Assembly: GCA_023249375.1 (NCBI GenBank)
Contig: JAHFCT010000008.1
Coordinates: forward strand, 1-64,000
Source of the DNA: Gemmatimonadota bacterium
Lineage (GTDB): Bacteria > Gemmatimonadota > Gemmatimonadetes > Gemmatimonadales > Gemmatimonadaceae
Reading direction: 5' to 3'
DNA length: 64,000 nucleotides
Position numbers and translations under genes: made by a program. The notes under the pieces are model-generated. The model ran no database searches, was not told the DNA's origin, and worked only from the letters and a program-made list of their open reading frames with translations. Below are positions 1 through 64,000 of the stretch, one piece after another; position 1 is the first letter of the stretch; every line of letters starts with the position of its first letter.

Positions 1-362
1 TGACGAAGAATCTTGTCAAAGAGCCGAAAGGTTCCGCCGTATACGTTCTCGCCGCAGACGATATGGTCGCCCGACTTGAAGAGCTTCATGAGCGAGTCGA
101 GGCAGCCCATCCCGCTGGAGAAGGCAAAGCCGTGCCGGCCACCCTCGAGGGCAGCGACGTTGCGCTCGAGGGCTTCGCGCGTGGGGTTCTTGCCCCGTGC
201 GTACTCGTAGCCCTTGTGCACGCCGAGCGCGTCCTGCACGTAGGTGGAGGTCTGGTAGATCGGCGGCATGATCGCGCCGGTCGTGGGATCGGGGCGTTGG
301 CCCGCGTGGATGGTGCGCGTCGCGAATCGAGCGCCCAGGTCTTCGTCGAACACCCGCGTCAT
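1..362 (-). CDS. Cystathionine gamma-synthase/lyase-like PLP enzyme (N-terminal part)
   Basis: This is the first 120 codons of a Cys/Met metabolism PLP-dependent enzyme; the rest lies beyond the left edge. The visible part has the family N-terminus: ATRTIHAGQ, then PPIYQTSTYVQ, then YEYARGKNPTREALERN (the YxYxRxxNPT motif that binds PLP phosphate across the dimer), then a glycine-rich ALEGG..GFAFSSGM stretch. The catalytic lysine region is not in the window. The ATG at 362 begins MTRVFDEDLG and fits the family start. Such enzymes make or split cystathionine in transsulfuration, or use acylhomoserine with thiols; the fragment cannot separate these. A paralogue of the same fold, metZ, lies about 10 kb away. 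Confidence 0.85.
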   Translation of the reverse strand, partial: MTRVFDEDLGARFATRTIHAGQRPDPTTGAIMPPIYQTSTYVQDALGVHKGYEYARGKNPTREALERNVAALEGGRHGFAFSSGMGCLDSLMKLFKSGDHIVCGENVYGGTFRLFDKILR

Positions 363-448
363 GCCGGCTCCGGTAGCGAGGTGGATGGCGTGAAAGATAG
401 CCGCCGGTGCCCCTGCGAACGAGAGCCCGTGGCGCACGAGGAGGCCGC

Positions 449-1597
449 GTGATTGACGTGCCGCGGCGCTCGCTGGAGCGCGCCACGTGTCTCGTCGTCG
501 ACGACGAGCCGCGCTTGCGGCAGGCGCTTGTGCGCGTGCTCGAGAAGGACGGCTACATCTGCTTCGAAGCGGGCACGGGGATCGAAGCCCTCGACGTGCT
601 GGCCGACAACACCGTCTCGCTGGTGCTGTCAGATCTGCGCATGCCCGAGATGGATGGCGTGCAGCTGCTGAAGATCGTGCGGCAGCGCTTCCCGGACATC
701 GCGATGGTGATGATCTCGGCGGTCGATGACGTCGATACCGCCGTGAGCTGCCTGGCCGACGGCGCGATGGACTATCTGCCCAAGCCGTGCCATCTCGAGG
801 AGGTGCGCCAGCGCCTGCGCCAGGCGCTCGACAAGCGCCGCCTCGTGCTCGAGGCGCGCGAGTACAAGGACACACTCGAGCGCCGCGTCAACGAACAGTC
901 GCGCCGGCTCGAGTCGCTCTTCTTCACCAGCATTCAATCACTGGCCGACGCGCTCGAAGCCAAGGACCGGTACACGCGCGGTCACTCGGGGCGCGTTTCG
1001 TATTACGCGACGCTCATCGCCCGCGCCCTCGCGCTGCCCGCCGACGACATCTGGCAGGTGGCCCTCGGCGGACACGTGCACGACATCGGCAAGATCGGCG
1101 TGCGCGAGTCGGTGCTCAACAAGCCGGGCCGGCTGACCGACGACGAGTACGAGCACATCATGACGCACACCATGGTGGGCTGGAAGATTCTCGCGCCGCT
1201 GCTCAACGAAACGCCCAAGGCGCTGAACATCGTGCGCTGGCATCACGAGCGCATCGACGGCCGCGGCGGTCCCGACCGCCTGGCCGGCGAGCACATTCCG
1301 CTCGAGGCGCGCATCACCGCCGTCGCCGATAGCTTCGACGCCATGACGAGCCGGCGGCCGTATCGCCCGGGCTTCTGGCTGCCGCTCGAGACGGCGATGA
1401 AGGAACTGCGCACGCATCGCGGCACGCAGTGGGACGAAGCCGTGGTCGACGCTTTCATTGACGTGCTCGACCGTGGCGGCGTCGACTGGGTGAAGATGAA
1501 CCGCACGATGGACGGCGACCTGGGCGACGGCTGGCCGCATGCGCCGACGTCGGCGAGCACGGTGGCGCCACGCGTGGCGGCGATCGCCGCGGTCTGA
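449..1597 (+). CDS. Response regulator with variant HD-GYP output domain
   Basis: This is a two-component output protein of 382 aa. Residues 12-130 form a receiver domain with the acidic pocket VVDDE, phospho-acceptor Asp62 in LVLSDLRMP and the conserved Lys112. A short helical linker follows, then an HD-GYP domain (about 165-340) with the HD pair at 211-212 in HVHDIGKIG and HHERIDGRGGPD near 265-276. Canonical members read HHExxDGxGYP; here the tyrosine is glycine. HD-GYP proteins usually hydrolyse cyclic di-GMP, so activity may persist or be altered. An in-frame GTG at 407 exists, but GTG 449 is preceded by GAGGAGG at 438-444 and is preferred. No partner kinase is adjacent. Confidence 0.85.
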   Translation: MIDVPRRSLERATCLVVDDEPRLRQALVRVLEKDGYICFEAGTGIEALDVLADNTVSLVLSDLRMPEMDGVQLLKIVRQRFPDIAMVMISAVDDVDTAVSCLADGAMDYLPKPCHLEEVRQRLRQALDKRRLVLEAREYKDTLERRVNEQSRRLESLFFTSIQSLADALEAKDRYTRGHSGRVSYYATLIARALALPADDIWQVALGGHVHDIGKIGVRESVLNKPGRLTDDEYEHIMTHTMVGWKILAPLLNETPKALNIVRWHHERIDGRGGPDRLAGEHIPLEARITAVADSFDAMTSRRPYRPGFWLPLETAMKELRTHRGTQWDEAVVDAFIDVLDRGGVDWVKMNRTMDGDLGDGWPHAPTSASTVAPRVAAIAAV

Positions 1598-1675
1598 GGA
1601 AACGCTGGCGCCCTTGGCGCCCAGCTGTGACGCGGCGGGTACGGCCGCGAGCGCCGTTTGCCTACGCCGCGGCGG

Positions 1676-2929
1676 CTACGTCAGTGAGGGGTCCGCGATC
1701 AACTCGAATGCGCCGTCGGCACGCTCGCGTGCAGTCTCGCGCGTTACGAGCCACCCGTCGCGCACCGTCAAACCGCCATGCTCGTCGCGCACATACCCGC
1801 TGAATGCGAGCGTACCGCGAAGACAAAGCGCGCCCGAGACGCCGCGCGGCAGCGCGGCGCCCGACTGTGGATCGCGAATGGAAACCTGCACGCCCGGAAA
1901 CGGCACGCCCAGCGTCCCGCGCCGGTTCGGGAAGTGCGGCGCGTTGAACAGGGCGAGCGGTGCCTCGGCCACGCCGAAGACCTGACGGAGTTCGACGCCG
2001 GTCTGCGCGAACCAACGGTCCTGAAGCGCAGCATCAACCGGCGTTCCGATGCAGACGCAGACGCGCAGTTCGGGCAGGGTAACGGCCGAGACGCGCGCGG
2101 TCATTTCGTCGAGGAGCGCCGCGTACATCGACGCGGTGAGCGTGATCATGGTGATCCCGTCCATCTCGATGCGTCGCAGCGCCTCGCTGGCACTGAAGCG
2201 AGCCAGCGTCGACACGCGCGCACCGGCGAGCAGCGGTCCCGCCATCGTCAGCGCGAACCCGCCGAGCTGCGACGGCGGCAGTGCCGCGAGCACATGATCG
2301 CGCGGGAGCAGCGACGTCGCATCGACGGCGCCGCGCGCCAGCGCCAACAGGTTGCGATGCGTGAAATGCGCGTCGAGCACTCGTCCGTCGGACGTTCGGG
2401 CAGGCACGATGACGCACTCTTCGTCACGTCCCTCGTCCTCTTCGCCCTCGAGATCAAGTCCAAAGTGCGATCCGAGGTCGATGCGCGACTCAGTGCCGCC
2501 CACCTGCACGATCGCCGCCGCCGGCGCGTGGTCGAGCAACACCACGGCACGATCGCCGGTGGGAAGTCGTGCCGCCAGCGCGCGGGTGGTGAACACCGCA
2601 CGCACGTCGCGCCCCGCGAGTTGCGCCCCAATCTCCTCCGTGCTCGCGTCGGAGGAGAGCAGCACCACCTGGTGCCCATCGCTGGCCGCCAGCGCCGTCA
2701 GAAACGCGCCTGACGTCGGCAGCAGGATGGCGCTGCGTCCGCCGGCGAGCGCGCGCACGAGCGGCGCCGAGCGCTGCAACAGCGTGAATCCGGCCGCCAC
2801 GAGACTCGCCGCGGACGCGTCGTCGACGCGTCCGCCGCCGGCCGCGAGCGCGATCGGGAACAGGGAGAGTGGGTTCGACAAGGACGACAGACGAGTGATG
2901 TGTGGTTGGCGACGGGAGCATCGCGACAT
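1676..2929 (-). CDS. Degenerate AMP-binding (acyl-adenylate-forming) family protein
   Basis: The protein resembles the N-terminal domain of acyl-CoA synthetases and other adenylating enzymes: a Rossmann-like beginning (SNPLSLFPIAL), HRNLLALARG after the nucleotide loop, LPPSQLGGF, MITLTASMYAALL, and FGVAEAPLALF where an A5-type YGxTE would be. Key motifs are missing. The loop that is normally TSGTTGxPKG reads PARTSDGRVLDAHF, the GWxxTGD motif reads DGWLVTRET, and the chain stops at about 417 aa without the C-terminal lysine subdomain. It is probably a catalytically altered or non-catalytic member. Start is uncertain: ATG 2929 is used, TTG 2881 is possible, and an upstream ATG at 3100 would translate the 7-bp repeat tract. 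It is divergent from glmM. Confidence 0.6.
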   Translation of the reverse strand: MSRCSRRQPHITRLSSLSNPLSLFPIALAAGGGRVDDASAASLVAAGFTLLQRSAPLVRALAGGRSAILLPTSGAFLTALAASDGHQVVLLSSDASTEEIGAQLAGRDVRAVFTTRALAARLPTGDRAVVLLDHAPAAAIVQVGGTESRIDLGSHFGLDLEGEEDEGRDEECVIVPARTSDGRVLDAHFTHRNLLALARGAVDATSLLPRDHVLAALPPSQLGGFALTMAGPLLAGARVSTLARFSASEALRRIEMDGITMITLTASMYAALLDEMTARVSAVTLPELRVCVCIGTPVDAALQDRWFAQTGVELRQVFGVAEAPLALFNAPHFPNRRGTLGVPFPGVQVSIRDPQSGAALPRGVSGALCLRGTLAFSGYVRDEHGGLTVRDGWLVTRETARERADGAFELIADPSLT

Positions 2930-3067
2930 GAAGCAGCAACTGCGAGACCGCACCGCAGAACACCAAACCGGCACAGCTCCCGCCGCGGGCAAATTGACGT
3001 CGTGACTCGACCACGTCCACAGGCAGCTCAAGCCGCTAGCCTCACTACGATCTCCCCTCCGCGCTCG

Positions 3068-3147
3068 ACCATCTACCATCCGCCATCCACCATCTGCCAT
3101 CTATACGCCTCCCATCTCCCATCTACCATCTCCCATCTCCCATCTGC
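3068..3147. repeat. Degenerate tandem 7-bp repeat (NCCATCN)
   Basis: About eleven heptamers of the form ACCATCT, GCCATCC or TCCCATC lie head to tail in two blocks (about 3068-3102 and 3109-3147) separated by a short ATACGCC interruption. The tract ends 11 bases before the glmM start codon, so it probably lies in the glmM 5' leader or promoter. The same kind of unit forms a cleaner array at 37158-37230. Confidence 0.85.
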
Positions 3148-3157
3148 ATTCTTCGTC

Positions 3158-4525
3158 ATGCCCGATCCCCGTCTCATGATCAGCGTCTCCGGCATCCGGG
3201 GACGCGTTGGCTTTGGGCTCACCCCCGAAGTGTTCGCGCGCTACGCCGCTGCGTTTGGCGCGTGGGCGATCTCCAAGGGCAGCGCAAAGGCCGTGGTGCT
3301 CGGGCGCGATAGCCGCGTTACCGGCCCGCTCTTTCATCAAGTGGCCCGCGCCGCGCTCGAATCCGTCGGCGCCGACGTCATCGACCTCGGCATCACCACC
3401 ACGCCCACGCTGCAAATGGCCGTGGAACATCACCATGCCGCCGGCGGGCTCGGCATCACCGCCAGTCACAATCCCATCGAGTGGAACGCACTCAAGTTCA
3501 TCGGACCCGATGGGCTCTTTCTCAGCGCGGCGGCCGGCAGCGAAATGCGCGCGCTCGTCGATGAAGTGCCGTACGTCACGTACGACCTGCTCGGCGCCAC
3601 CAAGTTCGACACCGACGCGGTGGCCCGGCATATCGACGCGGTGCTCGCGTTGCCAATGATCGACGTCGGCGCCATTCGCGCACGGAGGTTTCGTGTGGCC
3701 TACGACGCCTGTCGCGGTGCCGGCGCCATCATCATCCCGCGCCTGCTCGACCTGCTCGGGTGCGACGTCGAGGCCATCGAACTCGAAACTGATGGTCGCT
3801 TCCCGCGCTCGCCCGAACCCATTGCCGAGAATCTCGGACCGCTCTGCGCACTCGTAAGATCGTCGCGCGCCGACATCGGCTTCGCCACCGATCCCGACGT
3901 AGACCGACTTGCCCTCGTCGATGAAACGGGGCGCGCCATCGGCGAGGACTACACGCTCGCCCTCGCGGCGCGCGTCGCACTCAAGGGTCGTCCCGGCGTA
4001 GTCGTCACGAATCTCTCAACCAGCCTCGTCGTCGATGATCAGGTCACGCGCGCCGGAGGCACCGTGCAGCGCGCCCCCGTCGGCGAAGTCAACGTGGCGC
4101 TCGCGATGCGCGCGGCCAACGCCGTCTTCGGCGGCGAAGGGAACGGTGGCGTCATCCTTCCCGATCTGCACCTCGGTCGTGACGCGCCGCTCGGCGTCGC
4201 GCTGCTGCTGCAGATGCTGGTCGACGCGGGGGAATCACTCTCGGCGGTCGTCGCGCGCTCGCCGCGCTACACGATCATCAAGGACAAGCTCGATCGCCCC
4301 GAGGCGCCGCTCGACGCCGTGTACGACGCGCTGAAGGCCGCGTTCCCCGACGCCGCGGCCGACACCAAGGACGGCCTGCGCCTCGGCTGGAAGGACCGCT
4401 GGGTGCACGTGCGCCCCTCTGGCACCGAGCATATTGTCCGCGTCATCGCCGAGGGCCCGACCGTCGAAGCCGCTCGTGCACTCGTTGACCGTGGCCGCGC
4501 CTTGTTGGCGCAGTTCGCCCGCTGA
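3158..4525 (+). CDS. glmM: Phosphoglucosamine mutase (phosphohexomutase family)
   Basis: This 455 aa alpha-D-phosphohexomutase probably interconverts glucosamine-6-phosphate and glucosamine-1-phosphate for UDP-GlcNAc and cell-wall synthesis. It starts with SVSGIRGRVG, carries the phosphoserine loop TASHNP (Ser103), a metal-binding DPDVDRLALVD, the sugar-binding GEGNGGVI and the phosphate-binding RPSGTEHIVRV near the C-terminus. The family also includes phosphomannomutase and phosphoglucomutase; direct linkage to glmS, 28 bases downstream, favours GlmM. The ATG at 3158 gives the usual family length; a longer reading from 2900 would translate the heptamer tract and the neighbouring gene's region and is rejected. 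Confidence 0.85.
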   Translation: MPDPRLMISVSGIRGRVGFGLTPEVFARYAAAFGAWAISKGSAKAVVLGRDSRVTGPLFHQVARAALESVGADVIDLGITTTPTLQMAVEHHHAAGGLGITASHNPIEWNALKFIGPDGLFLSAAAGSEMRALVDEVPYVTYDLLGATKFDTDAVARHIDAVLALPMIDVGAIRARRFRVAYDACRGAGAIIIPRLLDLLGCDVEAIELETDGRFPRSPEPIAENLGPLCALVRSSRADIGFATDPDVDRLALVDETGRAIGEDYTLALAARVALKGRPGVVVTNLSTSLVVDDQVTRAGGTVQRAPVGEVNVALAMRAANAVFGGEGNGGVILPDLHLGRDAPLGVALLLQMLVDAGESLSAVVARSPRYTIIKDKLDRPEAPLDAVYDALKAAFPDAAADTKDGLRLGWKDRWVHVRPSGTEHIVRVIAEGPTVEAARALVDRGRALLAQFAR

Positions 4526-4553
4526 CGTCCCCCGAGTTGGAGAAGCAAACGAC

Positions 4554-6380
4554 ATGTGCGGCATCATCGGCTACATCGGCGGCAAGACGGCGACGCCGTT
4601 CCTGATTGAAGGGCTCAAGCGGATGGAGTATCGCGGCTATGATTCAGCGGGCGTCGCGGTGCTCGATGCCGGCGCCATCGCCACGCGCCGCGCCGCCGGG
4701 AAGATCGCGCGGCTCGAGAGCGCGCTGGCTGCGGCGCCCATCGCGGGCACCACCGGCATCGGCCACACGCGATGGGCCACGCACGGGCCGCCCACCGAGC
4801 GCAATGCGCATCCGCATCTCAGCGCCGACGGCACGGTGGCCGTGGTGCACAACGGCATCATCGAAAACGCCAATGCCTTGCGTGCGGCACTGCGCGACGC
4901 CGGCTATGAATTTCGCAGCGACACCGACACGGAAGTAGTCGCTCATCTCGTGCAGGAACTCTTCGAGGGATCGCTCGAAGACACGGTGCTCGCTGCGCTC
5001 GCACAGCTTGAGGGGACGTACGGCCTCGCCGTCGTCAGCAGCCGCGACCCCGGCAAGATCGTCGCCGCACGCAAGGGCAGTCCACTGCTCATCGGTATCG
5101 GCGAAGACGAACACTTTGTCGCCTCCGATGCTTCGGCCATCCTCGCGCATACGCGGCAAGTCGTCTACCTCGACGACGGCGACGTGGCGGTGATCGAGCG
5201 CAACGGATATCGCGTGCTCGATGCCAACGCCGCACCGCTCGCGCGCCACGTGCACAAGATCGACTGGGACCTTGCCGCCATCGAGCGCGGCGGCTTCGCC
5301 CACTTCATGCTCAAGGAGATCTTCGAGCAGCCGCAGACGGTGGAGAACGCCATGCGCGGCCGGCTCATCCTCGAAGACGGCACGTCCAAGCTCGGCGGCC
5401 TCAACCTGTCGCACGAGCAGTTGATGGCGATCGACCACATCATCATCACCGCCTGCGGCACGTCGTGGCACTCCGGGCTCATCGGCAAGCTGATGATCGA
5501 GGAGCTGTGCCGCATTCCCGTGGCGGTGGAGTACGCGTCCGAGTTTCGCTACCGCAACCCGATTGTCAGCGCAAACACGCTCTGCATCGTCATCTCGCAA
5601 TCGGGTGAGACGGCCGACACGCTGGCGGCGATGCGCGAAGCCAAGCGCCGCGGCGCGCGCACCCTGGGCTTCGTGAACGTGGTCGGCTCGACCATTGCCC
5701 GTGAAGACGACGGCGGCATCTACCTGCATGCCGGCCCCGAAATCGGCGTCGCGTCCACCAAGGCGTTCACCAGCCAGGTCGTGGCGCTGGCGCTCTTCGC
5801 GCTCAAGCTGGCGCGCAAGCGCGGCCTCTCGGTGACACGCGGGATGGAAATCGCCCAGGCGCTGCACGCACTCCCCGCGCAGATCAAGGAAATTCTCGAC
5901 CGCGCCGAACAGATCGAACACATCGCCGAGGAGTTCAAGCGGGCGCCCAACTTTCTGTACCTTGGCCGCGGCGTAAACTTCCCCGTCGCCCTCGAAGGCG
6001 CGCTGAAGCTCAAAGAGATCTCGTACATTCACGCCGAAGGCTATCCCGCGGCGGAGATGAAGCACGGGCCCATCGCGCTCATCGACGAGATGATGCCGGT
6101 GGTCTTCGTGGCGCCACACGACGCGGTCTTCGACAAGGTCGTGTCGAACGTGCAGGAGGTGAAGGCACGCAAGGGGAACATCATCGCCATCACGTCGCGC
6201 GACGAGGCGGCGCTCAAGGGCCTCGTCGACTACGAATTCCGCATCCCCGAGACGGTCGATCTGCTCATGCCCGTGCTGGCATCGGTGCCGCTGCAGTTGC
6301 TCGCGTATTACATCGCCGTGAAGCGCGGGTCAAACGTGGATCAGCCGCGCAACCTGGCGAAGAGCGTGACAGTGGAGTAG
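4554..6380 (+). CDS. glmS: Glutamine-fructose-6-phosphate aminotransferase (isomerizing)
   Basis: GlmS converts fructose-6-phosphate and glutamine to glucosamine-6-phosphate and glutamate, the first step of hexosamine synthesis. The 608 aa protein begins MCGIIGYIGG, so Cys1 is the N-terminal nucleophile after Met removal. The class II glutaminase domain occupies about 1-220 (GHTRWATHG, HNGIIEN). Two SIS isomerase domains follow (ACGTSWHSG, SQSGETADT, STKAFTSQV, then EGALKLKEISYIHAEGYPA), and the C-terminus is the family-typical NLAKSVTVE. ATG 4554 has GGAGAAG about 8 bases upstream and is required for the catalytic cysteine. It follows glmM in one operon. Confidence 0.97.
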   Translation: MCGIIGYIGGKTATPFLIEGLKRMEYRGYDSAGVAVLDAGAIATRRAAGKIARLESALAAAPIAGTTGIGHTRWATHGPPTERNAHPHLSADGTVAVVHNGIIENANALRAALRDAGYEFRSDTDTEVVAHLVQELFEGSLEDTVLAALAQLEGTYGLAVVSSRDPGKIVAARKGSPLLIGIGEDEHFVASDASAILAHTRQVVYLDDGDVAVIERNGYRVLDANAAPLARHVHKIDWDLAAIERGGFAHFMLKEIFEQPQTVENAMRGRLILEDGTSKLGGLNLSHEQLMAIDHIIITACGTSWHSGLIGKLMIEELCRIPVAVEYASEFRYRNPIVSANTLCIVISQSGETADTLAAMREAKRRGARTLGFVNVVGSTIAREDDGGIYLHAGPEIGVASTKAFTSQVVALALFALKLARKRGLSVTRGMEIAQALHALPAQIKEILDRAEQIEHIAEEFKRAPNFLYLGRGVNFPVALEGALKLKEISYIHAEGYPAAEMKHGPIALIDEMMPVVFVAPHDAVFDKVVSNVQEVKARKGNIIAITSRDEAALKGLVDYEFRIPETVDLLMPVLASVPLQLLAYYIAVKRGSNVDQPRNLAKSVTVE

Positions 6381-6385
6381 CGCGG

Positions 6386-7042
6386 CTAGAGCGCCGCCGC
6401 CAGCACGCGCGCCGGCGGTGTCTTCCCCCGGCGCACGATCCACTCGGCCACCATCAGGTTGATCACCCACCCCGCACCCATCATGACCCCGCGCGGCAGT
6501 TCGCTCGGCTTGAGGTTGACGAAGACGAACCACGGCAGGTGCGTGAACACCTGCGTGCCTGCACCGAGCCCAATCGCGTACGCGCGCGTCATCCAGTTAC
6601 CGTGCGCGGTGAAGTCGCGGCGCACAATCGCCCAGACTCCGAAAATAAGCGAGAGCAGCATCGCCGAGCCAAACACGAGACGCTCGGCGTACACCATCGC
6701 GCCGTCGCCCGCCGGCCACGGATACGTGAGCGTCATCCACAGTCCCGAGATGGCAACCACGAATCCCGCCGGAATCAGCACACGCCCCGAGAGGCGATGC
6801 CACTGGCGGTAGCGCTTGCGCAGCCCCGCCGAGAACTGGAAGGCCCCAAGCATGCTGTACGCAACGGCGAACGGGATGTGGAGCAGAATGGGAAGCGGCG
6901 CGCTGAAGAAGCGTGCGTTCTCGGCTGTGACTGGCGCGCTGCCGACGAACTGCCCCAGCCGTGCAGCGCCGCCCAAGGCGGGGACGACGCTGAGGGCGAC
7001 GAGCGCCGCAGGAATGAGCCAATCTGACTTGGTCAATTTCAT
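6386..7042 (-). CDS. DUF2306-like multi-pass membrane protein
   Basis: This 218 aa protein has about six hydrophobic segments, with a charged loop RKRYRQWHRLSGR between the second and third. The layout and the WHRxxGR motif resemble DUF2306 proteins, whose function is unknown. Its 3' end meets the end of glmS with only five bases between, so the genes are convergent. A small outer-membrane-type protein lies just upstream on the same strand, 30 bases away, and may be co-transcribed under the nearby TetR-type regulator. No catalytic motif was recognised. Confidence 0.7.
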   Translation of the reverse strand: MKLTKSDWLIPAALVALSVVPALGGAARLGQFVGSAPVTAENARFFSAPLPILLHIPFAVAYSMLGAFQFSAGLRKRYRQWHRLSGRVLIPAGFVVAISGLWMTLTYPWPAGDGAMVYAERLVFGSAMLLSLIFGVWAIVRRDFTAHGNWMTRAYAIGLGAGTQVFTHLPWFVFVNLKPSELPRGVMMGAGWVINLMVAEWIVRRGKTPPARVLAAAL

Positions 7043-7072
7043 GATGGTTCTCGCGACGCGGTCGAGGAGGTA

Positions 7073-7741
7073 CTAGTTGGCGGCGGTTCGACGCGCGCGG
7101 TTGAATCGCATCGCCAACATCAGGACGACGTTGCTGCGCGTAGCCGACGCTCCAACGCCGCGGAGCGGCTTGAAACCGACCACGTAGTCGCGCGCCTCGA
7201 GGCGCACCCCGACGCGTCCCATGCCGAGTTCGCCACCTACCGTGGCGTAGCCGCCAGCGTTGTTCGTTGCGTTGACGTCGAGCGTGCGGTAGTCGTAGCG
7301 CTGCGCGCCAGCGCCTGCGCCCATGAACGGCGACACGGTCACCGCACGTCCCGCGCGCCACGGCGTGCCGCGCGCTTCGACGCCGAGGTCGATGGTGAAG
7401 ACATCGAGTTTGGGCGCGTCAATGGCAGCGACATCACGACTGCGCGCCCAGCCGGCAGTGGCGGTCAGGGCGAGCGTCGGGCGTACGGCCCAGGAGAGCT
7501 GGGCGGCGGTGAGGTTCGCGGTCTTCACGGAGGCGCGGAGGGCGCCCGTGGGAACGAAGGCGCCGCTGCTGACTCGGAACTCCCACGAGCGCGCCGTCGC
7601 GGTCGTGGTCTGCGCTTCGGCGCGCGGTGACGCTATGACGAGCGAGGCCAGTGCGCCGACGACGATCGCGGTTCGGGAAAGGGCAGAGCGGATGGCGCGG
7701 GGCGACGACGGGGCGGATGCAGCGGGGGGCTGACGGAGCAT
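7073..7741 (-). CDS. Secreted outer-membrane beta-barrel-like protein
   Basis: The predicted 222 aa product starts with a basic stretch and hydrophobic signal peptide (ALSRTAIVVGALASLVIA) and a likely AEAQ cleavage site. The mature part alternates polar and apolar residues in short strands (SWEFRVSSGAFVPTG, LALTATAGWARS, VTVSPFMGAGAG, VGVRLEARDYV) and ends in VLMLAMRFNRARR. This pattern is typical of small outer-membrane barrels; no specific function is recognised. An upstream ATG at 7801 is in frame, but ATG 7741 has AGAGG 8 bases upstream and gives a normal signal peptide. The gene diverges from the TetR regulator at 7895 across a palindrome and is its obvious candidate target. Confidence 0.65.
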   Translation of the reverse strand: MLRQPPAASAPSSPRAIRSALSRTAIVVGALASLVIASPRAEAQTTTATARSWEFRVSSGAFVPTGALRASVKTANLTAAQLSWAVRPTLALTATAGWARSRDVAAIDAPKLDVFTIDLGVEARGTPWRAGRAVTVSPFMGAGAGAQRYDYRTLDVNATNNAGGYATVGGELGMGRVGVRLEARDYVVGFKPLRGVGASATRSNVVLMLAMRFNRARRTAAN

Positions 7742-7820
7742 GGCAGGAACCTCTGGAAGCAGGGGGGCGGCGGTCGCAGAAGCATGGCTGGCCCTTTTCA
7801 TGCGACGGCCAGTAGATTAG

Positions 7821-7853
7821 TATATCATATACACAGTACGAGTGTATGATATA
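7821..7853. promoter_or_regulatory. AT-rich palindromic operator between beta-barrel gene and TetR gene
   Basis: A 33-bp imperfect dyad with 9-base arms TATATCATA and TATGATATA, plus inner ATACAC/GTGTAT, sits in an otherwise GC-rich region. It lies between divergent genes, 41 bases before the TetR start codon and 79 bases before the barrel gene. TetR regulators commonly bind such dyads to control themselves and a divergent neighbour. TATGAT within it also resembles a -10 element facing the TetR gene. Binding is inferred from position and symmetry. Confidence 0.65.
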
Positions 7854-7894
7854 AACAGTTTCAGGAATGTCAAGCACCGCGGTGCGGAGGTCCC

Positions 7895-8716
7895 ATGGCG
7901 GCCGGCAAGAAACCGAAGAAAACTCACAAGCTGACCCACCATGACATGATGCAGGCGGCCGTACGCGTGGATCCCGAGTTGCGTCGCCGAAGTGCGCTGC
8001 TCTGGGACGGTCAAACGCCGTCGACCCGCGGTCCGAGGGCGGCGTTTACGCCGGCCGACGTGGTGCAGATCGCGGTGGAAATCGCCGACGCCGACGGGCT
8101 CTCGGCGGTGACGATGCACGCCGTGTCCGCGCGCCTCGGGCTCACCACGATGGCGCTGTACCGCTATTTCCCGAGCAAGGAGACGCTGCTCGACGCCGTG
8201 ATTGATGCCGGCACCGGCCAGCCGCCGCGCTTCTTGGAACCGCGCACAGGCTGGCGCGCCGAGGTCACGACGTGGTCGCTCGCCAAGCGCGCACTCCTGT
8301 GCGAGCGCCCTTGGCTTGCCGAGCTGCCGTTTGTCGCCGCGCCGCACGGTCCCAACTGGCTGCTATGGATCGAGGCGATCGCCGACTCGCTGTCGCGCGC
8401 CGGCCTGCGCGGCGAGGACATCGGGCAAATGCTTTCCATCATTGACGGATACACTCGCGGCGCGTCGGACACGGCCGTCTCGCTCGCGCGGTCACGCGCG
8501 CGCGGCATTTCGGAAGCCGAGTGGGCGGCCGGCGTCGGGGCGGACCTCGGGCGCGCGATTGGCGATGCCCGCTTTCCCAACTTCGCGGCGATCATCAACG
8601 CCGGGTCGTCGGGGCGTCCGCGCACGATGGAAGAGTCGTTCAACTTCGGGCTGCAGCGCGTGCTCGACGGGATCGAGCGCTACATCAAGGAGCAGGGCAC
8701 TCCATCCGCCCCGTGA
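7895..8716 (+). CDS. TetR/AcrR-family transcriptional regulator
   Basis: The 273 aa protein has an N-terminal extension of about 45 residues rich in Lys and Arg, then a TetR helix-turn-helix: FTPADVVQIAVEIADADGLSA, then MHAVSARLGLTTMALYRYFPSKETLLDAV. The FPSKETLL segment is the family hallmark. The helical C-terminal ligand domain (about 115-273) has no recognised ligand signature. A ribosome-binding GGAGG lies just before ATG 7895. The strong palindrome at 7821-7853 is the probable autoregulatory operator. It converges with the TPR gene, leaving one base between the two stops. Confidence 0.88.
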   Translation: MAAGKKPKKTHKLTHHDMMQAAVRVDPELRRRSALLWDGQTPSTRGPRAAFTPADVVQIAVEIADADGLSAVTMHAVSARLGLTTMALYRYFPSKETLLDAVIDAGTGQPPRFLEPRTGWRAEVTTWSLAKRALLCERPWLAELPFVAAPHGPNWLLWIEAIADSLSRAGLRGEDIGQMLSIIDGYTRGASDTAVSLARSRARGISEAEWAAGVGADLGRAIGDARFPNFAAIINAGSSGRPRTMEESFNFGLQRVLDGIERYIKEQGTPSAP

Positions 8717-8717
8717 A

Positions 8718-9359
8718 CTAGTCGGCCCCGCCGCGCTGCGCCTTGATCCGCGCAATCGCCGCGCGCGCCCCCGCCGCCTCCCGCCCGTCCGGAAATCGCT
8801 CAATGAACCGCCGTAGCTCCACCAAGGCGCGCCCTTCGTCGCCGCCGGGCGACAGGTGGATGTCGATGATCTTCTGCAGCGCATACCGAACGTGCTCGTC
8901 GCGCACGCCGGGCATGCGCCGCACGCGCTCGTACAACGGAAGCGCACCCTGAGGATCCTTGAGCTTCCGCAGTTGCAGATCGGCCGCGCGCAGTAGCGGC
9001 GACGGATTGTTGGGTCGCTCCGCCGCCACCGCCAGCCACGCTTCGAGCGCCTCCGTGTGCTTCTCCTGAACCTCGAGTGCGTCGATCTGCGAGTACTGCG
9101 GCGCGTAGGTGCCCTCGGCATCCGGGAAAACCAGATCCTTCGCCAGCCGCTCGCCGCCGCCGAGCAGCAGGCCGAAGATCGCGCGCCCCACGCCGTACCC
9201 AAAGAGAGCGCCGAGCGGCACGATCAGCAGCACGGGCCCCTTGGTCATTCCCGCCAATCGCACGGCAAACGCGAACGCGCCCCCGAGCAACCCGAGGATC
9301 AACGCCTGCGGTTGGCTGCTCTGCGCGATTCGTATTGTCCGGTTCTCATGCGAACTCAT
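8718..9359 (-). CDS. Membrane-anchored TPR-like protein of unknown function
   Basis: Of 213 aa, the N-terminal third has two hydrophobic segments (ALILGLLGGAFAFAVRLAG and VLLIVPLGALFGYGVGRAIF). The rest is helical with TPR-like pairs: HTEALEAWLAVAAERPNNPS, GALPLYERVRRMPG, then ALVELRRFIERFPDGREAAG. It is probably an inner-membrane protein exposing a TPR scaffold. ATG 9359 is preferred over the longer reading from 9431 because a TATCAT hexamer lies exactly 6 bases before it, a spacing that suggests a leaderless transcript. Partner and pathway are unknown. Confidence 0.6.
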   Translation of the reverse strand: MSSHENRTIRIAQSSQPQALILGLLGGAFAFAVRLAGMTKGPVLLIVPLGALFGYGVGRAIFGLLLGGGERLAKDLVFPDAEGTYAPQYSQIDALEVQEKHTEALEAWLAVAAERPNNPSPLLRAADLQLRKLKDPQGALPLYERVRRMPGVRDEHVRYALQKIIDIHLSPGGDEGRALVELRRFIERFPDGREAAGARAAIARIKAQRGGAD

Positions 9360-9365
9360 CCGGCG

Positions 9366-9371
9366 ATGATA
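9366..9371 (-). promoter_or_regulatory. Candidate -10 element of a leaderless promoter
   Basis: On the minus strand TATCAT is followed by CGCCGG and then ATG 9359. A -10 element ending 6 bases before the start codon would place the transcript start at or next to the A of ATG. No Shine-Dalgarno sequence is visible. The layout matches the cyclase promoter at 22561-22566. Confidence 0.4.
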
Positions 9372-9496
9372 GCATGACATCCGGGAACTCGCACCCCTTG
9401 TCGTCACCGTGCGGCTGATCGAGGAGCGCATGCGGTACGTCCCGGAGCGCGCGCCGCTCTCCCTTTCCGCAACCGCCGTCGCTAGCTTCCCGCCCC

Positions 9497-9934
9497 ATGC
9501 GAGTTCTCCTCCAGCGAGTATCGCGCGCCGAAGTGCGCGTCGGCGACCGCGTCACGGGTGCCATCAGGAGCGGCTTCGTGCTGCTGGTCGGCTTCACGCA
9601 CGCGGATTCGGATGCGCAGTCGGCGTGGATGGCCGAGAAGCTTGCCGGCCTCCGTCTCTTTGCCGATGCCGAAGGCAAGATGAACCTCGCCCTCGACGAA
9701 GTCGGCGGCGCCGTGCTCGTGGTTAGCCAGTTCACGCTCTACGGTGACGCGCAGAAGGGACGCCGCCCGAGCTTCATCGATGCGGCGCGCCCGGAGCAGG
9801 CGGTTCCGCTCTACGAGCGATTCGTCGCGCTGCTGCGCGAGCGCGGCCTGCACGTCGAGACCGGCGAGTTCGGCGCGATGATGGACGTCGAACTCGTCAA
9901 CGACGGCCCGGTGACGCTCTGGCTCGAGCGCTAA
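9497..9934 (+). CDS. dtd: D-aminoacyl-tRNA deacylase
   Basis: Dtd removes D-amino acids (and glycine mischarged on tRNA-Ala) from tRNA, acting as a translation proofreader in the cytoplasm. The 145 aa protein has the expected length and opens [13 protein letters not shown]. It shows both signature motifs: SQFTLYGD near residue 77 (catalytic SQFTL) and NDGPVT near 134 (the NxGPxT substrate-screening motif). The gene is divergent from the TPR membrane protein and converges with metZ. Confidence 0.95.
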
Positions 9935-9970
9935 CGCACCGTCAGATGCAGCCGCGTGCGTGCCACGCCG

Positions 9971-11152
9971 CTACGCCGATGCCGCCAGCGCCTGCTCGAC
10001 ATCCGCGATGATGTCGTCGAGATGCTCCAGCCCCACCGAGATGCGCACGAGCCCAGGCACGATCCCCACCGCCTGACGCTCGGCTTCGGTCAGCTTTGAG
10101 TGCGTGGTGGACGTCGGATGCGTGACGATGCTGCGTGTGTCGCCCAGATTCGGCGAATGCGAGCACAACTGCAGTGCGTCGATGAACCGCCGGCAGCGCT
10201 CAATGCCGCCCTTGAGCACCAGCACCACGATGCCGCCGCCCTGCGACATCTGTCTGCGGGCCAGCGCGTGCTGCGGGTGCGACGCCAGGAACGGATAGCG
10301 CACCTGCTCGAGCCCCGCGTGTCCCTCGAAGTGCTTCGCCAGAGCCATCGCGTTGGCGCAGTGACGGTCCATCCGCACCGCGAGTGTCTCCAGACTCTTC
10401 GAGAGCACCCACGCATTGAACGGCGACAGCGACGGCCCGGTGTGCCGGGCGAAGTACCGCGCCTCAGTGACGAGCGCCTTATCGCCGACAATCGCGCCGC
10501 CGAGCACGCGTCCCTGTCCGTCAATCCACTTGGTCGCCGAGTGCACGACGAGCGACGCGCCGAGGGCGATCGGACGCTGCAGGTATGGCGTGGCGAAGCA
10601 GTTGTCGACGATTAGCGGGATGTTGTGCGATTTGGCGAGTGCGCCCAGCCGCTCGAGGTCGAGCACGTCGAGCCCCGGGTTGGACGGTGTCTCGACGAAG
10701 AGGAGCCGCGTTTCGGGGCGAATGGCCCGGTCCCAGCCCGCATCGTCAGCGGCATCCACGTACGTGAACGAGACGCCCCAGCGCGGCAGCAGCTTGGTGA
10801 GAATCTGATGCGTCGACCCAAAGAGCGAGCGGCTGGCGACAATGTGGTCGCCGCTCTTCACGAGGGCCGCCAGGGACGCATACACCGCTGCCATGCCCGA
10901 TCCCGTGGCGATGCCATCCTCGCCGCCCTCGAGGAGGCAGAGCTTGCGCACGAACTCGTCGGGATTCGGGTTCGAGTAGCGGCTGTACACCGCACCCTCG
11001 ATCTCGTCGGCGAAGAGCGCCCGCGCCTGTTCGGCGTCGTCGAAGACAAAGCTCGACGTCAGGAAGAGCGGGACGGAGTGCTCGCGCGCGTCGGAGCGCG
11101 GGGCCTGCGTGCGGATGGCGGCGGTTTCGAAACGCGGGGGCTGGTCGGGCAT
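9971..11152 (-). CDS. metZ: O-succinylhomoserine sulfhydrylase-like PLP enzyme
   Basis: A 393 aa fold-type I PLP enzyme that probably converts O-succinylhomoserine (or another acylhomoserine) and sulfide to homocysteine in methionine synthesis. Motifs: YSRYSNPNPDEFVRK (inter-subunit PLP phosphate site), GSGMAAVYA, LIVDNCFATPYLQRP, the PLP lysine at about 208 in SATKWIDGQGRVLGG, and RISVGLEHLDDII near the end. The DGQGRVLGG run after the lysine is typical of MetZ rather than of MetB. Closely related gamma-lyases cannot be fully excluded. The gene diverges from maf over a 35-base gap. Confidence 0.82.
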   Translation of the reverse strand: MPDQPPRFETAAIRTQAPRSDAREHSVPLFLTSSFVFDDAEQARALFADEIEGAVYSRYSNPNPDEFVRKLCLLEGGEDGIATGSGMAAVYASLAALVKSGDHIVASRSLFGSTHQILTKLLPRWGVSFTYVDAADDAGWDRAIRPETRLLFVETPSNPGLDVLDLERLGALAKSHNIPLIVDNCFATPYLQRPIALGASLVVHSATKWIDGQGRVLGGAIVGDKALVTEARYFARHTGPSLSPFNAWVLSKSLETLAVRMDRHCANAMALAKHFEGHAGLEQVRYPFLASHPQHALARRQMSQGGGIVVLVLKGGIERCRRFIDALQLCSHSPNLGDTRSIVTHPTSTTHSKLTEAERQAVGIVPGLVRISVGLEHLDDIIADVEQALAASA

Positions 11153-11173
11153 GGGGCGGGGATGAGGGTCAAC

Positions 11174-11179
11174 TATATT
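11174..11179. promoter_or_regulatory. Shared -10 region for divergent maf and metZ
   Basis: In the 35-base gap, TATATT on the plus strand ends 8 bases before the maf ATG. On the minus strand the overlapping sequence reads AATATAGT, a -10-like element about 20 bases before the metZ ATG. One AT-rich patch may therefore drive transcription both ways. No good -35 match is visible on either side. Confidence 0.4.
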
Positions 11180-11187
11180 CTACCGCC

Positions 11188-11796
11188 ATGCCCTCCGCTC
11201 CTGCAGTCATCCTCGCCTCGGCGTCGCCGCGCCGCCGCGAGCTGCTCTCGCTCATTGGCATCGCCCACGAAGTCTGGCCGGCCGACATCGACGAGTCGGC
11301 TTTCCCCGACGAGGCACCCGCCGCGCACACGGAGCGGCTGGCGCGGGCCAAGGCCCACACGCTCGCCGAACGGCACCCGCACGCCGTCGTCATTGCGGCC
11401 GATACCATAGTCGTGGTTGCCGGCGACATTCTGGGCAAGCCGCGCGACGAGGCGCAGGCCGCGGAAATGCTGCGGCGATTGTCCGGACGGGAGCACACGG
11501 TGTATACGGCCATCGCCGTGGCGCTCGACGCGCGCACCGAAAGCGCGGTGGAGTCGGTCGGCGTGACGTTCCGATCGCTTACCGACGCGGAGATCGCCGA
11601 CTACATCGCCACGCGCGAGCCGATGGACAAAGCGGGCGCCTACGGCATTCAGGGGTACGGCGCGACCATCGTCGAACGCGTCGACGGCGACTATTTCAGC
11701 GTGATGGGGCTCGGGCTGCGCCGGCTCGTGGAACTTCTGGAGCGCGTCGGCGTGCGGTACGCATTCGACAAAGGCGTCATCGACGCCCGCCCCTAG
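11188..11796 (+). CDS. maf: Maf-family nucleoside triphosphate pyrophosphatase
   Basis: Maf proteins hydrolyse non-canonical or excess NTPs (dTTP, UTP, CTP or modified forms) to monophosphates, a house-cleaning role. The 202 aa product has the family N-terminus VILASASPRRRELL, the catalytic ESAFPDEAP region, AADTIVVVAGDILGKP and the late DKAGAYGIQGYGA motif. It has full family length. The start codon lies 8 bases after a TATATT hexamer, so the message may have almost no leader. Substrate preference cannot be read from the sequence with confidence. Confidence 0.93.
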   Translation: MPSAPAVILASASPRRRELLSLIGIAHEVWPADIDESAFPDEAPAAHTERLARAKAHTLAERHPHAVVIAADTIVVVAGDILGKPRDEAQAAEMLRRLSGREHTVYTAIAVALDARTESAVESVGVTFRSLTDAEIADYIATREPMDKAGAYGIQGYGATIVERVDGDYFSVMGLGLRRLVELLERVGVRYAFDKGVIDARP

Positions 11797-11847
11797 GCTT
11801 TCAGAGCGAGCGTCCCCGGTTCGCGCTGCCTCGGGCCACCCGCGCCG

Positions 11848-12279
11848 TCAGGCGATCAGCAGCTTGACGAGCTTCTTGGGCGACTGCGTGAAATCCGCGA
11901 GCGTGTAACGGTCGAGCACCTTGAGGAAGGCATCGAGCGCCTCGTCGAGCGCCGGCGCCAGGCCGCACGAGGGCGCGATGGGGCAGGTGTTCAGTGTCGG
12001 ATCAAAGCACTCGACGAGTCGGAAGTTCTCCTCGGTTTTGCGGATCACGGCGCCGATGTTGATCTTCGCCGGCTCGACGATCATCCGCACGCCACCGCCG
12101 CGCCCGCGCAGCGTCTCCACGTAGCCCAGATGGGCGAGGCGCTGCACGACCTTGACGAGATGATCCTCGCTGAGCGCCATGCGTCGCGCGATGACGCCGA
12201 CGGTCTCGGTTTCGCCCGGATGCAGGGCGAGGTACGTGAGGCAGCGGAGCGCATTGTCGGAAAAGCGGGTCAGATGCAT
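11848..12279 (-). CDS. Rrf2-family regulator, NsrR-like (Fe-S, nitric oxide sensing)
   Basis: The 143 aa protein begins MHLTRFSDNALRCLTYLAL, a standard Rrf2 winged-helix opening, followed by IARRMALSEDHLVKVVQRL and the wing LRGRGGGVRM. Three cysteines, C91, C99 and C105 in CFDPTLNTCPIAPSCGL, match the cluster-binding region of NsrR, whose [4Fe-4S] cluster reacts with nitric oxide. A TTG at 12303 is also in frame; ATG 12279 matches the family start. It is divergent from nosZ, so control of nitrous oxide reduction in response to NO or cluster state is likely. The exact signal is inferred from family. Confidence 0.82.
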   Translation of the reverse strand: MHLTRFSDNALRCLTYLALHPGETETVGVIARRMALSEDHLVKVVQRLAHLGYVETLRGRGGGVRMIVEPAKINIGAVIRKTEENFRLVECFDPTLNTCPIAPSCGLAPALDEALDAFLKVLDRYTLADFTQSPKKLVKLLIA

Positions 12280-12364
12280 CTGGAGGCGGACCTCATCGGG
12301 CAATGAAAGACGCGCGAAGGATACCGGATTCGCAGGGTCGGATGGATCAGCGTTCTTCCCGACA

Positions 12365-12386
12365 TGTGAGCAGGAGAATCCTCACA
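12365..12386. promoter_or_regulatory. Inverted repeat in nosZ-regulator intergenic region
   Basis: TGTGAG and CTCACA flank a 10-base centre, giving a 22-bp dyad upstream of the candidate nosZ promoter and between the divergent Rrf2 gene and nosZ. Its size suits a dimeric regulator. The half-site spacing does not match CRP/FNR sites. Confidence 0.4.
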
Positions 12387-12391
12387 GGATT

Positions 12392-12429
12392 TCAGGTGCT
12401 TGCCTGACTTTTAAAGCGGCATCTAATTT
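12392..12429 (+). promoter_or_regulatory. Candidate nosZ promoter with overlapping operator
   Basis: TTGCCT at 12400-12405 and TAATTT at 12424-12429 are separated by 18 bases and resemble a housekeeping promoter, about 100 bases before the nosZ start. A perfect short dyad, TCAGG-N6-CCTGA (12392-12407), covers the -35 hexamer, where a bound repressor such as the neighbouring Rrf2 protein would block polymerase. Confidence 0.4.
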
Positions 12430-12533
12430 ACCACATTACTCACGTTCAAGCGAGACCGCCGCGTTTGGTCGCGCCATGCCGCATCTGACCGAGCGCTCGC
12501 CCCACCTCTTCCATGTTCCGTGAGGCTTCATTC

Positions 12534-14552
12534 ATGGCCAACTTCCCGAAGTTCCGTCACGCCGCCAGCGGCATCGCGGTCATGTCGGTGGCGCTGCTCG
12601 CCTTCGCCTGCGCCAAGCGGCCGGCGAACAGTGGTCTGACCACCAGCGAGGCCGCCAAGGCCGTCTATGTTGCGCCCGGACAGTACGACGAGTTCTACGC
12701 GTTCATGTCCGGCGGCTTCAATGGCCAGATCGGCGTGTATGGACTGCCGTCGGGCCGCCGGCTGAAGACCATTCCGGTCTTCTCCCAGTACCCGGAAAAC
12801 GGCTATGGCTACAGCGAAGAGACCAAGCCGATGCTCAACACGAGCTACGGCTTCATTCCGTGGGACGACACGCACCATCCGGCGCTCTCGCAGACCAACG
12901 GCGAAGATGACGGTCGCTGGCTCTTCATTAATGCCAACAACACGCCGCGCATCGCGCGCATCGACCTGACGCGCTTTGAGACGGACGAGATTCTCGAGAT
13001 CCCGAATGCCGGCGGCAATCACGGCTCGCCGTTCATGACGTCGAACAGCGAGTACGTCGTCTCGGCCACGCGCTTCAGCGTGCCGGTGCCGAACACCGAC
13101 GTGCCGATTTCATCGTTCAAGAAGAACTTCCGCGGGCAGATCTCCTTCATCCGCGCCGACCAGCCGGGGAAGATGCGCATCGAGTTCCAAATGCTGATGC
13201 CCGGCTTCAACTACGACCTGGCGCGCGCCGGCAAGGGGAAGAGCGAAGGCTGGTTCTTCTTCTCGATGTACAACACCGAGCAGGCCAATTCGCTGCTCGA
13301 GGTGAACGCCTCGCAGAACGACAAGGACTTCGTCGCCGCCGTGAACTGGAAGATCATCGAGGGCTGCGCGAAGGGCGGCATTCTCAAGAACACCGCCGCG
13401 TCGTACGTGCACAACTTCACAGACGAGTTCACGCGCCAGGCGAAGAGCGAGACGATCACCTCGGTGCCGCAGTTCGAGGCGAAGGAGTGTCCGGGCGCGG
13501 TCTACTTCATGCCGACCCCGAAGTCGCCGCACGGCGCCGACGTGGACCCGACGGGCGAGTACATCGTGGCGGGCGGCAAGCTGGCCTCGGTGATTCCGGT
13601 GCACTCGTTCACCAAGATGCTCAAGGCCATCGAGACGAAGGCCTACGAAGGCGAGATCGACGGCATTCCCGTTCTGAAGTACGACGCGACGCTGGCCGGC
13701 GAGGTGAAGAACCCTGGCCTCGGCCCCCTGCACACCGAGTTCGACGGCAAAGGCTACGCGTACACGTCGTTCTTCATCTCATCGGAAGTCGTGAAGTGGA
13801 AGCTCGGGACCTGGGAAGTCGTCGACCGCGTGCCGACGTACTACTCGGTGGGCCACCTGATGATCCCCGGCGGCGGCACGATGAAGCCGAACCCGAAGTA
13901 CCTGGTGGCGATGGACAAGATCACCAAGGACCGCTACCTGCCCACGGGCCCGGAACTCACGCAGAGCGCTCAGCTCTACGACATCTCGGGCGACAAGATG
14001 AAGCTCCTGCTCGATTTTCCGACCGAGGGCGAGCCGCATTACGCGCAGGCAATCCTGGCGTCGAAGATCAAGGACAAGCAGGTGAAGTTCTTCAAGCTCG
14101 CCGAGAGCAAGGCGGCGATGATGACGCGCTCCGAGAAGGAATCGGGCGTCAGCCGCGACGGGAAGAAGGTGCACGTGCGCATGACGGCCATCCGCTCGCA
14201 CTTCTCGCCCGACAACATCGAAGGCGTGCAAGTGGGTGACACGGTGCTCTTCCACGTCACCAACCTCGAGCAGGACTGGGACGTGCCGCACGGCTTCGCG
14301 GTGATGGGTGCGCAGAACGGCGAGCTGCTCATCATGCCGGGCGAGACGCGCACGCTGCAGTGGGTGCCGCGCAAGGCGGGGATCTACCCGATGTACTGCA
14401 CCGACTTCTGCTCGGCGCTGCACCAGGAAATGCAGGGGTACGTGCGTGTCTCGGCGCCGGGCAGTGGCGTGGCGCTGAGCGGCACGACGTCCAAGGGTCC
14501 GCAGGCGGCCGCGCCAAAGGCGGAAGCCGGCCCGAAGCAGAAGCAGAAGTAG
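12534..14552 (+). CDS. nosZ: Nitrous oxide reductase, clade II (Sec-exported)
   Basis: NosZ reduces N2O to N2 in the periplasm using a CuZ cluster and a CuA electron-entry site. The 672 aa protein starts with a Sec-type signal (hydrophobic core about 12-26) without the twin arginine of clade I enzymes. Histidines for CuZ are visible in DDTHHPALSQ (114-115), NAGGNHGSPF, KSPHGADVDP, LGPLHTEFDG and VGHLMIPGG. The CuA domain has His586 and YCTDFCSALHQEM (Cys622, Cys626, His630, Met633). The C-terminal tail is Lys, Ala and Gln rich. ATG 12534 is preferred to ATG 12513 because TGAGG precedes it. It is the first gene of a nos operon that lacks nosR. Confidence 0.96.
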   Translation: MANFPKFRHAASGIAVMSVALLAFACAKRPANSGLTTSEAAKAVYVAPGQYDEFYAFMSGGFNGQIGVYGLPSGRRLKTIPVFSQYPENGYGYSEETKPMLNTSYGFIPWDDTHHPALSQTNGEDDGRWLFINANNTPRIARIDLTRFETDEILEIPNAGGNHGSPFMTSNSEYVVSATRFSVPVPNTDVPISSFKKNFRGQISFIRADQPGKMRIEFQMLMPGFNYDLARAGKGKSEGWFFFSMYNTEQANSLLEVNASQNDKDFVAAVNWKIIEGCAKGGILKNTAASYVHNFTDEFTRQAKSETITSVPQFEAKECPGAVYFMPTPKSPHGADVDPTGEYIVAGGKLASVIPVHSFTKMLKAIETKAYEGEIDGIPVLKYDATLAGEVKNPGLGPLHTEFDGKGYAYTSFFISSEVVKWKLGTWEVVDRVPTYYSVGHLMIPGGGTMKPNPKYLVAMDKITKDRYLPTGPELTQSAQLYDISGDKMKLLLDFPTEGEPHYAQAILASKIKDKQVKFFKLAESKAAMMTRSEKESGVSRDGKKVHVRMTAIRSHFSPDNIEGVQVGDTVLFHVTNLEQDWDVPHGFAVMGAQNGELLIMPGETRTLQWVPRKAGIYPMYCTDFCSALHQEMQGYVRVSAPGSGVALSGTTSKGPQAAAPKAEAGPKQKQK

Positions 14553-14660
14553 CAGGACCAGCTGGGGGGCGCGACGGTCCCGTCGTTCGCCCCCTGGCCG
14601 CCCCCCACCGCACCTCAACGCTTCGTAACTCGCCTCTCGTCTCTCGTCTCCCCACGTCCC

Positions 14661-15257
14661 GTGCCCAAGACCGCTCGCATTCTCGTTGCCGTCGCCGCGC
14701 TGCTCATGTGCGTCGGCTACGTGCTGCCGCTGTGGCGCGTCAATCTCGTGGCGCCGCAGTATCCCGAGGGCCTTGGCATCCTCATCAAGGTCAACACGGT
14801 GGTGGGGGTGAAGGAGCAGGATCTCAACTCCATCAACAACCTCAACCACTACATCGGCATGAAGCACATCGAACCGGACGCGATTCCGGAGTTGCGCTAT
14901 ATGCCGGCGGTGCTGGGGTGCCTCGTCGTCACGGCACTGCTCATCGCCGCGCTCGGGCGGCGGCGCGTGCTCTACGCCTGGTCCGTCGCCTTTCTCGCGG
15001 TGCTCGTCGCCGGGCTCGTGGACTATTGGAAGTGGGGCTACGACTACGGTCACAACCTCGACATGACGACGGCGATCATCAAGATCCCGGACATGACGTA
15101 TCAGCCGCCGCTGATCGGTTCAAAGCAGCTGCTGAACTTCACCGCGACGTCGTGGCCCGCCTCCGGCGGCTGGGCACTGGTGCTGGCAACGGTTCTCGTC
15201 GCCGTCGCCATCTGGCAGTCGTTCCGTCTCGCCTCGCCGCCGCGTCCGGTCGCGTAG
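14661..15257 (+). CDS. Nos-cluster multi-pass membrane protein of unknown function
   Basis: This 198 aa protein lies between nosZ and nosL. It has an N-terminal hydrophobic segment (ILVAVAALLMCVGYVLPLW), a soluble stretch with the motif LNSINNLNHYIGMKHIEPD, then further membrane segments (VLGCLVVTALLIAALG, WSVAFLAVLVAGLVDYW and a last one near 172-188). A second polar loop holds KIPDMTYQPPLIGSKQLLNF. Membrane proteins of unknown role also accompany other clade II nosZ genes (for example NosB of Wolinella); equivalence is not shown here. The start is GTG 14661. A role in electron supply or copper-centre maturation is possible but unproven. Confidence 0.7.
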   Translation: MPKTARILVAVAALLMCVGYVLPLWRVNLVAPQYPEGLGILIKVNTVVGVKEQDLNSINNLNHYIGMKHIEPDAIPELRYMPAVLGCLVVTALLIAALGRRRVLYAWSVAFLAVLVAGLVDYWKWGYDYGHNLDMTTAIIKIPDMTYQPPLIGSKQLLNFTATSWPASGGWALVLATVLVAVAIWQSFRLASPPRPVA

Positions 15258-15313
15258 CGCGACCTGCTGCACTCTCTCGCCGATCGTCTCCCGTCTTCCC
15301 TTGATCTGACACC

Positions 15314-15772
15314 ATGCGCCGACTCGTCCCCCCGCGTCGCCTTGCCCTGATTGCCGCCGTGTTCCTCGCCGCGTGCCATGCACGCGAGCCGGAGCCGATT
15401 GTGCTCAACGAAGACCAGTGCGGCTATTGCCGCATGACCATCGCCGATGCGCGCTTCGGCGGCGAGGCGATCCTGCCCACGGGGCGCGTGAAGAAGTTCG
15501 ACTCGGCCGAATGTCTCGCGGCGTGGGCGCGCTCTACGCCCGCCGGGCAGCGCGGTGACGTCTTTGTCATCGACCTCCAGCATCCGGGCACGTTTGTGCC
15601 GGCGGCGACCGCCGGCTTTCTCAAGGACGCGATGCTCAAGAGCCCCATGGGCGGCTCGATGCTCGGCTTTGCCGACACCGCACGCGCTGAACAGCAGCGC
15701 ACCGTGCTTGGCGGCCGAGTGATGACCTGGGCGCAGTTGCTGGCTGACAGCGGTACGGCGGGCATGCCGTGA
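15314..15772 (+). CDS. nosL: NosL copper-chaperone lipoprotein
   Basis: NosL is an outer-face lipoprotein that binds Cu(I) and helps deliver copper for NosZ centres. The 152 aa protein has a signal peptide ending in the lipobox FLAAC, so Cys21 would be lipidated. The copper motif DQCGYCRMTI gives Cys36, Cys39 and Met41. The conserved KKFDSAECLAAW and the late SPMGGSMLGF segments are also family features. Its TGA stop overlaps the GTG start of nosD by four bases, so the two are translationally coupled. Confidence 0.94.
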   Translation: MRRLVPPRRLALIAAVFLAACHAREPEPIVLNEDQCGYCRMTIADARFGGEAILPTGRVKKFDSAECLAAWARSTPAGQRGDVFVIDLQHPGTFVPAATAGFLKDAMLKSPMGGSMLGFADTARAEQQRTVLGGRVMTWAQLLADSGTAGMP

Positions 15773-17004
15773 TCGGACGAGGCGTGTTGCTCGCTCTGGC
15801 GCTTGCGCAGCCGACCGCGCGCAACGCGGACCTGACGGTTGGCGCCGGCGGACGGTTTTCGACCATCACCGCCGCGCTGGCCGCGGCGAAGCCGGGTGAC
15901 CGCGTGCTGGTGCGCGCCGGCACGTATCGCGAACCGACGATTGTCGTGCGCACGGAGCGGTTGACGCTCGAGGGCGAGGGCTGGCCGGTGCTCGACGGGC
16001 AGGGCGCGCGCGAGGTGCTGGTGATTGCCGCCGATGACGTGACGGTGCGCGGCATCGTGGCACGCAATACGGGCGTCTCGAACCTCGAGGACCGCGCCGG
16101 CATCCGCGCGCGCAGCGTGCGCAACTGCGTGATCGAGGGCAACCGCCTGCGCGACAACCTCTGGGGGATCTATCTCCAGCAGTCCGCCGACTGCATCGTG
16201 CGCGACAACGACATCGAAGCGCACGGCGTGCGCCAGACGGAGAGCGGCAACGGCATCCACCTGTGGTACTCGCCCGGCGCGCGCGTTGAGCGCAACCACG
16301 TGCGCGGCCAGCGCGACGGCATCTACTTCGAGTTTTCGCCGCACGGCGTGACGCGCGACAACGTGAGCGAGCGCAGCCAGCGCTACGGCCTGCACTTCAT
16401 GTTCAGCGATTCGTGCCGCTACGAGCACAACATCTTCCGCGACAACACGTCCGGTGTGGCGGTGATGTACAGTCGCGGCGTCGTCATCACCGCCAACCGG
16501 TTCGAGCGGTCGTGGGGGAGTGCGGCCTACGGCCTGCTGCTCAAGGACATCATGGGCGGCGAGATCAGCAACAACACGTTCGACCGCAACTCGACGGGGC
16601 TCTTTGTCGAGGGATCGTCCCGTCTCGACGTGCGCGGCAACGTCTTCTCGCAGAACGGCTGGGCCGCCAAGGTGCTCGCCGACGCCGACGAAAACCGCTT
16701 CAGCGGCAATCAGTTCACCGGCAACGCGTTCGACGTCACCACCAACTCGCGCAGCGCCAACTCGACCTTCGACGGCAACTGGTGGGATGAGTACGCCGGC
16801 TACGACCTGAACCGCGACGGTGTGGGCGATACGGCGTTCCATCCGGTGAGGCTCTTCGCGCTCGTGGTGGAGGAGCATCCCGCGGCGCTGCTCCTGCTGC
16901 GCAGTCCCCTTGTTTCGATTCTCGATGCCGCCGAACGCGTGCTTCCGGTGCTCACGCCCGAGGCGCTTGTTGACCGGCACCCTCTCATGCGTCCCCCCCG
17001 ATGA
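15769..17004 (+). CDS. nosD: NosD periplasmic copper-centre maturation protein
   Basis: NosD is a periplasmic parallel beta-helix protein that works with the NosFY transporter to mature the CuZ cluster of NosZ. The 411 aa product has a short signal region, then repeated right-handed helix turns with recurring N-rich rungs: NCVIEGNRLRDNLWGIYL, DCIVRDNDIEAHG, GNGIHLWYSPGARVERNHV, EISNNTFDRNSTGLFVEG. Family-typical segments are NGIHLWYSPG, YGLHFMFSDSCRYEHNIF and WWDEYAGYDLNRDGVGD. Start is GTG 15769 overlapping the nosL stop; the stop overlaps the nosF ATG. Confidence 0.95.
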   Translation: MIGRGVLLALALAQPTARNADLTVGAGGRFSTITAALAAAKPGDRVLVRAGTYREPTIVVRTERLTLEGEGWPVLDGQGAREVLVIAADDVTVRGIVARNTGVSNLEDRAGIRARSVRNCVIEGNRLRDNLWGIYLQQSADCIVRDNDIEAHGVRQTESGNGIHLWYSPGARVERNHVRGQRDGIYFEFSPHGVTRDNVSERSQRYGLHFMFSDSCRYEHNIFRDNTSGVAVMYSRGVVITANRFERSWGSAAYGLLLKDIMGGEISNNTFDRNSTGLFVEGSSRLDVRGNVFSQNGWAAKVLADADENRFSGNQFTGNAFDVTTNSRSANSTFDGNWWDEYAGYDLNRDGVGDTAFHPVRLFALVVEEHPAALLLLRSPLVSILDAAERVLPVLTPEALVDRHPLMRPPR

Positions 17005-17786
17005 TCACGCTCGACACCATCCGCAAACGCTTCGGCGCTCTCGAGGTGCTGCAGGACGTTTCGCTCGCCGTGCGTCCGGGCGCCGTGACGGCGCTCGTCG
17101 GTCCCAACGGGTCTGGCAAGACGACGCTCATCAAGATCGTCCTTGGCCTCACGCGCGCCGACCACGGCGCGCTCCACGTGGACGGCAAGCTCGCCGATGA
17201 CGCCGGCGCGTACCGCCGCGCCATCGGCTACATGCCGCAGGCCGCGCATTTCCCCGTGAACCTGCGTGTCGGCGACGTGCTTGACCTCGTCTCGCAGCTG
17301 CGTCCGGGCGAACGCATCGACGACGACCTCGCCCGCGCCTTCGCGATGGACGAGGTGAAGGACAAGCTCGTCGGCACGCTCTCGGGCGGCACCAGGCAAA
17401 AGGTGAATGCGGTCATCGCCTTCATGTTCCGCCCGTCGCTGTTGATTCTTGATGAGCCGACAGCTGGGCTCGACCCGCTGTCGTCGAACGTGCTGAAAGA
17501 GAAGATTCGCGCCGTGCGCGGCGAGGGGCGCTCCGTCCTCGTGACGTCGCACATCATGGCAGAGCTTGAATCGCTGGCTGATGACGTCGCGTTCTTGTGT
17601 GACGGGCGGCTCCGTTTCTCGGGATCGGTGGCCGAGCTCCTTGGCCACACCGGCGGCAGTTCACTCGAGGATGCGATTGCTTCGCTCATGCGCACCGAGC
17701 GTTCGGTGCGCCGCTCCGTCGGCGAACTCCCCGGCCCCGTGGTCGCGCCGCCGTGGTTTGCGCCGCAGCCCAAGGGGGCCATATGA
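17001..17786 (+). CDS. nosF: NosF ABC-transporter ATPase
   Basis: NosF is the cytoplasmic ATPase of the NosDFY maturation system. The 261 aa protein has Walker A GPNGSGKTTLIK, a Q-loop in YMPQAAHFP, the signature LSGGTRQKV, Walker B LLILDEPTAGLDP and the H-loop LVTSHIM. ATG 17001 overlaps the nosD stop and its TGA overlaps nosY's ATG, so the three are tightly coupled. The last 30 residues, rich in Pro and Ala, extend past the core domain. Confidence 0.94.
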   Translation: MITLDTIRKRFGALEVLQDVSLAVRPGAVTALVGPNGSGKTTLIKIVLGLTRADHGALHVDGKLADDAGAYRRAIGYMPQAAHFPVNLRVGDVLDLVSQLRPGERIDDDLARAFAMDEVKDKLVGTLSGGTRQKVNAVIAFMFRPSLLILDEPTAGLDPLSSNVLKEKIRAVRGEGRSVLVTSHIMAELESLADDVAFLCDGRLRFSGSVAELLGHTGGSSLEDAIASLMRTERSVRRSVGELPGPVVAPPWFAPQPKGAI

Positions 17787-18571
17787 ACGTCGTCTCCCTC
17801 GTGCTGCAGGCTGGGCTGCGCGACCTCTCACGCAACCGCTGGATTGTGGCCTACACGCTCTGTTTCCTCGGCATTGCCGAAGGACTGTTCTGGTTCGGCG
17901 GCACCGGACCGCAGGTGCTGCTGAGCCTGCTCAACCTCGTGCTGCTCGTGCTGCCGCTTGTCGCGCTCGTCTTCGGCACCATTCACGTGTACGCGTCGCG
18001 CGAGTTCGTCGAACTGCTGCTCGCGCAGCCGGTGCCGCGCCGTCAGCTCTTCACTGGCCTGTACCTCGGCCTCGCGCTGCCGCTCGCCGGCGCGTTCGTG
18101 CTCGGAGCGGGAATCCCGTTCGCCGTGCATGCGCGCGAGGGTGCGTCACTCGGCGGTGTCGTCGCGCTGCTCTGCGCCGGCGTCGGTCTGTCGCTTGCCT
18201 TTGCCGCCATCGCCACCTGGATCGCGTTGCGCACGGACGACCGGCTGAAAGGCATCGGACTCGCACTTGGCGCATGGCTCGCCGCGACGGTTGTCTACGA
18301 CGGTCTCGTGCTTGGCGCCGCAGCCGCGTTCGGCAACTATCCGCTCGAACGGCCGCTGCTCGCACTCATGCTCGCGAATCCTGTGGACGTGGCGCGCGTG
18401 CTCGTCCTCACGCAACTCGACGTGTCGGCCCTGATGGGATACACGGGGGCACTCTTCGAGCGCACGTTTGGCACCGTGCTCGGCACCGGCGTCGCCGCCG
18501 CTGCGTTGATCATCTGGTGCGCTGTGCCGCTCGGTCTCGCCGAGCGCCGTTTTACCCGCCGCGACTTCTAA
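17783..18571 (+). CDS. nosY: NosY ABC-transporter permease
   Basis: NosY is the membrane partner of NosF; the complex is thought to supply a sulfur species or otherwise drive CuZ assembly. The 262 aa protein has about six membrane segments, an N-terminal amphipathic helix (LVLQAGLRDLSRNRW), and the loop REFVELLLAQPVPRRQLF, which resembles the ABC-2 permease coupling region. ATG 17783 is preferred over a longer reading from 17753 because AAGGGGG precedes it and it overlaps the nosF stop. Confidence 0.9.
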   Translation: MNVVSLVLQAGLRDLSRNRWIVAYTLCFLGIAEGLFWFGGTGPQVLLSLLNLVLLVLPLVALVFGTIHVYASREFVELLLAQPVPRRQLFTGLYLGLALPLAGAFVLGAGIPFAVHAREGASLGGVVALLCAGVGLSLAFAAIATWIALRTDDRLKGIGLALGAWLAATVVYDGLVLGAAAAFGNYPLERPLLALMLANPVDVARVLVLTQLDVSALMGYTGALFERTFGTVLGTGVAAAALIIWCAVPLGLAERRFTRRDF

Positions 18572-18602
18572 CCGCTGTCCTCTCCCCCGTCAGGAGCTTT
18601 CC

Positions 18603-19055
18603 ATGCGTCATCCCGTTCGCTTTGCTCTCGCCTCCGTGCTCGTCGCCGCCGCGTGCAGCGGCAGTGAGAAACCGGCCGACAACATGGCCAACATGCCGAT
18701 GCCCAGCGCGACGGCCACCATCAATGGCCCCATCGAGCCGAAGGCCGGCGGCAAGGTCATCGAGATCACGATGACGTCCGACGACAAGGGCAACTACTTC
18801 ACGCCCAACACCATCGAAGCCAACCCGGGCGACGTGCTGCGCTACAAGCTCACCCTCGGCGTACACAACGTGAACTTCCTCGCCGATTCGAACGCGGGAA
18901 AGACCGGACTGCCGCCGGCGAGCGCTCTGCTGCAGCTGCCAGGACAGACGCACGACATCGCCGTCAGCTTCGCCGAGGGGACCTACTACTTCCAGTGTGA
19001 TCCACACGCCGCGCTGGGCATGCGTGGTCACCTGACGGTCGCCGCGAAGAAGTAA
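18603..19055 (+). CDS. Cupredoxin lipoprotein at the end of the nos operon
   Basis: A 150 aa exported blue-copper-type protein. The lipobox VAAAC makes Cys18 the lipid anchor. A Met-rich linker follows (NMANMPMP), then a plastocyanin-like domain (about 50-148). Type 1 copper ligands are visible: His88 in LGVHNVNF and Cys132, His135 and Met140 in FQCDPHAALGM. It begins 31 bases after nosY in the same direction and precedes a strong hairpin, so it is probably the last operon gene. Such proteins usually carry electrons. Since no nos cytochrome or NosR is nearby, it is a candidate donor to the CuA site of NosZ; copper delivery is an alternative. Confidence 0.85.
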   Translation: MRHPVRFALASVLVAAACSGSEKPADNMANMPMPSATATINGPIEPKAGGKVIEITMTSDDKGNYFTPNTIEANPGDVLRYKLTLGVHNVNFLADSNAGKTGLPPASALLQLPGQTHDIAVSFAEGTYYFQCDPHAALGMRGHLTVAAKK

Positions 19056-19060
19056 TGCAC

Positions 19061-19087
19061 CGCCGTTTCGCCAAAGGCGGAACGGCG
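19061..19087 (+). terminator. Hairpin ending the nos operon
   Basis: A 12-bp stem with one G-T pair and an AAA loop (CGCCGTTTCGCC and GGCGGAACGGCG) starts 5 bases after the cupredoxin stop. No T tract follows, so it may stop or stabilise transcripts rather than act as a classical intrinsic terminator. Confidence 0.55.
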
Positions 19088-19166
19088 CAGCACCGAAGGT
19101 GAGCTCGCTGGCAGTTGACCGGCGTTCGCCGTCAGATCCGGGGGGACACCTGGCTGCGGCGTCCGG

Positions 19167-20216
19167 TTAGCTGCCAGCGCTCGCGTAGGTGTCCTTCCAG
19201 CGCTGCACACGGTCGAGCACGTCGCGCACGCTGATGCGCGCCATGCGGTCGCGCCGGTTTTCCATCGAGACCGGGTAGTCTTCGCCCGGCTCGCCATACG
19301 CGTCGATCATCAAGTCGCGGAACTTGCGATACGGTCCCACGCGCTTTGGATTCGAGTAGCCGATGAGCGAAATCACCGGACGGTCCAGCGCCACGCTGAT
19401 GTGCAGCGGCCCCGTGTCGGGGGAGAGCACGAGTGCCGCGGCATCGAAGATGCCGACGAGTCCGCGCAGCCCGCCCTGGCCTAGTGCGCTCGCCGGCGCG
19501 GTGCGCGCCCGCTCGATGATCACGTGCTCGGCGTGCAGTTCACGCGGCGTGCGGCCGCCGACCAGCACGGGCTGCAGCCCGAAATCGCCTGCCAGCGCAT
19601 CGCACACTTCGGCCCAGCGTTCGGGAAGCCAGTCCTTCTGCGCCTTGCTCGTTGCGACGACGATGGGAGCAATGGGCCGGTCAAAGCGTGCCACGAACTC
19701 GCGCTGCCACGCGCGCTCGGCGTCGTTCCAGGGCGCGAGTCCCCACGTCACGGGTTCGTGTGGAATGCCGAGCCACTCCGTGAACTCGAAGTACTGGTCC
19801 TGCACGTGCTGCATGGCCCGCGCCCGCACGCGGTCGGTCGTGAAGAGCCAATTGAAGTCGCGGGCCCGCGCGAGATCAAAGCCCAGCTTGACCGGCGCCG
19901 TCGTGAAGCCCGTAATGACGCCGGCCTTGAAGTAGACCTGCAGGTTGAGCACGACGTCGAACGCGCGGGCGCGAAGCTGATGGCGGACTTCGAAAAAGCC
20001 GGCCACGCCTTTGGTGCGGTCAAAGAGAATGATCTCGTCCACCAGCGCATGGCCGCGCACCAGCGTGGCCGGCCCGGGCTGCAGCACCCACGTGATGTGC
20101 GCCGACGGCCGCTGGCGCTTGATGGCGCTGATGACCGGCAGTACGTGCACGGCATCGCCCACCGCGCTCATCATCACGATGCAGACGCGTTCGAGCGGCT
20201 CGAACGGCGCGCGCAT
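19167..20216 (-). CDS. Family 9 glycosyltransferase (heptosyltransferase-like)
   Basis: The 349 aa protein resembles ADP-heptose:LPS heptosyltransferases, which add heptose to the LPS inner core at the cytoplasmic face of the inner membrane. It starts with RVCIVMMSAVGDAVHVLPVI, the family GDxxxxxP region, has a middle PVKLGFDLARARDFNW, and the donor-site motifs SKAQKDWLPERWAEV and LSPDTGPLHISVALDRPVI followed by YSNPKRVGPY. ATG 20216 shares one base with the stop of the kinase gene upstream. The acceptor sugar cannot be read from the sequence. Confidence 0.85.
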   Translation of the reverse strand: MRAPFEPLERVCIVMMSAVGDAVHVLPVISAIKRQRPSAHITWVLQPGPATLVRGHALVDEIILFDRTKGVAGFFEVRHQLRARAFDVVLNLQVYFKAGVITGFTTAPVKLGFDLARARDFNWLFTTDRVRARAMQHVQDQYFEFTEWLGIPHEPVTWGLAPWNDAERAWQREFVARFDRPIAPIVVATSKAQKDWLPERWAEVCDALAGDFGLQPVLVGGRTPRELHAEHVIIERARTAPASALGQGGLRGLVGIFDAAALVLSPDTGPLHISVALDRPVISLIGYSNPKRVGPYRKFRDLMIDAYGEPGEDYPVSMENRRDRMARISVRDVLDRVQRWKDTYASAGS

Positions 20217-20989
20217 CACGCGTCCACCCACGCCTGCGATGCGAGCCGCACCAGCGCATCGTCGCCGACGCCGAGGGCGTGAAGTTCGTTCCATTTGCGC
20301 GCCGACCGGGCGAAGCGCGCGAAGTTGCGCGCCGCCAGTTGCGGGTTGGCATCGAAGCTCACGCGATCGACATCGAGCACGTACGCCGTTGCCGTGGCGC
20401 CGGCACCCGCTAGGTACACGTTCTTCACATTGAGGTCGGGGTGCTGCGCCCCGGCCGCCGACAGCGCGCGCAACAGCGCCGCCACCGCATCAATGAGCGC
20501 GTTGCGCGCATCACTCGACGCATCCGCACGCCACGCGGCGGGAAAATCGCGGCCCTCGGGGAGCCGGCGCGTCATCACGTCGCTGCGGCCGAGCACGCCG
20601 GCCACGCGATGCACCGTGTAGGCGATCACCTCTGGCGTTGGCACGCCCGCGGCCTGCAGCCGCGCCGACGTCGCCAGCTCGCGCGGCGCACGCGTTGGCG
20701 CGAGGAACAGATCGCCGGTCACCGCCGCGAACATCCCTCCGTGGCGCGTGTGCCGCACGACCACGGGGGTGCTCGCCTGCGATCCTGCCCCCGCTGGCAG
20801 TGTCACCGCCCACGCGACGCCGCGGCCCTGCAGCGCCTCGCGCGACGGCTGTGCCTCGGCCCAGTGGAAGAGCGAGCCGTGCTCGCCAAGCAGGCGGGTC
20901 AGCGTATCCACCGCCCAATCGCGCGCAGCGAGCGTCGTCGAAACCTGTGCGCGCCGGACGTAGCCCGTAGGGAGTGCCGCGCGGCTCAC
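20216..20989 (-). CDS. KdkA/WaaP-like lipopolysaccharide sugar kinase
   Basis: This 257 aa protein has the fold signature of the Kdo kinase family, small protein-kinase-like enzymes that phosphorylate inner-core LPS sugars. Visible motifs are VVVRHTRHGGMF (nucleotide loop region and lysine equivalents), PRELATSARLQAAGVPTPEV, the catalytic HPDLNVKNVYL (compare HxDLNxxN of KdkA) and the metal-binding VLDVDRVSF. The likely start is GTG 20989, which overlaps the cyclase stop as GTGA; no good ribosome site is visible there, so translation may depend on coupling. It shares one base with the heptosyltransferase-like gene downstream, which supports a joint role in LPS core building. Confidence 0.78.
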   Translation of the reverse strand: MSRAALPTGYVRRAQVSTTLAARDWAVDTLTRLLGEHGSLFHWAEAQPSREALQGRGVAWAVTLPAGAGSQASTPVVVRHTRHGGMFAAVTGDLFLAPTRAPRELATSARLQAAGVPTPEVIAYTVHRVAGVLGRSDVMTRRLPEGRDFPAAWRADASSDARNALIDAVAALLRALSAAGAQHPDLNVKNVYLAGAGATATAYVLDVDRVSFDANPQLAARNFARFARSARKWNELHALGVGDDALVRLASQAWVDA

Positions 20990-22554
20990 CGCTGGACGCG
21001 AAACGCCGGTACGGGCTGGCTCTTGTTCTTGAGTTCCAGCGGTTCCAGCGCTTCGAGCGCTGGCGGCGTCTGCAGCACGCGCCGGCAGTCCTCGGAGATG
21101 ATGATTTCGCCGCCCTTTGCCTTGGAGCAGAGCCGGCTCGCCACATTCACCGTGTCGCCGATTACCGTGTATTCGAGTCGGCGCTCCGACCCGATGTTCC
21201 CCGCAAACGCATCGCCGACGTTGATGCCGATGCCGATCTTCAGCTCGGGGCGCCCTTCGGCGCGCCAGCGGGCATTCAGCACGTCGAGCTGCTCCTGCAT
21301 CTCGATGGCCGCCGCCACCGCGCGGTCGGCGTCGTCGGTCTCGGCAATCGGCGCGCCCCACTGCGCCATCACTGCATCGCCGATGAACTTGTCCAGCGTG
21401 CCGCCGTGGCGGAACACACAGTCCACCATCTCGGTGAAGTATTCCGTGAGATGCTTGGCCATCACATCCGGGTTCAATGTTTCTGACAACGCCGTGAACC
21501 CGCGGATGTCGCTGAACAGCACTGCGATGTGTCGCTTCTCGCCGCCAAGACGAATCGCTTCTTCGGCGTTCGCAATGCGCGCCGCCAGCTGTGGCGTAAA
21601 GAACCGCTCGAAGTTGCTGCGCGTCAGCGCCTCGCGGCGGCTGCGCTCCGCGAAGTTGGCGTTTTCAATGGCCACCGCGACGATGCCGGCGAAGGCAATG
21701 AGGAAATCGAGGTCGCTCTCCTGGAAGCGTTTTGCCAGGCTGAAGTTGTCGACATACAGCACGCCAAGCACGCGGTCTTCGCTGCTGATCAGCGGTGCGC
21801 AGATGGCGCTGCGCACCTGCTGCATCAGGATCGACTGGCCGCCAAAGCGCGTGTCCTCGCCGGCGTTGTCCGAAAGCACCGCCACCTTGTCATCGACGAC
21901 GGTGCGCACGATCGACTGCGGCACCTGATACGCCACCGTGGCGCTGCGCTTGTCGCGCGCCACCTTCTGCACCATGTGATCGCCTTCGTTCAGCAGGATC
22001 GCGCAGCGGTCGGCCTCGAGGATCTGGAAGACGTAGTCCGCCACCTTGGCGAGCAGCGCGTCGGTGTCGGCCGCCTTCGTCAGCCCCTTCGACACCTCGA
22101 GCAGGATGGCAAGCTTCTGGCGGTCCTTCTCGGCGGGATCGGCCGAGGCCATCGCCGAGTGAAGGTTGCCGCTGTCTTCGAACGTCTTGGCCGGCGTGCG
22201 CGGGATCTGGCGCACGATCGTGCCGCCGGGAGGTCCGCTCGCCGCCGGCGGCGTCGGTACCGGCGTGTCGGCGACGGCCTCGAGGCGGAAGGCGACCTTG
22301 CCGAAGGTGACCGCGTCGCCGACGCCGACGAACGACTGGTCGATCTTGACGCCGTTCACGAACGTGCCGTTGCTCGAACCCACGTCGCGCACGTTCACGC
22401 CGCCATCACCGACAATCAGGTCGGCGTGATGCCGCGAGACCGTCGGATCGATGATGGCCAGGTCGCTGGTCACCGCACGGCCGCAAATGAGCGTCCCCGT
22501 CGAGGCAAGCTCGAAGTGGTAGGCGCTGTCGGTTCCTATCAGCCGATACCTCAT
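20986..22554 (-). CDS. Class III nucleotidyl cyclase with FHA and GAF domains
   Basis: The 522 aa protein has an FHA domain at about 1-95 (LICGRAVTSDL, SRHHADL, VRDVGSSNGTFVNG), a linker, a GAF domain at about 145-290 (DRCAILLNEGD, VRSAICAPLI, VLGVLYVDN), and a class III cyclase domain at about 335-515. Both metal-binding aspartates are present (AVLFSDIRGFTALS and KFIGDAVMAQWGAP), as is EYTVIGDTVNVASRL with the transition-state Asn/Arg region. The lysine in DKFIGD suggests ATP and a cyclic AMP product. FHA domains bind phosphothreonine, so a kinase may control it. The start lies inside a perfect 11-bp inverted repeat. Confidence 0.93.
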   Translation of the reverse strand: MRYRLIGTDSAYHFELASTGTLICGRAVTSDLAIIDPTVSRHHADLIVGDGGVNVRDVGSSNGTFVNGVKIDQSFVGVGDAVTFGKVAFRLEAVADTPVPTPPAASGPPGGTIVRQIPRTPAKTFEDSGNLHSAMASADPAEKDRQKLAILLEVSKGLTKAADTDALLAKVADYVFQILEADRCAILLNEGDHMVQKVARDKRSATVAYQVPQSIVRTVVDDKVAVLSDNAGEDTRFGGQSILMQQVRSAICAPLISSEDRVLGVLYVDNFSLAKRFQESDLDFLIAFAGIVAVAIENANFAERSRREALTRSNFERFFTPQLAARIANAEEAIRLGGEKRHIAVLFSDIRGFTALSETLNPDVMAKHLTEYFTEMVDCVFRHGGTLDKFIGDAVMAQWGAPIAETDDADRAVAAAIEMQEQLDVLNARWRAEGRPELKIGIGINVGDAFAGNIGSERRLEYTVIGDTVNVASRLCSKAKGGEIIISEDCRRVLQTPPALEALEPLELKNKSQPVPAFRVQR

Positions 22555-22577
22555 CGCCAGATAATATGGCGATGAGG
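22549..22577 (-). promoter_or_regulatory. Inverted repeat over the cyclase start, with -10-like loop
   Basis: Perfect 11-base arms (CCTCATCGCCA and TGGCGATGAGG) flank a 7-base spacer. Read on the minus strand, the right arm contains the cyclase ATG at 22554. The spacer holds TATTAT, which ends 6 bases before the ATG. The element could be a leaderless promoter with an overlapping operator or, if transcription starts upstream, an RNA hairpin that hides the start codon. Confidence 0.5.
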
Positions 22578-22603
22578 CGGGGCGCAGCCTAGCCTAAGCC
22601 AGA

Positions 22604-22996
22604 CTAGGCGTCCGGATCGGTGCCGTCCTTCACCCACGCAACGGCGGTCTTCGTCCAGTCCGGATGCGCTTCCGCGTCGATATAGCGTTCGAAGGCGTAG
22701 ATCCCCGATTCCTTGGCGAGCCGCTTGAACTGCATCGCGATGATTGAGTTGGCGACGATCACGCATGAACGCTTCATCCCGGCCGTCATGAAGGCCTTCT
22801 GGCCTTCCACCATGATCGCCTGCGTTTCCGGCGCCAGCGGCGCCAGCGTGCGCATGTCGATGATCACGCCGAACGGCGGAACCGCCCCTTTGAGCGCGGT
22901 GCGCGACTCGCCGAACCAGGCGGTCATCTCGTCCGAGGTGATCGTGCCGCCAAAGGTGAGCAGGTAACCCGAGGGCCGCTTTTCGATCTTGTACAT
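22604..22996 (-). CDS. Small STAS/SpoIIAA-like protein of unknown function
   Basis: The 130 aa product begins MYKIEKRPSGYLLTFGG and alternates beta strands and helices. FGVIIDMRTLAPLAPETQAIM occupies the position of the STAS core strand and loop, followed by KRSCVIVANSIIAMQFKRLA. Single-domain proteins of this type often act in signalling or as regulators by protein contact, but no specific role can be assigned. ATG 22996 has CGGAG about 7 bases upstream. It lies 50 bases upstream of the cyclase start on the same strand and could belong to the same signalling unit. Confidence 0.6.
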   Translation of the reverse strand: MYKIEKRPSGYLLTFGGTITSDEMTAWFGESRTALKGAVPPFGVIIDMRTLAPLAPETQAIMVEGQKAFMTAGMKRSCVIVANSIIAMQFKRLAKESGIYAFERYIDAEAHPDWTKTAVAWVKDGTDPDA

Positions 22997-23124
22997 GGTG
23001 CACTCCGAGTGGAGGAACAGGACTATCCACCTTGAGTATCGGCGGCCCGGGGCGGCCCTTGAGAATGCCCCGGCCTACCGCGCGTCTGGCCGCTCGTGTG
23101 GCGGATCGTCGAGTGGCTCTTGTC

Positions 23125-24636
23125 CTACGATCGGTCTACTCGGCTCGCCGCCCGCACACGGCCAATGGCGGTAAGCATCGCACGAGCCTTGTTCTCGGTC
23201 TCCTCCCACTCCATCAGTGGGTCCGAATCGGCCACGATGCCGCCGCCCGCCTGCACGTTTGCCTCGCCGCCGGCGATCACGCAGGTGCGAATCGTAATGG
23301 CCAGGTCCATGCGACGGTCGCCGGCCGCGATGTATCCCACGGCGCCGGCGTATGGCCCGCGACGTTCGGGCTCGAGTTCGTCGATGATCTGCATCGCGCG
23401 CACCTTTGGCGCGCCCGTCATCGTGCCCGCCGGGAAGGTCGCCCGCAGCACGTCGAGTGCCGACGTCCCCGCTGGCAGCCTCCCTTCCACCTGGCTCACG
23501 ATGTGAAGGACGTGCGAGTAGCGCTCCACGGTCATGAGGTCGGTGACTTCCACGCTGCCGTACTCCGACACGCGCCCGACGTCATTGCGGCCGAGGTCCA
23601 CCAGCATCACATGCTCGGCGCGCTCCTTCTCGTCGGCGAGGAGTTCCGCGGCCAAGCGGTCATCCTCCTCGGGTGTGCCCGCGCGCCGGCGCGTGCCGGC
23701 AATGGGGCGCACGACCACGCGGTCGTCGGCGACGCGCACCAGCAACTCTGGCGAACTCCCCACCAGCTCCACGCCATCGAGCAGCAGGTGGTACATGTAC
23801 GGGGACGGATTCAGCGCGCGGATCGCACGATAGAGGTCGGTGCCCTCGAAGTCGTGCGGCACGGCAATGCGCCGCGCGAGCAGCGCCTGAAAGACGTCGC
23901 CGGCAATGATGTGCTCCTTGATGCGCACGACGCCCGCCATGAACTCATCCCGGCTCATCGACGACCGTCCCGTCGCGGGCGCCGCCTGCGGATCGAGATC
24001 CAGCGCGTGCAGGGACGGCCCCGACCGGAGCTGTCGGATGGTCAGCTCCACATCGGCCAGCCCGCCTTCGTACGCCTCGCGCCGGGTGCGTTCGTCCGCG
24101 CCCAGCGGTACGGGCACGCCGCACAGCACGCGGGCTTGCGACCGCAGGTTGTCGATGATGACGACCGTGCGCGGAAACATCACAATGGCGTCGGGCGCCA
24201 TGATGCCGCGCGGCGGCGGGGCAGGGAGTCGCTCAAAGTGCCGCACGATGTCATACGAGAAGTAGCCGACGGCTCCGCCCCAGAACGCGCCGACGTCTGG
24301 CGCGTCCGTCGCGTGCATGCCGGCGACGATGTCGCGAAGATCGGCCATCGGGTCCGACGGCGTGCGCGCGCCATGCCAGCCCGCCGATTCCGTCCAGTCT
24401 TCCACCGTGCCGTCACGCAACCGCCATGCGGCGCGCGGCTCGCTTCCCATGAACGTGTAGCGCGCCCACGTCTCGCCCCCGGCCGGGGCCGACTCCAGCA
24501 GAAAGGCGAACGGCCCGCGCCGCAGGCGGTGAAACGCCGCCACCGGCGTGTCCGTGTCGAGCAGCACGTCGCGCCAGACCGGAATCAGTCCGCCGTTGCG
24601 GGCCTGCGCGTCGAATGTGCTGAAGCTCTCTGGCAT
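23125..24636 (-). CDS. trpE: Anthranilate synthase component I
   Basis: TrpE converts chorismate and ammonia (from the TrpG glutaminase) to anthranilate, the first step of tryptophan synthesis. The 503 aa protein has the N-terminal feedback region with LLESA, FWGGAVGYFSYDIVRHFE, and the chorismate-binding domain with GDVFQALLARR, VVRPIAGTRRRAG, EHVMLVDLGRNDVGRV, ATFPAGTMTGAPKVRAM and QAGGGIVADSDP. ATG 24636 is chosen because GGGGAG lies about 9 bases upstream and it gives the usual start. No trpG or other trp gene is adjacent. Aminodeoxychorismate synthase is related but less likely because the LLES tryptophan site is present. Confidence 0.93.
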   Translation of the reverse strand: MPESFSTFDAQARNGGLIPVWRDVLLDTDTPVAAFHRLRRGPFAFLLESAPAGGETWARYTFMGSEPRAAWRLRDGTVEDWTESAGWHGARTPSDPMADLRDIVAGMHATDAPDVGAFWGGAVGYFSYDIVRHFERLPAPPPRGIMAPDAIVMFPRTVVIIDNLRSQARVLCGVPVPLGADERTRREAYEGGLADVELTIRQLRSGPSLHALDLDPQAAPATGRSSMSRDEFMAGVVRIKEHIIAGDVFQALLARRIAVPHDFEGTDLYRAIRALNPSPYMYHLLLDGVELVGSSPELLVRVADDRVVVRPIAGTRRRAGTPEEDDRLAAELLADEKERAEHVMLVDLGRNDVGRVSEYGSVEVTDLMTVERYSHVLHIVSQVEGRLPAGTSALDVLRATFPAGTMTGAPKVRAMQIIDELEPERRGPYAGAVGYIAAGDRRMDLAITIRTCVIAGGEANVQAGGGIVADSDPLMEWEETENKARAMLTAIGRVRAASRVDRS

Positions 24637-24692
24637 CTGCTGATGACTCCCCGAGGTTGCCCCCGTCCCCAACGACCCGCGAAGTTTGGGGC

Positions 24693-26768
24693 ATGCGCCC
24701 GGTCCGAGCAGCCATTCTCGCGTGCTGCGCCGTTCCGGCCGTCCTCGCGGCCCAGCAACGGCCCGACTCGACGGCCTGGAACGACGCGCGCACCATGCAG
24801 CTCATCGACCGCGCCATCACCCGCCGCACACGGCAGCTCGCCGACACCGGACTCGTCGACTACACCGCCGTGGCGCACGGCTATCTCACGTTCCTCGCGC
24901 AGGTGGGCGAAGGCTTCCCTGATCCACCCCGCGTGATGAAGACCGATGAACTCGCCGTCGAAGTTTATTGGCGTGCGCCAGACCAGAGCAAGCAGCGCAT
25001 CATCGGGCGCCGCGATACGCTGCTGCTCCCCACCGACATCGAGTACCATCGCGATCACCTCGCCATCATCCAGAATAATTTCCCGTCGGTGATCCGGCTG
25101 GGCGACGGCGATGAGGTGCGCGACGTGCCGCACCCGCTGTCGTGGCCCGGCCGTCAGGCGTACGACTTCGCCATCAGCGACTCGCTGACCATTCGCACCA
25201 ATGACCGCGACATCGCGGTGATCATGGTGCGCGTTCGGCCGCGCGACGAGCGTCTGCCGCGCACCGTGGGCGCCGTCTACATCGACCGCGCGTCGGCGAC
25301 CGTCGTGCGCATGGCGTTCTCGTTCACTCGCGCGGCGTTGCGGGACAAGTTCCTCGAAGACGTTTCCGTCGTGCTGGAGAATGGGCTGGTCGACGGGCGG
25401 TTCTGGCTGCCGTACCGCCAGGAAATCGAGATCCGCCGCTCCGGCTCGTGGATGGACTTCCCGTCGCGCGGCATCATTCGCGGGCGCTGGGAGATTTGTT
25501 GCGCCACACCCAATCCGTCGAGCGTCCCCTCTTTCGCGAGCGGACCCGACATCCAGCAGCTCGCACCGAACGAGCTGCAGCGCTACCCGTTCAAGGGCGC
25601 GATCCTCGATCAGCTCCCGGCCGACGTCACGCTCTCCACCGATGACGACGTGCGCTCAGTGCAGGACGCCGCGCGCGAGCTGGTGCGCGCCGAGGCGCTC
25701 AACCGTGTGCGTGCCACGAATCCATCCGCGCGGTCGGCCAGCGACATCGTGCATGTGAACCGCGTCGAGGGGCTCGCCTTCGGCGGCGGCCTGCGCCAGA
25801 CGCTCGGCGGCGGATTCATGGCGAGCGTGCGCGCGCGCTACGGCACGTCCAATCGGCGCGGCGCCGGCAGTGCGCTGGTCGAGTGGCGGCGCGCGGACGG
25901 CGCCCGCGTGGCGCTGCTCGCGGCGGACGACTTTGCCGACGCTGGCGACGAGGCGGAGGTCAGCGGTATGCGCAACTCGCTGGCGGCGCAGGAATTCGGC
26001 GCCGACGACACGGATCCGTATCGGGCGCGCGCCGTGGGACTTAGCGCGGGGTTCGCTCCGTCCGATGGCTGGCGCTGGTCGGTGACGGCGGAGCGGCGGC
26101 AGGAGTCGGCGCTCGCCGTCCACGCCACGCCCGCGTCCGGCCGCTACGAACCGACCATCGCCGCCGCGGCGCTGAGTGCGTGGCGCGCCGGCGTCGACTT
26201 GCGCCGCGCCGCGCTCAAGCTACGACGCGCGACCGTCGGCGTCCGCGCCACGGCGTTCGCTGAACGCGACCGCGTCGATGCGGACGCGCGCCGCGGTGAG
26301 AGCGGATGGCTGGGCCGCGGTGTCGTGTCCGTCGAATTGTCGGCGCCCATCGGCGGCTGGACACTCGTCACGCGGACGCTGGCCGGCACGACCGCGGGCA
26401 GCTTCGAGCCGCCGCCGCAGCGGCTGTTTCGGTTGGGCGGTCCGATCACCGGGCCGGGATTTGCCTACCACCAATTCGCCGGGCGCGCCGCCGTGTCGCA
26501 GCGCGTCGAGTGGCAGCATGCGGTTCCGTTTGTGCCGCTTCGCCTCGGGCGATTCGGCAAGGTGCCGAGTTCGCTCACGCTCGCGCCATTCGCCACCGCA
26601 CTGTGGACGGACGCTGCGGATCGCACGTCGCGGGGATGGCATGGCGCCGTGGGATTCAGTGTGCTCGCCCTCTTTGATCAACTGCGTCTCGATGTGGCGC
26701 GGGGCGGGCGTGACGGCCGGTGGACCTTCGGCGTCGATCTCTCACGAGCGCTGTGGCCCATACTCTAG
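24693..26768 (+). CDS. Large outer-membrane beta-barrel protein of unknown function
   Basis: The 691 aa product has a signal peptide (AAILACCAVPAVLAAQQ), an N-terminal soluble region of about 310 residues containing EVYWRAPDQSKQR and IRTNDRDIAVIMVRVRPRD (a hydrolase-free beta-rich domain), and a C-terminal half rich in alternating strands with FRLGGPITGPGFAYHQFAG, reminiscent of the last part of BamA/TamA-like surface antigens. The final stretch ends with an aromatic-rich beta segment. It is probably an outer-membrane protein, but its function is not recognised. It diverges from trpE, with 56 bases between the starts. Confidence 0.6.
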   Translation: MRPVRAAILACCAVPAVLAAQQRPDSTAWNDARTMQLIDRAITRRTRQLADTGLVDYTAVAHGYLTFLAQVGEGFPDPPRVMKTDELAVEVYWRAPDQSKQRIIGRRDTLLLPTDIEYHRDHLAIIQNNFPSVIRLGDGDEVRDVPHPLSWPGRQAYDFAISDSLTIRTNDRDIAVIMVRVRPRDERLPRTVGAVYIDRASATVVRMAFSFTRAALRDKFLEDVSVVLENGLVDGRFWLPYRQEIEIRRSGSWMDFPSRGIIRGRWEICCATPNPSSVPSFASGPDIQQLAPNELQRYPFKGAILDQLPADVTLSTDDDVRSVQDAARELVRAEALNRVRATNPSARSASDIVHVNRVEGLAFGGGLRQTLGGGFMASVRARYGTSNRRGAGSALVEWRRADGARVALLAADDFADAGDEAEVSGMRNSLAAQEFGADDTDPYRARAVGLSAGFAPSDGWRWSVTAERRQESALAVHATPASGRYEPTIAAAALSAWRAGVDLRRAALKLRRATVGVRATAFAERDRVDADARRGESGWLGRGVVSVELSAPIGGWTLVTRTLAGTTAGSFEPPPQRLFRLGGPITGPGFAYHQFAGRAAVSQRVEWQHAVPFVPLRLGRFGKVPSSLTLAPFATALWTDAADRTSRGWHGAVGFSVLALFDQLRLDVARGGRDGRWTFGVDLSRALWPIL

Positions 26769-26865
26769 GGGGTCCTCGAGCACGTTCTCGGGGAACCACG
26801 GGCCATAGCCGACCCATCGCGCGGCGGTTTACCTTTATAGTCGTGGAAATCGGCATCTTCATCCG

Positions 26866-29193
26866 ATGGATGCACGGGGCGGCGGGCAGGTGACGCACCC
26901 CGCCTTTGCCGCGCGTGACGAGTGGCTGCTCGTCACCCTTGAGGGCCTGCTCACTCCGGCACACATGGAGGAGCTGCGGACCCTCAAGGAGGAGTCGTTC
27001 TGGGAAGCCGCGGTGCGCCGCAGCTTCACGTCGGACGACGACATCCTGAAGGCGCTCGCCGCGCGCTTCCGGATGAAGATCGCCAATACGCAGCAGGTGT
27101 CGCAGCAGGCCAAGGAACTCGTTCCCGAGCATCTTGCCCGCAAGTATCGCGTCCTGCCGCTGGCGATCTCCGATTCCGTGCTCGACATCGCCACCGCCGA
27201 CCCGCACGATCTCGACTGCGAACGCACGCTCGCCTTCGCGCTTGGCCGCACCGTGCGCATGGCGCTGGCGTCGCCGACCAAGATCGTCGAGCGCATCGAT
27301 GAGCTGTACCGCCCCGAGAACGTCGTCGAGAAGATCCTCGAAGGCGTGCAGACCGACTACGACGTCGAGGCGATCAGCGAAGAGTTCCAAGATGCCGAGA
27401 TGGACATCGCCGGCGCCGACCGCGGCAACGATCGCCCCGTCATCCGGCTCGTGGATCACATCGTGGCCGAGGGCATCCAGTCGCGCGCGTCCGACATCCA
27501 CATCGAGCCCGAAGAGGCCGGTGTGGCGGTGCGCTACCGCATCGACGGCGTGCTGCGGCAGGTGATGATTCTTCCGCGCGCGGCCGGCATTCCGCTGGTG
27601 AGCCGCATCAAGATCATGGCGTCGCTCGACATCGCCGACCGCCTGCGGCCGCAGGACGGCCGCGCCCGCGTGGCGGTCAACGGCAGCCGCGTCGACCTGC
27701 GCGTCTCGACGCTGCCGGCATCGCAGGGCGAGAAGGTCGTCATTCGTATTCTCGACCAGCGGTCGACGGTGCTGTCGCTTGATTCGCTGGGCCTCAACGC
27801 CGACGAGTCCGCTCGCATCAAGGGCCTGCTCGACGTGCGCGAAGGCGTGGTGCTCGTCACCGGTCCGACGGGTTCCGGCAAGACGACGACGCTCTATTCG
27901 ATGCTGCGCCTGGTGCAGGCGCGCGGCGTCAACATCATCACGGTCGAAGACCCGGTCGAGTATCGCCTGCAGGGCATCGTCCAGGTGCAGGTGAACGAAA
28001 AGGCGGGGCTCACCTTCGTCGCCGCGCTGCGTTCCATCCTGCGTCAGGACCCCGACGTCATTCTCATCGGCGAAATCCGCGACCGCGAGACGGCGAACAT
28101 CGCCGTGCAGGCATCGCTGACCGGCCACCTCGTGCTCTCGACGCTGCACACGATCGACGCGCCGAGTTCGGTGGCGCGTCTCGTCGACATCGGCATCGAG
28201 CCGTACAAGATTGCGGCGGCCATCAAGGGCATCATCGCACAGCGCCTCATGCGGCGCCTCTGCCATTCGTGCCGCGAGCTGCACACCGGCCCCGTGCCCG
28301 AGCGGCTCAAGCGCTGGTTCCCCGAGGGGATGACGACGCTCTATCGCGGCGTCGGTTGCCCCGATTGCTCGATGACGGGCTATCGTGGCCGCTTCTCCGT
28401 GACCGAAGTGCTCGTGACGTCGCCCGAGTTCGAGCGCCGCGTGGCGGCCAGCGAAGGGATGGACAAGCTGGTCGAGGCCGCACGCGAAGCGGGCATGGCG
28501 TCGCTCTGGGAGAGCGGCATCGGACACGTGCGCAACGGCGAAACGAGCATCGACGAACTCCTGCGCGTGCTCGAAGCGCCGACCATCGACACGTTCCGGC
28601 CGACCACCGGCGTGCGGGCCACGGCGGATGGACCGGGTGCGATCGCCGAGGCGCCGTCCGACCCGTCGCCAGCGCGTCAGGCGGGCTCGCTCGACGCACT
28701 GGCCGTGCTTCCGGCGGGCGCGAACGTGCGAACTCACCTGCACGCCGTGCCGCCGTCGCCAATGGTGGGCGGCGAGTTCCAGCTCGTGGACGAAGTGGTG
28801 GGCGACGTCCGCTCTGCGCCCAAGAAAGTGCTGCTGGTCGAGGATGAGGACGCCCTGCGGCGCGTGATGAAGGATCTGCTCGAACGTGAAGGCTTCGTGG
28901 TGTTCGAGGCCGCCGACGGCGTGAAGGCGCTCGATGAAATCGACCGTGCCGCGCCGGATATCGTCGTGCTCGACCTCAACCTGCCGCGGCTCGATGGCTA
29001 CGGCGTGCTCAGCCATTTGCGCGCGCGCCCCGCCACGCAGGAGCTGCCGGTGATCGTGCTCACGGCCAAGGGCGACGAGGACAGCGAAGTGCGCGTCTTC
29101 GAGTTTGGCGCGAGCGACTATCTCACCAAGCCGTTCCGCCCGCGCGCGCTCTCCGCGCGCCTCCACTCGCTCCTCGCGCGCCGGCGCGCCTAG
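26866..29193 (+). CDS. PilB/GspE-type secretion ATPase fused to a receiver domain
   Basis: The 775 aa protein contains a GspE/PilB N-terminal domain (about 40-150), then the ATPase with SDIHIEPEEAGVAVRYRIDG, Walker A GPTGSGKTT (about 333), ITVEDPVEYRL (Asp box), ILIGEIRDRETA (Walker B), HLVLSTLHTIDAPS (His box) and a tetracysteine zinc site (Cys466, Cys469, Cys498, Cys501). Family members end near residue 570. Here a low-complexity linker is followed by a full receiver domain (about 653-775) with acidic LVEDED, phospho-acceptor Asp703 in VVLDLNLPRLDG and Lys755 in LTKPF. The ATPase would drive type IV pilus or type II secretion assembly, under phosphorelay control. No pilin genes are adjacent. 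Confidence 0.92.
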   Translation: MDARGGGQVTHPAFAARDEWLLVTLEGLLTPAHMEELRTLKEESFWEAAVRRSFTSDDDILKALAARFRMKIANTQQVSQQAKELVPEHLARKYRVLPLAISDSVLDIATADPHDLDCERTLAFALGRTVRMALASPTKIVERIDELYRPENVVEKILEGVQTDYDVEAISEEFQDAEMDIAGADRGNDRPVIRLVDHIVAEGIQSRASDIHIEPEEAGVAVRYRIDGVLRQVMILPRAAGIPLVSRIKIMASLDIADRLRPQDGRARVAVNGSRVDLRVSTLPASQGEKVVIRILDQRSTVLSLDSLGLNADESARIKGLLDVREGVVLVTGPTGSGKTTTLYSMLRLVQARGVNIITVEDPVEYRLQGIVQVQVNEKAGLTFVAALRSILRQDPDVILIGEIRDRETANIAVQASLTGHLVLSTLHTIDAPSSVARLVDIGIEPYKIAAAIKGIIAQRLMRRLCHSCRELHTGPVPERLKRWFPEGMTTLYRGVGCPDCSMTGYRGRFSVTEVLVTSPEFERRVAASEGMDKLVEAAREAGMASLWESGIGHVRNGETSIDELLRVLEAPTIDTFRPTTGVRATADGPGAIAEAPSDPSPARQAGSLDALAVLPAGANVRTHLHAVPPSPMVGGEFQLVDEVVGDVRSAPKKVLLVEDEDALRRVMKDLLEREGFVVFEAADGVKALDEIDRAAPDIVVLDLNLPRLDGYGVLSHLRARPATQELPVIVLTAKGDEDSEVRVFEFGASDYLTKPFRPRALSARLHSLLARRRA

Positions 29194-29708
29194 TGGCGCG
29201 TCGCGTGTCGCCTCCGGCGGCGCGGCGCAGCGCCACCACACGCGAAGCCGTGGTGCGTGCCGGTGTCGTTGACGTCTTTGTCGTCCGTGATGCGCGCCGT
29301 GGCTGGCAGCATCTCGCCCTGCGCCGCGGTCGCGAGACTCGCTGTCCCGGCACGTGGGAAACCGTGCATGGCCGCATCGAGCGCGGGGAATCGCCGCCCG
29401 ATGCCGCGCGCCGCGAAGTACGCGAGGAAACGGGGCTCGCGATCGAGCGCCTGTACGCGCTGACGGTCAATCCGTTCTTCATGCAGTCCACCGGCAACGT
29501 CGAACTTGCCGTGGCCTTCGTGGCCGTCGTCTCGCCCGGCAGCGTCACCCTCGGCGATGAGCACGACAGCGCCGCGTGGCTTTCGCACACTGCCGCGAAG
29601 AAGCGCTACCACTGGCCCCGCGAGCGCGAATCGCTCGCCCACATTGCGATTCTCTTCAGGGGCGGAAACGCGGGCCGGGCAGAAGACGTGCTCTTGATGG
29701 CGCCCTGA
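29193..29708 (+). CDS. Nudix hydrolase
   Basis: The 171 aa protein carries a complete Nudix box, GRIERGESPPDAARREVREETG, written here in two parts as GRIERGESPPDAAR and REVREETG, with all metal-binding glutamates present (GX5EX7REUXEEXGU). It is preceded by CPGTWETVH, as in enzymes that hydrolyse nucleoside diphosphates linked to another group. Substrate is not predictable. The GTG start at 29193 shares a base with the stop of the secretion ATPase, so it is translationally coupled. No pathway link between the two is evident. Confidence 0.87.
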   Translation: MARRVSPPAARRSATTREAVVRAGVVDVFVVRDARRGWQHLALRRGRETRCPGTWETVHGRIERGESPPDAARREVREETGLAIERLYALTVNPFFMQSTGNVELAVAFVAVVSPGSVTLGDEHDSAAWLSHTAAKKRYHWPRERESLAHIAILFRGGNAGRAEDVLLMAP

Positions 29709-29767
29709 CGGGCGACGACGGACGCGAGACGAGGTGCGCCAGAACCGCGGTCCCGGACACCAGACTG

Positions 29768-30382
29768 CTATGGCTTTCCCGCCGCCCGGCTCCGAATCAA
29801 CGACCGCTCCCGATCCACCTTCTTGATCAGCGTCTCCCACACGGCGCTGCTCTGCGTCTCGAACGTCACGGTCAGCGGCTGATTCACGTCCACCGCCGGG
29901 TCGAAGACGTACAGTGCGGCTTGCACCTCGCGCTGGTGCAGCCGCTGCTCGCCAAATCCTGGCGTGAGCGCAAACACCTCAAGCGGGCGGAAATCGCGCC
30001 CCGCCGAGTTGATGACGAGTTCCATCGGGCTGAAAAGCGCTTCGCCCTGCTCCTGATTGAAGAACTGCACGTACCACAGGCTGGCGCCGGGCATGCCGGT
30101 GCGGCGCAGTACGCCTTCGATCGCGGCGCGCTTGCTGTCACGCAGCTCACGCAGCGTACGGTACGAGTCGGGCGACAAGGTGCGGATCACCGTCTCGTCG
30201 AGTGGCAGCACCCGCACCTGCAGCGCGTTGAACTGCACCTTCACCGCGATGTCGTCCTGCCGCAGCGTGCCGAACCCCGCCGGCAGCGACCCCGTATCAG
30301 CGGCCGGTTGCTGCGCGCGCGCCGACGGCGAGGCAAGCGCCAGCAGCAACAGCGCGGCAATCGGTGTGCGGAGCACGGTCAT
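29768..30382 (-). CDS. Exported protein of unknown function
   Basis: The 204 aa product has a clear signal peptide (PIAALLLLALASPSARA before QQPAAD). The mature part includes LRQDDIAVKVQFNALQVRVLP, MPGASLWYVQFFNQEQGE and a C-terminal EVQAALYVFDPAVDVNQPLTV, giving a mixed alpha/beta profile with no recognised motif. ATG 30382 overlaps the engB stop as ATGA, so it is in the lon-engB transcript, possibly as a periplasmic passenger gene. No function can be assigned. Confidence 0.6.
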   Translation of the reverse strand: MTVLRTPIAALLLLALASPSARAQQPAADTGSLPAGFGTLRQDDIAVKVQFNALQVRVLPLDETVIRTLSPDSYRTLRELRDSKRAAIEGVLRRTGMPGASLWYVQFFNQEQGEALFSPMELVINSAGRDFRPLEVFALTPGFGEQRLHQREVQAALYVFDPAVDVNQPLTVTFETQSSAVWETLIKKVDRERSLIRSRAAGKP

Positions 30383-31014
30383 TCGTCCGATGGCGGTTCT
30401 TCACGAGGAGCGGCAAGCAATGCCGCCAGCGACGCCGCGAGATCATCGCGCCCCTCGCCGGTGATGGCACTGCACGGAATCATCTGATCCTCTTCTACCC
30501 CGCATCGCAGCGCAAGCGCCCTGAGCTGCACCGCGCGCTGGCGGGCGGAGAGCTTGTCGATCTTCGTCATCACCACGAGCGCGGGCACGCCGATCTCGCC
30601 GAGCAAGTCGAACATCCGCAGGTCGTCGTCCGTCGGGTCATGGCGTGCGTCGAGCAGCTGCACCACGCCGCGCAGGTTGGCGTTGTTGCGCAGATAGCCC
30701 TCAATCAGCCCGCCCCACTCGCCCTTTCGCTCCTTCGACACCCGCGCGTAACCGTAGCCCGGCAGGTCCACGAGCAAGAAAGCGCCGTTGACGCCGAAGA
30801 AATTGATCTCCCGCGTGCGGCCCGGCGTCTTGCTGACCCGCGCAAACGCGCGGCGCCGCACCAGCTTGTTCAGCAGCGACGACTTGCCGACGTTCGACCG
30901 CCCACTGAACGCCACCTCAGGCAATCCTGCTTCCGGCCGCCACCCACCGGTGGACGCCAAGCCGCCGAGAAACTCCAGATGCCGGATGACCAGCGGATCC
31001 TTGGACTCGGCCAT
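30379..31014 (-). CDS. engB: Ribosome-biogenesis GTP-binding protein EngB/YsxC
   Basis: EngB is a small GTPase needed for late assembly of the 50S subunit. The 211 aa protein shows the G1 loop FSGRSNVGKSSLLN, G2/switch I KTPGRTREINFF, G3 LVDLPGYGYA, G4 VVMTKIDKLS and G5 IPCSAITGEG. The sequence is full length; the C-terminus is Ala, Glu and Pro rich. ATG 31014 shares one base with the lon stop, so it is coupled to lon. Confidence 0.95.
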   Translation of the reverse strand: MAESKDPLVIRHLEFLGGLASTGGWRPEAGLPEVAFSGRSNVGKSSLLNKLVRRRAFARVSKTPGRTREINFFGVNGAFLLVDLPGYGYARVSKERKGEWGGLIEGYLRNNANLRGVVQLLDARHDPTDDDLRMFDLLGEIGVPALVVMTKIDKLSARQRAVQLRALALRCGVEEDQMIPCSAITGEGRDDLAASLAALLAAPREEPPSDE

Positions 31015-33446
31015 CAGTGCGTCACGTCAGTGGCCGCACCCACATCGCCATGCGACGACGTCATCGGCGCCGCGCGCCGCTTTCGCGGCGCCGGCACCGG
31101 CAACGTCCGCAACGCGAGCGCGAGCACTTCGTCCATCGTCTTCACCGCGTGGAACTGCACCGCGTCGTGCACCTCCTTGGGCAGCTCCTCGAGATCGCGC
31201 ACGTTAGCCGCGGGCACCACCACGTGGCTCACGTGATGCCGGTGCGCCGCGACCGCCTTCTCCTTCAGCCCGCCGATCGGCAGTACACGCCCGCGCAGCG
31301 TGATCTCGCCGGTCATCGCCACGTCGCCGCGCACCGGCGTGCCGGTGAGCGCACTGACGATCGCCGTGGCCAGCGCGATGCCGGCCGACGGTCCGTCCTT
31401 CGGTGTCGCACCCGCCGGAAGGTGCACGTGCACGTCGCGCGTGCGCGCGAAATCGGCCGGAACGCCCAGCACCTCGGCGCGCGCGCGAATGTAGCTCAGT
31501 GCAGCGCTCGCCGATTCCTTGAGCACATCGCCCAGCGTGCCCGTCAGCATCACGCGTCCGCGTCCCGGCACGACGCTGACTTCAACCTCCAGCAATTCGC
31601 CGCCCACCTGCGTGTAGGCGAGACCTCGTGCCACGCCCACGCGATCCTCAAGGCTCACGTCGTCGGGATCGTACGCCGCCACGCCGAGCATGGACCGCAG
31701 ATCGGCCGCCGCGATCGTGTCGCGCGGGTCCTGTTCCGTGGGCCGCTCCGCGCGGTGGCGTGCGAGCTTGCGCGCCAGGCGCGCAATCCGCCGCTCGAGT
31801 TCGCGCACGCCGGCTTCGCGCGTGTAGGCGCGCAGCACCGCCGGCAGCGTATCCGCCGCCCACGTCACCGACGACGGCGCGATGCCGTGCTGCGTGAGCT
31901 GGCGCGGAATCAGATGCCGCTGGGCGATCGCGTACTTCTCCTGGTCCAAATACCCGGGCAGCCGGATGATCTCCATGCGGTCGCGCAGCGGGTCAGGGAT
32001 GCCGCCCAGCGAATTCGCCGTCGTGAGGAACAGCACCTGCGACAGATCGTAGTCGACTTCGAGAAAATGATCGTTGAACGCGCGGTTCTGCTCGGGATCG
32101 AGCACCTCGAGCAGCGCCGCCGAGGGATCGCCGCGCCAGTCGCTGCCCAGCTTGTCCACTTCGTCGAGGAGAATCACCGGATTGATGCTCTCGGCGCGCC
32201 GCATGGCCTGCAGAATGCGGCCGGGGAGTGCGCCGATGTACGTGCGCCGATGCCCGCGAATCTCGGCTTCGTCACGCACGCCGCCCAGCGACATGCGCAC
32301 GAACTTGCGGCCAAGCGCTCGCGCCACGCTGCGCCCCAGCGACGTCTTGCCCACGCCCGGCGGCCCCACGAGGCAGAGGATCGGGCCCTCGAGCTTGCCG
32401 ACAAGCGAAAGCACGGCGATGTAGTCGACGATGCGCTCTTTCACCTCATCGAGGCCGTAGTGGTCCTCGTCGAGGATGGCGCGGGCCCGCGTGACGTCGA
32501 GCATGTCATCCGTGCGCTCGTTCCACGGTAGCGCGGCAATCCACTCCACGTAGTTGCGCGCCACCGAGGCTTCGGGCGACATCGGCGACATGCGCCGCAG
32601 CCGGCGCAGCTCGCGCTCCGCCCGTCCGCGCGCCTGCTCCGGCAGCTGGCGCGCGCCGAGCTGCGCCTCGAGGTCGGCCAGATCGTCCGTTTCCTCATCG
32701 CCTAGCTCGCGATGAATGGCGCGCAGCTGCTCCTGCAGGTAGAACTCGCGCTGGTTCTGAAACAGCGACCCGCGCACGTCGTCCTCGATCTTGCGTTCGA
32801 GCCGCAGCAGCTCCGTCTCGCCGGCCGTCAGTTCGCTGAGCGCGCGGAAGAGATCCACCAGTTGCGGCGCCTCGAGCAGCGTCTGCCGCGTCTCGTGGCG
32901 CACCGCTAGATGCGCCGCGATGCCGCATCCCTGGCGCTCCAGGCTGCTCGCCGCCTGCACCAGACCCGTGATCTCCGGCGGCAGGCGGCGATGATGCGTG
33001 ACGTACTCCTCGAACAACGCCATCGCGCGGCGCGCCTCCGCGTCCACGCCGTCCCCCGGCGCCATCACGAACGGATGCGGCCGCGCCACCGCGCGAAGGT
33101 AGGTCGACGTCCGGACGAACTTGTCCACGCGCGCTCGGGCCAGCCCTTCCACCAGCACCCGGGCCGCGCCGTTTGGCAGCTTGGTGAACTGCAGCACGCG
33201 TCCCAGCGTCCCCACGCGGTACAGATCGCTGGCCGCCGGCTCCTGCACGGCGCTGTCCTTCTGCGTCAGCAGCAGCACGAACTTGTCGCCGGCGTCCGCC
33301 GCCTCAAGCGCGGCGAGCGAGCCCGAGCGCCCAACGAGGAGCGGCATCGCGACGTGCGGAAAGAGCACCACGTCGCGCAGCGGCAGGACCGGGAACCGGT
33401 CCTCCGTGTCGATCACTTCGGAGTCGCGCAGGAACTGTTGAGACAT
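31014..33446 (-). CDS. lon: ATP-dependent protease La (Lon)
   Basis: Lon degrades misfolded and selected regulatory proteins in the cytoplasm. The 810 aa protein has the N-terminal substrate domain ([14 protein letters not shown]), the AAA+ module with Walker [12 protein letters not shown], Walker [13 protein letters not shown] and sensor regions, and the protease domain with catalytic Ser687 in [11 protein letters not shown] and Lys730 in [13 protein letters not shown]. Length and domain order are typical of LonA. It starts at ATG 33446 and is followed by engB and an exported protein in one transcript. A GATC-rich palindrome, GATCGCGATC at 33475-33484, lies about 30 bases upstream and might be an operator. 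Confidence 0.97.
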
Positions 33447-33526
33447 GAAGGAAGATTAGCGATTGGGATCACGGATCGCGATCTATGATCACGATTCCGG
33501 ATCAGGCTTTCGATTCAACCGACGCG

Positions 33527-33551
33527 AAAAGGGCGGGGAATCTCCCCGCCC
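33527..33551 (-). terminator. Intrinsic terminator after clpX
   Basis: On the minus strand, GGGCGGGGA and TCCCCGCCC form a 9-bp stem with a 3-base loop, followed directly by TTTT. This is a classical rho-independent terminator 70 bases past the clpX stop and before lon, and it separates the clpX and lon transcripts. Confidence 0.8.
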
Positions 33552-33620
33552 TCGCAGTCCCACGCATTCCACCGTCGGTCCGCCGACGTCCGTCGTCCGT
33601 CCGCGGACTCCCGGCTGCCC

Positions 33621-34874
33621 CTACGCTTCCTTCTTCTGCCGCTTCGCGCTGAGCTCGAGCAGCGGTGGCTGCTTGTTCACCACCGTGGCGTCGGTCACGG
33701 TCACGCCCACCACGTCGTCGCGCCCCGGCAGCTCGAACATCGTGTCGAGCAGCAGCTCCTCCACGATGGCGCGAAGGCCGCGCGCGCCGGTGCCGCGGTC
33801 CAGCGCCTTCTTCGCAATGGCCTTCATCGCCCCCTCGTCGAACGTCAGCGTCACGTCCTCGAGTTCGAACAGCTTGGCGAACTGCTTGGTGATGGCGTTC
33901 TTGGGCTCCTTGAGAATGCGCACCAACGCCTCCTCATCCAGCGACTCGAGCGGCACCGACACCGGCAGACGCCCCACCAGCTCGGGGATCAGCCCAAAGC
34001 GCAACAAGTCATCCGGCTCCACGTGCTGGAAGATGTGCTTGGCCTTGCCGCCCTTCGCCGCCAGCTGGTCTTCCGCGCTGAAGCCGATCTGCCGCTTGCC
34101 CAGCCGCGCCTCGATGATCTTCTCCAGCCCGTCAAAGGCGCCGCCGCAGATGAACAGGATGTCCTTGGTGTTGATCTGGATGTATTCCTGCTGCGGGTGC
34201 TTGCGGCCGCCCTGCGGCGGCACGCTCGCCACCGTCCCCTCGAGAATCTTCAGCAGCGCCTGCTGCACGCCCTCGCCGCTCACGTCGCGCGTGATGCTCG
34301 GGTTCTCGCTCTTGCGCGCAATCTTGTCGAGCTCGTCGATGTACACGATGCCGCGCTCGCACTCGGCCACGTTGAAATCGCCGGCCTGCAGCAGCCGGAC
34401 GAGAATATTCTCCACGTCTTCGCCCACATAGCCCGCTTCGGTCAGCGTCGTCGCGTCGGCAATCGTGAACGGCACGTCGAGAATGCGCGCCAGCGTCTGC
34501 GCCAGTAGCGTCTTGCCCACGCCCGTCGGGCCGATGAGCAGGATGTTCGACTTGTCCAGCTCCACATCCCCGTCGCGCTTGGGGCTGTTGATGCGCTTGT
34601 AGTGATTGTAGACGGCCACCGCCAGCGCCTTCTTGGCCGCTTCCTGCCCAATCACGTACTGGTCCAGAACGTCCTTGATTTCCTGCGGCGCCGGCACCCG
34701 CGTCACGGCCTCGCCCACCTCGCGCTCTTCATCCTCGGCGAGGATCTCGTTGCACAGCGCGATGCACTCGTTGCAGATGTACACGGACGGCCCGGAAATG
34801 AATTTCCGGACGGCGTCCTTGGACTTGCCGCAGAACGAGCAGCGCAGGTGGCGATCGTGGGACATCGAGTTCAT
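33621..34874 (-). CDS. clpX: ClpX ATPase subunit of the ClpXP protease
   Basis: ClpX unfolds substrates and feeds them to ClpP. The 417 aa protein has the N-terminal zinc domain with [14 protein letters not shown] and ICNECIALC (two CxxC pairs), the ATPase with [12 protein letters not shown] (Walker A), [12 protein letters not shown] (Walker B), and the C-terminal [13 protein letters not shown]. The ClpP-binding loop IGF is present (RQIGFSAED). ATG 34874 is used; an internal ATG at 34865 is possible, but the upstream GAGG is nearer to 34874. It lies downstream of clpP on the same strand. Confidence 0.97.
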
Positions 34875-35021
34875 CGGGCCTCAACCGTTTGACGTGCCGT
34901 CGAATGGTGCCGACCACTCGACGCACCACATTCCCTGTAGTAACACCCCCAAGCCGCCGGGGGCAAGCAACTGCAGCGCGGCTCGGCTCGTCATCGCCCC
35001 TGCGAGCCGAGCCGATTCCGG

Positions 35022-35660
35022 CTACTTCGTGGCGCTCACCGAAGCCACCGCGGCGACGACCTCCGCGTCCAACTCGCGCGGCGAGACCACGTGGTCAATG
35101 ATGCCATAGTTCCGCGCTTCTTCGGCCGACATGTAGAAGTCACGGTCGAAGTCGCGCTCAATCTGTTCCACCGGACGTCCGGTGTGCTTGGACATCAGCT
35201 CGTTCATCTGCGCGCGAAGGTACAGGATCTCCTTCGCCTGAATCTCAATGTCGGCCGCCGTGCCCGACGAACCGCCCGACGGCTGGTGCATCATGATGCG
35301 CGCGTGCGGCAGCGCCGACCGCTTGCCCTTGCGCCCGCCGGCCAGCAGGAAGCAGCCCATCGACGCCGCCATCCCCATGCAAATGGTGTTCACCGGCGAC
35401 TTGAGCCACTGCATCGTGTCATACATCGCCAGCCCCGCCGACACGCTGCCGCCCGGCGAGTTGAGGTACAGGTGAATGTCGCGCCCCGGGTTGTCCGCCT
35501 CGAGGAACAGCAGCTGCGCAATCACCATGTTGGCCACGTCGTCGTTGATCGGCGTGCCCAGGAAAATGATGCGGTCCATCAGCAGGCGCGAATAGACGTC
35601 GTAGCTGCGCTCGCCGCGGCTCGACCGTTCGATGACGTACGGGTTGGGAATGATCGGCAT
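35022..35660 (-). CDS. clpP: ATP-dependent Clp protease proteolytic subunit
   Basis: ClpP is the serine peptidase core of ClpXP. The 212 aa protein contains the catalytic triad Ser100 (in [14 protein letters not shown]), His125 (in [10 protein letters not shown]) and Asp174 (in [12 protein letters not shown]), with the oxyanion loop [12 protein letters not shown] 35660, beginning [18 protein letters not shown], matches the ClpP family; the longer reading from 35774 is not supported. Order tig-clpP-clpX is the classical arrangement. Confidence 0.97.
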
Positions 35661-35737
35661 GCTCTTCGTGTCCTCTGCTGATGAGTCTGGCTGATGCGCT
35701 GCGTTTCGGCCCGGGGGCCGCAGGTGCGACGTGCTCT

Positions 35738-36982
35738 TTACGTCTGTTCCACCGTGTTGCGTTCGAGCAGCCACGCGAAGACACGGTCTTCGGTGATACC
35801 CCGCTCGATCTCGCGCAGCCGCCCCGCCTTCTGCAGCTGTGCGTATACCTGTCCCGGATTCACGCCGCGCTTCTCGGCCATCTCTTGAATCCGAGTATCG
35901 ACATCGGCCTCGCCCGCCGTGAGTCCTTCACGCTCGGCAATTGTCTCAATCACCAGGTCGCGCCGCACCTGCCGCTCCGCCGTCGGGCGGAACTCGGTGA
36001 GGAACCGCTCCATCTCGTCTTCCGGCACGCCGTACGCCTTGGCGTACGACTGCACGAGGTGCGTCACCCAGGACGGCGGCACATCAAACGCATTGGCGCC
36101 AATGATGTCGTCAAGCAGGAGACCGCGCACCGCCGCGTCGGCCTCACGCACGGCGCCGGCCTCCAGGTCCGTGCGGACCGTCGTCGTCAGTGCCTCCACG
36201 GAATCGAAATCACCCATCTCGCGCGCCCACGCATCGTCCAGGGCCGGCACTTCCTTGCGCTTCACTTCCTTCAACTCGGCGCGCACCGTCTTGTTCTTGC
36301 CGCGCTGCGACTCGTCCGGGAAGTCGTCGGGCCAGCGCACTAGGCGCTCGACCGTGCCCCCGGGCGTCAGCTCCATCAACAGCTCTTCGATGGCGGGAAT
36401 CGCCTGCCCGGCGCCGAGCACCACGCGGTACTCCTTGCCCTCCGGAAGCGCTCCGGTGTCGTCCGCCATCGAGAGCATCACCACCACCATGTCGCCCTCG
36501 GCCGGCATCTCCTCCACCGGCGTCCACGTGGCGCGCTGGTCGCGCATCTGCTCGATCTGCTCCTTCACCTGCTCGCCGGTGACAGCCGTCGCCGGGCGCT
36601 TCACGCTGAAGCCCGTGATGTGCGCCAACGTCACGTCCGGCTGCACCTCACAGTGCAACTCGAACGACAGCGCGTCGTCCTCACCGAACTTCACGTCGTG
36701 GGCGTGTGGCTGCGTCACGAGCTTCAGTTGTTCGCGTTCGACGACCGCCTCGTACGCCTCGCGCATCACGGCCTCCAGCGCCTCCTGCTGGATGACGTCG
36801 GCGTACTTCTTCTCGATCATCGCCGCCGGCGCCTTGCCGATGCGGAATCCCGGCATGCGCACCTGCTGCGCGACGCGGCGGGCCGCCCGCTTCTTGGCGT
36901 CCTTGACGGTGGCGCCGGGCACGGCGACCTGAATGTGGCGCTCGGCGCCCTCTGACTTCGTGTTAGTGATCTCGATGTCCAT
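35738..36982 (-). CDS. tig: Trigger factor
   Basis: Trigger factor is the ribosome-bound chaperone and peptidyl-prolyl isomerase that meets nascent chains. The 414 aa protein has the ribosome-binding N-terminal domain with the signature [15 protein letters not shown] (compare GFRxGKxP), a central FKBP-like domain ([13 protein letters not shown], then [17 protein letters not shown]) and a helical C-terminal chaperone domain. ATG 36982 matches the family start [18 protein letters not shown] hairpin in the predicted 5' leader and a TATAGT element upstream suggest its own promoter, followed by clpP and clpX on the same strand. Confidence 0.95.
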
Positions 36983-37027
36983 TTCGTGCGGCCGTCTGCC
37001 GGCGGATATGTGCGAACAGGGAAGAAT

Positions 37028-37057
37028 CCCCCGCTGCCCAAGACTGGGCCGCGGGGG
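37028..37057 (-). promoter_or_regulatory. tig leader hairpin with adjacent -10-like element
   Basis: CCCCCGC with GCGGGGG, plus inner GCCC/GGGC, forms a strong stem about 45-75 bases before the tig start. On the minus strand TATAGT lies just upstream (37060-37065), so the hairpin would be near the 5' end of the transcript. It may protect the mRNA or modulate initiation. Confidence 0.4.
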
Positions 37058-37157
37058 CAACTATAGACTGCAAATTAGACTCCGGAGGTCGGAATTGGAA
37101 TGCGGAGGGCGGATTCCCGCCTGCGCCAAGCACCCCAACTCGAAGCCTCAAGCTTCT

Positions 37158-37230
37158 ACCATCAGCCATCAGCCATCAGCCATCTGCCATCTGCCATCTG
37201 CCATCTGCCATCTGCCATCTGCCATCTGCC
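37158..37230. repeat. Tandem 7-bp repeat (GCCATCT)
   Basis: Ten uninterrupted heptamers: one ACCATCA, two GCCATCA, then seven identical GCCATCT units, followed by GCC. The array stops 7 bases from the mature 3' end of the tRNA-Leu gene, on its downstream side, and about 175 bases upstream of tig. Related degenerate units lie at 3068-3147. Confidence 0.95.
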
Positions 37231-37237
37231 CTTAAAG

Positions 37238-37319
37238 TGCGAGAGGCGGGACTCGAACCCGCAAGGGTCACCCCACCAGATCCTAAGTCTGGCGCGTCTG
37301 CCAGTTTCGCCACTCCCGC
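37238..37319 (-). tRNA. tRNA-Leu (UAG anticodon)
   Basis: The minus strand folds as an 82-base class II tRNA. Acceptor arms are GCGGGAG and CTCTCGC with discriminator A. The anticodon stem CCAGA/TCTGG encloses CTTAGGA, giving anticodon TAG (reads CUA leucine codons). There is a long variable arm with GGGG/CCCT, and the T arm is GCGGG-TTCGAGT-CCCGC. The 3' CCA is not encoded (the next bases are CTT), so it must be added by a nucleotidyltransferase. Confidence 0.95.
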
Positions 37320-37411
37320 GTTCCCGCAAACTAGGCCCTGCGGCGGCCCCCAGTCAAAGACGAAGGGCGTCCTCCAGCGGTACAGACAGGCACCCACCCT
37401 GGAGCCACACG

Positions 37412-37452
37412 TGCTGAGGGCGCCGAGCCATGCCGGCCCCGCGCCCTCAGCA
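37412..37452 (-). terminator. Perfect hairpin after the Deg-type protease gene
   Basis: TGCTGAGGGCGC and GCGCCCTCAGCA form a perfect 12-bp stem around a 17-base loop. It begins 24 bases past the protease stop and precedes tRNA-Leu. No T tract follows, so its efficiency as a terminator is uncertain. Confidence 0.55.
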
Positions 37453-37475
37453 TTCTCGCAACTGCCTTACGTGGC

Positions 37476-39026
37476 CTAGTCGCCAATCCGGATGTTGACC
37501 ACCCTCGTCCCCGGCCCCGTCTGCGACACGGCGTAGACCAACAGGCTGATGTAGTCGCCGTTCTTCATGCGAGACAGCACCTTGGTCAGGTCGGCCGCGT
37601 TGTGAATCGCCGTCGCCGGCTCTGGCCGGATGACCTTCACGATGATGTCGTCCCGCCCGAGCTTCTGCGCGGCCGGACCGGCCGCGTCCACCGTGAGCAC
37701 GCGCAGCCCGCGGTACTTCTCCTCGATGTTGTTGGCCTTCGCCACCTCGGCCGTGATGACCTCGACGCTCACGCCGAGCTTGGTATTCGTGACGCTTTCC
37801 GGCTCCGCCGGCTTGTCATCGTTACTCGCCACCTTCTCGGCCTCGGCCGGGGCTTCCTGCAGCTTGATCTTGAAGCTCTTGCGCTCGCCGTACCGGACCA
37901 CGTCCACGTCAATCGACTCGCCGGGCTGGTGCATGCGCACCTGGCGCTGCAGCGACGAGACGCGGTCCACGTCCTTGCCGTCGACGCGAACAATGATGTC
38001 GCCCGGCTCGAGACCCGCTTTGCGGGCCGGCGACTCCTCGCCGCTGAATCCGCCCACCTTTGCGCCGGCAATCTGCTTGAGCCCGGCCACCGCCGCGTCC
38101 TCGGCGTTCACATCGTTGATCGTGATGCCGAGAATCGCGCGCCGGACGCGGCCGTGCGCCACGATGTCGTCCATCACCGTCTTGGCCAGCGTGATCGGAA
38201 TCGCGAAGCCGTAGCCTGAATAGAACCCCGTCTGGCTCGCGATCGCCGAGTTGATGCCGATCACTTCGCCGCGCGTGTTCATCAGCGGTCCGCCCGAGTT
38301 GCCCGGGTTGATGGCCGCGTCCGTCTGAATGAAGTCGGTGATCGCGTACGTGTCGCGGTTTAGCCCGGACAGTTCATTACCGCGCCCCTTGGCGCTGATG
38401 ATGCCCGCCGTCACCGTGAAGTTGAGGCCGAGCGGGTTGCCGATCGCCACCACCCATTCGCCGATGCGCAGCTTCTGATCGTCACCCAGGCCCACCGTGG
38501 GAAGGCCGCTGCCGTCGATCTTGAGCACGGCGACGTCCGTCTGCGGGTCGCGCCCGACGATCTTCGCCTTGAATTCGCGGCGGTCGCTCATCAGCACCTT
38601 CACGCGGTCCGCACCCTCCACCACGTGATTGTTGGTGAGGATGTAGCCGTCCTTGCTGACGATGAAGCCCGATCCGCTCGACTCGGACGGCCCCTGCTGC
38701 TGCTGTCGCGGGTCGAGTTGATTGAAGAATTCCTCAAAGCCCGGCGGCACATTGCGCCGCTGCTGCTGCTGATTTGGACGCGCCCGACGCGCGTCACGCT
38801 CGGCCTGGATCGACACGACCGCTGGCGTCACGCGCTCCGCGATCGTGGCAAAACCCTCGTTGGGAGCGCCCGCCGGCAGCGGAGCCAGCGTTTCGGTCTT
38901 GACCTTGCCGCCACCCTGGGCGAACACGCCCTGGGTCCAATCGAGCGAGGAAGCGAAGAACACACCGCCGATGAAGGCGGAAGCGGCAATGGCCGCGATC
39001 TTGGAACGTGAGAAGTGGAAGGACAT
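37476..39026 (-). CDS. DegP/DegQ-like periplasmic serine protease with two PDZ domains
   Basis: The 516 aa protein is exported: a hydrophobic N-terminus (IAAIAASAFIGGVFFA) precedes a Gly/Gln-rich spacer. The trypsin-like domain has the triad His in LTNNHVVEG, Asp in QTDVAVLKID and Ser in NPGNSGGPLMN. Two PDZ-like domains follow (ILGITINDV..SPARKAGLEPGD and a second near 410-510), as in DegP/DegQ. It removes or refolds damaged envelope proteins. A glutamine-rich insertion (RPNQQQQRRN, PRQQQQG) lies before the protease core. It sits between dnaK and tRNA-Leu in the proteostasis block. Confidence 0.92.
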   Translation of the reverse strand: MSFHFSRSKIAAIAASAFIGGVFFASSLDWTQGVFAQGGGKVKTETLAPLPAGAPNEGFATIAERVTPAVVSIQAERDARRARPNQQQQRRNVPPGFEEFFNQLDPRQQQQGPSESSGSGFIVSKDGYILTNNHVVEGADRVKVLMSDRREFKAKIVGRDPQTDVAVLKIDGSGLPTVGLGDDQKLRIGEWVVAIGNPLGLNFTVTAGIISAKGRGNELSGLNRDTYAITDFIQTDAAINPGNSGGPLMNTRGEVIGINSAIASQTGFYSGYGFAIPITLAKTVMDDIVAHGRVRRAILGITINDVNAEDAAVAGLKQIAGAKVGGFSGEESPARKAGLEPGDIIVRVDGKDVDRVSSLQRQVRMHQPGESIDVDVVRYGERKSFKIKLQEAPAEAEKVASNDDKPAEPESVTNTKLGVSVEVITAEVAKANNIEEKYRGLRVLTVDAAGPAAQKLGRDDIIVKVIRPEPATAIHNAADLTKVLSRMKNGDYISLLVYAVSQTGPGTRVVNIRIGD

Positions 39027-39120
39027 AGTTGGACAGTAACGGTTTGAGGGGACGTTTGCTTAGACCGCGCGACGCTGCCAAGAGTTCCCTTGCGACTGAC
39101 AACAGCTGGCGGATAACGGC

Positions 39121-39181
39121 TGACGGGGGGCGAGTTGCGGCGGTGGCAGTCCATCGCAGCCACCAAGCTCTCCCCCCGTCA
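39121..39181 (-). terminator. Nested hairpin downstream of dnaK
   Basis: An outer perfect 10-bp stem, TGACGGGGGG and CCCCCCGTCA, encloses an inner GGTGGC/GCCACC stem. It starts 25 bases past the dnaK stop and lies 95 bases before the Deg protease start. It could terminate dnaK or protect the 3' end; no T tract is present. Confidence 0.5.
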
Positions 39182-39205
39182 ACGGTCTTCCGCTAGCAGA
39201 CTGCT

Positions 39206-41140
<1,935 letters not shown>

Positions 41141-41484
41141 CTGGTCCTCGTTGCGTAAGAAGGTCGCACGGCAAACACGCCGCGGATGCCCCAACGACAG
41201 GTTGGAGGCGCCGGTTTCGCCGGACTGCCCCAACTATCAGGCAAGGGAAGGGCCAAGAAACCCCTGCCGAAATGACTGAAAATTGCCTACTCTGCCCGTT
41301 ACTATTGGCAGGACAACAAGTTGCGGCGCGACGGGGTGCAGGAAAGGCAGGGACTCGAAACCTTTCGAGGGTTGCGAGTCGTCTAAGGTTGAGCATCTCG
41401 TCCGATCGCTGCATCACGTAGGTGACGTCGGTTCTTTGCGTCACACTAGTGCATGCGTCGTCATCCGACTTTCAGCCGGCCCCG
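41141..41484. other. Intergenic region between divergent dnaK and rhomboid gene
   Basis: This 344-base gap should hold the dnaK promoter on the minus strand and the rhomboid promoter on the plus strand. No CIRCE, HAIR or convincing sigma-32 or housekeeping hexamer pair was recognised. The part near 41275-41325 is relatively AT-rich (ACTGAAAATTGCC, GTTACTATTGGCAGG) and is the most likely place for the promoters. Nothing codes convincingly here. Confidence 0.5.
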
Positions 41485-42264
41485 ATGATCCCCCTGAGCG
41501 ACGAAAACCCCACGGTGCGAGTTCCCGTCGCGACGATCTTCGTGTTGGTCACGATGTTTGCGGTGTGGGTGCTCGTGCAGGGCGCCGGTCTGGACGACAC
41601 CCTGCTCGCGACCAGCGTCTGCAATCTCGGAATGGTGCCGGGAGAAATCAGCGGGCTCGCGCCGCTCGGGTCGGGCGTGCCGGTCGGCCACGACCTCTCC
41701 TGCGTCATCGACAATCAGCGGATCAACCTGCTGACACCCGTGATCTCGATGTTCCTGCACGGCGGCTGGATGCACATCCTCGGCAACGCGCTCTTCCTCT
41801 GGGTCTTCGGCAACAACGTGGAGGATGTGGTGGGGCGCGGGCGGTTCCTCGCGTTCTATCTGCTGTGCGGACTGGCTGCCGCGGCGGCGCACGTGCTGGT
41901 CGATCCGCGTTCACCGATTCCCACGGTGGGCGCGTCGGGAGCAATTTCGGGAGTGATGGGAGCGTACCTCGTGCTCTTCCCGAAGGTGCGCGTGCGGATG
42001 CTCTTTTTCTTCGTGATCATCCTGAAAGTGATTCCGATTCCGGCGTGGCTCGTGTTGCTCTACTGGTTTGGCCTGCAGTTACTGAGCGGCATTCCCGAAC
42101 TGTTGTCACCGAGCCCCGAGCTGTCGGGTGGCGTGGCTGTGTGGGCGCATGTGGGTGGGTTCCTGGCTGGCGTGCTGCTTATCCGGTGGTTCGAGAACCC
42201 CGTACTCATGCAGCAGCGGCGCGATATCTTGTTGTCGCGCAAAGAGTTCGACGCGCTGGCGTAG
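41485..42264 (+). CDS. Rhomboid-family intramembrane serine protease
   Basis: Rhomboids cleave membrane proteins within or near their transmembrane helices. The 259 aa protein has about six membrane segments, catalytic Ser151 in VGASGAISGVMGAY and His222 in WAHVGGFLAGVLL, with the HGGWMHILGNALFLWVFGNN motif supplying the oxyanion asparagine and histidine. A longer loop with two cysteines (SVCNLG, DLSCVID) precedes the core. ATG 41485 fits the family start. Substrates are unknown; it lies beside dnaK but faces the phosphate genes. Confidence 0.93.
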   Translation: MIPLSDENPTVRVPVATIFVLVTMFAVWVLVQGAGLDDTLLATSVCNLGMVPGEISGLAPLGSGVPVGHDLSCVIDNQRINLLTPVISMFLHGGWMHILGNALFLWVFGNNVEDVVGRGRFLAFYLLCGLAAAAAHVLVDPRSPIPTVGASGAISGVMGAYLVLFPKVRVRMLFFFVIILKVIPIPAWLVLLYWFGLQLLSGIPELLSPSPELSGGVAVWAHVGGFLAGVLLIRWFENPVLMQQRRDILLSRKEFDALA

Positions 42265-42293
42265 CCTCGCGTGTCGCGTGGTGGCCGGACCGA

Positions 42294-42322
42294 TTGTAAC
42301 GGTTCTGCCACGGGCTCCCCAC
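42294..42322 (+). promoter_or_regulatory. Pho-box-like direct repeats upstream of DUF47-pit
   Basis: TTGTAAC-GGTT-CTGCCAC, with a weaker third unit TCCCCAC, repeats with an 11-base period, the 7-4-7 geometry of PhoB-type boxes. It starts 176 bases before the DUF47 gene and is oriented with it as in the enterobacterial CTGTCAT box. Confidence 0.4.
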
Positions 42323-42469
42323 TCCCACGCCGCATTTGGCGCATCTCCTTGTGGTGTCGTAAGTTTCAGTGCTGACGTAGCGCGTTCAAGCGCTCGCGAC
42401 ACCAAGCCTGACTCCCGGCGGCTGCCGGGTGTGTCGGCCCTGAACAATATTCCTGCTGGAGCGACGCCC

Positions 42470-43084
42470 GTGCGGCTGATCCCCAAGGACGAAGGCTTTT
42501 TTGAACTGTTCGATGCGATCGGAGTGAAGATCGCCAAGTCGGCGGCGGTGCTCGACCAGTTGTTCAACGAGCCGAACCGCATGGACTTCTACGCCACGCA
42601 GATCAAGCTGATTGAGCGCGAAGCAGACGACATCACGCACGAGGTGATGAACCGGATCGACCGCAGCTTCGTGACGCCGCTCGATCGCGAGGACATTCAT
42701 TTGCTGGCCACCTCGCTTGATACCGTCGTGGATCTCATTGACGGCACGGCGCGGCGAGCGCTGATGTTCAACGTTACCGACCGCAAGGATCCGGCGAAGG
42801 CGCTGTCGGGGCTGATTTTGCGGGCCGCGGAGAAGATCGCGCAGGCGGTGAAGCAGGTGCGCGACTCGAAGGCCGTGGCCGTCGCGGCTCGCGAGATCAA
42901 GGTGATCGAGGAAGAGGGCGACGCGATCTACAGCGATGCAGTCGGCGCGCTGTTCCGCCAGCCGAACGCCGACCCGCTCGAAGTGCTGAAGTGGAAGGAG
43001 CTCTACGACAACCTCGAGCACGCGCTGGACGAGTGCGAGGATGTCATGAACGTGCTGGAGAGCATCTCCCTCAAGAACGGCTGA
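42470..43084 (+). CDS. DUF47 (PhoU-like) phosphate transport regulator
   Basis: The 204 aa protein is entirely helical and resembles PhoU-like DUF47 proteins that accompany Pit transporters and probably regulate them. Visible features are FELFDAIGVKIAKSAAVL, then KLIEREADDITHEVMNRID, and IKVIEEEGDAIYSDAV, the paired acidic E(E/D)xxD motifs that bind metal in PhoU-like bundles. The start is GTG 42470, preceded by GGAG with 8-base spacing; the longer open frame has no other good start. It ends 1 base before pit, so the two form an operon. Confidence 0.88.
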   Translation: MRLIPKDEGFFELFDAIGVKIAKSAAVLDQLFNEPNRMDFYATQIKLIEREADDITHEVMNRIDRSFVTPLDREDIHLLATSLDTVVDLIDGTARRALMFNVTDRKDPAKALSGLILRAAEKIAQAVKQVRDSKAVAVAAREIKVIEEEGDAIYSDAVGALFRQPNADPLEVLKWKELYDNLEHALDECEDVMNVLESISLKNG

Positions 43085-43085
43085 C

Positions 43086-44120
43086 ATGATCGCGTTCGTT
43101 CTCTCGATTGTCGTCATCGCGTTCATCTTCGATTTCATCAACGGGTTCCACGATTCGGCGAACTCGATCGCCACCATCGTGGGCACGCGGGTGCTCAGTC
43201 CGTTCGCCGCCGTACTGTGGGCGGCGACGTTCAACTTTGCCGCGGCGTTTTTCGGTAGCACGGCGGTGGCGAAGGCCGTGAGCAACGGCTTCGTCGTGCA
43301 GAGTTTCGTGGATCCGTGGGTGATCTGCGCCGGGCTTCTTGGCGCGATTGTGTGGAATCTCTTCACCTGGTGGTACGGCATCCCGTCGAGTTCGTCGCAC
43401 GCGCTCATCGGCGGATTTGCCGGTGCCGCGGTGGCCAAGGGCGGCTTTGGCGCGCTGCTGTGGGGCCGGAAGTGGATTGAGACGCTGTCGGCCATCGCCC
43501 TGTCGCCGCTCTTCGGCATGATCGTGGCGTTTGCGCTGATGGTGGTCGTGCTGAACCTCTTCCAGAAGGCGACGCCGAATCGCGTGGACAAGGTGTTTCG
43601 GCCGGGGCAGCTCATCAGTTCAGCCATGCTCTCGTTTGCGCACGGCAGCAATGACGCGCAGAAGACGATGGGCATTATTGTCGGCCTGCTCGTCGCGTCG
43701 AAGGGTTACTTCGCCGGCCAGACGGGCGTGCTCTCGTACTTCTATATCGAGGACACGTCGCGGATTCCGTACTGGGTGGAGATCTGCGCATACTCGGCGA
43801 TTTCGCTCGGCACGCTCTTCGGCGGCTGGCGCATCGTGAACACGATGGGGTCGCGGATCACTCGCCTGCGGCCAGTCGGTGGTTTTTGCGCCGAGACGGC
43901 GGGTGCGATCGTGATCATGACGGCGTCGAAGTTCGGCATTCCCGTCTCGACGACGCACACGATTACGGGCGCGATTGTCGGCGTCGGCGCGACGAATCGC
44001 CTCAACGCGGTCCGCTGGGGCCTTGCCGGGCGGATTGTGTGGGCGTGGATCCTCACCATTCCGGCCGCGGCGACGGCGGCGGCAGTGGCGTATGCGCTGA
44101 TGCTGCCGTTCACCAAGTAG
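43086..44120 (+). CDS. Low-affinity inorganic phosphate transporter (PiT family)
   Basis: PiT proteins import metal-phosphate complexes using the proton gradient. The 344 aa protein has about ten membrane segments and the two inverted signature repeats: FINGFHDSANSIATIVGTR near the N-terminus and FAHGSNDAQKTMGII near the middle (GxxDxxxS and GSNDAQKTMG). IPSSSSHALIGG and PVSTTHTITGAIVG are the paired serine/threonine-rich motifs. It follows the DUF47 gene and precedes ppk by four bases, forming a phosphate uptake and polyphosphate operon. Confidence 0.95.
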   Translation: MIAFVLSIVVIAFIFDFINGFHDSANSIATIVGTRVLSPFAAVLWAATFNFAAAFFGSTAVAKAVSNGFVVQSFVDPWVICAGLLGAIVWNLFTWWYGIPSSSSHALIGGFAGAAVAKGGFGALLWGRKWIETLSAIALSPLFGMIVAFALMVVVLNLFQKATPNRVDKVFRPGQLISSAMLSFAHGSNDAQKTMGIIVGLLVASKGYFAGQTGVLSYFYIEDTSRIPYWVEICAYSAISLGTLFGGWRIVNTMGSRITRLRPVGGFCAETAGAIVIMTASKFGIPVSTTHTITGAIVGVGATNRLNAVRWGLAGRIVWAWILTIPAAATAAAVAYALMLPFTK

Positions 44121-44124
44121 GACG

Positions 44125-46239
44125 GTGTCCGTGTCCTCGGTGATCGGGACACTCAATCGCGAGCTGTCATGGCTCGATTTCAATGCGCGTGTCCTGCATG
44201 AAGCGGCGGACACGCGCACGCCGCTGCTGGAGCGGCTGAAGTTCCTGTCGATCGTCAGCACGAACCTCGACGAGTTCTACATGGTTCGCGTGCCGGGCGT
44301 GCGGCGGCAGGTGGCGGCCGGCCTCGGGCGCACGGGACGCGATGGCGTGTCGCCGGCCGAACTGCTGGACCGCATCGATGTGCAGGTGCGCGAGATGCTG
44401 GCGGAGCAGCAGCGCATCCTCGAGGACGAGGTGCTGCCTGAACTGGCGGGGCACGGCGTGCGCCTGCTCAGGATCGGCGATCTCGACCAGAATGAGCGGA
44501 TGTCGGTGGATGCGTTCTTCGACACGCAGGTCTTTCCGGTGCTGACGCCGCTGGCGGTCGATCCGGGGCATCCGTTTCCGTACATCTCCAACCTGTCGCT
44601 CTCGCTGGCGGTGGAACTGCGCGACAGCGAGAGCGGCGAGGAGCACTTTGCGCGCGTGAAGGTGCCCAAGTCGCTGCCGCGCTGGGTGCCGGTGCGGCCG
44701 CTGCAGTACCTGCCGCTCGAAGAGCTGATCGGCGCGCATCTCGAGCGACTGTTCCCCGGCATGGCGATCACGGGGCATCACGCCTTTCGCATCACGCGCT
44801 TTTCGGATCTCGAGATTGCGCCGACGGAGGAGCCCGAAGACCTGCTGGCGATGATCGAAGAGCAGGTGTTTCAGCGGCGCTTCGGCGAGGTGGTGCGGCT
44901 GGAGGTGCAGCGCGGCATGCCGGATCAGCTGCGCACGCTGCTGCTGGAGGAACTGCGCGAGACGGAAGATCCCGAGATGGCGCCGCTGACCGAGCGCGAG
45001 GTGCACGAACCGGGGCGCTTGCTCGATCTTGGCGACCTGATGGCGCTGGCCGGTCTGGACCTTCCCGAACTGCGCGACCCGCCGTTCGTGCCGCTGACGC
45101 CGCCGGAACTGCGCGATGGGCGCACCGTGTTTGACGTGCTTCGCGAGCGTGACATCCTCGTGCACCATCCGTTCGACTCGTTCCCGTCGACGGTGGAGCG
45201 CTTTCTCGACGAGGCATCGAGGGACGAGCACGTGCTGGCCATCAAGATGACGCTGTATCGCACGTCGGGTGACACGGCCGTCGTGCGCGCGCTCACCGAG
45301 GCCGCACAGGCGGGCAAGCAGGTGGCGGTGCTCGTGGAACTGCAGGCGCGCTTTGACGAGTCGAACAACATCACCTGGGCGCGGACACTCGAATCGTTCG
45401 GCGTGCACGTGGCGTACGGGCTGCCGGGCATGAAGACGCACGCCAAGGTGGCGCTGGTGGTGCGGCGCGAGCCCGAGGGGATTCGCCGCTACGTGCACAT
45501 CGGCACCGGCAACTACAACTCCAAGACGGCGCGCACGTACACGGATTTCGGCCTGCTCACGTGCCACGAGGCGATTGGCGCTGACGTGTCAGAGTTGTTC
45601 AACATGCTCACGGGCTTCTCGCGGCAGCGCGCGTACCGCCAGCTGCTGGTGGCACCGCTGACGCTGCGCGAGCAGCTGATTGCGATGATCAGCCGCGAGG
45701 CGGAGCACGCCCGCGCGGGTCGGCCAGCGCGCATCGTTGCCAAGATGAACGCGCTGGTGGACAACAAGGTGATCGACGCGCTATGCGAAGCTTCCAACGC
45801 TGGCGTCGAGATGGACCTGCTGGTGCGCGGCATCTGCTGCCTGCGTGCCGGCGTGCCGGGCGAGTCGGAACGCATCCGCGTCGTGAGCGTGATTGGGCGC
45901 TTCCTGGAGCACTCGCGGCTGTGGCGCTTTGAGAACGGCGGCGACGCCGAGTTCTATCTCGGGTCGGCCGACTGGATGCCGCGCAACCTCGACCGGCGCG
46001 TCGAGGCGATGGTGCCGATTCTCGACAAGTCGCTGCATCCGCGCCTCGATGCGGTGCTGAACGTCTTCCTCACCGACAACCGTCAGGCGTGGGACCTGCA
46101 GCCGGACGGTGCGTGGACGCAGCGCCGCGCGGCCGATGACGAAGAGCGCGCATCGCACCGGCGGCTCCTCCGCGACTCGTGGGGGCTGGCGCGCCCAACG
46201 GGTGCGGGGCGCGACGCGCCCTCCGTCGTGCCAGCGTAG
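44125..46239 (+). CDS. ppk: Polyphosphate kinase 1
   Basis: PPK1 makes long polyphosphate chains from ATP, storing phosphate. The 704 aa protein opens with NRELSWLDFNARVL, has the ATP-binding and phosphotransfer region with YRTSGDTAVVRAL, the catalytic histidine in YVHIGTGNYNSKTAR, and LVRGICCLRAGVPG. The HIGTGNYN segment holds the phosphorylated histidine. The C-terminus carries an extra Arg-rich tail. The start is GTG 44125 or 44131. It is co-oriented with pit, four bases away, so imported phosphate can be stored at once. Confidence 0.96.
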   Translation: MSVSSVIGTLNRELSWLDFNARVLHEAADTRTPLLERLKFLSIVSTNLDEFYMVRVPGVRRQVAAGLGRTGRDGVSPAELLDRIDVQVREMLAEQQRILEDEVLPELAGHGVRLLRIGDLDQNERMSVDAFFDTQVFPVLTPLAVDPGHPFPYISNLSLSLAVELRDSESGEEHFARVKVPKSLPRWVPVRPLQYLPLEELIGAHLERLFPGMAITGHHAFRITRFSDLEIAPTEEPEDLLAMIEEQVFQRRFGEVVRLEVQRGMPDQLRTLLLEELRETEDPEMAPLTEREVHEPGRLLDLGDLMALAGLDLPELRDPPFVPLTPPELRDGRTVFDVLRERDILVHHPFDSFPSTVERFLDEASRDEHVLAIKMTLYRTSGDTAVVRALTEAAQAGKQVAVLVELQARFDESNNITWARTLESFGVHVAYGLPGMKTHAKVALVVRREPEGIRRYVHIGTGNYNSKTARTYTDFGLLTCHEAIGADVSELFNMLTGFSRQRAYRQLLVAPLTLREQLIAMISREAEHARAGRPARIVAKMNALVDNKVIDALCEASNAGVEMDLLVRGICCLRAGVPGESERIRVVSVIGRFLEHSRLWRFENGGDAEFYLGSADWMPRNLDRRVEAMVPILDKSLHPRLDAVLNVFLTDNRQAWDLQPDGAWTQRRAADDEERASHRRLLRDSWGLARPTGAGRDAPSVVPA

Positions 46240-46289
46240 CGTTCACCGCACGCATACGCCGCGCGCGGGCGGCACACGTGCACCGCGCG

Positions 46290-46886
46290 TCACGTCGGCT
46301 GGTCGAGATCCCACTCGTCCGGGTTCCAGCCCATCTTGTAGAACCCGAAGTGGCGCGTCATCACGTAGATGAACGCGATGTTGATGACGACGGCGCCCCA
46401 CGCGTACAGCGCCCCGAACTGCGGCAGCAGCCATTGCGACGCGGCGCCGATCCACGAGAGGACGAAGCCGCCGACTTCGACCCAACTCTTGCGCACCATG
46501 TAATCGCGCAGTTCGCCCTGGTAGCGCTTCTGGCGCAGTGCCAGCGAGTACTTGACCCACGCGAGGAAGTATGAGCCGCCCGTGATGATGAACCAGGCGA
46601 CGGGACTCTGCAGCTGGTTCGCGAGGCTGGTCAGCATGACGAGCATGCCGGCGTCCCAGAGCGTGCGCAGCGGATCCGACGTCGGGCCGACGTGGTAGAG
46701 CACGTAGTTGGCGCCGTAGTGCCAGTGCACGAGGACGACGACGGTGGCCGCGAAGAATCCCCAGTCGGTGACGCCCGAAAGATCCGGGATCTGCGTCACC
46801 GCCCTGAAGAGCGCCAGGCCGATGCCCAGCGTCATCAGATTGGACTGTTGGTTCTGAATGTGGCGATGCAGGCCGGACTGGCTCAT
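46290..46886 (-). CDS. Multi-pass membrane protein of unknown function
   Basis: The 198 aa product starts MSQSGLHRHIQNQQSNLMTL and contains about five hydrophobic segments, ending in HFGFYKMGWNPDEWDLDQPT. No family motif was recognised. ATG 46886 overlaps the stop of the glycosyltransferase gene as ATGA, so the two are coupled; the longer upstream frame is a shadow of that gene. It may help anchor or assist the glycosyltransferase at the membrane, but this is only suggested by context. Confidence 0.6.
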   Translation of the reverse strand: MSQSGLHRHIQNQQSNLMTLGIGLALFRAVTQIPDLSGVTDWGFFAATVVVLVHWHYGANYVLYHVGPTSDPLRTLWDAGMLVMLTSLANQLQSPVAWFIITGGSYFLAWVKYSLALRQKRYQGELRDYMVRKSWVEVGGFVLSWIGAASQWLLPQFGALYAWGAVVINIAFIYVMTRHFGFYKMGWNPDEWDLDQPT

Positions 46887-48031
46887 GGTCGACGCTCCTC
46901 GATCAGTCGCTGAAAGCTCTCGGTCATACGCCGCGCCATCAAGGGCGCGGCGTATTCTGCCGCCCGGGCCTTCCCCTGTTCGCCCTTGGCTTTGCGCAGC
47001 TCCGCGTCGTGCATCAGCCGAGTCAGGGTCGTCGCCATGCTCTCCGGATCGTTCTCGCAGAACAGGCCGCCGCGCTCGCCTTCCATCACCTCGGCGGTGC
47101 CCATCGCGGGGACGATGACGCACGGCACGCCGAGTGCCATGGCTTCGAGCAAGGCGAGGCCCTGCGTCTCGGAGAGCGACGCGAAGAGAAACGCATCGGC
47201 CTGGCCCAACGCATCGACGACGGTGTCGTGACTGACCATGCCCTTGAACAGCACTCGGTCCGCGAGGCCGGCGTCTCGGGCCAGCGCCTCGTACGCGGCG
47301 CGACGCGGGCCATCGCCCAGCAGCACGAGCGTGCCTTCGCCGCCGCGCTTCGCGTAGATCGCGAACGCGCGAACGACGGTGGCGAGGTTCTTCTCTTCGC
47401 CGAGCCGGCAGACCGAGAGCAGGAGCGGCTGGTGCACGCCGAGCCCCCACTCGTGCTTCAGGTCGCGACCCGACGGTCGGAGGCGTGCCACGTCCACGCC
47501 CGACGGCAGCACCTCGATGGGCGTGCGCGTGCCGTAGCGGAGCAGCGCGTCACGGATTGGCGTGCTGGGCGCGAGCACCTTGTCGTAGCGGTTGGTCAGC
47601 GTGCGCGTGACGGCCTCGTTGGCCCAGCGCCAGAATGCGGCGGGGCCCGGCGCGTAGTGCAGATAGTGCTCGTTGTACGTGTGGTATGTGAGCACGGCCG
47701 GCAGGTGCTGACGCCACGCGAGGTAGAGACCCATGGATCCCACGCCGAACGGGCTGTGGCTGTGCACGATGTCGAGGTTCAGCGCGCGCATATTCCGCAG
47801 GCTGAAGTTGACGCCCCACGGAACGACCAGCTTGTACTCGGGATACGGCGGGTACGGCAGGTTGCGAAAGCGATAGACGCGCGGACCGTCCGGCGCGGCC
47901 TTCGCGTAGTGCGGCGCGAAGATGTGCACCTCGTGCCCCAGGGCCTCCAGCTCGCGCCGGAAGACGCGCACCGAGGTAACCACGCCGTCGATCGCCGGTT
48001 CCCACGTGTCGGTGAAGACGCCGATGCGCAT
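46883..48031 (-). CDS. Family 4 glycosyltransferase (glycolipid-type)
   Basis: The 382 aa GT-B protein begins MRIGVFTDTWEPAIDGVVTS, has IVHSHSPFGVG and TYHTYNEHYLHY in the acceptor domain, and donor motifs VLPSGVDVARLRP, LLSVCRLGEEKN and the E-x7-E region SETQGLALLEAMALG. The opening and overall pattern resemble bacterial diacylglycerol glucosyltransferases and phosphatidylinositol mannosyltransferases that build membrane glycolipids. Its stop overlaps the start of a membrane protein. Proximity to phosphate genes suggests glycolipid synthesis, an inference. Confidence 0.82.
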   Translation of the reverse strand: MRIGVFTDTWEPAIDGVVTSVRVFRRELEALGHEVHIFAPHYAKAAPDGPRVYRFRNLPYPPYPEYKLVVPWGVNFSLRNMRALNLDIVHSHSPFGVGSMGLYLAWRQHLPAVLTYHTYNEHYLHYAPGPAAFWRWANEAVTRTLTNRYDKVLAPSTPIRDALLRYGTRTPIEVLPSGVDVARLRPSGRDLKHEWGLGVHQPLLLSVCRLGEEKNLATVVRAFAIYAKRGGEGTLVLLGDGPRRAAYEALARDAGLADRVLFKGMVSHDTVVDALGQADAFLFASLSETQGLALLEAMALGVPCVIVPAMGTAEVMEGERGGLFCENDPESMATTLTRLMHDAELRKAKGEQGKARAAEYAAPLMARRMTESFQRLIEERRP

Positions 48032-48112
48032 CAGCGGCGGCGAGGCTGCGCGTGGGCAGCGGGGAATGATGAAATACGCATGACGACCTTAAGCATAGCC
48101 GCCGCACGGCCG

Positions 48113-49168
48113 TCAGCGCTCGCCGAGCACCTGCCGGTAGAGCCGCGTGAGATCGTCCGCCACCGAGGTGGTGTCGTAGCGACGCACGGCGTTCATCCCG
48201 CGCGCCCCATACTCCTGCCGCAGTGACTCGGAGCATTTCAGCGCGCGGAGATGCGCGGTGAAACCTTCGACGCCATCGGCCGCGAGATAATGTCCGCCAA
48301 AGCTCTCGCGGTAGGTCGCGAGATCGCGCAGCACGAGCGGCACTTCGCAGGCGGCCGCTTCGGCGATGGCGAGGCCAAAGGTCTCCTGGAGCGACGGGAA
48401 GAAGAACACGTCGGCGGCGTTGTAGAACTCGGGCATCTCGTGCAGTTCAAAGACGCCAGGGAAGGTCACGTTGGGCGGCGCATGGCTCACGAGGTGCTTC
48501 ACGCGGAAGTAGCTCTCGGACGCCACGGAGAACGGAATCTCCCCTACCCAAACAAATCTCTGCTCCGGATTCTGCCGGGCCACCTCGATGAAATCAAAGA
48601 AACCCTTCCGCGGAATGATCTGGCCGACGCAGAGCACCACATGGTCCGCGTCCGTGAATCCGAGTTTTCGGCGGCCGCTCGCCCGCAGCTCCGCCGAGCG
48701 CGAGAAGCGCGAAAGGTCCATGGGGAGCGAGACCACGGTCATCGGCCGGCGGACGCCCATCTTTGCGAGGTACGTGCGCAGTTGCTCCGTCATGCAGATG
48801 ACCGCGTCGGCGGAGTTGAAATACATGACGAGGTACGACGTGAAAATTGGAAGCCAGACGCCGGTTCCCATCACTTGTCCCACCAGCGTGTCGGGGATGG
48901 CGTGGGCGTGAATGACCCGCTTGCCGCGGTGCAGCCACTTCATGAGCCAATAGAGCGGCCCAAACGTGTGGGCATGCAGAATGGCGTACGGCCCAAAGGA
49001 ATTCGCCTTGACGCGGAACGCCCCCGTGGCCCGCATCATCGACAGCGTGTTGAGAAAGGCCGTGTGCACGCCGTTGCCCTGGAATCCGAATGCCGACTCG
49101 GAGAGGTAGTTCACGATGGGTGCCGCCTGCGGCGGCCGGGAATCGGCGGCGTGTCGTTCAGCCATCAT
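48113..49168 (-). CDS. Family 4 glycosyltransferase
   Basis: The 351 aa product starts MMAERHAADS, then IVNYLSESAFGFQGNGVHTAF. It has LHAHTFGPLYWLMKWLHRGKRVIH (a GT-B acceptor-domain pattern), VLCVGQIIPRKGFFDF and the donor motif FPSLQETFGLAIAEAAACEVP (an E-x7-E type). It resembles GT4 enzymes that act on lipids or cell-surface glycans. The start is ATG 49168 or 49165. It lies 82 bases upstream of the other GT4 gene, in the same direction, so they could act in sequence. Confidence 0.8.
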   Translation of the reverse strand: MMAERHAADSRPPQAAPIVNYLSESAFGFQGNGVHTAFLNTLSMMRATGAFRVKANSFGPYAILHAHTFGPLYWLMKWLHRGKRVIHAHAIPDTLVGQVMGTGVWLPIFTSYLVMYFNSADAVICMTEQLRTYLAKMGVRRPMTVVSLPMDLSRFSRSAELRASGRRKLGFTDADHVVLCVGQIIPRKGFFDFIEVARQNPEQRFVWVGEIPFSVASESYFRVKHLVSHAPPNVTFPGVFELHEMPEFYNAADVFFFPSLQETFGLAIAEAAACEVPLVLRDLATYRESFGGHYLAADGVEGFTAHLRALKCSESLRQEYGARGMNAVRRYDTTSVADDLTRLYRQVLGER

Positions 49169-49438
49169 GGGTGCGTTGGCATCGGGAGAGGGATGCGGCG
49201 CGTGGCGTCGGCGGTTTGTGCACGCCCATACGCTAGAGCCGAACCGATCAGATCGCCAGCGACACGTCGAACGCGCATCGACGGCTTTTGCGATCTTGTC
49301 TCGCGAGCGGCCGAGGCTGGTCGCACCTTTCGGTGCATGAAACCCGATTGCCGCGCCGCGGGTAGTGGGCTGGTGGTCGACGACGCGCGGCTGGCGGACC
49401 CTGCCCGCTGCTCGTTTCCGGTGCGATATTTCACCTGA

Positions 49439-49990
49439 ATGCGAGTTCCACTCCTCCTCCGCCTGCACGCCCACGACCGGGCGCTCTTCAGCCGCTTCGC
49501 GCTCACGGACGACGCGCCGCGGTGGACGATGCGCGGGTGGCTGGCCATCACGCACCTCGGCGGCGCGACGGCCACGATCATCGCCGTGCTCCTGCCGCTA
49601 CTCGGCTTGCCGCTGACCGCCTACCACGCGGTGCTCAAGCCGTACCACGCCGTGGCGCTCGGCGCGTGGTCGCTGCTGCTGTCGCACCTTGCGGTGCAGA
49701 TCGTGAAGCGAAACACCGTACGGCCGCGACCAGACGTGGCGATCCAGGGGAACTCGCTCGTCTACGCGCCGGATCGTTTTTCCTTCCCGTCGGGACACGC
49801 GAGCTCGGCCATGACGGTGGCGTGCGTCTATAGCCTGCAGATGCCACCGTACGCGATGCTATTCATTGCGATTGCCGTGCTCATCGGGATGTCGAGGGTC
49901 CGACTGGGCGTGCATTTCTTCAGCGACGTGATCGCCGGACAGGCGATCAGCATTGCCACGGTGCTCGGCGCGTGGGCTGTGCTGCGCTGA
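49439..49990 (+). CDS. PAP2-family membrane phosphatase
   Basis: Members dephosphorylate lipid phosphates such as phosphatidic acid or undecaprenyl pyrophosphate at the membrane. The 183 aa protein has about five membrane segments and all three motifs: KRNTVRPRP (KX6RP), FPSGHASSA (PSGH) and SRVRLGVHFFSDV (SRX5HX3D). A GATATT hexamer lies 8 bases before the ATG at 49439. Convergent with ppx and divergent from the GT4 pair, it could free diacylglycerol for glycolipid synthesis; peptidoglycan lipid recycling is an alternative. Confidence 0.9.
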   Translation: MRVPLLLRLHAHDRALFSRFALTDDAPRWTMRGWLAITHLGGATATIIAVLLPLLGLPLTAYHAVLKPYHAVALGAWSLLLSHLAVQIVKRNTVRPRPDVAIQGNSLVYAPDRFSFPSGHASSAMTVACVYSLQMPPYAMLFIAIAVLIGMSRVRLGVHFFSDVIAGQAISIATVLGAWAVLR

Positions 49991-50010
49991 GGAATTGAGG
50001 CGGCGGCTGG

Positions 50011-51633
50011 TTACTCGCCGTCGGCGTCACCCACCACCGAGCCGTCGGGTGCGACAATCTCCACGGGTGCGCCGGCCATCTCTTCCAACAGTTCGCGCTT
50101 GCGGTTGGCGCCCCACAGTTCGAGCCGCATCGTCGGAGCCTTCTCCGCGGCGTGTGCGGTGATGCGCATGGCGCGGCGCATCCAGCGCACGCGAATGCGC
50201 TCGACGGCGGCCGCGTGCCCCCGGTCGAATCCGTCCGCGACCCGCAGGATGGCAGCCAGCCGCTGAATGCGCTCGCGCGTGTCGCGGTCGAGCTTGCCGA
50301 ATGCCTCGTGCTTTCGCCGATCCGGAACGGCGCCGCGATGGTAGCGCGCGACATGCGCCACGATGGTCTGCTCGGCGGGCGTCATGCCGAGGAAGTCGGC
50401 ATGCTGGATCAGGTGAAGCGAGTGCTTGTGATGCTGCTGGTAGTTGATGTGGTAGCCGACGTCGTGCAGCAGCGCGGCGTCGGCAAGGAGGGCGCGGTCG
50501 GCGCTGGTGCAGCCGAGGCGCAGGCCGACCGAATCGAACAGCTGGAGCGCGAGCCGTTGCACCTGCCGGGCGTGCGGTTCCTCGTAGTGACAACGTTCGG
50601 CGAATTCGCGCACGGAGCGTTCGCGCGCCTCGCCGGGATCGCTGACCACCGGCGTGATGCGTGCGACGTCGAGGAGGAGGCCTTCGCGAATGCCGTAGGC
50701 CGACGCGACGAAGCCGCGCGGGTCGATGCGTTCGCAGACTTCAGCGGCCACCGCGAGGCCTGCGACAATGATGTCGGCTCGCCCGGCGTTGAGGCCGGGG
50801 ATGCCAAGCCGCTCCTCGGGAGCGAGTTCCTGCAACATCTCGAGAATGATCTCGATCTCATGCCACGGCATGCGCGTGCCGTGCACGGTGTGCGCCACGC
50901 GCACACCCTGCCGTGCGAGATACATGCCGGCGAGGTTCGTGAAGGTGCCGCCTGAGCCAATGACCTCGGCGCCGCGCCAGTCGCGCACGGGAAGGGTGTT
51001 TCGCAGATCCTCGCGTACCGCCTTGCGGAGCTTCTTCACGCCCTTGGCGCCGGGGCGGTCGCGCAGGAACTGTTCGGTGAGGCGCACGGCGCCAAACGGC
51101 AGCGACACGAAGCGCTCGACGATACCTTCGGCCGCGAGCGCGAACTCGAGGGAACCGCCGCCGATGTCCATGACGACGGCGCGGCCGCGGCCGAGGTCGA
51201 AGTGAGCGAGTGCGCTGCGAAAGGCGAGGCGCGCCTCTTCTTCGCCGCCGAGCAGACGCACGCGCAGTCCTGCGGTCTCCTTGATGCGGCGCAGAAACGC
51301 CGAGCCGTTCGAGGCGCCGCGCACCGCAGACGTTGCCACCGCCTCAATGCGCTTGCACCCGAGCTGGCGCGCCAGCGTGGCCATGCGCGTCAGCGACTCG
51401 ACCGCCAGACGCATTGGTTCGTCGCCGAGCGCGCCCGATTCCTGCAGGCCCGTCTGCAACCGCGGCGCGGCCTTCATCTCGTCGATGACCCGGATGGCGC
51501 CGTGAGCCGAGACATCGGCGACGATCTGCCGAATGGAGTTCGAGCCGATGTCGATAGCCGCAATGCGCTGCGTCCCCTCGTCGCGCGCGGGGCGCGCGGG
51601 CGTGGTGTGCAGGCGAAGCGGCGGAGTTGTCAC
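50011..51633 (-). CDS. ppx: Exopolyphosphatase/guanosine pentaphosphatase (Ppx/GppA) with HD domain
   Basis: Ppx hydrolyses polyphosphate from the chain end. The 540 aa protein has the acetate/sugar-kinase/Hsp70-like fold: phosphate-1 loop IAAIDIGSNSIRQIV, VVMDIGGGSLEFAL and VIGSGGTFTNLAGMY, then an HD-type helical domain (LLHDVGYHINYQQHH with the HD pair, about 330-540). A GppA-like activity on pppGpp is possible. It is the last gene after phoU on the same strand, 61 bases downstream of phoU's stop, and links polyphosphate use to the Pst system. Confidence 0.93.
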   Translation of the reverse strand: MTTPPLRLHTTPARPARDEGTQRIAAIDIGSNSIRQIVADVSAHGAIRVIDEMKAAPRLQTGLQESGALGDEPMRLAVESLTRMATLARQLGCKRIEAVATSAVRGASNGSAFLRRIKETAGLRVRLLGGEEEARLAFRSALAHFDLGRGRAVVMDIGGGSLEFALAAEGIVERFVSLPFGAVRLTEQFLRDRPGAKGVKKLRKAVREDLRNTLPVRDWRGAEVIGSGGTFTNLAGMYLARQGVRVAHTVHGTRMPWHEIEIILEMLQELAPEERLGIPGLNAGRADIIVAGLAVAAEVCERIDPRGFVASAYGIREGLLLDVARITPVVSDPGEARERSVREFAERCHYEEPHARQVQRLALQLFDSVGLRLGCTSADRALLADAALLHDVGYHINYQQHHKHSLHLIQHADFLGMTPAEQTIVAHVARYHRGAVPDRRKHEAFGKLDRDTRERIQRLAAILRVADGFDRGHAAAVERIRVRWMRRAMRITAHAAEKAPTMRLELWGANRKRELLEEMAGAPVEIVAPDGSVVGDADGE

Positions 51634-51694
51634 TCGGGCGGCTCGGGGCTCGGGGGTGCCCCAACGCTAACGCCGGTCCGCAGCGATGGAAACC

Positions 51695-52390
51695 TCAGGG
51701 CCGCGCCTCGTCTTCGGCGTGATGCTTGATCTGCTTCCCCTCGGCGAGAAAGACGGCGTCCTCCCCGATGTTCGTGGCGAGATCGGCCACGCGCTCGAGA
51801 TTGCGGCTCACGAGCAGCAATTCGAGTCCGGGGTTGATCGTGCGCGGATCGGCCATCATGTGCGTGAGCAGCACGCGGAACAGCGAATCATGCATGGCGT
51901 CCACTTCGTCGTCGCGCCGGCAGACATCGCGTCCCAAGGCACCGTCGCCGCGCACGAACGCATCGAGCGCATCGGCCAGCATGCGTCGCGCGCGGAGCGC
52001 CATTTCGGCCATCGACGGCTGCGGCGTGACCCGCGTGGAGAGTTCGTGCAGGCGCAGCGAACTCTGCGCGATGTTCACGGCGTGATCGCCGACGCGCTCC
52101 AGATCGCTGGTCACCTTGATGGCGCTCACGAGAAAGCGCAGGTCGCGCGCCATGGGCTGCTGCAGGGCGAGCAGCTCGACCGCCAGCTGTTCGACTTCGA
52201 GCTCCAGCCGATCGATGTCACGGTCGGCTTCAATGACGGCCTCTGCCTTCGCCGGATCGCGGGTCAGGAGCGCGTCCATGGCGAGCGCGACGAGTTCCTC
52301 GGCGCGCGCCGACATTTCGAGGAGGCGTTGCTTGAGCGTCCCGAGCTGGTCGTGAAAGTGGCGAAAGCCGGACGTGGGCTCGGCGGTCAT
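51695..52390 (-). CDS. phoU: PhoU, negative regulator of the Pho regulon
   Basis: PhoU bridges the Pst transporter and the PhoR kinase and represses the regulon when phosphate is plentiful. The 231 aa all-helical protein has two three-helix repeats with the metal-binding signatures [15 protein letters not shown] and [15 protein letters not shown], and [24 protein letters not shown] 52390 overlaps the stop of pstB as ATGA. It is the standard final gene of a pst operon. Confidence 0.95.
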
Positions 52391-53154
52391 CCGAATCTCC
52401 CGGTGATGTACGCTTCGGTGCGCTCCTCGCGGGGGGCCGTGAAGAGCTGGTCGGTGGGGCCGTGCTCAACGAGCCGCCCCAGATAGAAGAACGCGGTGCG
52501 GTCGGAGACGCGCGCGGCCTGCTGCAAGTTGTGCGTCACGATGACGATGGTGAGCTCCTGCTTGAGTTCCCATAGCAGCTCTTCGATGCGCTGCGTGGCG
52601 ATGGGGTCGAGCGCCGAGCACGGCTCGTCCAGCAGCAGCACTTCGGGTTCATTGGCGAGCGCGCGGGCAATGCACAGCCGCTGCTGCTGGCCGCCGGAGA
52701 GTCCGGTGGCACTCTGGCGCAGGCGGTCCTTCACTTCATCCCACAGCGCGGAACGGCGCAGCGCCTGCTCCACCAGATCATCCGTCGCGCTGCGCGAAAG
52801 GTGGCGATTGAGACGCGGGCCGTACGCCACATTGTCGTAGATGGACTTGGGGAACGGGTTGGAGCGCTGGAAGACCATCCCGATGCGCTGGCGCAGCAAC
52901 ACCACGTCGACGCCGCGGTCGAGCACGTCATCGCCGTCGAGCAAGATGCGTCCCGTGCTGCGCGTACCCGGCTGCAGGTCGTGCATCCGGTTGATGCTGC
53001 GCAGAAAGGTGCTCTTGCCGCATCCGGACGGGCCGATGAGCGCGGTGACCGTCTGCGGTGCGATGTCGAACGCAATGTCGTGCAGCGCCTGCTGGGCGCC
53101 GTACCAGAACGAGAACTGCTCGACGGCGAGGGCGCCGGTGATGGTAGCGCTCAT
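52387..53154 (-). CDS. pstB: Phosphate ABC transporter ATPase PstB (first copy from phoU side)
   Basis: PstB supplies energy for high-affinity phosphate import. The 255 aa protein has Walker [21 protein letters not shown], the Q-loop [17 protein letters not shown], signature [15 protein letters not shown], Walker [14 protein letters not shown] (the PstB-typical variant) and the H-loop [16 protein letters not shown]. It ends [16 protein letters not shown] 53154 overlaps the stop of the second pstB. It is the more canonical of two tandem copies. Confidence 0.95.
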
Positions 53155-53996
53155 CCGAACCGTCCGGTGATGTACGCTTCGGTGCGCTCGTCGGCTGGCG
53201 ACGTGAACAGCCGAGACGTGGGCGCCATTTCCACCAGTTCGCCGAGCAGCATGAACGCGGTGCGGTCGGAGACTCGCGCCGCCTGCTGCATGTTGTGCGT
53301 GACGATCACCACCGTGACGTCGCCGCGCAATTCGTACACGAGCTCTTCCACCTTCTGCGTGCTCAGCGGATCGAGCGAAGCGGTCGGCTCGTCGAGCAGC
53401 AGCACGCGGGGTTTGGTCGCCAGCGCACGGGCGATGCACAGCCGCTGCTGCTGGCCGCCGGAGAGTGCGGTGGCGCTCTCGCTCAACCGGTCCTTCACTT
53501 CGTCCCACAGGGCCGCGCGCCGCAGCGCCCACTCGGCGATGCCGTCCTGCTCACGGCGCGACGGCGCTGAGCGTCCGGCGGCACGGAAGCCGGCAACGAC
53601 GTTGTCGCGGATGGACATGGTGGGAAACGGCGTCGGACGCTGAAAGACCATCCCGATGCGCTTGCGCACTTCGATGGGGTTCACGCCGCGCGTGTAGATG
53701 TCCTTGCCTTCGAGCAGCACTTCTCCCTCGGTGCGGGCGGTCGGCACGGTTTCGTGCATCCGGTTGAGGCAGCGCAGCAATGTGCTCTTGCCGCAGCCGG
53801 ACGGGCCGATGATCGCGGTCACGTGTCCGTCGAGGAAGTCGAGGCTGGCGTCGCGCACGGCGCGGTGCGCGCCAAAGTACGCGTCGAGCGCTCGCACCGA
53901 GACAATGGGCTCGGCGGACGTGGCGGTCGCACCGGCGGGCTCGGCGACGCCGACCCGCACCGACGTCAGCGGTGCGCGCGGCTCAGTCGCTGCCAC
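53151..53996 (-). CDS. pstB: Second phosphate ABC transporter ATPase PstB
   Basis: This 281 aa protein is a second PstB, directly upstream of the first and overlapping it by four bases. It has [52 protein letters not shown], and Walker [14 protein letters not shown], and ends [13 protein letters not shown] like its neighbour. It carries an N-terminal extension of about 25 residues before the ABC domain. The start is uncertain: GTG 53996 overlaps the end of pstA, while longer frames reach 54116. Both copies keep all ATPase motifs, so a heterodimer or separate ATPases is possible. Confidence 0.88.
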
Positions 53997-54852
53997 GGGC
54001 AAACCGGGAGCGGGTGGCAAATTTTGCGAGCAGGCTGATGACGAGGACGAGCGCGAGGAGGACGAGCGCGCCGGCCCACGCAAGTACGTGCCACTCGTCG
54101 TAGGGGCTGATGGCATAGGTGAAGATCTGCAGGGGAAGCGCGCTCACCGGCTGCGCGAGAGACGTGGACCAGAACTGGTTGCCAAAGGCGGTGAAGAGCA
54201 GGGGGGCCGTCTCGCCCGCAATGCGGGCGACCGCCACGAGCGCACCGGTGACGATGCCGGGGAGCGCGGTACGGAGCACCACCGTCAGCGACGTGCGCCA
54301 GCGCGGAAAGCCGAGCGCGAGCGCGGCTTCACGCAGCGCGTCGGGCACGAGACGCACCATCTCCTCGGTGGTGCGCGTGACGAGAGGAATCATCATGACG
54401 CCAAGCGCGATGCCGCCGGCGAGCGCCGAGAAGTGCCGCACCGGACGCACGAGAAACTGCCACGCAAAGATGCCAATGACGATTGACGGCAGGCCGTTGA
54501 GCACGTCCGAGAGAAAGCGCACGATCGACGCCACGCGTTCGCCGCGGTGTTCGGCGAGGTAGAGCCCGGCGCCGATGCCGGCTGGCAGTCCGATGAGCGA
54601 GGCAATGCCGATGAGCATCACGGTGCCGGCCATCGCATTCGCCATGCCGCCGCCCGCCTCGCCCACGGGCTTGGGCATCGCGGTGAAGAACGCCCAGTTC
54701 ACCGCTCCCGCGCCCTGCTTGAGGAGGAGGGCGAGAATGAGGAGGAGCGGCAGCGTGGCCAGCAGCGCCGCGATGAGCGTAAGCGTGATCATCGCCGCGC
54801 TGTGTGCGCGCCGCACGCGCATCGAGCGGCGGGAGACGCTGGCCTTCATCAT
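53983..54852 (-). CDS. pstA: Phosphate ABC transporter permease PstA
   Basis: One of the two membrane subunits of the Pst transporter. The 289 aa protein has about six membrane segments and the conserved permease loop [20 protein letters not shown] (coupling EAA-type motif), with [13 protein letters not shown] and [19 protein letters not shown] as PstA family segments. ATG 54852 overlaps the pstC stop as ATGA. It ends within the second pstB's start region. Confidence 0.94.
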
Positions 54853-55784
54853 CGTCCCTGCCGCTGCACACGCCAGACGAGCCATCGCGCCAGCACATTC
54901 ACCGACAGCGTCACCGCGAGGAGGACGGCGCCGACCGCCATCAGCGAGGAGAGGTGCAGATCGTTGGTTGCTTCGGAGAACTCGTTGGCGATGAGCGAGG
55001 CCATCGTATAGCCGGGCGCAAAGAGCGACGCCGAGATTTCGTGCCGGTTGCCGATCACCATCGTGACGGCCATCGTCTCGCCGAGGGCGCGCCCGAGGCC
55101 CAGGATGACGCCTCCAAGAATGCCGGAGCTTGCATAGGGGAGCACCGCGCCGCGGATCATCTCCCAGCGCGTCGCGCCGAGGGCCAGCGCGGCTTCTCGC
55201 TGCGAGCGCGGGACCGCCATCAGCACTTCGCGCGTCACCGCGCTGATGTACGGCAGCACCATGATGGCGAGAATCAGGCCAGCAGCGAGCATCGAAGGAC
55301 CGTACGCCGGCCCCGAGAAGAACGGCGTGCCGCCGAGGTGCAGCCGATCGGCAAGCAAGGGCATCACGTGTTCGCGGAGCAGCGGTACGAGCACGAAGAT
55401 GCCCCAGAGGCCGTAGACGACGCTGGGGATGGCGGCCAACAGGTCGACGAGAAACGCCACCGGCTGACGCAGCCAGGACGGTGCGAACTCCGAAAGGAAG
55501 ATCGCGACGCCGATGGCCAACGGCGTCGCGACGAGCAGGGCGAGAACGGACGACACGATCGTGCCGTAGATGGCAGGCGCCGCGCCGAACTCACCGGCCA
55601 CGGCATCCCAGCGGCTTGAGGTCAGGAACGAGAAACCAAACGTCTTGAGCGCGGGCCACGCCGCTGCCGCGACCTCAGCGCTGAGCAGCACGAGGAGCAG
55701 CGGAATGCTGAGCGCAAACGCGGTCGTCGCGACGCGGTAGATGCGGTCGCCAACCGAGGCGCCGTGGAGCGGGGTCGAGGACAA
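54849..55784 (-). CDS. pstC: Phosphate ABC transporter permease PstC
   Basis: The partner permease of PstA. The 311 aa protein has an N-terminal cytoplasmic stretch, about six membrane segments, PSVVYGLWGIFVLVP, the EAA-type loop [17 protein letters not shown] and LGRALGETMAVTMVIGN near the C-terminal side. The start is TTG 55784, preceded by CGGAG with 6-base spacing. It is separated from the porin upstream by a strong hairpin and by a Pho-box-like array, so it could be expressed from its own promoter. Confidence 0.94.
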   Translation of the reverse strand: MSSTPLHGASVGDRIYRVATTAFALSIPLLLVLLSAEVAAAAWPALKTFGFSFLTSSRWDAVAGEFGAAPAIYGTIVSSVLALLVATPLAIGVAIFLSEFAPSWLRQPVAFLVDLLAAIPSVVYGLWGIFVLVPLLREHVMPLLADRLHLGGTPFFSGPAYGPSMLAAGLILAIMVLPYISAVTREVLMAVPRSQREAALALGATRWEMIRGAVLPYASSGILGGVILGLGRALGETMAVTMVIGNRHEISASLFAPGYTMASLIANEFSEATNDLHLSSLMAVGAVLLAVTLSVNVLARWLVWRVQRQGR

Positions 55785-55803
55785 TCAGGCTCCGAAAGGA
55801 GTC

Positions 55804-55831
55804 GAGGGCGGCGGAACCGTCCGCCGCCCTC
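55804..55831 (-). terminator. Perfect hairpin between porin gene and pstC
   Basis: GAGGGCGGCGGA and TCCGCCGCCCTC form a 12-bp perfect stem with loop ACCG, 78 bases past the porin stop and 20 bases before the pstC TTG. Without a T tract it may act as a partial terminator or mRNA stabiliser setting relative pstS/porin and pstCAB levels. Confidence 0.55.
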
Positions 55832-55850
55832 ACTGAAACATCCTCAGCAC

Positions 55851-55890
55851 ATGTCACTCTTCTGTGCCTGCCGTGTAACGGATCTGTCAC
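55851..55890. promoter_or_regulatory. Four-unit Pho-box-like direct-repeat array
   Basis: Four heptamers, ATGTCAC, CTGTGCC, GTGTAAC and CTGTCAC, repeat with an exact 11-base period (7 bases plus 4-base spacers), as expected for two tandem Pho boxes bound by PhoB dimers. The array lies between the porin stop and pstC, upstream of pstC. The CTGTCAC orientation is on the plus strand, opposite to the pst genes; on the minus strand the units read GTKACA. Confidence 0.6.
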
Positions 55891-55908
55891 GAACCCGCAG
55901 TGTGCCCT

Positions 55909-57039
55909 CTAGAAGTTTGCGACCAACCGGACCTGGAACATCTTGTTCGGCGCGATCGCGGCCGCCGGCGCGGTGCCCAGCGTCTCCTGGTAGTCGAAGG
56001 CCACTTGGGCGCGCTTGCTGTGCGCCACGTCGAAAATCAGGGAACTCTCGAAGAGGTGATTCGAGGGTGATGCATCGGTGTTCGGCTTCACAGCGTCGTA
56101 TCGCACCAGCACGCTCACCGGCGACTTCGACTTGCTGTCCGCCAGCTGGAAGGGGCGAATGACGGTCAGGAAGGAGAGCAGACTCCCTGTGACATCCGTG
56201 ACGCTGCGCGGTGACGCGCCCGTGTTGGCGCCGGACTCCGTGCCGTCAATGCGCTGCGAGTAGCCGCCCGCGATCACGAGGTTCGGGTCCTTGATGCCTG
56301 TCCAGACGCCGTAGCGATTCTTCGTCAGTCCCTCGCCGACGGCGCCCACCTGCCCGGTGCCGCCCGTGACGAACTTGCTTGCCCCCGCATTGATGTCGAT
56401 CCACGGCGAGACGGTGAATGTCGTCCAGACACCGTGCTTTCCGGCGGCCAGTGGCGTCAGCGTGAGCCGAGCCGCGTAGCTCTTGAAGCGGTCCGTCTCG
56501 GGGTTGGCGTAGCCATTGCCGTTGGTGACCACGGCGTAGAACTCGCCCTTCTTGTGCGGGAAGTTGAGCTGCGCCGAGGCGCCGACGTCGGCCGAGGAGT
56601 AGTAGCCGAAGCGTTCCGCGGCCACCGTGCCCATCCAGCGCGGCCAGAACGATTCCATGTGCTCGATGGCCACGGTCTGCAGCGCACCCGCGCGCACGAA
56701 GCCGCTGAAGCCGGCCGCATTGGCGGGCTTGTCGTACTGGAGATATGCGTACTTGGTGCGAATCACGTAGCCGACGCCGCTCTGTTGCGCCGAGATGTCC
56801 GGCGTCACCCGAATGCTGAGCCGGTCAGCGACGGGCATGCGGAAGTTCAGGTAGACGCGCTCGAGGTCGAACTTGTTCTGGTTCTGCGCGCCGGCGTTGG
56901 TCTTGTAGCTGAACGCGCCGAACATGAGGCCGGAGAAATCGAGCTTCGTAGGTGCCGGCGCGGACTGCGCGGCAGCCACGCCGGGAAGGACGAAGCCGGC
57001 GAGCGCGGCCACTCGGCGCATGGTGGAGAATACAGACAT
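55909..57039 (-). CDS. Putative phosphate-linked outer-membrane porin
   Basis: The 376 aa product has a signal peptide (RRVAALAGFVLPGVAAAQS) and a beta-barrel-like body of alternating strands ending in MFQVRLVANF, an outer-membrane C-terminal phenylalanine. Segments such as FDLERVYLNFRMPVADRLSI and KLGFVRAGALQTVAIEHM-type strands resemble OprO/OprP-like (phosphate/polyphosphate-selective) porins. It lies 89 bases after pstS's stop and before pstC on the same strand. It is probably the outer-membrane entry for phosphate, but selectivity is inferred. ATG 57021 is an alternative start with a TATTCT hexamer upstream. Confidence 0.7.
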   Translation of the reverse strand: MSVFSTMRRVAALAGFVLPGVAAAQSAPAPTKLDFSGLMFGAFSYKTNAGAQNQNKFDLERVYLNFRMPVADRLSIRVTPDISAQQSGVGYVIRTKYAYLQYDKPANAAGFSGFVRAGALQTVAIEHMESFWPRWMGTVAAERFGYYSSADVGASAQLNFPHKKGEFYAVVTNGNGYANPETDRFKSYAARLTLTPLAAGKHGVWTTFTVSPWIDINAGASKFVTGGTGQVGAVGEGLTKNRYGVWTGIKDPNLVIAGGYSQRIDGTESGANTGASPRSVTDVTGSLLSFLTVIRPFQLADSKSKSPVSVLVRYDAVKPNTDASPSNHLFESSLIFDVAHSKRAQVAFDYQETLGTAPAAAIAPNKMFQVRLVANF

Positions 57040-57128
57040 GAGGTGTTGGGTTGGGGGGAGCGTTTCTTTTGCCGTGCCAAGCGGGAGGAACGGAACTCGC
57101 GGCACGGCTGTCGCCGGGCTTTGAGTGA

Positions 57129-58160
57129 TTATCGGTTCGAGGTCAGCGTTGCTACACGCTTCTCAAGCTGCTTCACGACGTTGCCGGGGAGCGGCGCATA
57201 GTCCAGCGCCGGCGCCGACGCCTGCCCTTCCTTTAGAGCGTACTTGATGAAGTCGGCCAGCTTCTTCGCCTTGCCCGCGTCGGACATCTTCTCGTAGACG
57301 AGCAACCACGTGAACGACGAGATCGGGTACGCCTTCTTGCCCGGCGCATTGACGATCGACACGCGGTAGTCCGTGTCTTTCTCCAGCTTCTTTGCCGCGG
57401 CGGCCGCGGCTTCGGTGATCGCTTCGATGCTGGGCGCCACAAACGCGCCGCTCGCGTTTTGCAGCTCGGCATACGAGAGCTTGTTCTGCCGGGCATACGC
57501 GAGCTCCACGTAGCCAATGGAGCCGGCAATCTGGCGCACCTGGCCGGCGACGCCCTCGTTGCCCTTGCCGCCCAGCCCGACCGGCCACTGCACTTCCTTG
57601 CCCCGGCCCGGGCCAGCGGCCCACGCCGGACTCACGGTCGTCAAATAGTCGGTGAAGATGAAGCTCGTGCCGCTGCCGTCTGAGCGGTGCACCACGAGAA
57701 TGTCCTTGGCGGGCAGCTTGGTGCCCACGTTCAGCGCCGCGATACGCGGGTCGTTCCACTTGGTGATCTTGCCGAGGAAGACGTCGCCGAGCACGGCGCC
57801 CGAGAGTTTGATCGTCTTTTCGGCTTCCGCGAGGTTGTACGTGACGACGACCGCTCCGAGGACCATCGGGAAGTGCAGCACCTTGCCGCCCTTCGCCTTG
57901 GACAGCTCGGCGTCGCTCATCGGCGCGTCGGAGGCGCCGAAGTCAACTGTTTGTTCGGAGAGCTGGCGGATGCCGCCGCCAGAGCCGATGGACTGGTAGT
58001 TGATCCGCACGCCGGCCTTGGCCGCGTAGTCCGAGAACCACTTGGAATAGATGGGATAGGGGAAGGTTGCGCCGGCGCCGGTGAGGTCCACCGACTGGGC
58101 ATTCGCGGCCAGCGTGACGGCCGGAAGAGCGATGAGCGCGGCGAGGGTGCGTAGACGCAC
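57129..58160 (-). CDS. pstS: Phosphate-binding periplasmic protein PstS
   Basis: PstS captures phosphate in the periplasm for the PstCAB transporter. The 343 aa protein has a signal peptide (LRTLAALIALPAVTLAANAQS), then the binding-protein signatures LTGAGATFPYPIYSKW, NYQSIGSGGGIRQL, DFGASDAPMSD and RSDGSGTSFIFTDYL, which contact phosphate. The start GTG 58160 is preceded by GGAG with 6-base spacing; upstream frames would lengthen it without a signal peptide. It is the first gene of the pst operon, with a Pho-box-like site about 100 bases upstream. Confidence 0.97.
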   Translation of the reverse strand: MRLRTLAALIALPAVTLAANAQSVDLTGAGATFPYPIYSKWFSDYAAKAGVRINYQSIGSGGGIRQLSEQTVDFGASDAPMSDAELSKAKGGKVLHFPMVLGAVVVTYNLAEAEKTIKLSGAVLGDVFLGKITKWNDPRIAALNVGTKLPAKDILVVHRSDGSGTSFIFTDYLTTVSPAWAAGPGRGKEVQWPVGLGGKGNEGVAGQVRQIAGSIGYVELAYARQNKLSYAELQNASGAFVAPSIEAITEAAAAAAKKLEKDTDYRVSIVNAPGKKAYPISSFTWLLVYEKMSDAGKAKKLADFIKYALKEGQASAPALDYAPLPGNVVKQLEKRVATLTSNR

Positions 58161-58261
58161 GTTCAACTCCGTGAAGATGTCGAGAGCCTGTCGGGACCAC
58201 CCTGTGCGGTCAGCCGACACGCAGGATGATGCTGGGCAACGGTCGCCTTCCCGTTTCGGTC

Positions 58262-58279
58262 GTGTAACGATCGTGCCAC
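58262..58279. promoter_or_regulatory. Pho-box-like pair between pstS and chemoreceptor gene
   Basis: GTGTAAC-GATC-GTGCCAC shows the 7-4-7 spacing seen in the array at 55851-55890. It lies in the 220-base divergent gap between pstS (minus) and the chemoreceptor (plus), about 100 bases from each start. It could serve either gene or both. Confidence 0.4.
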
Positions 58280-58380
58280 ACCGCTCAAGAACTGCACCGG
58301 TCATACCGAAGTAGATCTGTAGGAATTCCCTGACGACGCGTCCCCTGCGACAACCTCGAACACGCCCAGCCCTCTCTCCT

Positions 58381-60339
58381 GTGCTCAAGAACCTGTCTGT
58401 CTCTCGGAAGATCTACGCGGCCCTCGGGCTCGCGATCTTCGCCGGTGTCTTCAGCGCCGCTGCCGTCCTGTACCGCCAGCGCGCCGACGCCGCGTCGTAT
58501 CGCTCCATCATTGACACGAAGCTGGAGGCCCGCCGGCTTGCCGTTCAATCGCAGTTCACGTTGCTGCGCCAGGTGCAGGAGTGGAAGAACGTCCTCATTC
58601 GCGGCCATGTGCCGGAGATGCGAGCGAAGTACGAGGACGCGCTTCGCAAGGAAGCCATCGTCGTGAACGCCACGGCGGACTCTCTGCGTCGCCTGACGAC
58701 GGACTCCACGGCCCTGCGCCTCGCTGACGATTTCGCGGCCGCGCATACCAAGCTCTCCGAGGGCTACGAAGGAGCGCTCAAGGTGTTCGACGCCGCCGAC
58801 GGGAAGAACTACCAGGTGGCCGACAGCATGATGAAGGGCCGCGACCGCGCTCCGGTGGCAACGCTCGATACGCTGGCCGCGCGCATGAGCCTGATCGCCG
58901 AAGACGGGATACAGGCGCAAAACGCGTCCGCCGCGCGCGCGCGCTGGGTGCTATCGATCATCGTCGTCGCGCTGATGGCCGTCGTGGCATTCCTTGGTTG
59001 GCGCATGGGCCGCGCGCTCACGCGCCGGCTGGCCGTGGTGACGTCGCGCGTCGATGAGCTGCGCACGCAGGATCTCGCGTCGCTCGCCGCAGCCGCCAAG
59101 TCGATGGCGGCGGGTGATCTCGACGCGACCGTCGCCTGTCGCACCGAGCCGGTGCGGGACGACGCACGCGATGAAATAGGCCATCTGGCCGCGACCCTGA
59201 ACCACATGATTGAAAGCACGCGGGACACGGTGTCGGCATTTGACGCGGCGAACACTATTCTGCGCCGGCTCGTTGACGAGACGGGGACGCTCATCGCGGC
59301 GGCGCGACGCGGCCAACTGCAGGTGCGCGGCGACGCCCGGGCATTTGCCGGTGGTTACCACGCGCTCGTGTCGGGCTTCAATCAAACGCTGGACGCGGTC
59401 ACAGGCCCCATCACCGAAGCGTCGCAGGTGCTCGATCAGGTGGCCGCTCGCGACCTCACCGTTCGCATGACCGGCGACTATCAGGGTGATCACGCGGCCA
59501 TCAAGCGCGCGGTGAACACCGTGACGGAGACTCTCGACGCAGCGTTCGGTGAGATTGCCGGCGCTGCGGAGCAGGTGGCAGGCGCGGCTGGCCAGATCGC
59601 GTCCGGCGCCCAGTCGCTGGCGTCAGGGTCATCGGCGCAAGCAGCGTCGCTCGAGGAGATCGGCGCGAGCCTGCACGAACTCAACAGCATGAGTGGATCC
59701 AATGCCGACAACGCCGCGGCCGCGCAAGGCATGACCACCACGGCGCGCGACGGCGCCACCGCCGGCGTGGCGCAGATGGACAAGGTGTCGCAGGCGATGG
59801 GCAAGATTCGCGCGAGCGCCGATAGCACGGCACGCATCGTCAAGACGATTGATGAAATCGCATTCCAGACGAACCTGCTGGCACTAAACGCCGCCGTCGA
59901 GGCGGCCCGCGCCGGCGATGCCGGGAAGGGTTTCGCCGTCGTCGCCGAAGAGGTGCGTAACCTCGCGATTCGCGCGGCCGAAGCGGCCAAGCAGACGGCG
60001 CTGCTCATCGAACAGGCGGTGGCGGATTCGAAACAGGGTGCAGAACTCGGCGCGGCCGCGTTCAGGCAACTGGGCGACATCGACAACAGCGTCTCGAAGG
60101 TGAGCGGCATGATCAGCGAAATCGCCGAGGCGAGCGACGTGCAGCGCCGCGGCGTGAAGCAGATCGCGGTTGCGATCGAGCGGCTCAACGATCTCACGCA
60201 ACAGTCTGCCGCCAGCTCGGAAGAGTCGGCGGCGGCCGCCGAGGAGCTCTCGAGCCAGGCGCACACGGTGCAGGGGCTGGTCTCCAGCTTCCAGATCAGC
60301 GCGGCCATGCACGCGCGGCGGCCGATGCGGGTGGCGTAG
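58381..60339 (+). CDS. Methyl-accepting chemotaxis protein
   Basis: The 652 aa receptor has an N-terminal membrane segment ([20 protein letters not shown]), a periplasmic helical four-helix-bundle-like sensor (about 45-180), a second membrane segment ([19 protein letters not shown]), HAMP-like regions (about 200-390) and a cytoplasmic signalling domain whose hairpin tip reads [20 protein letters not shown], followed by [11 protein letters not shown]. It relays ligand signals to CheA/CheW (not in this window). Start is GTG 58381. Divergence from pstS suggests phosphate-related sensing, but the ligand is unknown. Confidence 0.93.
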
Positions 60340-60362
60340 ACATCACCGGCCGAATCGCACGG

Positions 60363-60388
60363 CGGGCGTGAGCATCAGCTCACGCCCG
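60363..60388. terminator. Bidirectional hairpin between chemoreceptor and phoR
   Basis: CGGGCGTGAGC and GCTCACGCCCG make a perfect 11-bp stem with loop ATCA in the 80-base gap between two convergent genes. It can end transcription from both sides; no T tract is present on either side. Confidence 0.6.
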
Positions 60389-60419
60389 TCTGGCATTCCG
60401 GTCCCGCATCTCCCCGAAC

Positions 60420-62135
60420 TCAGCTGCGGGTCGGTGGCGGATCGGGGAACCACGCGGTCACGGTCGTTCCCTCACCTTCAACGCTCTCGGCGCGTACGCG
60501 GCCGCCGTGCGCGTCGACGAGATGCTTGACGATGGAAAGACCGAGGCCCGTGCCACCCTGCTCGCGCGAACGCGCGGGGTCGGCGCGATAGAAGCGTTCG
60601 AAAATGCGAGGCAGGTGCTCGGCGGCGATGCCGCAGCCCGTGTCACGCACGCTCACGGTGACGCCGTTGTTGACCCGCTCGGCGCGCAGCGTCACGCCCC
60701 CGTGCGTGGTGTGGCGCACGGCGTTCTCCACGAGGTTGCCAACGATCTGCCGCAGGGCGACCGGATCGGCGAACACGGTGCGCGCCGCATCGTTCAGTGT
60801 GACGTCAAACCGGATGCCCTTGCGGTCCGCGGACGCGCGCGCCGTGGCCACGTCGTCCGCGAGCACCGCGGTGATGTCGACGGTTTGCGGTTCGGGCACC
60901 CAGCCGCCGGACTCGATGCGTGACAAGTCGAGGAGGTCGTCCACGAGGCGCTGCATGCGGCGCGTGTGTGTGGCGATGCTCTGCGCGAACTGGCGCCGAA
61001 TATCGACGGGCGGATCATCGTCGGCGAGGGTCTCGGCGAAACCGCGAACGACGGTCAGTGGCGTCTTGAGTTCATGCGACACGTTGGCCACGAAATCGCG
61101 GCGCACGGTTTCGAGGCGGCGCAGGCGCGTGAGGTCGAGCAGCGCGAGCACCGCGCCGCCGTGCTCGAGCGGCCGGGCCGTGAGATTGAGAATCTTGCCG
61201 TGGAGCGTGAGCTCGAGATCGGACACGGTTGCGCCGGCGAGCGCGGCCGCCATCGCGTCGCGGAATCCGCGGTCGCGAGGGAGCAGCTCGGCACCGAACG
61301 GGAGCGGCGCGCGAAGCCCGAGAAGTCCGCGCGCGTGCTCATTCATCCGCACCACCTGCTGCCGCCCATCCAGCGCGAGAATGCCCTCGTTCAGTGATTC
61401 GGCAAGTTCGCGCACCAGTGTCTCTTCGGCGCGGAGCGCGTCCACGCGCGCGCTCAGCTGCTCGGCGAGACGGCTGACGGCGACTGCCAGGTCGCCCACC
61501 TCGCCGGGGGCGGCGCGCGCCGGCCGCTGGCTGAAATCGCCCGTCGCGAGCGCACGCGCCACCGCGCTGAGCTCCACCACCGGCTGCGATACGCTGCGGG
61601 CGAAGAACCACGAAAGGATGGTGGCGACGAGCAGCGCGGCCAGCCCGGCAAATGCGACGTCCTGACGAGCGGCACTCACGATCCCGTCCAGCGACGTCGT
61701 CGCCAACGAGACGCGAGCAAAGCCGAGCGGCGTTCGCACCGCCACGTACAGTTCATCATTGCCCGCCGACGCACTGTGGCGTCGCGATGACCCGACACCG
61801 TCCGTGCGCGCCGCGACGATCTCGGGCCGCGTAGCATGATTCTCGAGCTGATCGAGTTCGGGGTGGTCAAACTCCGAGTCACCGATCACACGCCCCGTGG
61901 AGTCCACCAGTGTCACGCGATGCTGCGATTCGCGGCCGAGCCGATTGGCGAGCGCGTCGGCATCGATCCCCGGCGTCCACTCGCCGGCGACGAGGCGGGC
62001 CTCCGTCGTGAGCCGCGCGGTCGTCTCCGCCGTCAGCCGCTGTCCGAGCTTGCGGTCGACCTGCACGATCATCAAGACGACGAGCACACCGACGACGCCG
62101 AGCGCGCCGAGGAGCAGGCGATGCGCGAGCTTCAT
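60420..62135 (-). CDS. phoR: Sensor histidine kinase, PhoR-like
   Basis: The 571 aa kinase has two membrane segments (LLLGALGVVGVLVVLMIV and about 160-178) around a periplasmic sensor of about 130 residues, a HAMP domain (about 180-235), a PAS-like domain (about 240-335), the HisKA helix with His354 in ANVSHELKTPLTVVRGFAET, and an ATPase domain with LVENAVRHT, DTGCGIA, FERFYRAD and GGTGLGLSIV. PhoR phosphorylates PhoB when phosphate is low. The ATG overlaps the stop of the regulator as ATGA, and the pair lies beside the Pst genes, which supports the assignment. Confidence 0.85.
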   Translation of the reverse strand: MKLAHRLLLGALGVVGVLVVLMIVQVDRKLGQRLTAETTARLTTEARLVAGEWTPGIDADALANRLGRESQHRVTLVDSTGRVIGDSEFDHPELDQLENHATRPEIVAARTDGVGSSRRHSASAGNDELYVAVRTPLGFARVSLATTSLDGIVSAARQDVAFAGLAALLVATILSWFFARSVSQPVVELSAVARALATGDFSQRPARAAPGEVGDLAVAVSRLAEQLSARVDALRAEETLVRELAESLNEGILALDGRQQVVRMNEHARGLLGLRAPLPFGAELLPRDRGFRDAMAAALAGATVSDLELTLHGKILNLTARPLEHGGAVLALLDLTRLRRLETVRRDFVANVSHELKTPLTVVRGFAETLADDDPPVDIRRQFAQSIATHTRRMQRLVDDLLDLSRIESGGWVPEPQTVDITAVLADDVATARASADRKGIRFDVTLNDAARTVFADPVALRQIVGNLVENAVRHTTHGGVTLRAERVNNGVTVSVRDTGCGIAAEHLPRIFERFYRADPARSREQGGTGLGLSIVKHLVDAHGGRVRAESVEGEGTTVTAWFPDPPPTRS

Positions 62136-62839
62136 GGGTTCCGTGGCGCCGTAAGGCGATAGCCAAAGCCGCGCACCGTCTCAATCAGGTCGCCAGCGGT
62201 GGCGAGCTTGGCGCGCAGCCGCTGCACGTGCATGTCCACGGTTCGCGTCTGGATGTCGGGTGCCGCCTCCCACACCGCCTCGAGCAGCTGGGCGCGTCCC
62301 TGCACGCGGCCGCGGCGCTCCGCGAGCAGGAGGAGCAGCTTGTACTCGGTTGGCGTGAGTTCGACATTGGCGCCGTGCACGGTGACTGTGTGCGCCGCGC
62401 GGTCGATCGTCAGCGTGCCGACCGTAAGCAGGTCGCCAGCCGCGGGGGACGCGGCGCTTCGCCGCAAGATGGCGCGCACGCGCAGCACAAGCTCCTGCGG
62501 GCTGAACGGCTTGGTCAGGTAATCGTCGGCGCCGAGGGAGAGCCCCTTGATGCGGTCGGGTTCCTCCTTGCGCGCCGTCAGCATGAGCACGGCGATGCTC
62601 GCCGTCGACGCATCGGCGTGCAGTTGCTCGAGGACTTCGAACCCCGAGAGGCCCGGGAGCATCAAGTCGAGCACGATGAGCGCCGGCCGTTCGCGGCGCG
62701 CCGCGGCGAGCGCCTCGGCGCCACTGGCCGCCGTTGCGACGCGGTAGCCGGCTTTGGCGAGATGGTACGCGACGAGCGCGACGATGTCGGGCTCGTCGTC
62801 GACAACGAGAATGCGGTCCTTGGGGGCGCTCTCGCTCAC
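62132..62839 (-). CDS. phoB: OmpR/PhoB-family response regulator
   Basis: The 235 aa regulator has a receiver domain (ILVVDDEPDIVALVAYHLAK, phospho-acceptor in LIVLDLMLPGLSG, Lys in LTKPF) and an OmpR/PhoB winged helix (ELTPTEYKLLLLLAERRGR, then IQTRTVDMHVQRLRAKL). GTG 62839 overlaps the udk stop as GTGA, and the gene precedes the PhoR-like kinase. The Pst neighbourhood makes PhoB the best assignment, and the 11-base direct repeats nearby are candidate targets, possibly including its own promoter region. Confidence 0.87.
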   Translation of the reverse strand: MSESAPKDRILVVDDEPDIVALVAYHLAKAGYRVATAASGAEALAAARRERPALIVLDLMLPGLSGFEVLEQLHADASTASIAVLMLTARKEEPDRIKGLSLGADDYLTKPFSPQELVLRVRAILRRSAASPAAGDLLTVGTLTIDRAAHTVTVHGANVELTPTEYKLLLLLAERRGRVQGRAQLLEAVWEAAPDIQTRTVDMHVQRLRAKLATAGDLIETVRGFGYRLTAPRNP

Positions 62840-63462
62840 GTTGGCTGTCCCTGCAACCGGCGCAGGATCGTGGCGATGATCAGGTCGATGGCCACGGCGT
62901 TGTGCCCGCCGCGCGGAATCACGAGATCGGCGTAACGCTTGCTGGGCTCGACGAACTGCAGATGCATGGGCTGCACGGTGGTGAGGTACTGGTCGAGAAT
63001 CTCCTCGAGCGGACGGCCGCGCACCTTCATGTCGCGGCGAATGCGCCGGATCAAACGCTCGTCGGCGTCGGTGTCCACGAAAACCTTCACGTCGCAGCGT
63101 TCGCGCACGCGCTGGTCGACGAAGAGCAGGATGCCGTCGAGGACGATGACGTCGGCTGGCGCGACGGGCTTCGACTCTTCCGCGCGCAGGTGCCGCACGA
63201 AATCATAGACCGGCTTGTCGATGGGCACGCGCGCGGCGAGCTGGTCGAGATGATGCACGAGCAGGTTGGTGTCGAACGACTCGGGATGGTCCCAGTTGAC
63301 CTTGCGGCGTTCGTCGAGGGAGAGCTCGACGAAGTTGCGGTAGTAGGCGTCCATGTCGATGAACGCGACCGACGCGGGGGTCAGCGCTTCGGCGATGCGC
63401 CGCGCCACGGTGGACTTGCCTGAGCCGGTGCCGCCGGCGATGCCGATGATGAGTGGCTTCAT
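62836..63462 (-). CDS. udk: Uridine kinase
   Basis: Uridine kinase phosphorylates uridine or cytidine in pyrimidine salvage. The 208 aa protein has Walker A GIAGGTGSGKSTVARRI, DMDAYYRN, WDHPESFD, and the conserved PADVIVLDGILLFVD and RRIRRDMKVRGR segments. ATG 63462 is the start. It is the first gene of a unit with phoB and phoR, joined by four-base overlaps, an unusual partner for a two-component system. Confidence 0.94.
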   Translation of the reverse strand: MKPLIIGIAGGTGSGKSTVARRIAEALTPASVAFIDMDAYYRNFVELSLDERRKVNWDHPESFDTNLLVHHLDQLAARVPIDKPVYDFVRHLRAEESKPVAPADVIVLDGILLFVDQRVRERCDVKVFVDTDADERLIRRIRRDMKVRGRPLEEILDQYLTTVQPMHLQFVEPSKRYADLVIPRGGHNAVAIDLIIATILRRLQGQPT

Positions 63463-63529
63463 TGGGTGCGGAGAACCAGAACCGAACCAGAACGATGTCC
63501 GCGAAGTGGCGGCTCTGATAGTGGTGGGG

Positions 63530-63547
63530 ATGTCACGACTCTGTATC
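63530..63547. promoter_or_regulatory. Possible Pho-box-like pair upstream of udk-phoB and the nucleotidase
   Basis: ATGTCAC-GACT-CTGTATC has the 7-4-7 spacing and shares its first unit with the array at 55851. It lies 68 bases before the udk start (minus) and 103 bases before the nucleotidase start (plus). Only two units are present, so chance similarity cannot be excluded. Confidence 0.3.
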
Positions 63548-63635
63548 GGCGGAGCGGAGGATGGCTAAGGTTGCGGCGCAGCGCCGAGTGCCGTCAACCG
63601 GCGCCGAGGACCGCTCCCACGGGAGCTAGCGACAC

Positions 63636-63641
63636 TATAGT
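63636..63641 (+). promoter_or_regulatory. Candidate -10 element of the nucleotidase gene
   Basis: TATAGT ends 8 bases before ATG 63650, so a transcript from it would have almost no leader. No ribosome-binding site is visible in between (TTTGTTCC). No clear -35 element was found at the usual distance. Confidence 0.45.
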
Positions 63642-63649
63642 TTTGTTCC

Positions 63650-64000
63650 ATGTTGCCATCGGCCCGCGCGGCGCTCCTTGCGAGCGCCGCAGTCGTCTTC
63701 GTCCCGCCTGCCCTGCGCGCGCAGGGAATCCCCGTCGACCTCGTCGTCGCGGCTACCTCCGACGTGCACGGACGGCTGCGTGCGTGGGACTACTTTGCCG
63801 ACTCCGCCGAGACAACGCGCGGGCTCGCGCGGCTCGCCACCGCCGTCGACTCGCTGCGCGCGGCCAACCCCGGGCGCGTGATTCTGCTCGACGGCGGCGA
63901 TCTGCTGCAGGGCAACCCGATGACCTTTGTCGCGTCGCGCACGCTGCGCCGGCCTCACCCGGTGATCGCCGCGATGAACGCGATGCAGTACGACGCGGCG
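63650..64000 (+). CDS. 5'-nucleotidase/2',3'-cyclic phosphodiesterase-like metallophosphoesterase (N-terminal part)
   Basis: The first 117 codons run off the right edge. A signal peptide (AALLASAAVVFVPPALRAQ) is followed by the metallophosphoesterase opening VVAATSDVHGRLRAW, whose DxHG provides metal ligands, and by RVILLDGGDLLQGNPM (GDxxQGxP), which fits UshA/CpdB-like exported nucleotidases. These release phosphate from nucleotides in the periplasm and are often under PhoB control, in line with the neighbouring phosphate genes. Confidence 0.85.
   Translation, partial: MLPSARAALLASAAVVFVPPALRAQGIPVDLVVAATSDVHGRLRAWDYFADSAETTRGLARLATAVDSLRAANPGRVILLDGGDLLQGNPMTFVASRTLRRPHPVIAAMNAMQYDAA

Follow-up and report, generated by a model that had tools for sequence, protein, structure and literature searches.

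The window, by which we mean the whole stretch of 64,000 nucleotides that was analysed, contains a nos operon in which a divergent Rrf2 gene is followed by nosZ, a nosB-like membrane gene, nosL, nosD, nosF, nosY and a cupredoxin gene, with a convergent glycosyltransferase gene behind it (Table 1). This order, with nosY before the cupredoxin and the convergent gene after it, confirms that the cupredoxin ends the operon, as the sequence-only reading had proposed. NosZ exceeds the cut-off of the Sec-type model and is the single match in the window's genome; judging from its N-terminus, it may itself be anchored in the membrane. A nosB-like gene comes after nosZ in most relatives.

Table 1. Features of the nos operon and its downstream end (positions in the window).
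Feature	Positions	Strand	Evidence
Rrf2-family regulator, divergent	11848..12303	-	PF02082, 108.4 bits
nosZ, Sec-type (clade II), lipobox-like LAFAC33; alternative ATG 12534	12513..14552	+	TIGR04246, 926.5 bits (cut-off 625)
nosB-like membrane protein	14661..15257	+	no Pfam/NCBIfam match; named by position only
nosL, CxxCxM motif (CGYCRM)	15314..15772	+	PF05573, 47.3 bits
nosD	15769..17004	+	TIGR04247, 434 bits
nosF, ABC ATPase	17001..17786	+	PF00005
nosY, ABC permease	17753..18571	+	PF12679; position and homology in relatives
Cupredoxin lipoprotein, last gene of the nos operon	18603..19055	+	PF00127 (Pfam), 43.9 bits (cut-off 21.2), E 3.4e-11; AlphaFold2, plastocyanin fold
Lipoprotein leader M1-C18, common to cytochrome c genes of sisters	18603..18656	+	44, 41 and 39/54 nt identity
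His88, type 1 Cu ligand	18864..18866	+	invariant 25/25
Cys132, His135, Met140: C-x2-H-x4-M ligand loop	18996..19022	+	invariant 25/25
No DNA match to cytochrome-bearing sisters: exchanged mature domain and ~50 bp past the stop	18667..19104	+	blastn
Hairpin directly after the stop codon, terminator-like, no T run	19056..19092	+	fold -25.6 kcal/mol
Conserved structured non-coding element (stem-loop) after the carrier slot	19101..19182		-56.1 kcal/mol, z -6.66

A gap of 31 bp separates the nosY stop codon from the cupredoxin gene, which has CAGGAGC upstream of its ATG and whose product of 150 aa matches PF00127 above the cut-off. The type 1 ligands named in the sequence-only reading, His88, Cys132, His135 and Met140, were found at exactly these residues and, together with C18, are invariant in all 25 sequences of an alignment comprising the window and 24 of the 26 loci from a scan of public genomes. 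C18 is the lipobox cysteine of the leader MRHPVRFALASVLVAAAC, in line with the lipid anchor predicted earlier. An AlphaFold2 model of the cupredoxin domain (mean pLDDT 95.9), searched with Foldseek against the PDB, gave plastocyanins as the best matches, with 27-33% identity among the best twelve. The protein stays under the NCBIfam equivalog cut-offs for plastocyanin (TIGR02656, 49.5 bits against 87.85) and pseudoazurin (TIGR02375, 25 bits against 109.85) and under the cut-off for halocyanin (TIGR03102, 22 bits against 93.8), and we therefore describe it as a plastocyanin-like cupredoxin of no named subfamily. The 150-aa sequence contains no CxxCH heme motif. We infer that the protein binds copper and is redox-active.

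In the scan of public genomes, 25 of the 26 loci with relatives of the cupredoxin adjoin nos genes, the remaining one being a fragment at a contig end; at two of these loci the gene lies before nosZ and not after nosY. A profile search of 395 genomes of the phylum retrieved 52 genomes with scores of at least 119 bits, followed by a gap down to 110; since the cupredoxin-domain profile was built from 22 rows, all nos-linked, this count is biased towards such relatives. Fifty-one of the 52 family members lie at nos genes. The exception, in G311 (L171, 8414, + strand, 128.5 bits), is away from nos, and no NosZ match in its genome exceeds the cut-off. The question raised earlier, whether the protein is always linked to nosZ, can thus be answered in one direction for all family members except that of G311, but not in the other, as many nosZ loci carry a cytochrome instead. 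A truncated extra copy in G218 (L033) also follows nosY. Three of 72,556 plasmid records matched, one of them from Gemmatirosa: in Gemmatirosa kalamazoonensis a nos operon with this cupredoxin (L105) is found on a 1.1 Mb plasmid record, NZ_CP007129.1, near 528805. A second group of lipoprotein cupredoxins, unrelated to nos, occurs in one family (f6; L174, L175, L180-L184), mostly close to a gene of 98 aa and to another that was read by eye as phosphofructokinase-like.

To define what occupies the place of the cupredoxin in other clusters, we considered a carrier slot, after nosY or before nosZ, within the single phylum Gemmatimonadota. All 128 nosZ places over the cut-off in 125 genomes (the window's excluded) and six of the partial matches gave 134 nosZ-anchored neighbourhoods; a further six, centred on cupredoxins whose contigs lack nosZ, bring the set to 140 neighbourhoods (L031-L170), in which gene calls and leaders are mechanical. 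The slot contains a cupredoxin in 51 neighbourhoods, a c-type cytochrome in 65, both in none and neither in three, and is cut off by contig ends in 21; for the 134 nosZ-anchored neighbourhoods taken separately, the numbers are 45, 65, 0, 3 and 21. For four of the 21 cut-off cases (L061, L089, L115, L155), the 51 include a cupredoxin from another contig of that genome. The cupredoxins are placed after nosY (40) or before nosZ (10), plus L169, where a weak cytochrome match lies several genes away. The cytochromes comprise 37 of type B before nosZ, 16 of type A after nosY, six of type C, L133, L152 and four others read by eye (L134, L139, L144, L148); three of type C (L085, L097, L099) are neighbours of the nos genes but not simple co-directional operon members. 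By its position, the cupredoxin fills the place of the small c-type cytochrome (the NosC position) of other nos clusters of the phylum. Genome-wide, the type A cytochrome gave 20 matches of at least 164 bits (next score 138) in 19 of the 395 genomes, and these 19 include none of the 52 with cupredoxin; weaker relatives, at 138 bits or less, turn up in some of the 52, for instance G008, G154 and G139. In G205, no carrier follows nosY, a type A cytochrome lies elsewhere in the genome and the upstream side is cut off. The copper and heme carriers alike are predicted lipoproteins: of the proteins scored, 48 of 49 cupredoxins, all 16 type A cytochromes and 32 of 37 of type B show a lipobox pattern.

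The NosZ tree, a quick tree of 124 rows, includes 109 rows with a known carrier, 46 with cupredoxin and 63 with cytochrome. Loci without a NosZ call (7 of 140), NosZ sequences shorter than 560 aa (10) and the divergent L152 were left out, the window and L004 were added, and for L061, L089 and L115 the carrier was taken from the second contig of the same genome. At least 13 changes between cupredoxin and cytochrome are required on the 109 rows, 12 of them forced by starred branches, compared to an average of 35 when labels are shuffled. Leaving out the three doubtful cytochromes, which are not co-directional neighbours, reduces this to 12 changes on 106 rows, 11 of them forced, and a carefully built tree centred on the downstream-slot clade, in which 51 of 55 rows have a known carrier, gave 11. 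As judged from these trees, the two kinds of carrier have been exchanged at least 12-13 times in Gemmatimonadota nos clusters. Sister rows at full support with different carriers are L090/L070 and L073/L085, where L085 is among the doubtful cytochromes. Close natural copper/heme pairs exist for direct comparison. A search for covariation of NosZ with donor type, covering 369 column classes in nine independent pairs and hence of low power, yielded nothing significant, with a largest mean excess of 3.9 pairs. A lipobox-like pattern occurs within the first 75 aa of 98 of the 124 NosZ rows, several of the misses being truncated gene calls.

One such exchange can be followed within the window's genus. 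In blastn comparisons with five cytochrome-bearing members, identity to the window DNA is 77-82% up to and including nosY; for four of them the alignment extends through the cupredoxin leader and ends at 18656-18666, and for L043 it ends at 18610. The match resumes at 19105 or 19106 with 84-86%. As a control, the cupredoxin-bearing sister L044 matches without a break from 18000 to 19800, and L054 matches to 19052. Because the DNA match breaks inside the gene while the leader is kept, we conclude that in this genus the mature carrier domain was replaced behind a retained leader, whichever way the exchange went. The 54-nt leader shares 44 positions with the cytochrome leader of L051, 41 with that of L057 and 39 with that of L050, whereas 216 other lipoprotein leaders used as a null reach at best 36, with a mean of 22.1 and 33 for the best cupredoxin leader among them. 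Elsewhere, 14 cupredoxin/cytochrome pairs were named and 11 were testable, none being clearly above the null (nearest L054/L051, fraction 0.007, and L077/L075, 0.014); the leader argument accordingly rests on the window's gene, and the step is documented once.

Considering these observations, the protein is very probably a membrane-tethered type 1 copper electron carrier that supplies the CuA centre of NosZ, the enzyme of its own operon, with electrons. This function had been suggested from the sequence, and it draws support from the nos linkage, from the cytochrome in the same slot of relatives and from the at least 12-13 exchanges. Copper and heme carriers have little in common besides electron transfer; as a heme protein is no copper chaperone and yet fills the same slot, delivering electrons to NosZ is the simplest function that both could share. 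The tethered cupredoxin would take electrons from a quinol-oxidising complex, and the reduced cupredoxin would then reduce CuA. We infer NosZ as the acceptor and a quinol-oxidising complex as the donor; the window's genome has matches to ActD (the alternative-complex-III marker) and to Rieske proteins, either of which could belong to the source. Several findings count against a donor function: no carrier is in view at three nos loci (L045, L065, L092); the mean net domain charge differs between cupredoxins (-4.5) and cytochromes of type A (+0.2) and type B (-1.6); and at the cupredoxin locus L081 (G030), a 216-aa membrane-like protein with one CxxCH, encoded 268 bp after the cupredoxin (14984-15635 as oriented), is unlike the carrier cytochromes. 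On the same side stand the absence of any NosZ residue class that follows donor type (in a comparison of low power), the weaker type A relatives in some cupredoxin genomes, the family member of G311 away from nos, and the NosL-less loci, where a copper role may exist.

Pseudoazurins serve several partners, and the genome's COX1-type, Rieske and ActD matches show that partners other than NosZ exist, so the cupredoxin could be a general periplasmic electron carrier for oxidases and other enzymes that merely lies beside nos genes. Its near-exclusive place at nos clusters and its exchange in step with the nos cytochromes make this very unlikely, and the two further PF00127 proteins of the window's genome are both located elsewhere. 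The pattern of exchange could also arise from mixed metagenome assemblies, given the short length of many contigs and the fact that the genomes of many named relatives were assembled from metagenomes. We regard this as barely conceivable: carrier and nosZ share one contig in all but a few cases, and both carrier types are found on large contigs, the cupredoxin in G019 (4.64 Mb) and the cytochrome in G128 (3.26 Mb), as well as on the Gemmatirosa record.

The sequence-only reading had offered a copper carrier for NosZ assembly as an alternative to the electron carrier, that is, a cupredoxin delivering copper to CuA or CuZ during NosZ maturation. The protein is an anchored copper protein within a nos operon, and NosL, the dedicated copper chaperone for CuZ according to the available portion of PMC6530538, is rarer beside cupredoxins (by locus, 21 with and 20 without, versus 39 and 8 beside cytochromes, Fisher p 0.0025; by tree row, 24 and 22 versus 47 and 16, Fisher p 0.025; both uncorrected for kinship). 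In the downstream-slot clade, 17 of 37 cupredoxin rows lack NosL, or 16 if the second contig of G169 (L170) is credited to L115, and all 22 cytochrome rows have it. Nevertheless, the association between NosL and carrier is not significant in independent pairs, six of the seven parsimony changes of NosL in this clade fall on cupredoxin branches and one leads to a cytochrome row (a P of 0.034, calculated for seven of seven, does not apply), and NosL is missing as well from 16 of the 63 cytochrome rows when the tree is taken as a whole. At least 12 of the changes on the tree put a heme protein in place of the cupredoxin or the reverse, the window has its own NosL, and the complete His2-Cys-Met type 1 site, which is usual for electron transfer, speaks for that function and not for a copper carrier. 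Copper delivery by the window's protein is thus disfavoured and appears distinctly unlikely, whereas in the NosL-less relatives of the downstream-slot clade a copper role may exist, which we note as a lead. NosL as a strict partner was also considered and set aside, being suggestive in one clade and not significant by independent pairs. Among 20 genomes checked for NosL, it was found in 3 of 12 with cupredoxin, 7 of 7 with cytochrome and 0 of 1 without nosZ; these were chosen partly for a NosL-less locus and are no independent test. Among the carrier-typed rows of the downstream-slot clade, clusters that lack nosL, from genomes with no Pfam NosL match, always carry the cupredoxin (16 of 37, against 0 of 22 with cytochrome), e.g. 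L046, L063, L090 and L116.

The electron-carrier function is in line with several known systems. In the clade II nos clusters of Bacillus azotoformans, Wolinella succinogenes and Methylacidiphilum caldifontis (nosCZBLDFYC), NosC is a c-type cytochrome, described in the accessible sections of PMC3475470 and PMC11102522 as a predicted electron carrier to NosZ. According to such partial accounts, it occupies the same positions, before nosZ in Bacillus and both before nosZ and after nosY in Methylacidiphilum, and in Bacillus it is a predicted lipoprotein, resembling the cupredoxin with its lipobox leader; NosC, however, is a heme protein, whereas the window's protein has a type 1 copper site and lacks CxxCH. 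In Haloferax mediterranei, the small blue copper protein pcy, plastocyanin/azurin-like, is likewise encoded beside nosZ, immediately upstream, and was proposed as the NosZ donor after proteomics (PMC7754194); this system is archaeal, and the parts of PMC7754194 covered describe no exchange with cytochromes. In Paracoccus denitrificans, pseudoazurin and cytochrome c550 both feed one NosZ, as reported in excerpts of PMC6530538 and PMC6274584, showing that the enzyme can be fed by both donor types; there both carriers occur in one organism, whereas in Gemmatimonadota one or the other is present at the nos locus. In photosynthesis, the type 1 copper protein plastocyanin and the c-type heme protein cytochrome c6 interchange before one acceptor (PMC13036084, in the part available). 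The modelled cupredoxin fold appears closest to plastocyanin, which adds to the likeness, but the acceptor is another one, identity is 27-33% among the best twelve fold matches, the protein carries a lipid anchor, and the genes are exchanged within one operon slot between species.

The comparison names a candidate electron carrier for NosZ and shows that copper and heme carriers replace each other in one operon. It parallels the exchange of plastocyanin and cytochrome c6, here in the respiratory chain of N2O, where the enzyme has a high copper demand of its own. The greenhouse gas N2O has its known biological sink in N2O reductase. Gemmatimonadota are abundant in agricultural soil, as stated in the abstract of PMC9530729, which also gives Gemmatimonas aurantiaca as an N2O reducer. 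Among the matches listed, open-licence titles and abstract beginnings mentioned neither a nos-cluster cupredoxin of Gemmatimonadota nor its replacement by cytochromes or the reverse, the literature searched did not give the electron source of Gemmatimonadota NosZ, and cupredoxin, cytochrome and operon are among six words that do not occur in the main text of the paper on N2O in G. aurantiaca.

The structured element downstream of the carrier gene, which sits between it and the convergent glycosyltransferase gene, has 87-92% identity over 81-96 nt in six genus members, with a 49-nt part only in L054. The core of its stem-loop, TCCGGGGGGACACC, is invariant in eight aligned rows and occurs once in the genome. 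At the operon end, no Rfam family exceeded its gathering score, Mcr7 at 13.8 bits (gathering score 380) being at chance level. We tentatively propose, as a possibility that we consider open to considerable doubt, that the nos operon of Gemmatimonadota has an exchange slot in which recombination via the conserved leader and the conserved downstream element would swap only the mature domain; lineages could then alternate between copper and iron carriers for their NosZ, perhaps along with the supply of these metals, and where NosL is missing the copper carrier may also help to supply copper to NosZ.

Two further arrangements of nosZ were observed in the survey. In L144 (G196), two genes lie ahead of nosZ, one cytochrome-b-like and the other with five CxxCH motifs; the pair possibly encodes a dedicated quinol-to-NosZ complex. 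The genome bin G376 contains three nosZ places (L080, L152, L154), of which L152 is very divergent and is followed by a type B cytochrome.
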